Assembly: GCA_016748015.1 (NCBI GenBank)
Contig: JAAOMT010000061.1
Location: 186,001-250,000 of the forward strand
DNA: 64,000 nucleotides
Direction: 5' to 3'
Source: Geosiphon pyriformis
Lineage: Eukaryota; Glomeromycota; Glomeromycetes; Archaeosporales; Geosiphonaceae
In this document: in pieces, positions 1 to 64,000 of the stretch
How the letters are laid out: each line of letters opens with the position of its first letter
Numbering within the stretch: the first letter of the stretch is position 1
Notes under the pieces: generated by a model
What the model was told of the DNA's origin: nothing
Database searches by the model: none
The model's input: the letters and a program-made list of their open reading frames with translations, nothing else
Translations under genes and position numbers: made by a program

Positions 1-434
1 ACAATTTTTTCCTCCGCCATATTAATTGATACATCTGTTCTACCCATTGATCTAAATCCTTGTATTCCTCTCACTGTTATTTTTAATTTTTCCCTCTTTC
101 CCACTAATACTAACTGAGCTACTCTAATCAGAAGCAGGAATATTGCCTGTGTTATCTTTTTGTTGGGCTCTATTATATAGGTCTTTTCGGAGTCATTTTG
201 TAGCATGGCGATGATATTTTTTACATATCCCACGTCAATTATTCCTCTTCTTATATTGATCTTTCTTTTCGCTAAACTACTTCTAGATGCTAATTGAACT
301 ATTGTTGTTGCTAGAATCTCTAGTGCTATTTTCAGATTAATGCAGGTGCATGAATGCAGTTCCAATTTAATGGCATCTTTTTCTGGATATCTTAGATCAA
401 ACTCTGCATCCATATTATGTGCACATTCTGGCAT
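1..434 (-). pseudogene. Pre-reverse-transcriptase segment of Gypsy-1, open at the window edge
   Basis: The minus strand from the ATG at 434 stays open to base 1. It begins MPECAHNMDAEFDLRYPEKD and ends near NMAEEKIV. I associate this wording with the segment directly upstream of the reverse transcriptase in Rhizophagus-type Gypsy elements. It contains a helical stretch (ALEILATTIVQLAS). Truncated by the window. Confidence 0.5.
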
Positions 435-503
435 AATACCTTTACCATTGTCACTATATCATTTCAACTCTTGTTCCTTGAAGAGATCTGGTAGTGCAAT
501 GTA

Positions 504-1474
504 TTATTCATAGTTTAAATTGGGTTTTAAATCTGAGTCTGAATTGTTTTTGTCATCATTGCCATTTTGAATGGAGCTGGAACCAGTGTTTTTATCATCA
601 TTGTCAGAGTCTGGATCGCGATTGATCAGCAATTCTGATTCCGATGCACAGCTGCTAATTGGTTCTTCTTCTTCAGGGATCGAGTAGATCATGCATGGTG
701 GTGGATTGTAAATGAGGTCACAATTGTCACAATATTCAAAGTCACTGGGAATTAAACAATGACGACACAGTTTGGTATTTAACTGTGCTAGCCATTGTTC
801 TTGCTCTTCTCTAGTGGGTGCCAAGTTTTGGTAGTGTTTATGAAACTCTTCTGGTTCTAGAAAATTTATAACTGGCTCTGTGTTCCAGTCAAGCTTGATG
901 GGTTCTGGTGAGTTGTTTTTAATTGTCCAGATTTTTTTTGGCAATGCGTCTTTAATTTTGGCAGTTGCCATTCTCCAAATTTTGTCATCATCATGTGGAC
1001 AACTGTTTAATCATCGCACTGCTCTTTGCCAAGTGGCTTCGATTGGTGTCTCTTTTTTAACCCAGTTGCTGATCAGAATCGTGTATTGACACTCTATATC
1101 ACACGTTCCTCCACGTCCAGGAATGTCATGCCACATTTCTTCATCCAAGAAAGTCTCTCCACAAGCTAAGCATGGCTGATTGTCCCATTTCCCTACTCAT
1201 TTTGGTCTTCCAAAGCATTCAAGGATGTATGAGTGGCAATAGAACTTAGTTGCCGTTGAATATTCCTCATCGTTCCCACAGCATGTGCCCATTGACAACA
1301 ATTTCTTACCACAATCGACGCATATAAGCTTAGGTCGATGATAGGTAGATCATTGTGGTATAGTGTAGGTATTATAAACGGTGGTGGTTTGGGTGGTCTC
1401 TTCTTTTTTCCCTTTTCCTTTATTTTCTTTGTCCTCTTCCCATTCTCAGCTTGAAGTCGGTTTGCTCTTGTCAT
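504..1474 (-). pseudogene. Cys-rich accessory region between protease and reverse transcriptase
   Basis: Several open pieces with CxxC pairs follow the protease. They include ICVDCGKKLLSMGTCCGN, CLACGETFLDEEMW with a later TCDIECQYTI, and LCRHCLIPSDFEYCDNCDLI, ending in an acidic Glu/Asp/Asn-rich tail. In-frame TGA codons at two places are best explained as former CGA. The same Cys pairs are visible in Gypsy-2 (for example CIICEKI at about 50195). Paired CxxC motifs suggest zinc binding; this is not a standard Gypsy domain and I do not know its role. Confidence 0.6.
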
Positions 1475-1815
1475 TTTCGGTCCATGTCAGGTTATCAGTT
1501 TCTCAGATAAGTTCTTCCTTTTGTTTCCTTTTTCTCTTGTTGTTGTCATCCCAGAAGAGTATTGGCAGTAGTTTTTTGTGCTCTTCGTCCACCCACGACA
1601 CTTGGTAGGCTTTTCAGGTAGGTTTTTCAGGTAGGTTTTTCTTTCTTTTCCTCCAGTTCAATCAATAGTTTCTCTCTTGGAGGAGTTTTAAAGTAGCCAC
1701 ACGTGGCCGGAACATGTATGTGTTGGCCCTGATATGTTAGCTGGAGTTCCTGAGTGTTCCAGTTTAACGTTGCATTGACTTTGAATAGCCAGTTATTACC
1801 AATGAGAGCTTGGTA

Positions 1816-2394
1816 TTAAGTGGCTTCTATCACTAGAACTTTAATGGAAGTCACGATACCATTAATTTCAAAAGGAAAGTTATCGATTTCACCGATTGGA
1901 GTTTTGGTCGCTCTATCGGCTGTGATGATTTTGGTGCTGGCAGCTCGATCAACTCGGCGACCTAATTGCTCTATGAGTTGTTTTGTGATTATGCTGCCTG
2001 TGGAACTGCTGTCCAGGATCAATTTGATGGATTGTCTTTCGACTTTGGCATCAGTGTACATCGTGGTGATTGGTTTGGCTTCAAGAGTGGCTCCACTAAA
2101 TAATGGCATTGCAGCTGTTTCCTCAAATTCGAATGGGAAGATAGCGGCCAATGACTCATCTTTAGTGATGATAGCAGGTGGGATATTATTGGTGAGTGGT
2201 TGTTTTTGGATAAATGCCAGGTTATTGGTTGAAGCATTTTCTGGGGTGACTAGGAGACTTAAATAGTTCTGAGAATTCGGGTTCTGGGGTTGACCAGTAC
2301 CCGAATTCTGCTGGTGTGGTCCAGATGGTTGCTGTGAAGAACTGGGGATCAGTTGATAGACTACTATTGCCGATCTCCAGCTCTGTTGAGTCAT
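1816..2394 (-). pseudogene. Retropepsin-like aspartic protease region of Gypsy-1
   Basis: About 190 codons after the zinc knuckle end in a retropepsin-like fold: IKLILDSSSTGSIITKQLI, then an ITADRATKTPIGEI flap-like part and a FEINGIVTSIKVLVIEAT strand. The catalytic triad expected as D-S/T-G reads DSS here, which a single G-to-A change explains; this copy is probably catalytically dead. The segment is followed by a stop or frameshift. The homologous stretch in Gypsy-2 is at about 49375-49560. Confidence 0.7.
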
Positions 2395-2664
2395 TCTCAG
2401 TCTTTGGGTTCTATTGGGTGGTAAGTTTTGGGGCAGTGTTTGGATCTATTGGGGTTGATAAATTATTTGTGGCTGTGGCTGATATATTACTTGTGATTGT
2501 GGCTAATAAATCGGAGGTTGATATACTGGAGACTGATAGACTGATGGCTGCATCACTGGTAGGTAAGCAGATGGGTTTTGATTTGAGTACTGATTTAGAG
2601 TTTGGAACCGGCGATCAGAGTTTCGATATGGATTTCTCAATCATTAGTTATTTAAATGCTGGTG

Positions 2665-3579
2665 ACAGTCAATTTGGATATGTCTTTGTTTACCACAATA
2701 GTGGCAGATATGCATTTCCTGTTGCTACTGTTGATTGGTTGATAAAGATGGACATGGTTGATTTTGGGCATGATTAGAGTTTCTTTGATTATTGCATCAT
2801 TGTGGAGGCTAATAAATGGCATGATTGTCAGCTAAGTATCCTTCCAATCTCTTATTGATTGATTCACTGAACTTCTCCAATTTGGAATCCAATTCAGATG
2901 ATCTGTTCATTACTAGATTAACAGCTTGGGCGTGATTAGCCTCTGACTCAGCAGATTCAAAATCTCTGGCGCATATGACTGCATCTTGAAGAGTGCCTGG
3001 ATGCAATGGACGTACATGTTGCAAGATGCTACTGCGCAGGCCACGGATAAACTGATTGAGTATCTGTGGTGCTGTAAAATAGTTGGCATCAATTGCTTGA
3101 ATTTGGCATAGGTTTCAATGGAAGCATTCTAGGTAAGTGGTGACTGCTTCAGTTTCTCCTTGTTTTATGGTGGTAAATGCATTGACTAGGTGATTGATGC
3201 TGTTATTGTTGCTGAAGTATCTTAAGAATTCTGCTTTGAAGGCATTAAAATCTTGTGGTTTATTAATCAAGCTCTGGTACCATGAATTGGCAGTATCTTT
3301 TAGAAAGTAGGGAATGGCTTGTATTGTTCGAGTGTCATTCCATCCATTGGCTGCGATGGCTTTTTCTACATCATTTAGCCATATTTGAGTGTCATCCTCT
3401 TTACCTGTAAAGTTGTCAAGTTTTGCGATTGGTATGTAGGCCATTGGATCTAAGTTAGGTGGTTGTGGTGACTGTTGAAGCAGTTGTTGTTGTCCTGGCT
3501 GTTGGGGTGGTAGCTGAAGTGGCTGCTGTATGGGTTTGACTATGGAATTAATCGGCAGTTGATCGATGACGATTACCAA
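2665..3579 (-). pseudogene. Gag capsid and CCHC zinc knuckle of Gypsy-1
   Basis: The translation carries a retrotransposon-gag signature: a Gln/Pro-rich leader, then KLDNFTGKEDDTQIWLNDVE, a YFLKDTANSWYQSL helix and a stretch with AFLRYFSN. The region 2809-3024 continues with LQDAVICARDFESAESEAN, typical of the gag C-terminus. A CX2CX4HX4C knuckle (CHYCGKQRHIQIDC) is encoded at 2665-2706. The parts lie in different frames, so the gene is broken. The product would be the structural and nucleic-acid-binding protein of the particle. Confidence 0.8.
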
Positions 3580-3831
3580 AGGTAAGTTTTGCTAATTAAT
3601 TAATTCAGGGTTTTGATTTCTTTGATTTGGTAGTGTTCAAATATTCGGAGTTTCGATTTCTGGATTTTCTAACTGTTGCTGAGTTTGAATGTTCAGGGTT
3701 TTAACTTCCAGGTTTTTAATGATTGGGTGCTGGTAAGTGAATTCTTGATCCTCTGATTCTTCTTTCTCCTTTTCTGATTCTGCTGCTTCCCATGGATCAG
3801 AGATTCTGAAATCTGGTGGAGGCAGTGGTAA

Positions 3832-4428
3832 TCAAAGTCCTGATGGAATTGATAATCGCAAATTAAATCTCTCAAAGTATTCACTATATGGTCCTAACAA
3901 TTCTGTTTTTCTTTGTCTATTTTGGAATGAGAATTGTCCAAATGCTGATGTTACAGTTGATGGAAACGCATCGGTTGATGATATGTTGATGGCACTTCCA
4001 GGTGTATAGTGGTATGATGGGTTACTTGGGGATTCAACTCTGTTTTTCTTCCAAGCAGGTGGCTGTGTTTTTCGGGGTATTACTGCTGGTGTTTGTAATT
4101 TTCCCTTGCTTTTACTAGTGTATGTAATTGGATATCTTTGTTGAGTGTGGTGTTTAATTTCTTTGTTGATCTCAGTGATGATGGATGCAAAATTATGGTT
4201 TGTTGGTAGGTTGGTGTTTTGAATTAATTTCTTATAGAAAGTTTCTCTTGCTGATTCAGTATTTACTGGTGTTCCTAATAAAGAGGAAATTTTTTTGTTA
4301 ACATAGAAATTGAAGACTGATTCAGCAAATATATGATTGTGGTTTAATCCCAAGTATTGACAATAGTGTTGAAATAAGGATTTTGCAAATCCTAAATGGT
4401 TTGCTCCTATAATTTCTGATTCTGCCAC
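3832..4428 (-). pseudogene. N-terminal gag-like ORF of Gypsy-1
   Basis: An open stretch of 198 codons starts MAESEIIGANHLGF just inside the primer-binding site. I recognise this wording from retroelement proteins of Rhizophagus-type fungi. It has a helical N-terminal half and a Ser/Pro-rich C-terminal half (SPSNPSYHYTPGSAINI). It probably continues as one polyprotein into the capsid region at 3579, but the frame is interrupted in between. Its function is unknown; position suggests a gag N-terminal domain. Confidence 0.6.
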
Positions 4429-4470
4429 TTTTGGTTTGGTGTTGTTGGTGCTGGTTCTCTGTAAGATTAT

Positions 4471-4488
4471 ACCTCACAGGGAGCACCA
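4471..4488 (-). promoter_or_regulatory. Primer-binding site of Gypsy-1
   Basis: Two bases inside the LTR the minus strand reads TGGTGCTCCCTGTGAGGT. The opening TGG is complementary to a tRNA CCA end, as expected for tRNA-primed minus-strand synthesis. Which tRNA matches could not be determined by eye. Confidence 0.6.
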
Positions 4489-4490
4489 AA

Positions 4491-5386
4491 TGTTACAGGT
4501 GATTATTTCTGTTATTGTATTGAATAACAAACCTGTAACTTGGTGCTCAAAAGCTACTTTCATAGATAATGTGCGGAAGGTATGGTATCTGAAGGTTTTG
4601 GTTGATCTGAAGGTTTTGTTGTGGAGTTTTTTGTATAATGGACAGAAATTCAGTGGTAATGGTAGTAGTTTTCCTGAAGTTGCAATTATGCCCAATTTCT
4701 TTTTCAGCTTGGCAGCCGGATTTATTCTGGCAGTCGTGCCCTTTTGGTAAGCTATCTGTTAATATATATAATTCTACCCTTATTTCTGGGTCTTTTTCCA
4801 GGCTATCCTTGACATCAATAACTCAGTGCTTAATCTTTTTACTCAATTAGTATACAACAACAAAATCAAAGAAAAAAAAGAAAATAAAAAGAAAAAAAAT
4901 AAAATTAAAGAAAATAAAGAAAATAAGCCAAGACAATTCAGTATGCTAGTATCTCATTAATAGCCGTGATCAAGAGCTATTGTTCCAGCATGGTTAAGTA
5001 TCAATTACTATTAACATAAAGTGTTGATAATGGATAGTGGATTGCGATATGGAATAATTATTTATTTGATGATTGGTTTCTTGGCTAAGGATTTTGTGGT
5101 ATCGATTCTGTCTTTTCTGTTTCTAATACTACTGCTATATATACATAATTGGGATTCCTCAATTCCTCGATTCTTCATAACAGGAATCCTAGAATTCCTG
5201 GAATCTTGCAATTTCTTTGAGAGGAATCCTGGAATTCTGGAATCCTGCAATTCCTCATTGGGGAATTCTGAAATTCCTGGAATCCTGCAATTCCTAAGAG
5301 GAATCTTGGAATTCCACATTTACTATGCTTACTTCTGATTGGCTAATAATTATGCTAATATATTTCCTATATTTCTATGAGTAACA
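4491..5386 (-). repeat. 5' LTR of Gypsy-1 (896 bp)
   Basis: On the minus strand the segment begins TGTTAC and ends GTAACA, a short terminal inverted repeat of the TG...CA type. A primer-binding site follows after two bases. It contains a TATA-like TATATATAG at about 5140 and an A/T-rich homopolymer tract at 4860-4925. The same landmarks appear in order in the Gypsy-2 LTR (46.6-47.5 kb). The bases just outside, from 5387, are LINE A sequence. The second LTR is outside the window, so the boundary rests on the inverted ends and the primer site. Confidence 0.8.
5151..5315. repeat. Cluster of GGAATTCC-type palindromes inside the LTR
   Basis: About a dozen imperfect copies of a short unit (GGAATTCC / GGAATCCTGGAATTC) occur back to back within 165 bp of the U3-like part of the LTR. 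Each copy is close to its own reverse complement. The decayed LTR of Gypsy-2 shows no such cluster, so it may be a local expansion. Function unknown. Confidence 0.75.
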
Positions 5387-5453
5387 CCGTCTCATTCTTG
5401 GTAGTCTGTCCACAGTCTCTGGTGGTTCAAACTTTTTTGATTCAGAAAGATAT

Positions 5454-5978
5454 TTGGTTGTTCAGAAATGTTTACATAAATTCTGGTCTGATGCCTTCGC
5501 AGTATATACTGATGGTTCTCTGTCTCATTTGGGCACTGCTGAGGTTGCAGGTGGGGCTGCAGCTTATTTTCCCAATGCTGGTGTGAGTATTGGCATTGAA
5601 GTCAGTGGGTTGTTTTCTTCTACTATGACTGAACTTCACACTGTTGTCCTGGTGCTGAAATGTGTTCTTTTTTCGTGCTCGGTTGTTATTAACACTGATA
5701 GTCAGGCTACTATTAATACGTGTGCTTCAGAATTGGGTTTATTTGTTCCTGATTTCAAGAACAAATGTTGGGTGAAAAGGCATTATATTTGCAAATTGAT
5801 TAAGGATAAGGACCTTTCTGTTGGATGGGTGAAGGTGAAGGGCCATTCAGGTGATGCTCACAATAACAAGGCTGATGCTTTGGCTGGGTGTGCTGCTCAC
5901 TTCAATTTGTCTTTTCCTATGGGCATTCAGGAAAGGTATGTTATGGCTCATGGTCAGGTTGTCTTGGGCAATACTTGA
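5454..5978 (+). pseudogene. RNase H domain of LINE A ORF2
   Basis: Reads as a type I RNase H: AVYTDGSLSHLGT (first Asp), TMTELHTVVL (Glu), INTDSQATIN (second Asp), WVKVKGHSGDAHNNKADALA (His and last Asp). All four acidic positions appear kept, but flanking ORF2 pieces are in different frames. It would remove RNA from the RNA/DNA hybrid during target-primed reverse transcription. Confidence 0.8.
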
Positions 5979-6103
5979 CATTTTGTTCGGAATATTTATA
6001 GGTCTATCTGTCGTGTTTAATGGGAGGCTGGTCCTGGCTCTGTGGTGATAGATGAAGAGTTGATTGGAAGTGTACAGCTTCAGTTTGGCACCTAGACTCT
6101 CAC

Positions 6104-6775
6104 ATGCTGTCAGGCTTTACAAGCCGAACTTCAGCTGTTCTCCGTATCTACTTAATGAAAGTGGTCCATAAGAAGTTACCAGTTGCTATTCATAAAAGGT
6201 TGTATGATAAATGTTATCCTGGAGTTCTCTGTTTGATGTGTAGTGATGTTGAATTGTTGGATCATGTGTTTACTTGTCAAAGTGAGGCAGCTGTATGTGC
6301 TGATATTTTGTTGGGTGGGACTGCTTTGTGGAAGTTGTTGCTAGTGGGCTGCTCTTCGGCGTCCTCTCCTATGTTACATACTCTGCTTGTTGGTTGTCAT
6401 AATTCAGAGGTGTATATGCGATTGTGTAAAGACTTTGTACTGAGAGAATGAGTTGATAAAGCTACTGCACATTTCATGGATTGAAATCAGGCTGTTTTGG
6501 TGGTGGCTGATTTTGTCTGATGCCTGGCAGAAAAACACCAGTGTGGTTTGTGATTACCCAGAGCTAAGTTTAGAATGGACATGGAATGTTGTGGTTTGGT
6601 TTGTGCTTTGGAAATTCCTGTTGGTTTTTTAGCTGACTCTATTAAACATTTGTCTAGTAGAGTTGTTCGTCTTCTTGGGATTAATGAGACATTTGCCATC
6701 AATTTTGGTTTGCGCAAAACTAGCCTTTTTTTTTCTGGTATTTGTAATAGTATCAAAGTTTATGTAGGTGTGTAG
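6104..6775 (+). pseudogene. C-terminal CCHC-like region of LINE A ORF2
   Basis: Contains LPVAIHKRLYDKCYPGV followed by CLMCSDVELLDHVFTC, a CX2CX7HX4C arrangement found at the C-terminus of many LINE ORF2 proteins. A TGA at about 6450 and further stops split it; the last piece ends SIKVYVGV and a TAG at 6773-6775. The corresponding LINE D segment ends SVHIDV. Confidence 0.7.
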
Positions 6776-6912
6776 TGTTGCCTAGATTGGCCTGAGTGGT
6801 TAGTCACATGTAGTAAATACGTGAGCCACATTTAGTTAGATTCACTTAGCTTGCATCTGTATACTAGATAGTGGTTGGACTGCACTTGTTAAATAGAATA
6901 AATAAAAAAAAA
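6776..6912 (+). repeat. 3' UTR and A-rich tail of LINE A
   Basis: Starts GTGTTGCCTAG and contains TGGCCTGAGTGG, then TCAC...GTGA able to pair as a short hairpin, then GTGGTTGGACTGCAC and an AATAAATAAA tail. The same block ends LINEs B, C and D on the plus strand and the minus-strand remnants at 26.9, 37.5 and 63.9 kb. Confidence 0.85.
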
Positions 6913-8375
6913 AACAATTTTTATTATATTATAAAAAAAATCATATTTTAAAGTCAATTAAATAATTTGTAATTTAATTAATATAAAAAAAAAAATTCTA
7001 ATTTTTAATATTAATGTTTTGTTTTAAACTTTTAAAATAGATAATAATACTATATATTATATTAAAAATATTAAAACTTTATAATAAATTATTAGTAAAA
7101 ACTTTTATAATAAAAAATATAAATATAACAACTTATTTTTTAATGCTAAAAACTTAGTTAAAATTTAAATATTATAAAAATTTCTGAATATAAATAAAAG
7201 TACAACCAAATTTTAGTCTTAATTATGCAAAAATTGAGTAGTCAAACTAAATTAAAAAAACATAAAACTTTAAAGATCTAAATACTTTTAATATTAAAAT
7301 ATTTTTTACTTAAAAACCAAATTTTGTTTATTAATAAGTTAATTTACAAAAGTTTTTTTAAACTTTTTTAACAAGTTAACAATCTTAAAATGTAATTTAT
7401 TATCAAAAATATTAAAAATTGGAATTTTATTTGTCTTATAAAAAACAAAAACCAGATTATTTAACAATATAATTATATAGTTTAAAAAAATTTTAATCAA
7501 ATTTATAAAAAAATTGTTAATTAAATTAACTTTTAACTTAATTGTAAATTCTTGAAAGCTTATTTAATAATTTATAAATTTATATAAAAGTGTTTAAATA
7601 TCTTTTTAATAATATTTTTTATATTTAAAAAGATTATTAATAATGCAATTTTGTTTTTAACTTAAATCTGTTCAAATAATTTTAAACTATATAAAGAGAA
7701 ATAATACAAAATATTAACTAAAAAATCTTTTAATAAATTAGTTTTAAATCTTAAATTTTTATAAATTAGTATATTTATTTTTTAATTTTTAAAATTTCAG
7801 AAAAAACCAAGTAACTATAATTTTGAAATTAATTATATATATTATATTTTTACAAATTTAATTTTTATTTTTGATTAAATTTTTTTTTAATTACTTTTAT
7901 TTTTAATGGTTTTTTTATTATTATTTATTAGTTATTCAAATTCGTCATATTATTAACAATAAAACCATGTATAATATTTTTAAAAACTTTTTTTTGGTTA
8001 TTTACTATTAATAATAACTATTAGTTTTTATACAAAAAAATTAATACTTTGGAAAATATTAAAAATTAAAAATTAAAAAATATAAACTTTTTTCTTTTTT
8101 ATATTCAAAATTCTTCAAAAAAAAAAAGTTTTTGTTTTTTTGCTATTTTATAAATCTTATTAAAATTTATTTTGCAAATAATTAAATTATTATAATTATT
8201 ATAAAAATTAATAAAATTTAAAATGTTTTTTATAATATGTAAAATAATGTTTTAATAAATAAAGCAACCATTTTTTTAAAATAAAAAAAATTAAATTTAA
8301 GTTCAAAAATTAACATAATAAATTTTATTATTATTAAAAAATTTTGAATATAAAATGTATTAAACAATTTATTAA
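6913..8375 (-). mobile_element. Heavily decayed LINE F remnant (ORF2, C-terminal half of reverse transcriptase)
   Basis: No open frame survives, but the segment aligns by eye with minus-strand LINE E. For example 7495-7560 matches 40235-40290 (AAAAAAATT...CTTTTAACTT...TGTAAATT), and about 7650 matches 40400. Near 8280 the minus strand reads like the KMVAIPIN stretch that follows the reverse transcriptase catalytic motif in LINE D. Almost all C and G have been lost. The 3' end is missing where LINE A begins, suggesting LINE A inserted into it. Confidence 0.55.
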
Positions 8376-8631
8376 ATGTTTAAAATTACACAATATTGGA
8401 ATTTTTTATTTAAAAAATTGGTTTTAATAAAAAGTTTTTACTTAAAAACTCCTGTTACAGTTGTTGAACTCATTTACAAAAATCAGTTACAAAAAATAGT
8501 TCAGACTCATCTTTCCATTAAAAATTTTATTATCAGATATCTAAATCATACAAAATCAAATATTAGATCAAAAAAGTTGTCACGTTGCCATTAACTATAT
8601 TATCTAATCCATAACACCGTTTATGACATAA
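8376..8631. other. Boundary segment between transposon compartment and gene island
   Basis: Moderately A+T-rich. A 72-codon open stretch at 8376-8594 (plus) has a helical, basic C-terminus but I recognise no family; it could be a scrap of a transposase helix-turn-helix or chance. Nothing firmer is seen. Confidence 0.3.
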
Positions 8632-9219
8632 TTATTTTAACTGATTCAACAATGGTCTTAAGGTAAGCAGCACGTGTATTTTCCGATTCAGGAATTTAGC
8701 AGGCCAATCAATTTGACGAAATTGGGGAAGGCTGAAATTGAATCCTACCATTTTCAGCCAACAGTCTTCTGTAAAATCTTTTTTGTCAAGGAATAGGAAT
8801 ATTTTTAAATAGGTATCACAATTCTCGAAAAATCTTTTTATTAGTACTTTACCTTTTAATTAATTTGCGAAAGTGTATTACCTGAATCCTCAAACTATAT
8901 AAATTTATTGTCGCAAATAACGCGGCAGAATTTCCAATTATATTAATCTAAAAGTTAAAACATCAGGTAACTAAACACAGACAATTAAAAAAAACCTCAG
9001 TGTGTTCTGAACTCTACAAATTGGTTTTGAATTAGTCCTGCGGCAAGAATTTGTGGCAACTGGCTCACATTTTCTTCCTGCAAAGGCTAATTGGACATTA
9101 AAAATTTCTAGTGCCTTTTCTCCTGAGCGGCGATATTTCGCACCAATGACAAACTCGGCCTTTGATAGATCAATGTCACATGCACATAGCTCATATTTGA
9201 TCTCGATAAACGATTGGTC
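8632..9219 (-). CDS. Unidentified gene or gene fragment, exon structure unresolved
   Basis: The minus strand shows three coding-looking blocks. One runs from 9219 after a TAG acceptor: FIEIKYELCACDIDLSKAEF, then VIGAKYRRSGEKALEIFNVQ and FAGRKCEPVATNS. A second at 8947-8882 reads INIIGNSAALFATINLYSLR and ends at a GTAATA donor. A third begins near 8768, has DCWLKMVGFNFSLPQF and IDWPAKFLNRKIHVLL, and ends at a TAA at 8632-8634. Base composition is like the island genes. The splice phases do not join cleanly with the sites I could find, and no ATG precedes the first block, so a missed 5' exon or a pseudogene is possible. I recognise no family. It is divergent to the CLIP-170-like gene. Confidence 0.35.
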
Positions 9220-9432
9220 CTACGATTGGCTACTACAATGTAATGCATAAGAGTTTGTTGACAATCGGTGGCACAATTAAGTCATTTATTAGGAGTCACC
9301 AAAATGATTTTAATCAATATTGTAATTTCCTGTTAAGCTAGCAACTTTCAACGAAGCTTTTCGCTTCAAAAAAGTATTTTCTACTTTTTTTTCTTTTTAA
9401 CTTTCCCTTTAGGTGGATGACAATAATTGAAT

Positions 9433-12400
9433 ATGTCGAGGCTACCAAAAATACCGACTGCTAGCGGTTTACCAGCCCCTGGTAGCAGTATTGGTTTGCC
9501 GACGCCTAATAATAATGGTTTACAAACTTCTAGTCTTCAACATCCAAAGAAAAGAACCATTTCTGCCCCACCAGCTAAAGTGTCTACTTTAAAAGAACTC
9601 ACTCCAGAACAGGAAGCGATTCTTCAGGAGGCAATGGAAAAATTTAATCCTGAAATTACACACAAAAATAATAATAATCAAAATACCAATCCAATCGCTT
9701 CGCCGGTACTCCCTTCAATATCAGCACCACTACAGCAACCCCTAAATTCCCCTTCAGGTCAATTACGTAAACCCGGCAGTCGAAAGCAAAGCATGTCTCG
9801 AGCAACACGTCCAGTTTTTCCATCGCTTTCTGAGATGCCACCACTACCCACACCTTTATCAACCTTATCGGAAGGGCGAAAGGTTGGCTTTAGTCAAAAT
9901 AATTCGTTTGGGTTACCTCCTCCTGGATCAACATTATTGATGCGTAACCCTTCTCCGTCATCTTCTCAAACACAATTGAGCTCACCCGCCACTGCAACAC
10001 CACCATCCACAGCTCTCAAAAATACTCGTGTACAAGCTCTGACTGCACCTCCTCCACGTCCAACTTCTCCTTCGCTCGCCTTATACAGCGTAGGTGAACG
10101 TGTGACAGTTGAATCAATGAACATTACAGGAACTTTACGATACCTGGGTCCACTTAATATCAAACCGGGGACATGGGCTGGAATAGAGTTAGATGTACCT
10201 GGAACAGGAAAAAATGATGGAAATGTTAATGGGTGTGTATTTTTAATTCGTTTCATTAATTAGCTCTGTAATTTTAATGCTAATTCCGAATTCATTTCTT
10301 ATAGATTTTCATATTTCACATGTCCACCGAAGACGGGTATATTTGTTCTCGCCACTAAACTTTCCAAATCCAAGCAAGAGTCTGATTCACAAGTGTCACT
10401 CAAGAAACCACCCTTATTATCACAATTTAACAAAAATACCTCATCAATATCTCGACCTCCATCGACCTCAAGTAATGCTAGCGACACACATTCTCCCGCT
10501 CAAACCACTCCTGCATTAACCAAACACGCACAACATGCCGCAATAGCTGCTTCTCGTATAACAGCAGGATCACGTGCTTCTAAATACATTGGTGTTACTG
10601 CTTCGCAGTTAAAGCAAAAGTCTTTGGTAAAACCTGCCGGAATCACTCAACCTCTCCATACTTCTGATTCCAATAATTGCGATCCACCCAACTCATCTAG
10701 ATTAAAACCAAGCTTAGCTCGGCCAAGTACGAATAATTTAAAGTCGCCACTAACTTCTAGTGCTAGGGTTAATCGAAGAAGAGATTCTAATTCCTCAAAC
10801 GGATCAGCGGCTTCCGGCGTATCTCAACAAGCCTATCAGTCTCCTCACTCGCACCCGTTTGGTTTTCAACGCTTATCCAGAGCTCCTACTCCTAATGAAC
10901 AAATTGAATCCCAACCATCATTTTCGGATAGTGAATCCCCTACTACGAAGGGTGAAATGACAAATAAATCACTTCAAGAGAAAATTCAAAAGCTTCTTTC
11001 TAAAGATCGTGAAACGATTGATAGTGCTCCCCTGAATATGTTTGATCAACAAGCTCTTCGCATCCAACAATTGCAGATGAAGATAGAAGTTTTAGAATCA
11101 GAAAATACATCTTTGAAGATGCAGAATAACAAGACAGGCACATCTCGTGGTGTTGGAGAGACTGAAAAGGATTCTGCTGCCTCGGAAGGGCAATGGGATG
11201 CCGAGAAAAAGAAATTAAATGAGCAAATTTCTCAGCTCACAAATCAACTTGAAGAATCACACAAAGGTCATCATCATCGCCCAAGCACATCATTATCGAT
11301 GTTAGCTGATGAAGACATAATGAACGACAAGGTTCTTCAACTTACTGAATTGATTGAACAAAAAGATGCTAGTGTCAAATCACTTGAGGAATCGCTTAGC
11401 AAAGCAAATTTACAATCCGAAGAGTATCAGAATAGGCTCAAGGGGCTAGAACAAATAACAAAAAATCAAGGCGAAAAGATTCAAGAATTGATTGCAAGTA
11501 GTGTGAAAAAATCCGAATCCTCAGCCAGTGAAGCTGCTTCAGCTAAGCGAATCGCAGAATTAGAAAAGTTAGTTGATGAAAAAGCTCTGGAAATTGGACA
11601 GCTCGTTATCAAACTCGATCAAGCACAAGTCGTTGCCTCTAACCTCAAATCTGCCGGTCAAGAAACCATCAATATTTATGAAGAGAAAGTTGCTGCGTTG
11701 TCTCAGCAAATTGAAGATTTAAAAAAAGCCGGTTCGGAAACAATAGCTCTCTATGATTCAGCGACAGTAAAGTTGGATGAGCGAGAAACTAAGATTAATA
11801 CTTTGGAAAGAGAAGCCGAGGAGCTTCGATCTGCTGGAGTCGAGGCGATTGATGTATATGAAAAGACAATTGAGGATTTCAAGAAGGAGATGGAAGAGGT
11901 GAAATTGCAATTGAGCAAAAAGGAAGAAGCACTTGTAATTTCGCGTAAAGAATTAGAGACGTTGAGATTGATACAAAAAGAATTGACCGAAGCCAAATCA
12001 CAATTAGAAATTAAAGATAAATGCGAAGAAGGTCTTCGCAACCAATTAATCGATTTACAGACGGGCTTGGAACATATGATGCGTGCAGATGCTAAATCGC
12101 GCGAGCAAATTTATCATTTGAAGGATGATATAAAGGAATCTCAATCAACCGTTAGCCGACAACTGGATGAAATTACCGCCTTGAAAAATAATGTCCAGGA
12201 ACTCATGGGGGCAAATCCCACCGATGAAATTGAAAAAGTTCAAGCCATGTTTGAGGACGATATCAAGAGATTGCAAGAAGAATTGGAAAATTCTCGGAAA
12301 TCGTTATCTGAGGCACAATTAGAAAAACGTGCTGCTTTAGGTGAATCGAATGGATTAAGGGACGAAAAGTCTTTATTAGACAAGAAAATGCAAGATAATG

Positions 12401-14272
12401 AACAGAAAAAGTCACAGTTAGAGGAGGAGTTGAATGGATTGAGAAAAATTTTGAAAGAAAAGGAGGATAAAAATTATCAACTAGGTAGAGAGCTAGAAGA
12501 CTTGAATCTCAACTTAAAAGAGCTTGAAGAAACAAAGAATATCGCAATTAATCGATCAGAAGAAGAAAAAGAAAAATTGAACAATGAGATCCAAAACTTA
12601 AAAACTAATATAACGGAGCTAGAGGAAAGTACTAATAATGCGGTTCACCATGCTGAAGAAGAAAAGTCTCTCTTGCGGCAGCAGTTGAAAGACTTCCAAG
12701 AAAAGACCAAAGAGCTTGAAGATTCCAGTAAAAGTGCCATTCAACAAGCGAATGAGGAAAAGGCTGCATTGACTGAAGCGCGTAATGCTACCTTGAAAAA
12801 CATTGATGGCATAAAAATACAGCTTCAAGAATTAGCAGCTAAGGCTAGAGAGAATGACCAACTCAAGGAGTCTCTTGAAAGTAAGTCCGCTGAATTGAAA
12901 GAACTATCGGAAAAACTTGAATCTCTACAAATTGCAAGGGATCAACTTACAATTTCAGAAATTGAATGCAAGAACTTTGAGAATGAGTTGGATAGTTATC
13001 GATCCGAAAATAAACAATTCAAGGAATTGATGCTTGCTAACAGCAAAACATCTACCGAGTCTTCCCTACAATTATCCCAAGAGATCATTGATAAATTGGC
13101 TATGTATGAAGAACAGGTGTCTGGTCTTAAGCATATTATACACGAATTAACTCGGGAAAATGTTAAGATAGCGGGTGAGAATAAAAAAATTTTGTCCGAA
13201 CAAGAAAAACTTGCTGAAGCTCACAAGCAAGTTGAAAACGAATGTTTCAAATTAATGGATGAACTTGAACGATTACATAGCGAGTCATTAAGTGGTCAGG
13301 GAATTTTGGTATCTTCGACCATTTCAGAGACATATTCCACAAACTCCAATCCAGAAACTCCCCGTGATGATCCTAGTGCAGAGAATTCAGCAGAGGAAGA
13401 TAACAATTCTTCCCCTGTTGCTCTTACAAACCCAAGTGGAAATCCAATAGCTGATTTGAATCGTTTACAATCGCTGCTAACTGAGAAACAAACTCAGCTG
13501 GATCGAATGTCTTCTCTTCATAATTCAGAAATTCGTGAGTTGCGTCAAAAAGTTAATGAACTAGAAAAATCCAAACAACGTGAGGTCAACACTCTCACGA
13601 AAGATGTAGCTGAATTAGAGTCTTTGGTTGAAAGTAAAATTTTCCGAGAAGCTGATCTGGAGGAGGAAGTTCAACGTGAACGACAAGCTTCCAAACGATT
13701 ACGGGATGAAATTGAAGATCTGAAAGAGCATGTAAGAGAGATGAGGAACATGGTAAATGATGATCTTTCACTCTCACTACATACATCTCTCAGTACTGCC
13801 GCTTCCCCGAATTCACCATCAGTTAGAATGAAAGAAAAAGATGGTGAAATGCATGAAAATGATTCTGCGAAACTCTATTGTGAAATATGTGAAGAAGAAG
13901 GACATGATATAATACATTGCAAAGCAGTTTTTGGGGCTGATTCTAATGCTCTTGGGATTGTTCCTCTGCCAATAGTGGCGAGTAATGGTAATATCAGCGA
14001 GGATAGACCGGTAAGCAGTTGATTTTATGAATTAATCCTTTCATAACCTGTCTGTGCATGTCTATTTCTATTTATTGCTACTTTTTTTCCTCTCGTGGAA
14101 CCTATCTACTACCCATTTGACAGTATAATTTCTTTTAGTTGGATGAGTTTTAATGAAAAATTCTGTTTTTCCCGCTTCACTTACCCTTGAAAAATGATAG
14201 TATTGCGAAAATTGTGAAGAGTACGGACGACACTCGACCGAGGATTGTCCAAATCAAGACGAGACTTTCTAA
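9433..14272 (+). CDS. CLIP-170-type CAP-Gly microtubule plus-end protein
   Basis: Model: exons 9433-10232, 10305-14010, 14201-14272; 1525 residues. The ATG at 9433 is chosen because it opens the frame (MSRLPKIP...). Residues 1-215 are Ser/Pro-rich. A CAP-Gly domain follows at about 218-285 (GERVTVESMNITGTLRYLGP, then the GKNDG tubulin/EEY-binding motif), split by intron 1 inside a Gly codon. Residues 300-500 are again Ser-rich and basic; 500-1400 form a long coiled coil. Two zinc knuckles close the protein: CEICEEEGHDIIHC at about 1459 and CENCEEYGRHSTEDC at about 1504, the second encoded by the small last exon. The C-terminus is DETF, the EEY/F-type tail known from CLIP-170. The family tracks growing microtubule ends and links them to dynein/dynactin. 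A CCCTTTAG just upstream suggests a 5' UTR intron. If intron 2 is retained, the protein ends at 14022 without the second knuckle. Confidence 0.93.
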
Positions 14273-14707
14273 AATTCTTTGAGGAAAAATACTCCATGTA
14301 TTACAAAGCGAGATGTGGTTATTAATTATTTTCTGCGATTCATTTTTTACGATAAATTAATTCTTTGATTTCTCATTTGCATAATTACAAATGGGTGAAA
14401 TAATTATGGTGTCTATTTTATATAGAAGCCCCCTTGTGATTATCTGCAAAATTTGTACATTTTTTTTGTTTCTAGATAGATTTTATTTTATTCTATAATT
14501 GTACAGGCTGTGCGAATCCATGCATGTGAAATAAAACTAGAGAAAGATTTTCACAATAGAACTAAATAGTAACCGTAGTAAGGAAAATTGATTAAAACTA
14601 ATTAGAAACTTAAAAAATATCTATTTTATGACCCATTACTAATAATCACGAAATTTGAGTGATGATACAAAAATAGTCTATTCTATAAAGTAAATTAGGT
14701 TTCACGA
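14273..14707. other. Convergent 3' flanks of the CLIP-170-like and ceramidase genes
   Basis: This 435-bp spacer lies between two gene 3' ends. It is A+T-rich with several AATAAA-like motifs on both strands (for example AATAAA at about 14530 on plus). No coding or RNA feature is seen. Confidence 0.5.
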
Positions 14708-15992
14708 TCATTCTTGTTTGTTATAAGTCCGCGCAATTTGTGGCACAAATCCCAGAAACCATTTAACTTCCCATTCATGTTCTTTTCCAGGTTTATCCAA
14801 CAACACTACTCGGATATACTGATTATAGACCATCCACCAATACGTGCCAAGAGCAGTAAGAATATGCCACCAACCATGGAATTCCAAGAAGTGCGCTAAT
14901 GGCAGTCCAAGGAAATTTCTGGCGGCTATGAGATGTGTGCAAGCGATATTATCCACGTTCCATAAGAAAAATCCAAGAGCAAATAATCCTGCACCACCGA
15001 ACAGTAAGAATTTCAAGTTGGCACGTGTTTGCAAGTTCTCGACGCGTTGAAGTAACAAAACGGATCGTATATGCAGAGCAGATACTAAAAATGCACAAGC
15101 CACTTGGTGAAATACCGGATCTCCGATATAGAGGTAGGCCAAGGTGATAGTGATAGCGTAGATAAACAAACTGAAGGGAAATATAAAACCAAACTTTGGA
15201 CGCTCGTGTATTTCGTAGCTGTGAATGATAATAAATTTAGTAAGTATAGGTCAAAAACCGAAATATCAAGATCTTATGAATTGAACTTACATATTGTACA
15301 AAAGAATGCAAGTGCCGTAAATCACTGATAAAAAAGGAAAAGGTTTGGCATCAAAGAGGAGCTTAGCGATATTAAGGTTGTGACCAACACTTACTTGGCA
15401 ATTCGTCTAATAATTGAAATTCAAACAAAAGAGTCATATGGAAGAACCATGAACCAATTCCGATAGTAGCAATTCCCATGTGAGCAAATATGAATCGTTT
15501 GCCCAAATCATATTTCAAGGTTGTGTAAATTCCAAAAAGCGCCAGGCAAACTAAAAAAAAGGCGCGTTGAAATTTATGTTAAAATAAATAAAGATATTCT
15601 CACTTAGAGCTTGATTATTTACCGAATGTAAGATTTGTCGTCGTGTTTATGAATTCGGCAAAGTATTCATGCACCTTGTAATTTTCCTATTAATTTTCGC
15701 GCGTAATTAGGTTGAATTAAAGATTAGTTACTTCGTATTCTGGAAGATTGATGATTAGACTATAAAAAGAGCAATATATCTTATTGAAGGCCTTCTTACT
15801 TCACACCAATCTAGGGTTGAAGTACTGTAACATAAGGGAAAGTGAGTACCATCATATTTTTGGTCATAAATACTATAATTGTGATTCTTTATTGAGTGAA
15901 AATGAATTAGTAAAAACTTACCCGTGTCCCCAAAAAGGTACATTTTGATCAGAGGTCGCGTTAACTTCAGAGCTAGAGGTTGATTTCGACAT
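14708..15992 (-). CDS. Alkaline ceramidase (ACER/Ypc1 family)
   Basis: Six exons: 15992-15922, 15824-15800, 15686-15623, 15550-15395, 15324-15291, 15218-14708; 286 residues, close to the family norm. The protein cleaves ceramide to sphingoid base and fatty acid in ER/Golgi membranes. It shows about seven hydrophobic segments. By alignment with human ACER3, the calcium-site residues appear as D29, W30, E32, N34 and E43 (STLDWCEENYKVHEYFAEF). The zinc site appears as H91 (GSWFFHMTLLF), H231 and H235 (LEFHGWWHILTALG), with S87 and D102 (LLDELPM), a constant offset of ten residues for the first half. All expected catalytic residues are present, so it should be active. Exon 2 is only 25 nt; its joins keep the frame and reproduce the conserved motif. 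It is divergent from the ataxin-3 gene. Confidence 0.93.
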
Positions 15993-16438
15993 ATTTAAAG
16001 GGTAATGTTAATTAACAGAAAGAACGAACCAAGGGAAAAAGTCACGATTACCCTAAATTGCTAAATGGATCAATCAATGATTGTCTATTTATTTTTTTGT
16101 CAACTTCTATTTCCCCGCGTAAAAGGCCCTTTCAATAAAAATTTATTTTATTTTGTACTAAAAATAGACTAGAGCCTTTGGTTACAATAGTATCGTGAGA
16201 TTAATCTTCCCGATCAAAGGGCCAATCAGGATTTGTTGCTACATAAGGGAATCTTGCATACATTCTCACACACAAAAGGAGGATATTTAAATTAACAAGA
16301 TTAGACTGGATTTATCACAGGAGTCTCGAGACCTCTTAGGTTAGGAACTTTTCTCCTTTTCACGGATCCTTAATACCTTACTAGCTGCTTAAGTTCATTT
16401 CCACACGATATAATACCTGCTGGTTTCATTTGAGGATA
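15993..16438. promoter_or_regulatory. Shared divergent promoter region (ceramidase / ataxin-3)
   Basis: 446 bp separate the two start codons. It holds pyrimidine-rich tracts and a TATTTATTTTTTTG stretch, but no motif I can name with confidence. The bidirectional role is inferred from layout. Confidence 0.45.
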
Positions 16439-17750
16439 ATGGCGGATCTTGTTCCATACTTATTTTGGGAAAAGGTAAGACTTAAAACATCAAAGTGGCC
16501 CTTAATCTTCATTGCTCACTCAAGACTTTTACCTGAAAAAAGCAAGAAGGCCAATTATGTGCTCAACATTGCTTGAATTCTCTTTTACAAGGTACTTAAT
16601 TTTTGTTTCTTTTCTTTGGCAAAAAATGAATGACATTGAGATTTTTATTAATTAGATTAGATTTTCAATAGGCGAACTTTTTACGGCAGTCGATTTGAGC
16701 ATAATTGCTCGTGAATTAGATCAGGCTGAACAAGCCGCTTTGCAAGAAGGTGCGTATCCAGGGGAATTCAAGATTGATCCACAAAATAATATAAGTCAAA
16801 ACATGGATGATTCAGGATTCTTCTCAGTTCAAGTAAATAAATTTTCAATTTGGTTTTATTATCTGTGCACAGTTAATCTAAAATTTAGTATTGATAACAT
16901 ATTAAAGGTTCTGAGTCATGCGCTAAAAGTGTGGAACCTTGGTATTTGATAGATTTTTTCACCTATGAACAGTCTTTGTATTTGTTTATTATCTCAACAC
17001 AATATCTCTTATTCCATTATGACAGAAATTGTCCCTATTGGTTCAATGGAATGCAGAAGTGTAAGAGAATACCCAGAGTGAGTTGGATATTTGCAAACTT
17101 ACTTTTTTTTCTGTTAATGACAAACTCCACTTTCAGGGTTGAAATTGCCTATATATGTAATCTACATCAACACTGGTAAAGCGCATCAAGCATTTGACCT
17201 TTGAATATTACCAATTATTCACGACGACATTTCATAATTAAATTTGTGATTCGATTTTCAAGGTTTACTCTAAGAAAATTTGGTGGACAAGCAACCCGTT
17301 GGTATAACTTGGACTCATTATTAAAAGGTCCTGAGTGGATCAGCGAAACGTATTTAGGAATGTTGATTACTCAATTAGAGAATGATGGTATTTATTAATT
17401 TTTCCAAAAAAAAAAGCAAGATATATATTAATTGAAACCAATTTTTATTCACTATAGGATACAGTATTTTTGTGGTCAAAGGGCTGCTGTCAAGTAGTCA
17501 GGCTGACGTGTATGCTGAAGAACATCCAGAACCTTTCCCTGAGCGGAAGGACAAATCACCTGAGCCAATTGAAGATGATGAATATGAAGATGCAATGGTG
17601 GCGGCGGCAATAGCAGCAAGTTTAGAAAATTTTAGTAAGGAAAATATTGGAAATTCTTTATCTCAAAGTGATCAATCTACTACAATTTCAACTACAATTG
17701 AGCCATCACTGGAAGAATTGAGGACAAAAAGGTTGGCGCGTTTCGGTTGA
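16439..17750 (+). CDS. Ataxin-3-like Josephin deubiquitinase
   Basis: Eight exons: 16439-16474, 16543-16591, 16672-16832, 16908-16941, 17026-17077, 17137-17175, 17263-17387, 17458-17750; 262 residues. The N-terminal 185 residues form a Josephin domain starting MADLVPYLFWEKQEGQLCAQ. The catalytic triad is visible as C18 (QLCAQHCLN), H123 (HQHWFTLRK) and N139 (RWYNLDSLL), equivalent to human C14, H119 and N134. A ubiquitin-interacting motif follows at about residues 204-222 (DEYEDAMVAAAIAASLE). There is no polyglutamine tract. The family trims ubiquitin chains in ERAD and protein quality control with Cdc48/p97. Introns are 67-98 bp with GT-AG ends, and every join keeps the frame. Confidence 0.95.
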
Positions 17751-18999
17751 AACTTGATATCATGACGCCCCTTTTAAATCGAGTTTATAAGGGCAACTAT
17801 TTATTTGAATCTTATTAATCTCGCAGCCGAATATTTTCTTACTTTAAGAATTAAAACTTTGACATGGTAAAATGGATTTTGATTCGATATAGCGCATGAT
17901 GTTATTATAGATACCATAATATTCTTGAAACCTGTTTTGGAATATTCTACCTAATTGGTTTGAACGAGACTCGGGGGATTAAATCGAAATGATCCCATGA
18001 TGGAAGCGTTACATAGCGGGAATTACCCTTTTTTCAAACTCGAATATTCAGGTTTAATGCTCTAAGGAATTAATCAACAGGACATTTATTTCCCACAAGA
18101 TTTTTAATTATCCTTACGGATATTTTATCCAAAAAAAGATAAAGTCTTATGTACTCAAGATTGCAGTTTAAACTTCATCAAAAGAAATTTCATGTTTGTT
18201 TTCTTAAAATGCAGTTTTGTATTTGAATAATTTAAACAATTAGAATATTATCAATTTTGATTGGGAATTATTATCAAGTGTATAAATTTGTTGTATTAAT
18301 AAACGTTAGTATTAAACATTTAAACATTAATTGAGCTTGATTATTTAATTAATTAATAGTGCAAATTTCACGAAGTGAATAGTGATTAAGCATTCCATCC
18401 AATACAAAAATACTTTCGGATTTTTTAATTGTTATTGCAAGCCACATTAGGACATTATCATAAAAAGATTGGAAAAAAGGGACGTAACAGTATTTTATAA
18501 TAAAATTTAGCTTTTCCACTTTAAAGCACATCAAGGTCGTTCAGAATTACAAATTACCTCCTATAAATTTCCAATGACTTGTTTTTTTTAATATATAGAC
18601 ATTTAAAAAATATTAGATTTCAACAAAGAGAGAACTTGTTCCATTCACTGTTCAAGGCAAAAAACCAAACCTTTAGTTCTTGTCAATTAAAAATGGGTTT
18701 AAAATGTTCAGGATTGAAAGATAAAAATTTTTCCTTATTTAGATATTTTCATTCTAAAATTTTATTTTAGTTTATGGAACATTTATCGACAAAAAAATGC
18801 AAAGGCGATTAACCTCACCTAGAGTTGAGATGAAACAACCATTCGAAATGATCATGTTCCTCATATCACCGCCAAAAACCAATTGGGTATAATTGTGATT
18901 GTGGAGATAATAATAATAATAATGCGGTGGAAGAAAATTGAAAATCCAACAACTTTTTAACAGAACATTATCAATTTTACACAAGGCCAAAATTTTTAT
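17751..18999. other. Intergenic, no gene recognised
   Basis: The first 250 bp are the 3' flank of the ataxin-3 gene. The rest is increasingly A+T-rich; the open stretches are short and of skewed composition. A (TAA)n-like microsatellite lies at about 18905-18922. Nothing else is supported. Confidence 0.5.
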
Positions 19000-19490
19000 T
19001 TATTAAACTGATTCAATTATAAAAGAACTATTTAACATGAGTCACCAAATTATTTAATCTTTAGAAAATTATCTTTGTTTTATTTTTTTTAGTATATATT
19101 TTTAAACAATTTTTTTAATACGTACATCATCTAAATTTTTTTCGTTTTGGTTTTTTTTGTCAATTTGTAAAAGATTTAAAAAATGTTTTGATGTATTTTT
19201 ACTTAATAAAATTTGTTTGATAATTGAACACATTAAATATTAAGTTGTTTTTTGATAAAATCACATATAAAGTTTTGAATGCTTTTTTTAAAACACAAAT
19301 TATGTTAAAATTTAAAAATGTTAATGTACAATCTACTTACCCAAAACAGTAATAATATTATTATGATGTATTTTTTTGCTTTACAAATCAAAAATTGCAA
19401 CCACATTTTACATAAAATTTGGCTTGGATATTTTTGGCTTGTTCAAAGTTTAGATCTTAATCCAATCAAAAACCTATGGGTGTGCAAATC
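19000..19490 (+). mobile_element. Tc1/mariner-like transposase remnant
   Basis: At about 19438-19480 one frame reads LVQSLDLNPIKNLWV, the hallmark of the Tc1/mariner DDE region (consensus S-P-D-L-N-P-I-E-N-L-W). The final catalytic Glu reads Lys, a G-to-A change. Just upstream, NQKLQPHFT may be the decayed DNAPxH block in another frame. The rest of 19000-19400 is too decayed to align, and I found no terminal inverted repeats. Confidence 0.5.
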
Positions 19491-20640
19491 CTAGAATCAA
19501 TAGAGATTGCAAGGATGGGAGCTGTCTGCTTGGGTTTCGCAGACTTGTCTTTGCGCAAGAAAACGTGCATTCGTTGGTTTGTCTAGAATACGCAAGTTTG
19601 CCGTCAGATGTAATATTGTGCGGATAGGCTTAGTTTCGAAGTGGAAAGCCCATAGCACGCATTTACCCTTGTTATATGAAGGTTTACCTTGTGTCGATTT
19701 GCATAGACATGGATTGACGAAGTGTAAAGACACGAGAGATAGAAACGATTCCACGATACTGCGAATCATAATAGTGTGATGCAATGACTTACGTGACTGG
19801 AAAGAAAGATATGTGCGGGCTCACCTTGTTGTCGTTGTGTGTTACCTCTAATAATTTCGTCTCGTGCTGTCAGCGCTGATCAAGGGCTTCATTAGTGAGA
19901 TTAGTAGGAGCTGAACCTAAGCAACTTCTTAAGACGGATGGGGGGCTCTACCAAACCAGATAGCCGAAATACCATCAAAAAAGACATTTTTGTTGAAACA
20001 TCATAGGTTTCTTTTCTGTAATGTCATTTTACTTATTTAACCCAACACAACGCCTTTTGTCACATCCCCAATATGGTATTAAAGGAAAATCTTGCAAAGC
20101 CCATCTATTGCTTTAAGAGCTGTGGTAAGGATATACCTTGGCCAGCAACATGGGCTTGAGAATTTCTTCCGAGCGTTGCATGCTGCGGTTGTCTTGGTTT
20201 TCGTCTTGCGCTTTTTGCATGTTCTGGTGCTCTCTTCTGTATTTAGCTGCTCGCTGTCCTTGCATTCTGCAGCTAAAGATCTTGTGACAAAAATATCCTG
20301 GGAAAGTTCGTGTTCGTTGGAGGTTTTATCGTCGAAGAGAACAAAGTTTTCCAGAATGAAGATATATTGGAGGAAAGTGGTAGAGACAATATCCACTCCT
20401 TTCCAATAGGGCCTTAAGTTCCGGTCGTTTGAAGTTGACACCTGAGCCGATATCGCTGAGAAGTTGGTAGGTTGGAAATCGAGAAAGGAGAAATCACTTT
20501 TGTCACCCGAGATCCTTTTTGCTTGGCGCTAGAGAAGAAGTGGCGGCGGCGGTGGTAATCTGCCTTTTGGGAAGTTAATTCGAGAAAAAGGAAAGAGAGT
20601 GCCAGTTGGAGATGTCTTAGCGGCGATCTTTCCCTGCTTA
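19460..20640 (-). pseudogene. GC-richer locus with scattered coding-like blocks, unidentified
   Basis: Composition changes sharply to near-balanced at about 19460-20640, unlike the A+T-rich flanks. The minus strand has several peptide-like runs in different frames: RRSMQRSEEILKPMLLAK-like text near 20150 before a GTATAT donor, QHETKLLE near 19865, an open stretch at 20441-20079, and RMHVFLRKDKSAKPKQTAP near 19540 after a CTAG acceptor. One in-frame TGA near 19878 could be a former CGA. I could not assemble a continuous model or name a family. It may be an intron-rich gene, a decayed gene, or an RNA locus. Confidence 0.3.
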
Positions 20641-20758
20641 AGCCAACAACCTAAGGTTGTGTACTGTCAAGATAAATACATGGGGTATTTTATTTTCAAG
20701 ATTTTGAATCTAATCTGCGTTACTAAAGTATAAGCACATCTAATCTAGTACATGTAAA

Positions 20759-22117
20759 ATGGAGAAAAATAAGCATGTAACTTTTTCCCTCGAAACAAAG
20801 GAAGATCCATCCAAAGGTTTTTGTGAAGAGATTTCTAGCCTTAAAGAGCCTGTTTTTTTAGAAAAGCAACGGCGGAAAGAAGAAGAAGCTTTGGAAAAGC
20901 AATTCATCGAGGCGATTTCGAACGGTGACTATGAATTGACTAAAACTTTGTTAGATGAAGAAGGCGACGTGTGGTACAGGAATGAGCAAGTATGCTAGAA
21001 TTTTTTCATTCCAACCCCTAAATAGTTCTCAATTTGTATTATTTCTCAAAAAAGGGGGTTAGCCCTTTACATTTTGCTTGCCTCAATGGCCACTTTGAGT
21101 TAGTAACGTTGTTGCTTGAAAATGGTCATGCATGGAATGCAGTTGATCTCAAAGGGGTATCAGCTGCTGAATATGCCAAAAGAAATGGGCATGAAGTCAT
21201 ATATCAGCGTCTTTTGGAGGAAGGCTGTCGGGTAGAACTAATTCTCGGTATTGAGTTTTCCTTTTTATCGTTAATTAATAATTTGGCAAAATTTATCCCT
21301 GTTTTTATTGACCTATGAATTCTCAAAAAGGATATTTTAGGAAAAACGACATTGAAGATGAAGATCCCGAGGCACCAAATCAAGATTATCTGACGAAGCC
21401 TCTTCACTACTCCGAAGATGGCACTCGATTGCTCGACTATGAATGCAATGGAGTTATGATGGGTTGGGAACGACCACTAATGGATAGACATGCCGAGATT
21501 ATTTGCACAAATGAGGGTCTTGATATTCTTAATATTGGATTTGGGCTTGGATTAGTTGATGATGCCATTCAAAGATACAAACCCCGTTCCCATACCATTA
21601 TAGAAGCTCATACCGACGTGTTTAGCCATATGATTGAAAAAGGCTGGGATAAGAAGCCTGGCATAAAAATTATATTTGGGCGATGGCAAGATGTTCTGGA
21701 ACAGCTTGAAACATATGATGGCATCTTTTTTGATACATTTGGAGAATTCTATGATGATCTTCAAGAATTCCATGAGGAATTACCAAACCTCCTACGAGCA
21801 GAAGGAGTTTATTCCTTCTTTAACGGATTGGGTAAACATTTTATTGTTACTGGTCTTTTTTATTATTTTCAATCCATATTAAGTATTAATTCAATACCAA
21901 TGCTTTTTGCCTGAGGAAAATAGGAGCCACTAACCCTTTTTTTCATGATGTGTATTGTCGGATCGCTGAAATGCACTTGTTAGAGGTTGGTATGAGTACT
22001 CAATTCCAAGAGATCTCAATTGATCCTTCCGCCGACGAAATTTGGGAAGGGGTCAAGGGACGATACTGGACATTGGAAACCTATAGGCTGCCAATTTGTC
22101 AATTTTTAAAAGTTTAG
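20759..22117 (+). CDS. RMT2: Protein arginine N-methyltransferase 2 (Rmt2-like, type IV)
   Basis: Four exons: 20759-20989, 21055-21247, 21331-21831, 21924-22117; 372 residues. An acidic/basic helical N-terminus is followed by ankyrin-like repeats at about 78-135 (GVSPLHFACLNGHFELVTLL). The methyltransferase domain covers the rest. It shows GWERPLMDRHAE, the AdoMet-binding motif DILNIGFGLGLVDDA, EAH after motif I, GIFFDTFGEFYDDL, and YSFFNGLGAT near the last junction. This order is typical of fungal Rmt2, which methylates the delta nitrogen of an arginine in ribosomal protein L12 (yeast 412 residues). The exon 2/3 join uses an AAAAAG acceptor at 21330; the TTTTAG at 21340 would break the frame. 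Convergent with the TRIP4-like gene. Confidence 0.93.
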
Positions 22118-22524
22118 GACTACAATTCGGCTGAAAAATGGATGATACATCTTCTGAATCTAAGTGTTCAATATATTCATTTTTTGATGAATGGAAATTA
22201 TCAAATTTAGAGATCATTTGAATTACTCTGTTCCGCCAAATAATAATTCCCCACTTTTGATTCATATTTTGAATCTTTGAAATAGCTCAACAATTTACAA
22301 TAACATACGTTCAGCCAGCTTTTGGATGAACCTATTCAACTATATAAGTGTATCATTCCTTCACCTTGAGGTGCATTTTGAAACAAATATAATACCCGAA
22401 ATTGAGCAAGACCAAAATTCCGCAAATATCTTGCACGCCTAATCAGAGTAATTGATCTTTACTTGGTAGCTTTGTAAACCAGAGGGAGGGTTAAATATGT
22501 ATTATAGCTCCAATTTAATGCATA
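22118..22524. other. Convergent 3' flanks of Rmt2-like and TRIP4-like genes
   Basis: This 407-bp spacer has no open frame that looks coding. It contains A+T-rich stretches that could serve polyadenylation in both directions. Confidence 0.45.
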
Positions 22525-24644
22525 TTAACCACAATCTGGTTCCACCTCGTCCCTAACCATTGGCTCTACTCCTCCAGATAAAAATGGTCCTTCAAAATAT
22601 TCATCAATATCTTGCACCCGGGTTATTGTTTTTTGAGCCCTATTAATAAAGAAATGAAGATTATATATATATCAATTATTCCTAGAGACCAGACCACATA
22701 CATTGTGCTTTTACTCGAGGATTCATCTTGTTCAGGATTTGCAACTTTCCTCCCTTTTGGCTTGTTTGGTTTAACACTGACAAATTTGGGAGTGAATACA
22801 CTTTCAAGTTGACGTCTCGGAACGGGTTTGTGATCCTCTTCACCAATAGGCTTGCTATGAGCTGGTATTTTATTCTCATCAAATTTTTTTGCTGGTGTTT
22901 CATTGGGCTCTTCCTCATAATCGAATTCCTCAACGATTACACGCCTATTTACCGCGTCAATGGTCATAACTTGACGTTTTTGGTATGGTTTGGTTTCTAT
23001 TTTTCGCATATTGGATTGCTGCTTTTTCCCTAACGCAAGCCTTTCTTGTTCAGTCAACCAGTGATTAGGTCGATCAGCTGGGAGTGCAAAATCTGCAGCT
23101 TGGTCTATTTTATGAAGTGCAAGTATTCATCTCAATTTATGAATTTAAGATGATCATTACTTGAAAGGCAGATTTTTACCAATAATTGTGCTCCTCTTGG
23201 CGCTCGTTCGATCATACTCTAATAAAGTCTCCTTATGAAGCTCAGCTGCTCGTCGCTTCTCCTCTCGAATTTGTCGCATTCTTTCTTCATCTTCAGTTTT
23301 ACCCAGTTCTGCCCAACTCCCACTCGAAGTAGAAAGTAGATTTCCAGAGACTTTTGCGGCGTAGGGCACAGTACCACCGGTCCCAGGTTTTTTTTTTTTT
23401 CCTGCTGCTTTTTGATTCTCATTCTTTAAGCGTTTTGCTTGTTTGACAAGGTCTAATTGCTGTTCACGTGAAATGACAGGTGTTCCACAAAAGGTGCATG
23501 GTCCCACTCCTTCTTTAACACAGATGATCTTACCGCAATTTAAGCAGTTTGGTGCTATACTGAGTAGAGCATGCTTGGTGGCTGATTTGATTTAGAAACT
23601 GATGAAAGAAGAAGCAAGAAAATAAAGAATTAGAAGTTTTTTTACCTTGACAGTTGCAAGGTATTCGTTTAAGTTGAGAATCGCCATCAACATTATCGAT
23701 ATTTTGTGCTTCCAATTCTTTTAAAGCTTTTTCGATATCAACGAGCTTTTTTGGTTGAAGCTTAGCATCTTTTTTCTTAGAAGTAGTTGCTGGTAAACTT
23801 ACAGAACGATTTAATTCAGCTGAGGGACCCAGCGAGGGGAAAGATGGGATAGAGCTATTAGGTGAATTAGATCGTTGTTGAGAAGATCCTTTGGGTAATG
23901 GCAGGGGAGATAATTCAGATGATGATGAGGTAGACGGAATATTTTCCTGTACAACTTGAGCTAAGGTTTTTGATTGCTTTGATTTTTTACTGAATATTTA
24001 GAATCCAAAATGTTAGTTAGATTATCTCAAAAACATCACAAAAGAAGAATGGCTATCATTTTTCCACCTTCCGACAAAATAATTCTCTTCGGCCGATTTT
24101 TTAAAGTAAATGTTTCCGTCTTTTTTCCAAGCTTCTTCGCGGGGATCTTCATCTTTAGTCGGTATCGGTGATTGACCCTTGATACGGGGGTAGCGCAATT
24201 ATTAGGGAAGCAACAAAAAAACGGAAAGACTGTCGAAGAGAAAACATACACGACTTCTCTCTTTTCTACCCCTATCTGCTGGTTGATGCGATGTGTTATG
24301 AATTATTGCCTTAGGTGGGACTTGGTTAGTTGTCAAAAAAGCCTGGGTAGTCTTTTGAGGAAACCGTCTTGTGACAAATTCTTCAATAAAAGTTGTTCTA
24401 TCACCAGTGATACCCAAGAGTTCCTAAAAGTCAAAGTAGATTACTAACATTGTTAGAAATTGTATAATAAATGTGTATAAACAGTTTTTAGATTTGAACG
24501 TTACAATACTTGTAGATATTCAGCCAAATCTGCTTTATTTTGGAAACTCAAAAGATACGGGAACATTTGAGTTTTTAAAGTTTCACTGTCTAGACCAAGA
24601 AAAATTGATAATTTTTCACTAGCCCATTTTTCTAAAGTCACCAT
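22525..24644 (-). CDS. Activating signal cointegrator 1 / Rqt4-like protein (C2HC5 zinc finger)
   Basis: Seven exons: 24644-24510, 24423-24250, 24177-24068, 23989-23646, 23581-23180, 23104-22702, 22639-22525; 560 residues. The diagnostic C2HC5 zinc finger covers residues 251-286: C251 and C253 (CNCQ), H258, C267, C270 (NCLNCGKIIC), C275, C283 and C286 (GPCTFCG). It is followed by basic charged helices with a KKKKPGTGGT linker and an AELGKTEDEERMRQ segment. The family (human TRIP4, yeast Rqt4) belongs to the helicase complex that splits collided ribosomes. The C-terminal ASCH domain of animal TRIP4 is absent, as in yeast Rqt4; the protein ends EVEPDCG. Exon 5 must use the GTAAAA donor at 23179, because the downstream GTAATG breaks the frame. 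Confidence 0.9.
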
Positions 24645-25523
24645 AATTTTAATTCAAAACAATGCAAAGAAAAGGATGTAAGAGCAAAGTTTTGATTTTG
24701 ATTCAAGATCTGAGAGTCTTCGCTTTTTAGCCTTTGAAAGTTCATTTTAAGATTTTATAGTGGCAGAGGTCGCAGATTAAAATTTCTTATCGCAGGAGCC
24801 GCCGCCACTAATAGCGTCATTTCACAAGGTATCTAAAATGGCAATAAAACAGGACTGGATTTGACCTAGAAAAGGATTAGATCGAAATATCCGTTTAATC
24901 ATTGAAAATCTCTTTTTTAAAGCATTGATTAGGAGAAAAGAACTACTAAAGTTCTTTTCTTCATCATCACATAGAATAATTTACCCCAGGAACCAGATCT
25001 TATCATATATCAACCTCCGGAAGGCGGGGGATCGAGATGGAAAAGTGTGTCATGATATTTTCCCCTTTTTGATATAATTATCCAGAGTGGCTCTTTGAAA
25101 ATAGAGATCCAAGTTGTAGCCGAACAAATTCTCAGCTTTCTTAAAAAACATATCTCAAAGCCTACTTGAAGGTGATTCTGTCAATTGTCCCCAGTAGAAG
25201 AAATATCCTAAATTCTTAAACGGTGCTAAATATGGCTAAGCGCTTCCATCATGATATCAAATGTAATATTGAAGAATTAAATTATTATAGGGATAATGTC
25301 TTGAAATAGGTATATAACGTTATCAATGAAGGATTGGAGGAAGGAATCTCTGAAAACTTTAGCTATCGATTTAGTTTTATTTTCGGACCCAAGTCAATCA
25401 AACATCTTTATTTTTCCCAATCTAATTCATTCGATCTTGTCTTGAGCAACCAGAGTTCGGTACATTTTGGACGGTTAAAGATTCGACGAATGGCAAAGAT
25501 TAATCACTCAATAGCATTCATCC
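24645..25523. other. Intergenic: TRIP4-like promoter and bZIP 3' flank
   Basis: This 879-bp spacer lies between the start of the TRIP4-like gene and the end of the bZIP gene, both on minus. Composition is mixed, with a CCGCCGCC-like patch at about 24800. No convincing gene is seen. Confidence 0.45.
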
Positions 25524-26345
25524 TCAACAACCTACAAGAAAAAGTTCATTTAATAAACAAAGTAAATGAATAATTATAGCTCGAGGCCTCAACTCACCAA
25601 TAAATTTAATTCTTCCATTTTCTTTTTCTTCTAACTCCTTCTTCATAGATTCATTTTCTTTAAGTATTACAGCTTTCTCTTCTTTCAAATCAATTATTTG
25701 ATTTTCCAACTCGTTCATACGCGCTTTTAATTGCTTGTTTTCTGCCATTAATCTTTCTGAAGCTTCTCTTTTTCTTTTCCGAGATTCCTGTTGATTAAGA
25801 AAATAATCTAAATAATTTAAAGTGAAGTTTACAAATATAATGGCAAGGAATGGAATTGGTTAAATTCTCACATTAGCAGCTGCACGATTCTTTACTTTAC
25901 GCTCCTGCCGCTTATCGCGTAATGCCGCTTGTGCGGCGGCTTGCAATAAAATTGGCATGAGGCCTGTCTGTCTGTTGTTAGCCGAACACACTCTTGACGG
26001 TTGTTCCTGGGGTGATAATTGAGTTTGTGGTGTAGAAGAGGATTCAGCGGGACTTGTGAAGGGGAATTTTGTGCTAAGTAATACTGCTTCTGGTGGTCGA
26101 GGGAGAAGGGGCTTCCACATATTCACATTTTGGTGATCTTGTTTCTTTCGGCTACGTCGTCGTGTAAGGACGTTAATAATTTTTTCATCCTTCCCTATCT
26201 CTCCAGGAATATCGTGTTGTGAGAAGCTAAACAGAGGCGTTAGTGTTAATTTAGGATTTAGGATATTGCTTATCGAAGACCCATTCAATTCTGTCTTTTG
26301 ATCTTCAATATAGGTTAGCCCTGACGCTGGTCGCTTGGTTTCCAT
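25524..26345 (-). CDS. bZIP transcription factor
   Basis: Three exons: 26345-25872, 25787-25598, 25531-25524; 223 residues. The N-terminal 135 residues are Ser/Pro/Gln-rich with a basic patch TRRRSRKKQD. The basic region RKVKNRAAANESRKRKR carries the bZIP signature N153-x7-R161 and is split by intron 1. A leucine zipper follows (AENKQLKARMNELENQIIDL...). It should bind DNA as a dimer in the nucleus. The last intron (25597-25532) is 66 nt, contains no in-frame stop, and is followed by only 8 coding nt, so retention adds 22 residues and gives the same GC C-terminus. The target pathway cannot be told from sequence. Confidence 0.88.
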
Positions 26346-26639
26346 TTTTATTTGTTAACAGTTAAGAGGAGAATGCGAAGCAAAGTAAATCGGAGATGTT
26401 GGGATTTTCCAAATGCATGCACCTCCTGTTTATATTAATTTGAGTTAAGATTAAAAATCTTGAACGTCCTGCATTGTCACACAAGAGCTACACATTTAAC
26501 AATCGATGATCATGATGCTTTATTTAGATCAATAGTTTTTAGGAGATGTGTATCCTGATTGTTCACATATATAAGCTAATTAAACTTTTTATATATAAAT
26601 TAATGTTATAATAAGTGAATGAAATTTTAATTAAAATAA
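26346..26639. other. Upstream flank of the bZIP gene
   Basis: Probable promoter of the bZIP gene, grading into A+T-rich transposon DNA at about 26560. No motif is assigned. Confidence 0.4.
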
Positions 26640-26930
26640 AATAACCATTTTTTTGACTTGTGAATGTAGTTAAATTTTACAATATTAAAAAATTTGTCTA
26701 AAGTCTTGGCTTTATCAAAAAAATTGTGGTTTTTTTAATAATTTGGATTTATTTTTTAATATATTAGAATTATTTGGTTTTTTAAATATTAATAATGTGT
26801 GATTGGTTTAAATGGCTGAATATATAAAGTAAAACATAAGCCATACTTATTTTTTAGCTTTTTTTTTGTTAATTTATAATAAGTTATAATTAAATTATAC
26901 TTGTTAATACATAATAAAAAAATATTAATA
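26640..26930 (+). mobile_element. LINE 3'-end remnant, plus strand
   Basis: At 26795-26925 the sequence follows the LINE tail in order: ATTGGTTTAAATGGCTG, ATATATAAAGTA, CATAAGCCATACTTAT, then AATTATACTTGTTAATACAT and AATAAAAAAA, matching LINE A with G/C lost. The preceding 150 bp look like decayed ORF2 C-terminus. It marks the right edge of the gene island. Confidence 0.5.
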
Positions 26931-26934
26931 AAAA

Positions 26935-27430
26935 CAAATATTTTTTTATTTAATATATAAGATTTAATTATTATTTAATACAATTTAACAAACTAAGTAT
27001 TTTAAATTAAATATAATTTGTGTGTTTTCTATATGTAACCAAATATAAATTCAATTTAAACTAAATTATATTGAATTTAAAAAAAACCTATTTTAAAAAA
27101 ATATTTTATGCATAAAAACAATTAAAATAAAATAGTATTTTAAAAAAATTAAATCAAGTTTATATTAATAAATATATTTTAACATATTGTTTTATATTAT
27201 ATAATATAAAAACTCTAATTTTTTTTGCTTTTATAAAATATAATTTAATTATTAATTATAACTTAAAATACAAAGATTTTAAATAGTCATAATTTATATT
27301 TTTATTATAATTAATTATTTAAGCTAATTAAACTTATATTATATTTTATTAATTATTATTTTTAATTTATTATTAAGTAAATAATAATCAACAAAATTAG
27401 GAAATTATTTTAAATAAATAATGAAATATT
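26935..27430 (-). mobile_element. LINE 3'-end remnant, minus strand
   Basis: The minus strand at 27060-26945 reads TGGTTACATATAGAAAACAC and then ACTTAGTTTG...AATAATAATTAAA. This is the same tail as LINEs D and C. It lies tail-to-tail with the plus-strand remnant ending at 26930. The body upstream (to about 27430) is too A+T-rich to read and is cut by LINE B. Confidence 0.5.
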
Positions 27431-27562
27431 TGCGATAAAAATATAGCAAAAATTTCTTTCTTTCTTACATCTACAAACTCTTAAAAAGTGTTTCTCTGAA
27501 AAAGAAGTTTTTTTGTTTTTTATTTATCTTTTGCAAATATTTCTCAATTAAATAATTCTTTT

Positions 27563-29424
27563 GTGGTAAACCTGACTACTGCTTTAGGTGGTTCTATATC
27601 CAAAAAAAAGGTGTCTATAAGAGTTTTCTATGGTCCTGTTGGGAGTTTTTTTTCTCAAAAAAAAAAGATTTCTGTTGGTAATGTCAAGCATTTAGGTGAT
27701 GAAAAGAACATCTCTTTAGTCAAACCTGGTTTTAGTAGTGGTGTGTATTCAGATATGAACAGCATGTCTGGGAATAGTGGTGATGAAGATGTCTTTTTTG
27801 GTCCTGGTAATAATTTTCTTTTTGGTTTGGCAGCAAACACCCCTAAAACTAAAAGGGTTAATACTGGCATAGTTTATGATTCCCCTCTTGGCTTAATTGA
27901 TTATGGCATAGATAAAGATGATGGGCCCCTTTCTTCTCCTCTTAAAATCTCTCTCGACAAAAAGTAAGTTGATCTAAAAATTATTAAAACTCAAGTTGAA
28001 GTATCTGTAAATAAGTTTTTTGCTCTAAATATCAATCTTAGTGCTGTAAAAGGGAAATCGGCAACAGCTAAGACTCAATTCATTAAGAAAAATTTTTCTT
28101 CAGTCAATGGTTTTGGGGAAGTCATTATTCCCTCAAAATTTGAAAAAATTATTCAATCTATATTTACTTCTAAGAAAAACATAATTAAGACTGTATTATT
28201 GGCCAGTAAAAAAGAAATTAATGTAAACAGCAATCTTAAAAAACAAGAAGTTTATTCAGATCAAGCCATAGTAATCAAAGAATTTCCTATGGACATGCCA
28301 AAAGAGATGATCATTGCTGCAGTATCTGAGTTTGGTAATATTAAGTCAATCAAAATTTAGCTGATTGGATTGTAGCAGAAGACTGTAGTAGAATTCACCA
28401 AATTAGAACAGGCAAAACAACTGGCATCAAGATGGTCATTTCTCATTGGGAAAGACTTAGTACATGTGGCTATGGTCATGAGAGATTGGGATACTTGGAT
28501 ATTTAGAGATCACTTTAGGGTGCTTTTGTTTACCTTGCTGGTGGAAACAACTGCACATAATCTTAGTACTCTTTTAAAAGAGACTGGTAAGAAAACTTGT
28601 GTAATTAACTGTTTTCTAGAAACTGGCAACTGGGTCCACTATGCTATTATTGGTTTTGAATCTGAAAATGAGCTTGAATCTGCATTCTGCACTAAGCCAA
28701 TTTTTGGTGGTGTGAGGCTTTTTTGGACTAGATTGGACTTGGTTCAGTGTAAAAAGTGTGGGAAGTTTGGACACTTAGCTTTGGAATATGATGCCTCTGC
28801 TGCTCTGGAGTTTGTTTCTTCTAGAAAAACTGTTAAAAAAAATACTTCTGATGTGAATTATCTTTAGTTGGCCAAGTTATATGTCAGGAAAAATGTTTCT
28901 ATTTTTCATCCTGCCACTTTTGGTGACAAGTCATGGGCTCAGGTGGTTTTTTCTGCATTTTTTTTGGTAATCTTCTGTTTGAGTCTGGTTTTGGTTCTGG
29001 TTTTTTTTCTTCTGGTATCTCAGATTTGAGTGGTAGCTCTTCTTTTGTCCTGGCTAACAATTTGTCTTTAAATGCTTATTTGACCTCTTTGAAATGTTTC
29101 TTAGAGCTTTTGGGTGATTAAGTTTCTGGCATTATGCACAAACTCAGTGGTATGGAGTTGGTGCCTTTGGCCCTCCTTTCTTCTTCTGGTAGTTTGATTA
29201 CTCCAGTTAACATTAATTTGGATTTAACCTTTGATATGGTTTTGGATAGTTCTGAAACAGTACCTGCATATTTTTCTGTTGTTTCAGCTTTGGAATTCAG
29301 TAGCTTAAAGATTTTGACGACTAAAATGGGATGTTTGGAGTCAAAGTTGGTGGCTCTTGAAGCCTCAATTAGTTCAGTTTTGGCGAAGTTAGATCAGTTG
29401 TGTGCTGGCTCAGGTTCTTAGGTG
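27563..29424 (+). pseudogene. ORF1 of LINE B (RRM-like plus CCHC knuckle)
   Basis: Open pieces at 27563-27967, 28466-28867 and 28933-29421 join by homology to LINE D ORF1. An RRM-like block lies at about 28260-28440 (VIKEFPMDMPKEMIIAAVSE). A knuckle at about 28750 reads CKKCGKFGHLALEYD, where the last Cys has become Tyr (TGT to TAT). TAG stops in the RRM-like block sit where LINE D has Gln and Trp codons. It would be an RNA-binding particle protein. Confidence 0.75.
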
Positions 29425-29439
29425 TTTTCTGTTTCCCAA

Positions 29440-30236
29440 TGAGTAACTTGATTTGGAAATTTGCTATGTGTAATGTTTGTGGCATTAATGTTCCAACTAA
29501 ACAGGATGATGTTATATGGTGGTATATGAGTTCAGGTAACATGGTTTTATTTATTACTAAAACTGAATTGAAGTCTAGTATTAGGCTATAGATTATAAAA
29601 AAATTTGATGGAGTGCAAATATTTACTTTTGGGCTGGAGAATGGTTTTTTAAGGACTGGAGTAGCAGTTATTATGAATGAGTGCCTGGCTTGGTATGTGT
29701 CAAAAATAGAGAAAGTTCCTGGACAGATCATTTTAATTAGGCTTTTTTTCAAGAGCAAGGTTTTGATATCCATTTTGAGTCTTTATGCTGGTGTCTCAAT
29801 TGAATCAAGATTTAGTCAAGCTTTGGTTGTTAATTCCTTCATTATCAAAGCTGTCAATTCCAGTATATTTGTGGTCTTGGGTAGAGACTTTAATAAAAAT
29901 GGGAAAGGAAAGAGTGCAAGTTTCAAGTTTTGTTCTGATTTGGGTCTGGTAAATTCATTTGTTGGCCATAAACTGGTTGAGGTTCCTACATGGTTCAATT
30001 CAAGAGGAATTGAAAAGACTATTGATTTTATTTTTGTTAGTTACAATTTGTTTTCTGCTGTTGTTAGCCACAAAATTGGCTCAATTGTGGAATTTTTTGA
30101 CACCAATCATAAGGCAGTTTCAGTTTCAATTGGGTTGGGGGGTTTTGTGGATGCCAATTTAAATAGTTTACACAAGCAAACCAACAGGGACAGATAGAAA
30201 TTCAAGATTAAGGATGCTGATGCTGGTAAATAATTG
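29440..30236 (+). pseudogene. Endonuclease domain of LINE B ORF2
   Basis: Matches LINE D endonuclease block by block: AMCNVCGINV for CNVRGM, VVLGRDFNKNGKG for VILGGDFNED, and EFFDTNHKAVSVS for DFFDTDHRTVSVS. The last pair shows the conserved Asp of the catalytic D-x-H changed to Asn. Stops at 29589 and 30195 add to the damage. Confidence 0.75.
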
Positions 30237-30714
30237 TGTTTCAGAGAGTATTTGTCTGGCAGATTTGCTTTGGTTCTGTCTGAATTCACCCAAGTAAAAG
30301 ATCTTGGAAATTTGGATACAATGTGGAACATTTTAAGGGAGATCATGGTGGTGTCGGCTGATAAGATTTTTTCAAACATTGGTTCAGTAATTTTGAGTGT
30401 GCAAAAAACAGATATTTTTCCAAGTTTTTTAGATTAGAGCTTCTGATGGCAAAAATTGTGAAGAGTTTGAGTAGTGGTTGTTCAGTTAATTTTGTTTGCT
30501 TTTTACACACTTGGTCTGGTCTTGATGAAACAAAAGCTTCCAAATTTGAGACCTTGATTAATAATAATGTTGGGGCTGAAGTAGCTCTCCATTAATTGAC
30601 TATTGTGAGAAAAAAATACTGCAAATCCAAATATTATGAATCCAAAATGACTAGAGATAATTCCATCAGGAGAGCAATTAACAAATGTATGGAAAACTTT
30701 TGCTCTGATAAAAG

Positions 30715-32523
30715 ATGAGGAAATGCATGATGCCTGGTGTTCTGTTAGATCACTGGTCAGCTCAATATACTCCCTTGGCTTATGTTAATACTAGTGAATT
30801 TTCAGATGTTATGTGTAGTTTCAGTTTGAATGAGTTGTTATTAGTGGTCAAGAATCTACTGGATAGCAAAGCAGCTGAACTTTCTGGCATTACCAATGAA
30901 CTTTGGAAGCATTACAATGAGAAGATTTTAGGTGGCCTGTTGAATATCTGTAATTTATGCTTACATTTGACGATGGTTCTAACACTATGGAAAAAAGCAT
31001 GGGTCTCTATGATACCAAAACCATATAATTGGGAAGGAACCCTAATCAACACAAGACTCATTGCTCTGATTGAGACTGCTCACAAAGTGCTTTCTAAGCT
31101 GCTTTTAGACAGGATTTCTTTGGCTTATAGCAAGTTTGATGTTCTTTGGAGTGATAATTTTTCAGTTTTGAGAGGCATGTCTACTTTCTCTTTAATTTTT
31201 GCTGTCAGTTCAGTGGTTGAAAATGCTCTGGAAAAGGGCAGGAAAGTGTGGTTGGTGCTACAGAACATGTACAAAACATATGACTCTGTTGGATGGCATT
31301 ACTTGAAGAATTGTCTAACCAAGATCAAGATGTGTTTCTACTTTATTAAGTTTTTTGAGAATGTTCATAATGGTCGAATGAATTATGTTATGACAGACTT
31401 TGGACTCATTTTCAAATACATAATACATGATGGACTTGACCAAAAAGAAGTTTTTTTTCCATTACTGTGGAGAATTTTTTATGATCCTTTGCTGTGTGAG
31501 ATTAAAAAGTTTAATTATGTGTATGACTATAGATTGGAATTCAGGTTTTTTATATGCACTGGCAAGCCATATCTTGGGACTAGTAAGGTGTTCTTCATGG
31601 CTGCTGGGACCTTTATGGATAACACAATCTGGATTGAGAACAGCATGACTGTAACTCAGAGTATTTTGAATATGGTTAGTAAGTTTTTTTATATAAATAA
31701 CATTTCAATAAACACAAATAAGACAGTAGCTATACTTATCAACAGAAAAGTTACCAATCCTCAGCTGATGATTAGTGGATCAAATATCACAATAGCAAAG
31801 AGGTGTGAAGCTCATAGATACTTGGGCATTTTTTTGTCAACTGAAGATTTTTCTTGTCCTAGTATTGCTAAAGCACATTTGGACATAAAGTTTTTTATGA
31901 ACTTAGTTTTGAGAAAAGCAGTTTCTAATAAACAATTCCTGTATTTAGTTTCTGCTGTTTTACAGCCCATTATTAGGTATAGGCTCCAATTTAGTCATGT
32001 TTCAACTAATGTGTATGAAAAATGGGACAAGTTGTTAAGAAAGAGTCTGAAACTCAAAGCTAACTTTCCCAAAAATTTCTCCAACGAGGCCTTATATCAT
32101 CCAGATTTTTATAACTTGGTACCCTTTAAACAGCTTCTGGCCAAAAATTCACTGGCCAATTTTGTGTCCTTTGCTAATTCTGTAGGTGTATTCAGCAGCT
32201 TGTTCAAACATTATGCAATAGATCTACAGACCATTAGTTGGATGCCCCAAAACTCTCTCAATTTTCCGATGACACTCTCGATCAATCCTGTGGACTGTTT
32301 TTTAGCTGGCATGATGAACACACTTTCATCATATGGTCTGTCTTTGAAAAGTAGTGTGACAAACATGTTTTGTGTGGACAGTGGTATTGCTACTACAGAT
32401 GTCCTTGGGCTGAATGTTTACATGAAGGTGGTGAATTTGTTGAAAAGGTTTGGAATAATCTACATAAACCAGTTCTTAGACCATCATGATGAGTGTTTCA
32501 CATGGAATACATTTCATAGATAG
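30715..32523 (+). pseudogene. Reverse transcriptase domain of LINE B ORF2
   Basis: A 602-codon open run covers most of the polymerase: WKKAWVSMIPKPYNWEG, TRLIALIETAHKVLSKLL, VLQNMYKTYDSVGW, and VFFPLLWRIFYDPLLC. The catalytic F-V-D-D box of the family reads TFMDNTIW, so the second Asp is Asn (GAT to AAT) and activity should be lost despite the long open frame. Confidence 0.85.
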
Positions 32524-33996
32524 AAAAGGCTGAATTCTAAGAGACTAACTCCTAGTTGGTTTGTCTTTCTTGTAAACTTTATTAGATTTGGTGATTTGGT
32601 TGGTGGCAGCAACTCATTACAACTTTTTTCTTCAAAATTTTACTTATATGATGCTAGTTATATTAGAAATTGTCTAAAATATACAGGTTCTGATATTATA
32701 CATATTTACACTGATAGTTCGATTAGAGATCTTGGCTTCTCTGATACTTGTGATGGCACTGCTGCTTATTTCTCTAGTGCTGACATTGGTATTGGTGTTA
32801 AGATTCTTGGTTTACTGTTTTTCATGCTTGCTAAGATACAAACTATTGCTCTTGCCTTGGACTGTGTCCCTAGTCATAGTTCAGTAATGTTGTTTACTAA
32901 TAGTCAGACTTCGTTGAACCTATGTACAATGGCCTTATAAAGTCCCAAACTGGATTTCAGAAGAAAATACTGGATGGAATGTGAGTATGTTCATGAAACT
33001 ATTTTGTCAAAAAATCTGTTGGTTACCTGGAACAAAGTAAAAGAACACACTGGAATTGTCAGCAATGAGCATGCTGATTTTTTTGCCAGTAAAACTACTG
33101 GTTCTAATTTCATTCTTCCTGTCAAGATGTTACACCACTTTCTTAGCATAGAAGGCAGACCCCTTTTTGGTAATACTTGTCATATAGTCAGAAGACTCTA
33201 TAAGACTGTCAATCTTGTTGGTTGGAAATCCAAGTACGCAAGTGGCATGGTTGATAAATCAATTAGTGGCCTAATAAACAAGCATTGTACTTTCAATGTA
33301 TGGCATGCAGATGGTTAGATTAGGTCTGGTTACACAAGTTCTGCTTTTGTGACACTCCATTTGTATTTTATGTAGGCCTTGTATTATTGGCTGCCTGTGG
33401 CCAAGAGAAAGAGGTTATATAACTTATGTTATTCTAGTGTTTTGTGTATTCAATATAAACTTTTAGAAGATTTGGACTATATATTTGTTTGTGTTTCCAA
33501 TTTTGACATCTGTAAGAACTTAATTTCGGATGCCATCAAGAATTGGATGGTCTTGTTGAGTGCATGTGCCACTTGTAATGTGGTGGTTTACTCATTTCAT
33601 AAGACTGTAGGTTTAGATTATTTGTATATGTCTTTGTCCAAAAGTTTTGTGTTAAAAAAATGGGTGAATGAAGCAAAGAGTTTATTAGAAAATAATGCAA
33701 ATAGTGGATCTTTGGTTGTTAATCTGGTTCATTATTTTGCTGAGGGTCATAGGTCTAGTGTGTGACTGCTGAGAGCCAAACTGAGAGCCCATTATGAGAA
33801 GCATAATCTTTTGCTATACAATAGATTCATTGTCCTATTAGTGTTTGGTTTGTCTTTGATTTGGCCCTGTGACATGATTAATAGTTTTGGCATTAAGCTG
33901 AGTGTACATGTATGTTTTGGTCTTCATCTTCAATTACATAGTGTGCAGTTTGATTTTCTATGTGATTTCTCTATAACTGGTGTTCTTAGTATATAG
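32524..33996 (+). pseudogene. RNase H and C-terminal region of LINE B ORF2
   Basis: RNase H pieces: HIYTDSSIRDLGF (first Asp kept), LAKIQTIALAL (catalytic Glu now Lys), VMLFTNSQTSLN (second Asp now Asn), NEHADFFAS (last Asp kept). A TAA at 32938 and a TAG at 33316 interrupt it. The C-terminal motif reads CIQYKLLEDLDYIFVC, which has lost its second Cys. ORF2 ends at the TAG 33994-33996. Confidence 0.8.
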
Positions 33997-34130
33997 TGTT
34001 ACCTTAACTGGCTCGAGTGACTGGTCATGTGTGGAAAATACATGAGCTACACTTAATATAAAACTTGCTTGGTTTTATGTAATTAGGTAGTGGTTGGACT
34101 GCACTCATTAAACTTAATAAAAAAAAAAAT
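33997..34130 (+). repeat. 3' UTR and tail of LINE B
   Basis: Starts TGTTACCTTAACTGGCTCGA, with TCATGT...ACATGA able to form a 6-bp hairpin, then GTGGTTGGACTGCACTCATT and an A-rich end. Clearly homologous to the LINE A, C and D tails. Confidence 0.85.
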
Positions 34131-34407
34131 TAGTTACATAAAAATTTTTTTAAATACATAATTTTATGTAAAATCTATATTAAAAAAAAAATTTATGTAA
34201 TTTACCAAAAACTATATAACTAAAATAAATAAATATATTAATTACAAATAATATACCAATTTTTAATATATAATTCACAATTTTGCTTTGAATAATTATA
34301 TTAAATTATAATATAATACAACAAATAAATAAATAAATAAATATAATAATTTTCAACTTTTTAGTTTTAATTAATTTAATAGCTTTAATAGTATTTTTAA
34401 TTTAAAA
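34131..34407. other. A+T-rich spacer between LINEs B and C
   Basis: Very A+T-rich, with a short AAAT tandem run (AATAAATAAATAAATA at about 34324). No gene or element is recognised. Confidence 0.5.
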
Positions 34408-34429
34408 AAAACTCTGTCTTCTTAATTTT

Positions 34430-36519
34430 ATGATCATAATCAGAGCAAAGACTAAAAAAGCTGCACCTGATATCTGTCCTAAAATATCTAATAAAATTTC
34501 AACCAGAAAAGCTTTCTCTGTTGTAGAAGCAACTAGGCAAAATATTTTAGAAGCCTTTTCTTTACCCAATAATTGTGATAAGCTGCTTTTGGTAACCATT
34601 GAAGCAACTTCTTTATCTTTGGCTGGTTTTTCACCAGTCAAAGTTCCCTTAAAGAGACACACTTAGATTAGTCTCAGTATTGCCTTCACTCCTACTAAGA
34701 GCCCAAAAATGTTTAATAATAGACCAGTTAACAAACTGGTTTTCCCTTCCATGGCTTGTACATTTGGTGCTGCTAGCACCTCTTTTTCAAAAAAAATGGT
34801 CAAAAAGACCAAAAGTTCAGAAAAGTGGAGGCAGTTGCTTGCCTTTGCTATTGTTACACCGAATCCCTTTGTGATTTCCAATAAGATCTTAAATGAAATT
34901 TTTATAGCATCATTCAGCATATTGTTTAAGATAAGCCAAGATCAACCACTGGCTGTGTTGTCAAATATGGTGTCTTCTGGCAGATTATTGTCAGTTTTAG
35001 AAGCAAAGCAATTTCTTTCTATTGGGTCATCTGTTCTTGAGAACTGGACTAATCAAATAGAAACTGAATCTAGTTTCTGGTGCTACTTTTAATGGTGCTT
35101 GAAAAACTATTATTAGTTGTCAAAGATTTGCTGGGTAGATAATCTCTACTCTGGTACTTAGTGCTACTTTTAAGATCAAATTGGCTTATGTTAAGGCTGT
35201 TTTTCAATCAGTACATGGTTTTTTGGATGCAAAGTCAGTGTCAAAAGACAATGTAAAGCTGTTTTGTGTAGAGTTTGCTTCTTAAGTGTCTTTGGAAGCT
35301 ATATTTTTGGTTGAGCTTACAAGCTTTGTACATTTGGCCACCCTCAAAATTGCCAAATCCTTGGTAGTTCCTGAGTCTGACTCTCTTTCTGCTGCTATTG
35401 TGCTGCATAATGTGCCTTTGGGTGTGTTTGCTGCTGATATTAAGACAGTTCTTAGTGTTTTTGATGTAATTACTTGTGTTGTGCTGAAGTCTGCTGGCAT
35501 TTGGCAGTATGCTGTGATCTATTTTGAGAATTTGGTTGCTGTTACATCTGCTCTCAATCACTGGTTAGTTTTGGTGAACAAGGATAGTGTTTGGATTCTT
35601 CTCCTTGTGAATCAACAAGAAACAATTGTGTTTTGTAATAGGTTTAAGACCAAGTTGGTCAACCTTGCTCCTGGCTGTACTGTATTTGAAATTAGTAATA
35701 TAGTTTCTCAAGTTGGTGATCAGTTTTGTTTTATTCCTCAGTTTCCTGATTCTGGTTATGTTTGGCTTTTAAGCTGATTTGGATCTTGCTGTTGTTAAAA
35801 CTGGTACACTAAAAAAGTGTCATATCTAATAGGAAACTCCTGGTTGTCAGCATTGTTTTTAGTATTAAGAAATAGGCCACTTGGCCATAGACTATAAGAT
35901 TGCTCCACCTCCCCTTTCTAAGACTCCCAAGATGTTTAAGCCATATTTTATTGGTTTTTTGTCTTATGCAAAGACATCTGTTCTCCCTGTTTTTTCTGAA
36001 TTTCCTCTTTTGGTGGCTGTTGTTTCTCCTGTTGCTATTGTAGATCCTTTGGTGTTTTCTCAGTTGGCATCTCTGGAATCTGATTTGGCCAAGCTTTCTG
36101 TTTTGGTTGAATCTATTGTTAAGCCTGTTGGCTCTATGGTTAAAGTTTTTGAACAATTTGTTAATGGTAATCTGGTTTCAAGTTTTGCTTTTGGCCTCAG
36201 AGTTAACGAAGTTTTGGTTTACATAAGTATCTTTAGTAGAGCTGTTGGTAAGTTGGAGTGAGAAGTGGTCACTCTGAAAACTGAGTATGGTTTTGAGGAC
36301 ATTGATATGTTTGGTTTTCATGTAAGTTTGTCATCTTTTAATAATGATATGTTTTCTAATTTAATGTCTTTTTGGGAACATAAATCTGCTGTTATAAAGG
36401 CTGATGTCTTTAACACAGCTAAGTAGTTGGTTAGATTGGTTAATAATAGTGCTATATTATTTGAGATTGTTCAAAAAATGTTTTCTTTGGATAAGTTTTC
36501 TTCTGATGCATCAATGTAG
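34430..36519 (+). pseudogene. ORF1-like protein of LINE C
   Basis: Open pieces at 34430-34666, 34709-35092, 35286-35777 and 35881-36261 run in order. The middle shows two adjacent strand/helix modules (AAIVLHNVPLGVFAADIKTV... and ETIVFCNRFKTKLVNLAPGC) that look like tandem RRM-like folds. A knuckle near 35840-35880 reads FxYxEIGHLAIDY, a CCHC motif whose outer Cys are now Tyr. The 34667 TAG replaces a Trp codon by one G-to-A change. It ends at the TAG 36517-36519. The wording resembles a repeat-borne protein I associate with Gigaspora/Rhizophagus genomes. Confidence 0.65.
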
Positions 36520-36655
36520 TATAGCCTGAACTGGTTCAAGTAACTGGTTATATATAGTAAGTATATGAACCATATTTAGTCTTGAATCTCTTAGTTTGGT
36601 TCTAATTTCTAAATAATAGTTGGGCCATACTCATTAAACTTATAATAATAATAAA
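36520..36655 (+). repeat. 3' UTR and tail of LINE C
   Basis: Reads TATAGCCTGAACTGGTTCAA, then TTATAT...ATATGA, then TAGTTGGGCCATACTCATTA and (ATA)n. It matches the tails of LINEs A, B and D position by position. Confidence 0.85.
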
Positions 36656-37529
36656 AATTTAAAATATGAAAATGAAACTTTTAATTAAAACAATATAAAT
36701 ATTATTATTTAAAATTAAAATTAAATAATTTAAACTTAAACCAAAATACAAAAATCTTATAAAATCCTAAATTTAAATATAATAAATTTAATTTACTTAT
36801 ATTACAAAATAAAATTAAACAAAATTACTTTATGTTTTAATAAAATATTTTTAGTATATACAAAAATATAGTTTAAAAACTCAAAATTTTCATATTTTAA
36901 GCAAATAATATTTGTATAAAATCTATTATATAACTTTTTATATTAATAATAAACAATTTTTTATAAAATATTTTTATAAAATAAGTTTTTAATTTGACAA
37001 TTTTGGTATTAATAAAACTAAAACACTAATTTAAATATTATATAAAAATTGTTTTATCTTAATTTATATTATTAATTAAATTAACATTCAAAATTTTTTT
37101 AATAAATCTAATTTTTTATTTAATATAATTAAATATATTGTACAATTTATATATATAATATATAATAATATTAAAGATAATAGTACTATTATAATTATAA
37201 AAAAACAATTAAAAATTTTAAAATCAAAATATAATTTAATAAACAAACTTTACTAATTAAATAATTTATAATCTTATTTAATATATTAAAATAGTTTTTT
37301 ATTTTAAATCAAATTATTAATAATTTTTTGTTTTAAATTAATAAATTAATTTTTTTTCTTAATTTAATATTTATTTTTAAATTAAATTAATATTTTGACA
37401 AATAATAATTATAATTAAACTATTTATATATATAATATATAAATACTATAATAAAACATATTTTAAAACTAAAACAATAATTATGAATTTAATCAATTTA
37501 AAAAATATTGTATTATAAATTTTAATATT
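36656..37529. other. Extremely A+T-rich stretch
   Basis: Almost no C or G and no CpG by eye. No open frame or recognisable element; probably decayed transposon DNA. Confidence 0.5.
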
Positions 37530-39099
37530 AATTTTTTTTTATGAATATAGTTTAATTATTATTTAATATACAAAAACAAATTAAGTAGTTCAAATTAAAT
37601 ATAACTTATATACTTACTATATATAATTAATATTATCAATAGAATTTTAATTATTAATTAACATAAAATTATCCTTATAATTCTTATTATTAATTAGCAT
37701 ATATTATTATTATTTCAATTATTACTTATTAATTAATCAAATTATTAAATATTACTATTTAATTATAATTTGATTGGTATGATACACAAATACAATAATC
37801 AAATTATGCAGTACACTAAACTCTATAATATTCAAAAATTCACCAAAATTTGTAAAAGTTTGCAAAATAATTTAATAGTTTACCAAAATTGTTTATAGTT
37901 TGTAAAAATACCTTGTAGTTTATTAAAATTATAACAAAAAAAAATGCAAATTCAAAAACTAATATTATAACAAGTTATATAAAAGAAGAGTTTTTTTTTT
38001 GAAAAAATATATTTTACTTAAAATTATCTTATCTTTAGAATAATAATTTTATACAAAACAATAAAAACAAAATACTTTAAAAAACAAATTCATTTAATTA
38101 ATTGTATTTAAAATTCTTTGAACTTCAACTAATATTTTGAAATTAATTAATTACCAATTTCAGTAATCTGTTAATAACTTCAGATTTAAACAAAAAATAA
38201 TTTTCTTAATGCAATTTCATTTTTTTGTATTTTTTTTATTATATACACTAAAGTAGTCTATAAACAAAATTCCTGTAAAAAAGTTAACTTTTACAGCAAA
38301 ATAACTACATATTTTTAGTAAACTTTTAAACAAGCAATTCTTTTTTAGAATTGATTTTCACTGTAAAGTAATTATACAAGTAATTGATATAAAATTGGTT
38401 ATTCTATTCATAAGTCTAACAGTTTAAATAAAAGATAATTTGAAGATAAATTTAGTTAATAAAGATTTACAAACTTCCAGTAATTGTAAATTTATAGCAA
38501 ACAGACATTAACAGCATTAAGAAAAAAAGACCAAAAACCTTTGGTAACACCAACTATTTAAGTTAATTAAGATTATACTATATATTTATATTAATTCCAA
38601 ATTTATTATCAAAACTAAATAAAAAAAACATGTTTTGTGCAAACTAAAATTAACTGTAAAAAACTCGATAATACTAAGTAAACAAGTCACTTCTATTAAC
38701 AAAAAACCAGACAGACCACTGTGTATTTTAGCCAAAACTTTTATATTATCAATTAATCTATATTTTTTTATATCAACTTTGTATTTTAATTTAAAATTCT
38801 ACAACTTACTATAATGTCTCTTAATCAAACAATAAACAAAATTAGTTATTATTAGTGCAGTTTTTTTTTTGTTTTTAAATATTAAAGCTGTCTTATTAAT
38901 CTAATTCTTAAGAATAATTTTTTGCATAAAATTTTATAAATGTTTATATTTAATATTTCTAAAAAAAATACATAATATTAAAAATAACAATAAAGAACAA
39001 AATTTTATCAAAAATTTTTACAATTCAATATAATCCAACAAAATTTCAGAATGCACTGAAATATTTTTTAAACAAATAAAAATGTAATTAAACATTTCA

Positions 39100-39865
39100 A
39101 TATTACTATAAAACAAATATAAAACACTTGAGTAATTTTTATTGTAGTTTTTTTTTTACTGCAGTTAACAGTTTCCTATAAACTGTTTTTATTAAATATG
39201 TGTAAAAAGCAGTTAAAATTTTGTTAATAAACCCAAAACATATATAAAAGTTTGAATACCAGACCAAAGCAGTATAATATTAGTTAATATTTCAAATTAA
39301 TAAGTTTTATAAAATCCTATTTTCTAGACCTGCTTCTTATTGAGCATAATATATTGTTTGATAAATATTGTGAACAAAGTAGTAAGTATTGTTTAACATA
39401 ATCATATTATCAATTACTATGAATTTTTTATGAACACTAGTAGAAAAAATCAAATATAATTGTAGTATTTCATATGCTAAAACATTAACTTAGTCATTGT
39501 TAGCATTCTTTAAATGGTTTTTGATCTTTATTTATGTTACAGAAATGTCTTTTGATCTAATTAGATTAGTTATATACTGTTTTTTAATTTAGCATTTGCT
39601 CCAGAAATTAGGTATATAAAACTTGAACTTTAAAACATATATATTTATAGCAATTTGGCTGTCTATATACAGAACTACAGAACAAAAAGAAGAAATATAT
39701 TCTAATATCAAAACAATAGTCTGCAACTTTAATATTATTAATAATATTCAAAAACTTTGATACTTATATTTACTTTAACATTAGAAAAATAAGCTACTGT
39801 TTTATTTACTATTTTTACTGTACTTAAATCTTTTAATAAACCATTAGTATACATATTAATCTCTT
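39100..39865 (-). pseudogene. RNase H and C-terminal motif of LINE E ORF2
   Basis: Minus strand at about 39860 reads MYTNGLLKDLSTVKI for VYTDGSLSGLGTVNI, with the first Asp changed to Asn. Near 39110 VLYLFYSNIEMFNYIFIC matches VIYLFCGDVEISDHIFSC of LINE D with Cys and His lost. Confidence 0.55.
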
Positions 39866-40699
39866 TTCTTCATAGTTTATATAAACATTCTTAAATTTTT
39901 AAAAACTTTTTTGATCTAAAAAAATTTGAGCAGCCAAAATTAAGTATGTTTCTATCAAATTTAATAAAAAAATTGTTTATATAAATTAAAGCTTTTACAA
40001 ACTATGCCAGTACTAAACCTTTTGGACTTAATCTTTTTTAACAATAAAAAATTTTTCAATTTATAACCAAACTATGCTTATTCAATAACATATTATTAAA
40101 AACAATATTTAATCATTTCAAAAACCAAATTATCTTAAAGTAATAAAAGTTTTTCAGTATATTAGACATAAAAAAATAACCAAAAAAATAAAAAGCACTA
40201 GGTAATTTATTTGTCAAAGAAATCTTGTTGTCCAAAAAAATTATTCATAAAATTGACTTTTAACTTGACTGTAAATTATAATGAGTTTTTTGGCATTCAA
40301 TTTGCAACGTATAAATTCAAAACTTGGTATACAAATAAATAACCAAAAATTTTTATTGCATTAATAAACCTAATTAATAAAGCCACTTTGCCTTTTGTCT
40401 GTATCTGCTTAAATAATTTTGGTTTATACAAAGATGGATAATTCAAAGTTTTATTAAAAAAGTTTTTTAGCAAATTAGCCTTAAATTTAAGCCTTTTTTA
40501 ATTATAATATTCTACTTTTGACACACATTTTTAAACACCAAACTGAATTGTGTTTAATAACTAATTATAGACTACAAAACTGTTAAAATTAAGTAGAAAA
40601 ATTGCTTATTTGATAAAGTTTTTCTAAGCATTATGTTTGAAAAAAACCTAATATTTAAATGTATTTTGACAAAACTTGGCTTAAATATATTCTTTATAG

Positions 40700-41400
40700 A
40701 TAAAAAATTTTTCAGATATCTATGAAATTTTCTATATTTAACAATAAAAATTGGTTAATTATCAATATATAATAAAGCAACTACAATTTTTTGATTTATG
40801 AAAATTATAATTGTTTTGTTATTGTTAATATAAATATTATTAATCTTAAAAGACTGATTAGCCAGATTCAAAATGTATTGTGTTAAAGCTTAATTATTTT
40901 CTATCCAAATAGTGTTATTTACAAAAGTACTTACTGTAAAAAAAAAGTTTTTTTTTTACTGATTTCTACTTTGTTTGTCTTTGCCACAAAATTAATATTA
41001 ATTTAATATCTACATAAATGTTTCAGTCTCTTAATCTTACACAATAAGGAATCATAAAAATTTTTCCAAAGAAATAATAAAAAAACTTCACCTTAATCCA
41101 ACTTATTGTGTACTTTGTAATTATTTAAAAAACTAAAATTTGTTATTACTCTATTAATTTTGTTTTTGTATATATTACCAAATAATTTAATAAACTTGTC
41201 ACACATCTTAATACACTTCAAACTAATTTTTAAATAATACTATTCAACTAAATTATAAGCTTTATACATATTTTATAGAACCAACCAAAGTTTTTGGCTC
41301 TTTTTTAAAGCATTTTTTATAATTGAACCAATAACAAACATTAAAAATTAAATTAAAGTATTTTTTAATACTAAAAAATTATTACTATAAAGAATATTAA
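40700..41400 (-). pseudogene. Reverse transcriptase of LINE E ORF2
   Basis: No long open frame remains. STFVNNTIWIENN is readable at about 40930 and corresponds to STFVNDTIWVGSS in LINE D; both catalytic Asp positions read Asn. NIYINNNKTIIIFIN follows, as in the other copies. Confidence 0.6.
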
Positions 41401-41923
41401 ACTTATTATAAGCAAATAAAATATGATCTAATAAGATTTTGAATAAAATTTTCCTAATTGTTTTTATTAATACTATGAATTATGTGTTTGTTAAAATGTT
41501 ATTTCAATTATATAATTTGAAAATTATTAAAACTTATATCTTTTTTTAAAGAACTAAGACATTACTAAAAGTTAAATAAGTGTTTATTAAATTCAAAAGA
41601 CATTTTACTATTGTATTATTATAGTGTTTCTAAAGTTTATTAGTTATGTCAGAAAAATCAGCAGCTTTGTCATTAAACAGATTACCAATTACCATAATTA
41701 AATCTTCTATGTTGATTGTGCTTATTACACCAGAAAAGACATCTTTACTTATATATACTAAGAGTATATATTAACAAGTCTATAATTCAAACAGAGTTAA
41801 AAAAATCTTATACTTTCTTATTTAATCTTCTATAATCTTGTTTATTCTAAGCTTTATCTTATTTGGCTTCAAAACCAATTTTTTTCCAATTACTAAATAA
41901 TTCAAAACTATTTTTTAAAACAG

Positions 41924-42889
41924 CTATTTCAAAACATTTTTAATTATGCTACTCTTATTAGAACTGAAGTTTTCTATGTACTTTTTGATTATATTTCTAA
42001 TAGATGTATTTTTAATTGCCTCAAACTCATAGTACTTGAACTTACAGTAACTTTTTTTAATTATTAACAAATATTTGGTCACATTTACAGAACTTGTATT
42101 ATTATAAACTAAGCTGTTAATTTCAAAAGCTCTTATTTTATCAACAGATAACCACTTTCTAATAAAATAATCAAATTCCAATTTATTGCTTAAACTTAGT
42201 ATCTTAGTCATTTTAAATACCAATAATTCTAATTTGTAAAACTTAAAAAACTGTTTATTTTTTGAACAATCAAATTTACTGTACCAATATTTAAAGAATA
42301 CTTTATTAGTTATATTTACTATTACTTTATTTAAGATCTCCCATATTGTATTTAAGTTTTGAAAATTTTTAGCATTTGTAAACTTGTACTGTATTATCAA
42401 TAGTTTAGAAGAAGAATATTTCTTAAAACTTATTTATTTGACATTATTTACATCTTTTGTTTTAAACTTTTAATGATTTTTATTAGTCTGTTTGCAAGTA
42501 TTATTTAGATAAATATTTAACAGACTTTCTAAATCAACCAAAATTGAAACTGTTTTGTAATTAGTGTCAAAAAAATTGAAAACAAAACCAATTTCACAAT
42601 TTACAACAATTGACAATAAACTTTTATTCAAAAAAATATAATCAATAATTTTTTTAATCTCTTTAAAATTACACCAAGTAGGATTTTTAGCCAAAAAATA
42701 ATTAAAAAAATTTACTAAACTTATATTCAAGCCTTTTTTAAGATTTGTACACTTTTTGAAATTATTTTTATTGAAGTTACCACTTAAGATTGCAAATAAA
42801 CTAAAGCTAGTTGTCTTAAAAATAAAAAAGTTGACATTAAAAACTTGTTTAAACTTAGTTCCAATTGACATTCCAATATATAAATTCAA
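41924..42889 (-). pseudogene. Endonuclease and following linker of LINE E ORF2
   Basis: 42889-42470 carries LFAILSGNFNKNNFKKC (for VILGGDFNED) and FNFFDTNYKTVSIL (for DFFDTDHRTVSVS); both Asp and His of the D-x-H site have changed. 42400-41924 matches the linker before the reverse transcriptase (TIWEILNKVIVNITNKVF for AMWNIVHKIMILSVNGTF). Confidence 0.7.
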
Positions 42890-43446
42890 AACTATAACTG
42901 ATAATTTATTCTTAAACAGAAGATGAATTAAAATTACTTAATTAAAAATTTTTTTACTTTTGTAACATGATAAGCCAAAATATTATCAATAATAATAGTC
43001 ATATTAACACTAAGATATTTATTTTCCAAATTAAATGTAAAAATTCAAACTTCATTAAATCTGTTTATTATTTATGGCTTAGACTTTAATTTTGTTTTTA
43101 TTACAATAGATATTATGTTTTTAGAATTCATATGTCATTAAAAAATGTTTTCTTGCTTGGCTAAATTGTTTATACTTCTAATATTTCACATAGCAATTTT
43201 TTAAATAAAACTTGTTATTGAGAAAAATAAAAGTTTACACCCAAATTAATATTCTTTATTTTGGCCAAAAAGCCCAAAATCATATCTGACAAATTGTTTA
43301 TCTTATTTTCTAACTTATAAATAATTAATAACTCAAAAAATACTGCTTTTACAATAGTTTTACTACTAATAATCACATCTAAACTTTTACTTATTATTAT
43401 AATTCTGTAATAAAAAAGTCATTAATAGCTAATATTCAAGACTAAA

Positions 43447-45010
43447 CTAAAAAACTATTGGTTTAAGTGTTTTTAATTTTTTAGCCAGCTTATCAATCTG
43501 TTTTGTAAGACTAACAAAACTGTGTTCAAGAGCAGCAAATCTATTATTTACTTCCATTAAAACCAGCAAAAAAAATTTATTATTCAAAAATAAATTAACA
43601 ATTACAAAAACTGATAACATTACATAAAAAGAGTTATTATTAACAACTTGCACTTATGTTTTATTACCAAAAAAGACTGGTAAAACAATTAAGGCTTGCT
43701 TTTTTTTATAAATATTAATTAATCAAACACAATTCTAAAAAGTAATCAATTTTTTACCACAACTACCAAAATTTTTACCAAATATATATACAGTAAAAAT
43801 ATGACCAAATTGTTTGTATTGAACACAAACAATTAAAAACAAATCAGTTCAACACAAATTTATATTCTTAAAAATTGGAACAGAATTAATAGCAGTTTTT
43901 TTTAATGTTTTATTAGCAAAACAAATAATTACATATTTGTTATGTTTATATGTATTTAAATTATAACCAATAAAGCAAGTTTTTTTATTATATAATGTCA
44001 ACAAATCAGAAAAATCATGAACAGTAATATTAACTAATAAAGTATACAATAAAATTTAATACTAATCTTTAAATACTTATATATATTTATTATTTACAGC
44101 TTTAGTTACATATACAGAATTATTTTTCATAAGAATTAATTACTTGGTCATAACCAAATTAGCAATATTAACTGTTTTAAATTTAATCAAAGCTTTTTGT
44201 TAAAGACTAATAAGTTGTATTTTAATTAATAAAATCTTATTAAACTTAGAAAAAACAGATTTTACAGTCAATTTAAGAAGATCAACTGGAATTTTTTTAA
44301 TAATTATTTTCTATTCTGTATAATTGTTTACTTTTTTAACATTATTATTAACCAAAATTTTTTTATAAATTGTTATATTCTTAGTTTTTTTCAAACTTAA
44401 TTCTGATATAAAGAATAATTTAATAATTTTTAAAATTTTAAAAAAATAGATATCTCTTCCAAAACCATTAACACAATAAAAAAATTTTTTTAAATTAATT
44501 AATTTATTTTTAAAAATTTTGTTAAACACTACAGAAAGTTTAATATTCAATATAAAAGATTTAACTAAATTAAAACTTTATTTTTTTAAGACATGTAATC
44601 TGATCAATAAAAATTGCTTGGAGCCATTAAACTTAAAAAACAAAAGCACTAAAATATTGTTATTATTACTTAAATATTAAAGGAAAGAATTATTAATGAT
44701 TAATCTAATATATATGTTTATATATAAGTCTTTTATAATATAATATTATCTATATTCTTATTAACTATTAAAATATCTGAATTTGTATAACTGATTTTCT
44801 TAAAAAAACTATTTTTTATATTTAACAGATTACTAATACTACTTGTTTTACTATTAACTTTATTTTCTCAAAACATTACAGATTTCTTATTAAAATCTTT
44901 AATATCTTTCAAATTTAAAAAACCAGTAGATAAATTAATTATACTACTATCAATATCTGGGTTTTTTGGTTTTTTATAAAATGCACCACAAAAATAAACA
45001 TTTTTCACAT
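43447..45010 (-). pseudogene. ORF1 of LINE E
   Basis: 44049-43849 reads MYTLLVNITVHDFSDLLTLY, matching MLYTLPVSTSAHDLSDLLML in LINE D. 44550-44311 matches the LINE D segment FYKIDGFGEASTPSKFL (here FYCVNGFGRDIYFFKIL). The RRM-like block IIIKKIPVDLLKLTVKSV is also visible. Many TAG/TAA stops and Cys-to-Tyr changes. Confidence 0.7.
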
Positions 45011-45049
45011 GTTTTTTTTTGGTGCTTAAATAGTGTTATCTGATAGAAA

Positions 45050-46322
45050 TTAACAAAAATCAAAAATAATAATATTATAATATATTAATTAATTATTAAA
45101 TAACAGTATAAACAGAACAAATTAATAAATAAAATTAAAAAACATAATATGCACATAATAGTGTGCAAAATGTATACAAATGCATCCAATTTAATATGAT
45201 CACAAACAAGTGAACCAAAAAACACTTATAGTTAAACAGAAGATCCAATAACTTAACAATTCTTTACTAATCAATTAGGATAAACATAATTATATATAAC
45301 TTAAAATATGTATATATATAATAACTTTCTAACTAAAAAAAAAACAAACAAAAAGAAAGAATAATAAAGAACAAAAAGTCAATTAAATAAAATAAAAATA
45401 AAAAAAAGGTAGAAAGATTAGATTATAATTACAAAAAAAGCTAAAAAATGTATCTTCCAAGCTTTGTATTATCTACTAATACTGATATTAATAAAGTTAA
45501 AGATCTTTTTTCTTTATAATTTAATCTCCATTAACAACTAAAAAAACTACTATTTTCTTTTCTACTATTGCTTTTCTGTTAAAAAAAACAACAGTAGAAA
45601 TATTTAATATGTCAACAAAAACATAAATAAAGCTCAAGCTTAACAAAATTGAAAACACATTAAAAAAATATTAAATACATAAAATTACCTAAAAAATATT
45701 TGTAATACTTTGGCCAAAATTAATGACCAACTTAAAAATTTGAAATAAGCTCTTTATATTTTTGGAAAAATAATTTTTAATTAAAATTATTTTATGAATA
45801 TTAATTTTTGTTGAATTCTACTTTTTATTTTTAATTTTCTTTGAATTTATTAAAAATAAAATACTGCTTTACTATAAACAAAAAAATACAAATATTTGAT
45901 ATTAGCATAAGATAAAAAAAGTATTTTTATAAAAGTCTTAAGAAAAGACATAATTGGAAGTATAGATATATAACAAAAATTCTCCTTAAAAAACTAGCAT
46001 AATAGCAGTTATTAACAGCAATTTTGACAAAAACATTATGCTATATACCAAATCTAATAACAAAGACACTTATCAGAAAAAATTATTTAATATTTGCTAG
46101 AAAATTAAGAAAACTTATTATATTAACTTTTAGATCTTTAAATAAAAGAATAATAATAATATATTAAATAAGAATTCAGCATAAATCAAAAACAATACTA
46201 ATTAAAACTAATATACTTATTTTTATGTCAAAATTAGATAATTTACTATATTATTATTTGATTTAAAAGGCCATAAAAATTAATTATAATATAATCACTA
46301 AAATAAAAAAAAACATTTATAA
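45050..46322 (+). repeat. Long direct repeat, copy 1 (about 1.27 kb)
   Basis: Aligns over its full length with 62112-63395; by eye roughly four bases in five are identical. Shared landmarks include AATAATATTATAATATATTA at the start, TATATATAACTTAAAATATG, ATGTCAACAAAAACAT, AATTTTTGTTGAATTCTACT and ACCAAATCTAATAA. No intact open frame. LINE E ends just left of it. What the repeat is remains open: old LTRs of another element or a dispersed transposon. Confidence 0.8.
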
Positions 46323-46619
46323 TATTTGATATTTACTTTAAGATTTAATTTTAATCTATTTAAGCCACCTAAATTTTAACAATAATTAATTGTATAAATT
46401 AGCAAATTAAAGTAACAAAACCAGTAACAACTATTAATTCTTTTAGCCAAAATCCATATTACTAATTTCAAAAAAGATTGGGATTACTTAATAATTATTT
46501 TTTAGCTGAATTAATTTTTAATTACTATGTATATTATTGTTACTTATAAAAAAGTACAAAAGAAATAGTAAGAAAAACAGATAAAAAAATAGACCAATAA
46601 AAGAATAGTATTAAACATG
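46323..46619. other. A+T-rich link between direct repeat and Gypsy-2 LTR
   Basis: No feature is recognised in this stretch. Confidence 0.4.
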
Positions 46620-47475
46620 TGAGCACATTGTTAATAAATTATAGCATATTGCTCAGCAATATGAGTAATATCAATAGATTAGAGTACATCACTTAGCAAT
46701 GTAAGTATTACTTATGAAATTATAGCAAATTCCTTATAAATATGTGAGATCTTATAGAATATCAATTATGTATATATAGTAAAAGTATTAAAAACAGAAA
46801 AAACAGAACACACAGTTAGAATTTCTAGTTAAAAAACACAGTTAAAAGCAGTCCAAAATTCATATTACATATTAATAAATTATTAATTACCACTTGAATT
46901 CATGTTATTATCACTTGATTAAAGAATATTAAATTATTTTCACTTTATTAATACTCCATATTGATAGAATTTAATACTTAACCATACTAAAACAATAGTT
47001 CTTAATTATGGCTATTAATAAAATACTAAATTTTTATTTTTTATTTTTATTTTTTTATTTTTTATTTTTTTTATTTTGTTTTGTTGATTTTTTAACTAAT
47101 TAAAAAGATTAAAATGCAAAGTATTAACATTAAAAAAAAGACTGATAAAAGACTTAGGAATAAGAGTAAACATTCAGAATTAAGGAATAGCTTATCAGGA
47201 AACCAGCCATCAAGCTAAAAAAAAAATTAATAAAAAAAAATATTTTAAAAAGTTACAGACAACAACACATATTAACTCAAAATTTAAAGAAGAAACTAAA
47301 AACATTACAACAGAATATCAATATTGAATCTCTGTTTATTATATAAAAGATTCAACCAAAACCTTCAGACACCAAAACCTTCAAATATCACCAATCATAT
47401 TACTTATTAAGCACCAAGTTATGGGTTTGTTATTTGTATTAACACTTCAAATAATCACCTGTAATATTATTAAAT
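46620..47475 (+). repeat. 5' LTR of Gypsy-2
   Basis: Collinear with the Gypsy-1 LTR read on minus: CAATTATGTATATATAG, ACTTAACCAT...CAATAG.TCTT, the long T-rich tract at 47030-47080, ACCTTCAGACACCAAAACCT, GCACCAAGTTA and AATAATCACCTGTAA just before the interior. The left boundary is approximate and the primer-binding site is unreadable. Confidence 0.7.
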
Positions 47476-50400
47476 TTAATATTTATTTGAACAAAGTTCA
47501 AAACTCCAAAAACAAAAACAAAACCTATATTAAAAATTAATCTAACACACCATGCTATTTAACACACAATTATTTCCAATAACTCTGGTACAAATACACT
47601 AAAAAATTGAAAAATATGCTTAGAAAAGTTTTCTATTTACTTTCAACAAAAACAGAAAAGACAACAGTAATCAAGATAACTAACTAAAAACTTCAATACA
47701 AATATTCTATTAAGGAATCATGAATTAACAGCAAACTCTAATCCCATTATATTAAAAACCACAGGTCATATTATTAGAACTTTATCCTACTATTTGTTAT
47801 TAAATAACCAAATTAATATATCATTAAGAACTGCATTCTTATTTACCACAAAAACAATTCTTTAAACCCTTAACTATGTTTACATTTTATTTAAAAGAAA
47901 ATTTTTTAAAAGACCTATTCTAGGAGAATACTTATCATGATTTTTAAACTCACTTTCTTTACAACTAAACTTTCAGACCACTTGGGAACTTAAACTTAAA
48001 TCTGAACCAGAATTTGAGTTTAAACATAACCAAAAAAACAAAGTACCAGAAAAAGAAAAAAAAAAGTAGAATTTTTAAACAAATTAAAACCAGAACCAAT
48101 AGCTTTTTTTGTTCAAATATCTGTAAATTCTTAAAAAATAGCTACTTTCTATATTGCAAAATTGATCAACTTTACTAAAAAAAAAAGATGTTCATATTTA
48201 GATTAAAAAAACACAAAAAACAATTATAACAAATAATTAAAATAAGACTTATAGTTTTCAAACCTTATTATTTTTTTTAAAAGACACAGCTGACTTTTAA
48301 TATTAGAATTTAAATTACAAATTCAACACTTTTACACAGTTTTGAAATACATTTTTAAAATATTTTTACAACTCTAACACTATTATCAAACTTCAAAATA
48401 GATTTAGTACTATTAAATAACAGCTTAATAAAACAGTAATTAAATATTTTAGTAAATTTAATCATGTTTTACAACAGATTAGAGCCATAGAAAACAATTA
48501 TTATATAGCTTCTCAAATTCTTAATTAGTTTGTAAAAAAATTAAGAAGTAGTATTTTAAAATAAATAAAATCATAATATTCAAAATTTACCCTAAGCTGT
48601 TATATTGGCTTAAAATATTAGGTTAGCCAAAGAAAAAATTAACCACAATAAAATAGTAAACTTGGTAATAAATAACAATAATACCAAAGAACTGAAAGAT
48701 AAAATTACTTAATTTAAGGAAAAATTATCTTAAAAGATGAAAAGTTATCTTTTTAATACCAAACCCTAGGTACCAAACTAATATCAACTACTGTAACAAT
48801 AAAACCAAACACCCTTCTAAAATTATGACTATTAAAACTCAAATAAAAACCAACAAAATATACCAATATATTATTATTATTAAAAGTACAAACATATCAA
48901 AGCCAAATATTAATTACTACAGTCTTATTAAAATTCATAAAAAAACAATTTGTGAAAATTATCTTTTAGTAATTAATATATAATATTTTAAAATTAATAC
49001 TTAGTATTAATTTAATAGTATTCTCAACAATAGTTATTATGACAACAAAACCTGGTTCAGTTATAATATTTAGTTCTACTATAACAACTATGACAAACAT
49101 TAACTCTTAGATTACATTTTTAAAACTTGAATTGGAAAAAAAATTATCTATTTCCAAATTTAAACTTCTTGGATCAGTCAACAACAAATACAATAATACT
49201 ATAAAACTTGAGTTAAAATAATAATAGATAATACAATACACTTATATATTATCAACAAGTGTTTTTTAATTTATTTAAACTACAGAATTTTTATAATATA
49301 ACATTTTATAAAGATTAGAACATTAGTATTATCAAAAGTTTTACTGTTAATATTAGTATTAATAATAAAACATTAACAATTATATTTTCTTTTGAACTTG
49401 AGAAAAAAAAATTCACTTTTATTTTGTTTAGCAGAGCTACTTTAAATGAAAATAAACTAATTATTACTATGTATACTAAGACAAAAACAGATAGTAAATT
49501 TATTAAATTAGTTCTAAACAACAGATTAGCAAAAAGCATTATTGATTTTTAATTAATGAACCAATTAGATTATTAAATTAACAAAAACACCAGTACTTTT
49601 ATTATTACCATTAATGAAGCCAAGAAAATACCAATTAAAAAAATTAACTTCTTTTCTTTTAACATAAACAGAATAATTATTTTCACTAAAGTATTAGTTA
49701 TAAATACAACTTAATATTAAGCATTAATCAAAAATAATTGGTTAGAAAAAGGAAAGTTATTTTAAATTAATTGACTCAAAAATTATAACTAATATATTAA
49801 AAACAATACATATAGGTATTTACTATATATAGATATTTTAAAAAAAATTTCCACACAAACAATTTATCCCAATTTGAATTTAAAAAAACATTGAAAACAA
49901 AAACCATCAAAACATATTAGGTTAAATAGGACAAAAATAACTGTAAAAAACTATTATTTGTTCTTAAATAGACTAATAAAATTTTTAATTTTATATTATC
50001 ATACTTTTTTTGTTTCTAATGTCTTCAAAATTATTGTTCAAAATTATAATGTTTAGTTTGTCAAAAAAAACTATCTTTTATAATAACTTGTATTGCTCTA
50101 TACAAAAATAACCAACAGACTACTTACTACTATTGTAACTAATATTACAAAAAAACATATAGATATCCAAAACAATTGGAAAAATAAGATAAAGCTTCTT
50201 GTATTATATGTGAAAAAATTTTACTCAATAAATACAATTGAATTAATATGTAATTTAAAAAAGCCATATGTAACCACACTTGTTAATATACTATTCTTAT
50301 TACTAACTAGATAAAAAGAAAAACTTTCTTTAATATTGTTTATAATAGAGCCCTAAATTACATATATTATTATCTACATAATACCAAACAACTTTATAAT

Positions 50401-51803
50401 ATAGCTAAAACAAATATACAAGATAAAATAACTAAAGAAATTCGAAATTAGAAGACACTAGCAGAAGTTATTAAAGAAGTCATTAGGTACAACTCTTTAT
50501 ACTCTCTACAAAAATTTTAAAATTATTATTAAGAACTTTGTCCAACTCAAAAAAAACAGAAACAATATTTTGTACAAATAAATACTTACCTGTATAAAAA
50601 TTGCTTAATTCTTTGTTAATTACAATAGTGTTTTGACTATTAGTCTTAGTCTAAACTATTTGAAAAAACAGCTTAATTTGAAAATTATTCAGATTATAAA
50701 ATAAGAAATACATTTTACAAATATTAAAAGTGCTATTAGACAATTTGGATACTTTTATTAATTTTCAACAAAAATTGAACATCAAATGTTTTATTAACAG
50801 CAACCAAAAATTTTTTTTAAAATAGATGTATTCAACCAATACTAGATTTGATTTCTAATATTTTAGAAACTAAACACTAATATTAAAATCATTTACTATT
50901 ATTATAATTAACCTAAAATTAGTGTTTGAAATACCAACTAGAACTATAGTATAAATAGCTCTTTAATTTAGTTTAACCAGAAAAAAAATTAATATTAAAA
51001 GAAAAATTATAAACTCCAAATATACTGAAAATCTTATAGTTTTATTATACAATAAATTAAACTAACCATATGTAATTAAACCAAAAGAAAAAATTATACA
51101 AACAATTTTTTTATCTTTATTTCAAATCATTAGATTAATTACTACTAAGACTCAAGAAAAGCTAAGAAAGACCAAATACAGAATTTAAGATCTTGATTTT
51201 ATAAAAACAGTCACATTATATATTGACTATATAGAAACAATACAGGAAAACTTAGACATAATCTGAATTAATAAAATAATTACAATATTATTATTCAAAA
51301 CATACTTATTTAATATATACAAAAAGACAACAAAAAAAGATCTTTTATTCAAACTATATACTTTCTTTTGTAAATAATTTTCAATTGGTCTTATTAATCT
51401 ATATATACTATGCTATAGCTATTTGCAAATAGAAATACCTATTCACAACTTATTTAAAAAAACTATATACTTATCTAAAAATACAGTCTTAGAATATTTG
51501 AGCATAAACATCACTTATTAACATAAACTCCAAGAAATTCTTGACTTCTTCCAGTTAGTGTTATATTGTAAAACTAAACTAACTCTATTAAAATTAAGTA
51601 TTAAATATTATTAAATAACTAATAAAAAATTAATTAAGCTTAATCTTAGATTACTAGACTTTTTACAACAAAGACAATTGTAAGTATTTATCTTAAAATA
51701 CTCAAATATTTTTGCCAAAAAAAATAAGTTTGGACAAACCAATTTGGTTTATTATCAAATTTATACAAAAAATACATTATTTATTAAGCAATATGTTTAT
51801 TAA
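47476..51803 (+). pseudogene. Gag, protease, Cys-rich and pre-RT parts of Gypsy-2
   Basis: Recognised by comparison with Gypsy-1: the gag C-terminus at about 48510-48720 (QILNxFVKKLRSSILK); protease at 49375-49560 (SFELEKKKFTFILFSRATL, then KFIKLVLNNRLAKSIID, where Asp of the active site reads Asn); Cys pairs near 50195 (CIICEKILLNKYN) and 50240-50280; and the pre-RT stretch ILKYSNIFAKKNKFGQTNLV at about 51690-51750. It then reads IKQYVY up to the LINE D insertion point. Confidence 0.65.
51793..51803. repeat. Left target-site duplication of LINE D
   Basis: ATGTTTATTAA, identical to 58691-58701. Removing LINE D and one copy rejoins the Gypsy-2 frame. Confidence 0.85.
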
Positions 51804-51909
51804 AAATATTTTAAAGTCTTAACCCTGACCACAATGAGAGCAAAAGATAATTTTGAAGAAATTGCTTTTTTTTTTCCCTCTCACCTCAGTTCCTGTTAAC
51901 TATTTCTTC

Positions 51910-53873
51910 TAACTTACCTTTATTTGTTGTAATAGAACTGGTGGGCTCATCTGCTGGTGGTTCTGGTTTGGGTTCAGCTGGTTTGGAGACCTGTCAGAGT
52001 GCTAAAAACAAGCATGTTGATATGGTCTACACCCATGGTGCATTCTACAAAAAGCCTAAAAAGCCTACAGCTAGCGTTTTGGTTAAGTCGTCTGCTAGTC
52101 CTCTATATTTGGAAGACTTGGGTGGTGACAATGATAAGCTGGCAGCATTCTGGGAAGCAGAGTGGGTAGTGTTCTGGCAGTGTAAGTGGTCTTTCGGATG
52201 TCAAGAATTTGGAGAACTTAGTTGCCAAAGAGACAAGCTACATTAATTCAGGTAAGGACGACGAAATGGATGAGACTACATCACGTAGGACTCGCATTCG
52301 GACGTATGTGTTGGAACAACCTCTTAAGGTGCTTCTATTTGCTACTATGAACAATGATGACAATGATTCCATGTTGCCGCCTTCTAAAATCAATGGGCCC
52401 AATCAGCTGCCTTCTTCTAAATCACGTGTTCTCGAGAGTTGTAGTTTCAAGCCAGTGAAATTGTTTGCTCTAGATGTGAATTTGTCAGCTGTTCCTGGCA
52501 GGACTAATAGTAATAAGCTTATTTCAATCAAAAAAATTTTTTACAAAATTGATGGTTTTGGAGAAGCTTCAACTCCCTCAAAATTTCTTGGTGTTATTTA
52601 TTCGACTTTCACAAGTGAGTCTAGTTTGATTAAGGCCAGAAAAATGGCAGTCTGTGAGAAAATTGTTGTAAATGGTGATCTCAAAAAAGCAAACATTCAT
52701 TCAAATTAGGAAGTGGTTATTAAGGAGATCCCAATGGATCTTCCAAAGCTGGCTGTGGAATCAGTTTTTTCTAAATTTGGTAAGATCATTTCCATCAGAA
52801 TGCAATTGATTGGTCTTTGGCAAAAAACCTGGATTGAATTTGAGTTATCAGAAGTTGCCAGTTTGGTCACTTCTAAGTGGTCTGTTCTTATGGGAAAGGA
52901 TTCAGTTTGTGTAGCACTGGCCGTTAGTGATAAACAAACATGGATATCTAGGGATCAACATTGAGCTATGCTTTATACTTTGCCTGTGAGTACTTCTGCT
53001 CATGATTTGTCTGATTTATTGATGTTATATGGTGGAAAGACTTGTTTCATTGGCTGCAATCCCAGTTCATATGTCTGCAATCAATGTGTAATCATTTGTT
53101 TTGAAAATGAGGCTGCCAGATTGGTTGCTGTTAGTACTATTCCAATTTTTAAGGGTGTTAGTTTGCATTGGGCTAATCTTGTTTTGGCTAGTTGTGCCAA
53201 GTGTGAACAATTTGGTCATATCACTGTCAACTGTTCTGTGGGTAGAAGTTCTGGTATTCATGGGAAGAGAGTGGTTTCTGATCATGATCGGGTTTGCCTG
53301 GCTGGTATATATAAGAAAAAATCGGCTTGTATTGCCTGTCCAGTTTTGTTTGGTGGCAAGACATGGGCTTAAGTTGTTAGTGGCACCCCCTTCCATGCGT
53401 TTCTTTCTGGTTTTTCTGATTCTGGTTTGCATTCTGGTTTAGTTCCTCCTTCAGCAGTCTTTGATCCTTTTGTTGTTTCTCATTTGGGTGATCATTTGGC
53501 GGTTTTGGAGTGCTCTTTGGAGCTTTTGGCTGACTGTGTTTCTGGCATCTTGGTTAGGTTGAATTCTTTTGGTATGGTTTCTTCAGTTCCTTCTTTTTTG
53601 GTCTCCTTTCCTGTTGCTTCTGCAGCTTTGGGTTCTGAAGTGGATTCAAATATGATTGTGGACAATGCTTCAGGTTTTCTTAATATTACCTCCCCTGTCA
53701 CTGATAATGCTGTTGTCGATCTCAGCACTAGTAGTTTCAAGGTTCTTACTGCCAAGGTGGGCAGTTTGGAGACAAAATTGGTCACTTTGGAAGCTTCAGT
53801 TGGTTCAGTTTTGAATAAGTTGAATTTTCTGTGCTCTAGTTTGGGTTTGTTAGCTCCCACAGTTTCTCAATGA
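51910..53873 (+). pseudogene. ORF1 of LINE D
   Basis: N-terminal part from about 51941 (GSSAGGSGLGSAGLETC), a frameshift near 52200, then a Ser/Asp-rich linker. An RRM-like block starts at 52713 (VVIKEIPMDLPKLAVESVFS with IEFELSEVASLVTSKWSVL). A second domain (AHDLSDLLMLYGGKTCFIG) precedes the intact knuckle CAKCEQFGHITVNC at about 53200. After the knuckle comes a helical region with a heptad-like stretch (FKVLTAKVGSLETKLVTLEA). In-frame stops at 52707-52709, 52962-52964 and 53370-53372. The product would package the LINE RNA. Confidence 0.8.
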
Positions 53874-53884
53874 CTTATTTAATT

Positions 53885-54814
53885 TGAAAGATTGCAACAT
53901 GTAATGTCAGAGGTATGAACAATTGTGCAAAGCAAGCAGACATTGTTTGTTGGCATAAGGATATGAACAATCTGGTCTCTATTATTACTGAAACAAAGTT
54001 GTGGGAAAAGATTTGCTCTTGGATCGCTGATAGGTTTGATGGTGTTCGTGTTTTTACTTCTGGTCTGGATTCTGGTCACATGGAATCTGGTATTGCTATT
54101 ATTTTGAATTCTTCATTGGCAAGACATGTGTGCAAGGTTTCAGAGGTGCCTGGTTGGCTCTTGTCAGTGAGGCTGTTTTTTAAGAACAAGCTTTCTGTGT
54201 TGATTCTGGGGTTGTATGCTGGCACTTCCTCGGTGGTTCATTTTTCTCAGGCTGGTGATATCAACTCTTTCATCACTAAAGCAGTGAATGAATCTTCTTT
54301 TGTTATTCTTGGTGGTGATTTCAATGAGGACAGTTCTCACAAATGTGCCAGTTTCAAAAAGTGTTTCGATTTGAGTTTGGTCAACTCTTTGGGTGGGAGT
54401 TTGTTTGTGAAATCTCTGACTTGGTGCAATTCTTGTGGTGCCACCAAGACAATTAACTATGTTTTTGTCTCCTCTAATTTAATTAATGTGGTTGTGAATC
54501 GCAGTGTGGCTGGCATTAATGACTTTTTTGATACTGATCATAGGACTGTTTCTGTGTCTGTGGATATAGGTAGATTGTTGGATGTGCAGCTTTCTTCATT
54601 GTGCAAACAGACCACCAGGAATTGTTGGAAATTTGACATCAAGAATGCCAATAGAGCTAAGTGGTTGGAGTTCAAGGACACTTCAGCTGCTAATGCCTCT
54701 ATGTTTTCGGATGCGTTTGGTGCTGCTGTAAAATTTTCTGATATGGACGCTATGTGGAACATTGTTCACAAAATCATGATTCTTTCTGTGAATGGTACAT
54801 TTAAAAAGAAGTAG
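53885..54814 (+). pseudogene. Endonuclease domain of LINE D ORF2
   Basis: APE-type motifs are all visible: IATCNVRGMNNC, TETKLWEKI (catalytic Glu), VILGGDFNEDSS, SLTWCNS, and DFFDTDHRTVSVS (catalytic D-x-H). It would nick the target strand to prime reverse transcription. A TAA precedes the first motif at about 53881 and a TAG closes it at 54812-54814. Confidence 0.85.
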
Positions 54815-54844
54815 TTCAAGGGCTTTGATGGCATTTTTACCAAG

Positions 54845-56803
54845 GTGTCTTCTAAGTTTCATAAGCTAGAATTGCTGGTTTCAAAGTTGGTCAAGGCTTC
54901 ATGTTTGGTTTCTAGTAAAGAGTTTGTTGCTTTGTTGGAGATGTGGCACAGGCTTGATTCCCCTGGTGCATCAGTGGTGAGATCTTTGTTTCTTTCAGGT
55001 TCTGGTTTCGATCTTATTCATTCTGCACTGGCCAAAGCGAGGAAGTTGTACCATGTTTCTAAGTTGTTGGAATCCAAACATGCTGAGGAATCTTCGATCA
55101 AGCAGGCTATTAGTAAGAGAATAGAAAGTTTTGAACTGGACAAGGGTCACACCATTAGGAGTGTTTTGGAGTGTCCTTTTCACAAGATGGTCTTGGATTA
55201 TCTGGTTATGGAAGATGAGTTGATTTTGGAGCCTGACTCTGTCAAATCAAAGGTGGACAAAATCATGAAGAGGTGGACCAAAAAACATAGGGTGGTTTCT
55301 AATATTTTCAGAGATTGGGCTCTTCAATATTGGCCTTTAGAGTATGTTTTTGATGATGCTTTTTCTGGTGTCATGTGTCTGATTAGTTTTGATGAAATGT
55401 TGGCAGTTGTCAAGAATCTTCCTGATGGGAAGGTGGCTGGTCTTTCTGGTATCTCTAACGAATTGTAGAAGTGTTGTGACAAATCAGTTTTGGATATGCT
55501 TTTGGTGCTCTTGAACCTGTGTTTAGTTAGTGAGTCAGTTTCTGGACCTTGGAAAGAAGCTTGGGTTTCTATAATCCCTAAACCATATAAATGGGAGGGA
55601 ATTCTTACGAACACTTGTCCTATTGCTTTGATTGAAACAGCCTGCAAGATTTTTTCCAAGATCCTTTCAGATAAGATTTCTTCAGCTTGCAGCACTTTTG
55701 ATGTTCTTTGCGGGGACAATTTTTCAGTTCTAAAAAGTACAACAATCCAGTCTCCCATTTTTGCTGTTGGTTCAGTAATTAAAGATGCCCTGGAGAAAAA
55801 CCAAGAACTCTGGTTGGTTTTACAAGACATGTACAAGGCTTATGACTCAGTTGGTTGGGAACATTTTAGGAGAAGTCTGGTTAGAATTAAGATATGTGAG
55901 AAGTTTATTAGATTTTTTGGCAGCATTTACAATAGTCGCGTTAACAAAGTGATAACTGACTTTGGCCTAACTGATGGATATTGTGTTCATGATGGACTGG
56001 ACCAAAAGAAAGTTTTCTCTCCTCTTCTCTGGTGTATATTCTATGATTCACTCTTGTGTGAAGTCAAAAGACAAGATAGTGTGTATGGCTACAGGTTGAA
56101 TTCTCATTTTATATTCATAACTGGCCAGGTAGATCCTCAAGCTGGGCTGTTTTTATTTTTTGCTGCCAGCACTTTTGTCAATGATACTATTTGGGTAGGT
56201 AGCAGCCAGGCTGCTACACAACACATTCTTGATGTTGCTAGTGAGTTTTTCAAGTTTAATGATATTTCTGTAAATAACAACAAAATGGTGGCCATCCCCA
56301 TCAATTGCCAGATGTTGGACCTTCATTTGACTATCAGTGGTGTGCCTATTTCTGTTGCCAAAAAAGGGGAATCTCATCGTTATCTAAGCATTTTTTTATC
56401 TTTTGAGGGTCTTTTGAAGTCCAGCTTAACTAAAGCCCAGGCAGATGTGTGGTTTTTTGTGAATCTAGTTTTAAGAAAGGCAGTTTCTGATAAGCAGTGT
56501 GCATATTTGGTGTTTGTGGTTCTTTTTCTCATCATTAGCTATAGAACTCAGTTCAGTTTCATTTCTGTGGGTGTTTGTAACAAATGGGATACTCTAGTAT
56601 GCAAGATCTTGAAATCTAAGTCTGGGTTGCCCTGTGATTTCCCCAATGATGCACTGCACCACCTCTCATTGTATGGTTTAAAGACTTTTGAGCAGATTCA
56701 GGCTGAGAGTAAATTGGCATCCACTGTTACTTTCACAAATTCTGCTGGTATTTTGGGTTGCCTTTTTTTTTATAGGTCTTATGATCTTCAAGTTCTTAGC
56801 TAG
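54845..56803 (+). pseudogene. Reverse transcriptase of LINE D ORF2
   Basis: Contains ISFDEMLAVVKNLPDGKVAG, a TAG at 55466-55468, WKEAWVSIIPKPYKWEG, CPIALIETACKIFSKIL, VLQDMYKAYDSVGWEHF and VFSPLLWCIFYDSLLC. The catalytic box reads TFVNDTIW; the family form is FVDD, so the first Asp of the pair is Asn (GAT to AAT). A TAG at 56801-56803 interrupts the thumb region. Confidence 0.88.
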
Positions 56804-57180
56804 CACCCGCGTCATTCTTTGCTGTTTCCATCTTGTATTGGTGTCAATCCCTCAAACAATTTTTTGGCTGATGTGGTTCGTATTTTTTCCAGATGTGATT
56901 TGTCTTTGGGTGGCTCTCTGGCTTGTGCTTTTTGTTATCGGTGCGGTACTCCTATGTCTTTGGTTCTTGGTGAACCCTGTTTTTTCAGGTGTGTCTTTTC
57001 ACTTAGACATTATGGAATTGCTTTTGTGAAACAGCTTTGTGACCATAATGGTGATGTTTTCAGTTGGAGAGCCTTCAAGTGTTGGAAGAGGCTAGACTTT
57101 CGTGGCTCAATCTCTTTCTGGTTTGATCTCTCCATTCGCTTTCTTGGTGGTATTGGTCTCCTCTTCTCAAGTTTTTTTTT

Positions 57181-57774
57181 GTGGATGGTCATGCTGTGTC
57201 AGATATTTATCTCTCTCATGATTTTGGTGTGGTTTGTGATATTCTGCTGACTACTGATGCTGCCTACTTTTCTGTGTATACAGATGGGTCTCTGTCTGGT
57301 CTGGGCACTGTTAACATAAAAGCAGATGCTGCTGTTTTTTTTGAGGACATTAACTTGGATTTGGGGGTTGGGATGTCCAGTTTGGTTTCTTCTACTCTGA
57401 CGGAACTGCAAGCCATAGCTTTGGCCCTTGAGTGTGTTCCTTCTTCTCATTCAATTGACTTGTTTTCGGATAGCCAAGCTGCTTTGGATGTATGTAGGTC
57501 AGAGTTTTCACTGGTTCGTCTGGATTTCAGGAACCTCTGTTGGATTGAGCATTGCCACATTGCTACCATTATTCGTCAAAAGAATTTAGATGTGAATTGG
57601 GTTAAGGTAAAGGGTCATTTAGGTGTCTCAGGCAATGAGCATACTGATGTACTTGCCAAAGATGCTGCTCTCTCTACTTGGTGTCTGTCTTATTTAGTTA
57701 GTGAACGTTTTCTGTATGCTGGTGGTACAGCAGTTTCTGGTAATTCTAGACACTTTGTTCGTGATATTTTCTGA
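57181..57774 (+). pseudogene. RNase H domain of LINE D ORF2
   Basis: All catalytic positions look intact: SVYTDGSLSGLGT, LTELQAIALALE, DLFSDSQAALD, and VKGHLGVSGNEHTDVLA. This is the best RNase H among the copies in the window. It ends at a TGA (57772-57774) where other copies read on. Confidence 0.85.
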
Positions 57775-57888
57775 TCAGTTTATCATGCTCGTTGGAAGGT
57801 TGGAGTTGGTTCTTGTGTTGTGGCTGATAGTTTGTGTGCTGATGTCAATTGGTTTAAGTCTTTTATGGTATGACACACCAATTTTTAC

Positions 57889-58557
57889 TTGGCCTTCGGT
57901 TTTACCAGCATGCGCACAGCAAGCTGTCACACTTACTTTATGAAGGCTTTCCATCATTGGCTTCCTGTTGCTGTGTGCAAGCATTTATATGATAGGAAAT
58001 ACCCCAGTGTAATTTATTTGTTCTGTGGTGATGTTGAGATCTCAGATCACATTTTTTCGTGTTCTCAGGATGCCGCAGGCCATGCTCGTTTGTTGGACAC
58101 TTATGCTTCAGCTTGGGGGGCCCTTTCTGGTCTATCTCGCTTTTCTTTATGTGTTTTACAGGTATTGGCTTCTTGTATTTCCAAGGTTGGAATTGGTGTT
58201 GCTTTGTGTAAGGGCTTTGTTTTCAATGACTGGTTTCAGGAGTCTGTCTCGGTTTTTAAAAATTCTAAGGAAGATACTAAAAAGATTGTGGGCTTTGTGT
58301 GTGGGTTTTGTCTTGCATTTTGGAATGATATCTGGTTGGTCCATGCCAAACACTGGGCATTTATGGAGAGGCATGGTTTGATCCCACGTAATGGGTCCGT
58401 TCTCATGTTAATTTTTGGTTTGCCTGTGGCATTTTTGGCTGGTGTGATTAGGCTGTTGAGTATTGCTAAAGCTTTTGGAGTTAGTTTCGGATTTTGCAAG
58501 CTTTGTTTGTTTTTTTTGGGTATTAGGAACACAGTCTCTGTACATATAGATGTGTAG
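57889..58557 (+). pseudogene. C-terminal CCHC-like region of LINE D ORF2
   Basis: LPVAVCKHLYDRKYPSV is followed by YLFCGDVEISDHIFSC. The CX2C of LINE A (CLMC) reads LFC here, so the first Cys is lost. It continues to the natural ORF2 end VSVHIDV and the TAG at 58555-58557. Confidence 0.75.
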
Positions 58558-58690
58558 TGTTGTCCTAACTGGCCTGAGTGGCTGGTTACATATAGAAAGT
58601 ACATGATTCACACCTAGTTTAGATCATTTGTATGATGTATAGTGCTAGGTAACATTTGGATCTCACTCATAAAATAATAATAATAAAAAA
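58558..58690 (+). repeat. 3' UTR and tail of LINE D
   Basis: Begins TGTTGTCCTAACTGGCCTGA, contains GTTACATATAGAAAGTACAT, and ends with (AAT)n and a short A run before the target duplication. Confidence 0.88.
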
Positions 58691-58701
58691 ATGTTTATTA
58701 A
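58691..58701. repeat. Right target-site duplication of LINE D
   Basis: ATGTTTATTAA, identical to 51793-51803. Confidence 0.85.
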
Positions 58702-61200
58702 GTATTACTATCCAAACATAATATTATAAAAAAAAAAGTTAATTGAATTTTAGAAAATAGACTTATACAATCTTTTATAAGCTTTTAGTTTTTACTTATT
58801 GGCTTAATATAGAAAAAATAGAAAAATCCAATTTTGAATTAACTATAGAAAACTCAATAATATTACCAAAAAAAATGTTTACCTCTTATTATAAATTAAT
58901 AAAATCTTAAATACTTTAGAAAAATCCAAATGGTTTTTGACTCTAGATTTTGCTAATAAATATTAACAAATAGTTATGAACTCTAACAATTTAAAATAGC
59001 AATTATAAATTTAATATAATGCTATTTAGATTAAATAATACCTTCATAATATTTCAATGGCTAATAAATATTATCTACTTTAAAATTCTGTAAAAGTCTA
59101 TAGTAATCTATTTAGATAACATAAATATGTTCTTGTCAATATTTAAAAAACATCTTAAATATCCACAGCAAATCTTTAAAAAACTTCAAACCACTAAACT
59201 AAAACTTAATTCCAAAAAATATTTTTTCAGAAAATCACAATTTGCTTTCCTAAAGCATATTATTAAAAAAATAAAATAAAATCTAATCTTGTAAAAATTA
59301 AAAAAATTAAAAATATTTTTCATCTTTAGAATTTAACTGAACTTTAAAAATTTTTAAAACTTACTTTATACTATCAAAAGTTTGTCAAAGACTTTTCAAC
59401 AGTGACTTAACTGTTAAATTAATTATTAATTAAAAATACAACACAAAAATAGAGTAAAAAATAAGAACAAACATTTGATTACTTAAAGCAAAAATTCAGT
59501 GAAACTCCTATCTTAGTATACTCTAATTTTACCAAAAAATTTGTACTTATAATTAATGTTTTCAGAATAAATCTAAGTGCTGTATTATTACAACAAAATA
59601 AAAAAGAAAAAAAACACATAGTTATATATGTCAGCAGAGATCTAAATATAGCTAAAAAAAATTATACAGCTTATAAAATAGAATATCTTGTGATTATATA
59701 AGCCATAAAATATTTCAAACAATATTTACTATGTAATCCATTTAATATTATTACAGATCACAAAGAACTTACTTGATTAATAAACAAAACTTTTTAAAAA
59801 AGCATTATGCCAAATGGATTATTATTTTACAATCTTATACATATAATATTATTTATAAAAAGAGAATTAAGAACACAAATACAAACTGTTTATCCTGAAT
59901 AAAACATATATAATCACCAAAAATTACTTATTATTTGATCAAAATAAATATCAAAACATATCAATATCTAATATATTACCTTATAATTCTCCAATTATCA
60001 ATGAAATTATTGTTAAAAGAACAAACAAAAATTCAAAAACAAGCTAAATATTATCTAATTAAAAACAATATATTATACCAACATTATTAATATAATCTAT
60101 TTTAAGTAATTACCAAAACTAAGAAAAAAATTATTTTTTATAATATACACTTGGATCCAAATACAGAACACTTTGCAAAAGAAGCCATAATTTAGTGAAC
60201 AACTAGTTAGTACTACTGATCAAAGATATATATTGATATTATTTAATATATTTATAATTGTAATATGTCAAAAAAGAAAAGAATTAAAAGCAACTGAACT
60301 ATTACAACCTATTAAAATAAGAAAACTATTTGACAGTATAGAAATTGATCTAGTAAAATCACTAACTATTATTACTAAAAAAAACTAATATATTGTAGTT
60401 ATTGTAAATTACTTAACAAAATAACCAGAAATAAGAGCCATTAAAACTGCAGATGCTAAATCAGTTGCTAACTTCATGTATAAAAATTTGATTTATAAAC
60501 ATAGTTGTTTAAAAGAACTACTTTTAAATCAAAAAATCTACTTTGTAAATAATTTGTTTGCTAAAATCAGTCAATGCTTTAAGATAAAACACCTTTTTTC
60601 ATTATCTTATTATCTATAGATAAATGAATTAGTAAAATGTTTTAATAGAATATTATATAAATTACTGGCAAAAATAAGCAATAAAATAAACAAGAATAAG
60701 ATTTATTTATCTCTTCAGTTTTATTGACTTATTAAACACTAAAACATAATACTACAAAATTTACACTATTTAAATTAGTATGTAAAAGAAATGCTATATT
60801 ACTTATAGAACTAATAATAAACACTTATCTAACAAAACCAATAAATAAAAACAATTTATAAAAAATCATTAAAAAACAGACTTACAAACTGCTAAAAAAA
60901 CTAAAAAGCAATTGCTAATATGTAATTAATAATATTAAGTACTTCCAAAAACAACAAAAAGTCTAACATAATAACAAACTTCCAGAACAACCCATTATCT
61001 ATAAAATAAAAAACAAAGTTTTATTACATAAAACAAAAACAAAAAAACAATAGAATAGAAAATTTGACAACAAATAGAACAAATCTTTTTATGTTTACAA
61101 TGTCTTAAATAATAGAGCATATAAATTATATTTAAGCAATAAAATTTTGAAAAAAGTTGTATACAGTAACTAATTAAAAATTTTCATTAACAACAATTAT
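58702..61200 (+). pseudogene. Reverse transcriptase, RNase H and integrase of Gypsy-2
   Basis: After the LINE D insertion the frame resumes with ILENRLIQSFISF, then IxYRKLNNITKK-like text, and IVIYLDNINMF for the catalytic YLDD (second Asp now Asn). RNase H is clear at about 59600-59770: IVIYVSRDLNIAKKNYTAYK, and FNIITDHKEL. The integrase core is at about 60340-60650 (DLVKSLTIITKKN, IVVIVNYLTK, AKSVANFMYKNLI, FKIKHLFSLSYY, ELVKCFNRILYKLL). A C-terminal part at 60960-61150 contains YNVLNNRAYKLYL. Stops are frequent and mostly replace Trp, Gln or Arg. Confidence 0.8.
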
Positions 61201-62111
61201 CTAATCTGTTAATGTCCAAATTAGGAACATATATATTAATTGTGTTTTCTGACCAAATTTTACTAGATTTAAAGCCAATAATAATTATCAAACATTATTA
61301 ATTAATTCAATCAACCACATTTAAATTATTATCATTAATATTTAAAAAAAATTAAAACAATTTCAAAAATAGTTAGAAAAATTAGAAATATTAAACTATT
61401 AAAAAAATTTTTTTAAAATTTTGATATATAAAAATAATTAATTTTAGTACATATTTATTATTTATTTTTATTATAAATATACTTGAAAATAGCATAAATA
61501 CTTTCCAACTTTTATTTTGGCTACTACAAAAAAATAATTTCTTATTAGAAATTACTTTTAATAATTCTGAAATATTATATAAAAAAAAATCCAGCTATAT
61601 AAAAAAATGAGCCAAACCTAAATTGTTTTAATTCTTATTATGAGAAAAAAAATGCTAATATATTAATTGATAAAATCATGAAAAAATTCTAACTTTTAAA
61701 AAATACAATACCCAAAAAAAAAACTTAATTGTTTTTTTTTGCTATACATATTTTATGATAACCACATAATTAGATTTTCAAACAATCTACACTAAAAAAA
61801 ATAGCAAGAAAATCAACAAAACAAAACTTCAAAAGTTCAAAAAACTAACTAAAAAAGACAACTTTAAACACTATTTTAGGATAGCATACTAACTCTATGT
61901 GCTATTTTAATATTGTTCAGAAGTATTGTTAACAAATAAAATGAATATACTTATTTCTAATAGAATTGGAAAACTTACTAACAATAAATTCCAGAATTTG
62001 TAAAAATGAATAGTTTAAACAACTATACAGATTTTTATTTTAGATATTGATATTAAAAAAATACACATCAATTTTAATAGAACTTAATCTTAAGAAGAAA
62101 AAAATATTACC
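61201..62111. other. A+T-rich stretch after Gypsy-2 pol
   Basis: Expected place of the Gypsy-2 3' LTR, but I see no match to the 5' LTR landmarks. No coding sequence is recognised. Confidence 0.45.
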
Positions 62112-63395
62112 TAATAAAAATCCAAAAAAATTAAAAGTAATAATATTATAATATATTAACTAATTATTAAATAATATTATAAACAGTACAGATTAACAAA
62201 AAAATTAGAAAATAGAATATACACACAATAATATGTAAAATATATTTTATTTAATATAATTACAAACAAGTAAACCAAAAAGCACTCATAATTAAACAGA
62301 AGACCTAATAACTTAACAATTACTAACTAATTAGTTAGCATAGGCAGAATTATATATAACTTAAAATATGTATATATATGATAGCTTTCTAATTAGAAAA
62401 AAAAAAAAAAAAAAAAAGAGAATAATAAAGAACAAAAAAGTTAATTAGACAAAATAAAAACGAAGAAAAAGTGAAAAAATTGGATTATAATCTTAAAAAA
62501 AGCTAAATAATATGCTTTTCAAGCTTTGTATTATTTACTAATACTAAGATCAATAAAATTGAAGAATTTTTTTTTTTATAATTTAGTTTCTTGTAAATAA
62601 TCAAAAAAGCTATTACTTCTTTTTTACTATCATTTTTTTATTGAAAAAAAAACAACAATAAAAACATCTAACATGTCAACAAAAACATGAATAAAACCCA
62701 AGCTTAACAAAATTAAAAACACATTAAAAAAATATTAAATACATAAAATTATCTAGAAAATACTTGTAACATCTTAGCCAAAATCAATAATCAACTTAAA
62801 AATTCAGAATAAGTTCTCTATATCTTTGGAAAAATAATTTTTAATTAAAATTATTTTACGAATATTAATTTTTGTTGAATTCTACTTTTTATTTTTTATT
62901 TTTTATTTTTTTTAAATTTATTAAAAATAAAATATTGCTTTATTACAAGCAAATAAATACAGATATTTGATATTAATATGAAATAAAAAGTGTATTTCTG
63001 CAAGAATCTTAAGGAAAAACATAATTAAAAATATAAGGATACAACAAAATTCTTTTTTGGAAAATTAGTATAACAGCAACTATTAACAGCAATTTTGACA
63101 GAAATATTATTCCATATACCAAATCTAATAATAAAAACACTTATCAAAAAAAATTATCTAATATTTGTTAAGAAATTAAAAAAACTTATTAAGCTAATCT
63201 TTAAATTTTTAAATAAGAAAATAATAATAATATATTAAATAAAAATTCAGCATAAATCAAAAACAGCACTAATTGAAACTCATATACTTATTTTTATGTT
63301 AAAATTAGATAATTCACTATATTATTGCTTGATCTAAAAAGCTGTAGAAATTAATTATAGTATAACCATTAGAAATAAGAGAAAAAATTTATAAC
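62112..63395 (+). repeat. Long direct repeat, copy 2 (about 1.28 kb)
   Basis: Collinear with 45050-46322 at a near-constant spacing of about 17.07 kb. Differences are mostly A/G or C/T. A run of about 22 A at 62398-62417 is longer than in copy 1. The similarity stops near ATTTATAA at about 63395 while this copy continues into different sequence. Confidence 0.8.
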
Positions 63396-63920
63396 AGCAG
63401 ATTTTTAAACCAGCCAAATCAAAGTCAAAACCACTAGTAAAAAAGTCTATTAGTTTTATTACAACAAAAAATAATGTAGTAAAAGAAATAACTAAAAGAA
63501 AAAAGAGAAAAAAAATAAGAAAAACTATTTTTTTAATAACTCTAAACTTTTATTGTAACCAGAAGATCAACAAAAAAAGAGTTTTTTTTATATTAATTTT
63601 AAGATTTATATTTTTAAAATACATAATTATATTATTAATTACAAAAAAAACCCAAAATTTTTAATAAAGTTATTAATATATATTGTTAAATCTTTTAAAT
63701 TACATAATAATAAATAGTTAACAAGATTAAAAATAACCAAAACCAAAAAAATATTATTATTAACAAATACAAATTTTATAATATCTGTTTTTATATATAT
63801 ATTAAACATTAAATACAGCAAAAAATTGATATAAAATTTAAATTTATTTATAAAACAAAAAATAGATATATTATTATTTAAAATAAAAAAATACATAATT
63901 ATAATATATTATAATATTAA
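63396..63920. other. A+T-rich end segment
   Basis: 63400-63570 is Lys/Asn/Thr-rich in translation and may be a decayed coding part of the element that carries the direct repeat. The minus-strand open stretch at 63896-63639 is of skewed Ile/Asn/Phe composition and not convincing as a gene. Confidence 0.4.
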
Positions 63921-64000
63921 GTTTTTTTTATTAAAATTTAATAAGCATAGTCTAATTATTATTTAGAAATTAGAAACAAACTAAGTATTCTAAGACTAAA
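63921..64000 (-). mobile_element. LINE 3' tail entering from the right edge
   Basis: The minus strand from base 64000 reads TTTAGTCTTAGAATACTTAG, TTTCTAATTTCTAAATAATA, ATTAGACTATGCTTATTAAA. This matches the LINE C tail almost base for base with extra C-to-T and G-to-A changes. The body of this LINE lies beyond the window. Confidence 0.7.

Follow-up and report, generated by a model that had tools for sequence, protein, structure and literature searches.

An ORF1-only LINE derivative which ends in the 3' tail of ORF2-bearing LINEs: a possible half-LINE

LINE C, a 2,248-base repeat in a stretch of 64,000 nucleotides of DNA (the window), consists of an ORF1 relic with a 3' tail directly after it. 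This layout raises the question whether it is the damaged remnant of one LINE or belongs to a family which spreads with ORF1 alone. An earlier note on this DNA took the second position and compared the element with the HAL1-type half-LINEs of mammals. The comparison was supported by the ORF1-only layout, the copy number, the target duplications of the copies taken as a set and the tail common with ORF2-bearing LINE groups. LINE C is very probably a member of a large ORF1-only (half-LINE) retrotransposon family, mobilised, to judge from its anatomy, by ORF2 in trans. The features of the window are as follows.

34408 to 36655, + strand: ORF1-only LINE-like element of subfamily T1, decayed (41 genome matches including its own; 5' and 3' ends fixed, flanks different)
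34412 to 36516, + strand: degraded ORF1 with at least two frameshifts and stops (tblastn with the subfamily majority protein, a majority open frame of 713 aa)
35070 to 35759, + strand: ORF1 region with RRM-like modules (aligned to majority aa 224-453; RRM_1 above cut-off in the relatives L094 and L093)
35854 to 35895, + strand: CCHC zinc knuckle remnant, degraded here (placed by eye; zf-CCHC above cut-off in the relatives L026 and L094)
36517 to 36638, + strand: 3' tail RNA module with an outer stem and three hairpins, then an A-rich end (cmsearch with model R1, E 3.7e-22; pair counts)
33994 to 34112, + strand: homologous tail module ending LINE B, which bears ORF2 (cmsearch, E 3.7e-27)
58555 to 58674, + strand: homologous tail module ending LINE D, which bears ORF2 (cmsearch, E 6.9e-28)
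6773 to 6893, + strand: homologous tail module ending LINE A, with an RNase H-like remnant upstream (cmsearch, E 8.8e-26)
63922 to 64000, - strand: tail of a further T1-like copy, truncated by the window end (82.7% over 81 nt; cmsearch, E 0.015 for the cut piece)

The majority ORF1 of T1 was aligned to the window copy by tblastn in three pieces with shifted frames (34412-35074, 35070-35759 and 35752-36516), and the tail occupies 36517-36638, which confirms that ORF1 leads into the tail without ORF2 at this locus. The longest listed frame of the copy is 163 aa, and no Pfam domain was found in this fragment. The 26 aligned copies of the family are 2,248-2,315 bases long and their ORF1, when whole, has about 710 codons. 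The majority sequences of T1, T4 and T5 possess a single open frame of 712-717 codons, and that of T2, a group with several tail types in it, stays open over 496 codons. T6 is the youngest group, with a mean pairwise identity of 91.5% (89.5-94.1%) and a majority frame of 714 codons. ORF1 is uninterrupted in three of the eight T6 copies (L093, with a small in-frame loss, L094 and L095).

The RRM-like and CCHC modules proposed from the letters of the window copy were recovered in the younger relative L094, where both RRM_1 (3.2e-6) and zf-CCHC (5.2e-5) were above the Pfam cut-offs. L093 showed RRM_1 (7.4e-7) alone above its cut-off, L026 showed zf-CCHC above its cut-off, and in L095 both domains were just below. 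The AlphaFold model of the uninterrupted L094 ORF1 had a mean pLDDT of 35.5; residues 325-395 show a strand and helix order like that of an RRM at a pLDDT of roughly 60-68. A sequence search of the PDB gave two matches, 1whx (E 0.0062, residues 320-375), which we take to be an RRM structure, and 4zc3 (E 0.47). LINEs B, D, A2 and B2 were found to have ORF1s homologous to that of LINE C (best E 6e-29), and homologous pieces lie in the window itself, in LINE B at 28265-28912 (E 5e-23) and in LINE D at 52491-53570 (E 2e-26). The earlier view that LINE C has a different type of ORF1 therefore holds for its divergence, the core being about 25-34% identical to the LINE ORF1 cores; an unrelated ORF1 type is rejected by the homology to LINE B and LINE D.

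To see how far this layout extends, the genome was searched with different parts of the element. With up to 3 mismatches allowed, a 28-nt pattern taken from the 5' end was found at 377 places (198 forward, 179 reverse), and its reversed control at 0. The window copy gave 41 matches including its own, with the best 40 of 1738 first-look candidates scored; 11 others were full or nearly full length with 82-86% identity. Multiple copies with the same ORF1-tail junction, for which a search had been proposed, were thus found. ORF1 continues straight into the tail in all 72 copies read, of which 35 were fetched for the 3' 1-1.9 kb only. These copies comprise 29 (the window copy included), 20, 10 and 8, and 5 of 8 further loci, the other 3 of which are ORF2-bearing LINEs outside the 72. 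The earlier note had also considered that all relatives might carry ORF2 in between, and this was the case in 0 of the 72. The family thus encodes ORF1 without ORF2, as a half-LINE does, and is multicopy with fixed ends (377 five-prime ends; 26 copies aligned).

Ten T1-tail and ten T2-tail matches outside the window-copy search list, as well as ten T4/T5-tail matches, were read upstream and all were ORF1-only. Of eight weak T2-tail matches, five belonged to ORF1-only copies and three stand at the end of a sense ORF2 (group E); the eight weaker matches to the LINE A and LINE B tails all stand at the end of a sense ORF2 (groups A2 and B2). Pieces of ORF2 near some copies are separate from them: they lie antisense and upstream in L051 and L056, and a sense ORF2 remnant about 370 nt past the tail of L093 is not part of the element. 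Four of the ten loci of one batch (L050, L051, L056 and L057) are distant relatives recognised mainly at the protein level. They show about 24-53% amino acid identity in pieces and have T4-like tails with no ORF2 between, hinting that ORF1-only elements extend beyond LINE C. Some loci have arrangements of their own. In L014, at 201-4773, an ORF1-only copy of one type is followed in tandem by a copy of another; ATTAACCAG precedes each of the two and ATTAACCA follows the second. L028, turned to the sense strand, contains at 607-1750 a copy with a further internal deletion, from about 624 to about 1745 of the element, which is the RRM and CCHC part. The LINE load of the whole genome is very large, with 6064 first-look candidates for one RT query by a rough count.

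The strongest alternative to the half-LINE family is that a master LINE with a C-type ORF1 and an ORF2 still exists, and that ORF1-only copies arise from it repeatedly, either because ORF2 is lost or because a transcript carries ORF1 alone. No such LINE was seen among the 72 copies or in the genome searches, which scored the best candidates only, and a rare full-length master could be hidden behind the best 40 of 1738. The spacing between ORF1 and tail is informative here. An ORF1-end match lies exactly 40 nt upstream in 37 of 40 T6-tail matches, so independent deletions are hardly the source of these copies; for the T4/T5 tails it lies 47-65 nt upstream in 25 of 40. Subfamilies diverge strongly in their C-terminal parts and tails but little in the N-terminal part, a pattern which could result from separate losses in different parents. 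Against this, in a tree of a 277-residue core the ORF1s of seven ORF2-bearing LINEs formed one group (support 1.0), separated by a long branch from the C ORF1s compared. Taken together, a master LINE is unlikely. The tree includes a small sample of seven LINE ORF1s and not L050, and the position of L057 in it is unreliable because this copy is broken and partial. The T6 core is 27-34% identical to the seven LINE ORF1s and 36% to L057, a distant ORF1-only relative. The core tree suggests that the ORF1-only state may be old. L047 and L048 have D-type RTs, yet the tree places the ORF1 of L048 beside that of L092, a B2 LINE (0.96), and the ORF1 of L047 with A2 LINEs; ORF1 may thus have been exchanged among full LINEs too.

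For the half-LINE family, the tail would be the link to its helpers. It is structured, about 120 nt long and A-rich at its end. The covariance model R1 was built from 19 LINE tails outside the window, with no C copy among them. ORF2 was read upstream of 11 of these tails, 2 match the end of the LINE D ORF2, and the other 6 (L070-L072, L076-L078) were placed with LINE A or B solely on a tail identity of 86-95%. R1 finds the tails of LINEs A, B, C and D in the window (E 3.7e-22 to 6.9e-28), in agreement with the earlier observation of a common tail. It also finds the tail in 31 of 31 ORF1-only loci with E 1.9e-23 to 2.6e-12; the best match in the table of these loci (6.2e-25, L094) is a neighbouring reversed tail of LINE type and was excluded. 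Two weak tail-like matches in the window, at 26790-26908 (+) and 26949-27068 (-) with E 5e-5 and 7e-4, are perhaps old tails. The set of 92 tails was drawn up after two weak tail-like stretches of the window had been removed.

From this set the first two to five tails per type, 45 in total (24 C, 21 LINE), were aligned for the fold. An outer stem and three hairpins are paired in 91.5% of cells, compared with 31.7-37.0% after sliding the partners by 1-3 columns. Covariation scores 0.410 (0.077-0.166 slid, 0.324 shuffled), and 105 cells are changed on both sides against 44.7 shuffled. Two of the five shuffle measures are at chance level in this alignment, namely pairs changed on both sides (13 against 12.5; 255 of 500 shuffles) and further pair types (46 against 44.3; 103 of 500). 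LINE tails alone fold to 33 pairs and C tails alone to 29, with 27 in common, and 87.5% of cells in the C tails agree with the fold obtained from LINE tails (33-40% slid). A conserved 3' RNA structure common to LINE and partner, one feature of stringent-type tail systems, is therefore present. The drawing of the tail is cloverleaf-like, yet it fits no tRNA or Rfam family: Rfam gave five matches for the window tail, each far below the gathering score, and none for the L048 tail, and ARAGORN reported 0 tRNA genes in L048 7500-8101, the one tail given to it.

At least six tail types are present in the ORF1-only family. Their majorities are 57-71% identical between types (T4/T5 88%), and those of the LINE groups are 66-72% identical between groups (A/A2 85%, B/B2 86%). 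The T2 type is closest to LINEs, with 80-83% identity between the T2 and D majorities and a mean of 76.1% between single T2 and D tails. The tails of the ORF2-bearing loci L104, L106 and L108 (group E) are on average 81.0% (73.8-88.8) identical to T2, and identity within T2 is 85.4%. The nearest LINE tail to T1 is that of A2 (72-73%), and T4, T5 and T6 reach 63-68% with their best LINE majority (63, 65 and 66% in one comparison, in which T1 reached 72%); no close ORF2-bearing partner tail was found for T1, T4, T5 or T6. The 3' end is thus common with autonomous LINEs, closely for T2 and more distantly for the other four. In L048 a frame of 1,521 aa is open and contains RVT_1 (4.1e-17), RNase H (1.8e-6) and an endonuclease below cut-off; its ORF1 is interrupted. 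This locus provides a case, at the level of sequence, that putative helper-type genes persist.

It could be argued that the tails are alike through AT-rich composition or convergence and that the element was moved by an unrelated machinery. Single C tails have a mean raw identity of only about 57-66% to LINE tails outside the T2-D pair, in the pairs computed, which would fit such a view. The recovery of all 31 C loci by a model of LINE tails, the fold which C tails keep from LINE tails alone and the 76% and 81% identity of T2 tails to those of D and E LINEs speak against it, and we consider it very unlikely.

The tails are joined to ORF1 in more than one combination. Over the first 1,400 nt, single copies are 77-89% identical across types, and over the last part of ORF1 and the tail the identity between types is about 52-78%. 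L038 and L045 possess a T4-like ORF1 joined to a T2 tail, and 6 of 41 T2-tail matches, these two included, lie just after a T4/T5-like ORF1 end. This points to a putative exchange of the 3' module between subfamilies, the direction and mechanism of which we infer.

The insertions carry the marks of target-primed reverse transcription. Both the 5' and 3' ends are fixed, flanks differ between copies, and for several copies the match begins at an internal point of the element (L012, L013, L015, L031-L033, L035, L044). In gapped matching the flanks of 34 copies scored 11.69 on average, permuted pairings averaged 9.32 (sd 0.32), and 0 of 5000 permutations reached the observed value; 21 of the 34 copies scored 11 or more, compared with 21.7% of mismatched pairs. 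A weaker signal was obtained without gaps (score of 10 or more in 14 of 26 copies against 35% of mismatched pairs). In both tests the flanks are very AT-rich and the ends of some old copies are poorly set. Clear target duplications are AAGTTAATTTT (L094), ATTTTGAAAG (L099) and ATATTAGATAA (L004). The target duplications which the earlier note had asked for were hence found in the set of 34 copies, together with the A-rich 3' end, and no convincing one was found for the window copy itself by gapped or ungapped flank matching. That one LINE lost an internal part once and was afterwards multiplied by genome rearrangement alone would suit the broken and old window copy, but this can practically be dismissed in view of the 41 genome matches, the 377 five-prime ends, the fixed ends with different flanks, the target duplications of the set and a young subfamily with open ORF1 in three of eight copies.

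Selection on ORF1 was analyzed by dN/dS. Between subfamily majorities it is 0.20-0.33 in 456 N-terminal codons and 0.28-0.92 in the C-terminal part, and it is 0.43-0.75 for single copies against their own majority and 0.69 for T6 pairs. Third codon positions hold most of the T1-T5 differences (33, 25 and 79 at positions 1, 2 and 3). As the values were obtained by NG86 under a strong transition bias, only their contrast is used, and the signal could be partly bias, given the values below 1 of copies against their own majority, of the C-terminal part and of T6 pairs. ORF1 seems to have been kept under purifying selection while the subfamilies diverged, so that its protein probably matters for the element's own spread. 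Differences between copies are almost all transitions (2909 of 3128 in the T1 set L001-L011 and L014b; 885 of 923 in T6, L093-L100), with C>T and G>A as the prevailing changes on either strand and, in T1, with every C context affected. This excess resembles the effect of RIP or of heavy decay of methylated C.

The enzymes of other LINEs appear to copy the ORF1-only elements, since both end in the same folded RNA tail. In the proposed mechanism, the RNA of the half-LINE would be translated into ORF1p, which would coat the RNA it came from. A helper LINE would then supply the ORF2 protein to recognise the folded tail, nick AT-rich DNA and copy the RNA in trans. It is plausible, if short of probable, that the ORF1-only lineage persisted and diversified on its own, with selection on the N-terminal RNA-binding half and exchange of the ORF1 C-terminus and the 3' recognition module, thereby moving between helper LINE groups. 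If true, the element would be a coding parasite which swaps its replication tag. The half-LINE way of life is met here around another ORF1 and among LINEs with structured tails, in hundreds of copies of which some are young with open ORF1. With helpers and parasite having one tail fold in many natural variants, the genome is a ready set of LINE-tail pairs, useful for testing how ORF2 proteins recognise RNA and whether ORF1p alone pays for the upkeep of the element.

Half-LINEs are known chiefly as mammalian L1 derivatives. A literature search limited to open-licence papers gave no ORF1-only LINE of a fungus among the matches listed, and in a paper on transposable elements of Rhizophagus irregularis the term 'ORF1' occurs 0 times in the main text (PMC11075540). 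The mammalian HAL1 (half-L1) has only ORF1 and relies on the ORF2 of full-length LINEs, according to PMC5322556. LINE C resembles it in its ORF1-only layout, A-rich 3' end, target duplications and many copies, with a dependence on LINE ORF2 which we infer. It differs in its genome, non-mammalian to judge by its elements, and in an ORF1 which encodes about 710 aa, includes RRM and CCHC modules and is homologous to those of local LINEs; for this last reason it is not filed as HAL1 proper. Apart from poly(A), mammalian L1 makes no strict demand on its 3' end (PMC4176376), whereas the LINE C tail is a conserved multi-hairpin RNA common to several LINE groups. Different subfamilies of LINE C bear different tails, a further difference from HAL1.

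In tail fold, UnaL2 and ZfL2 have a single stem-loop, while the LINE C tail has an outer stem and three hairpins. These stringent-type LINEs and their partner SINEs have a common structured 3' tail, as stated in PMC4176376. LINE C is similar in that a nonautonomous element ends in the kind of structured tail of its partner LINE, and differs in that the nonautonomous partner encodes an ORF1 protein. Also close are the local ORF1-ORF2 LINEs (A, A2, B, B2, D and E, no ORF1 having been seen in groups A and E), with which LINE C has a homologous ORF1 core and a homologous tail. It is set apart from them by copies without ORF2 and by an ORF1 core which has only about 25-34% identity with the cores of the seven LINEs examined.
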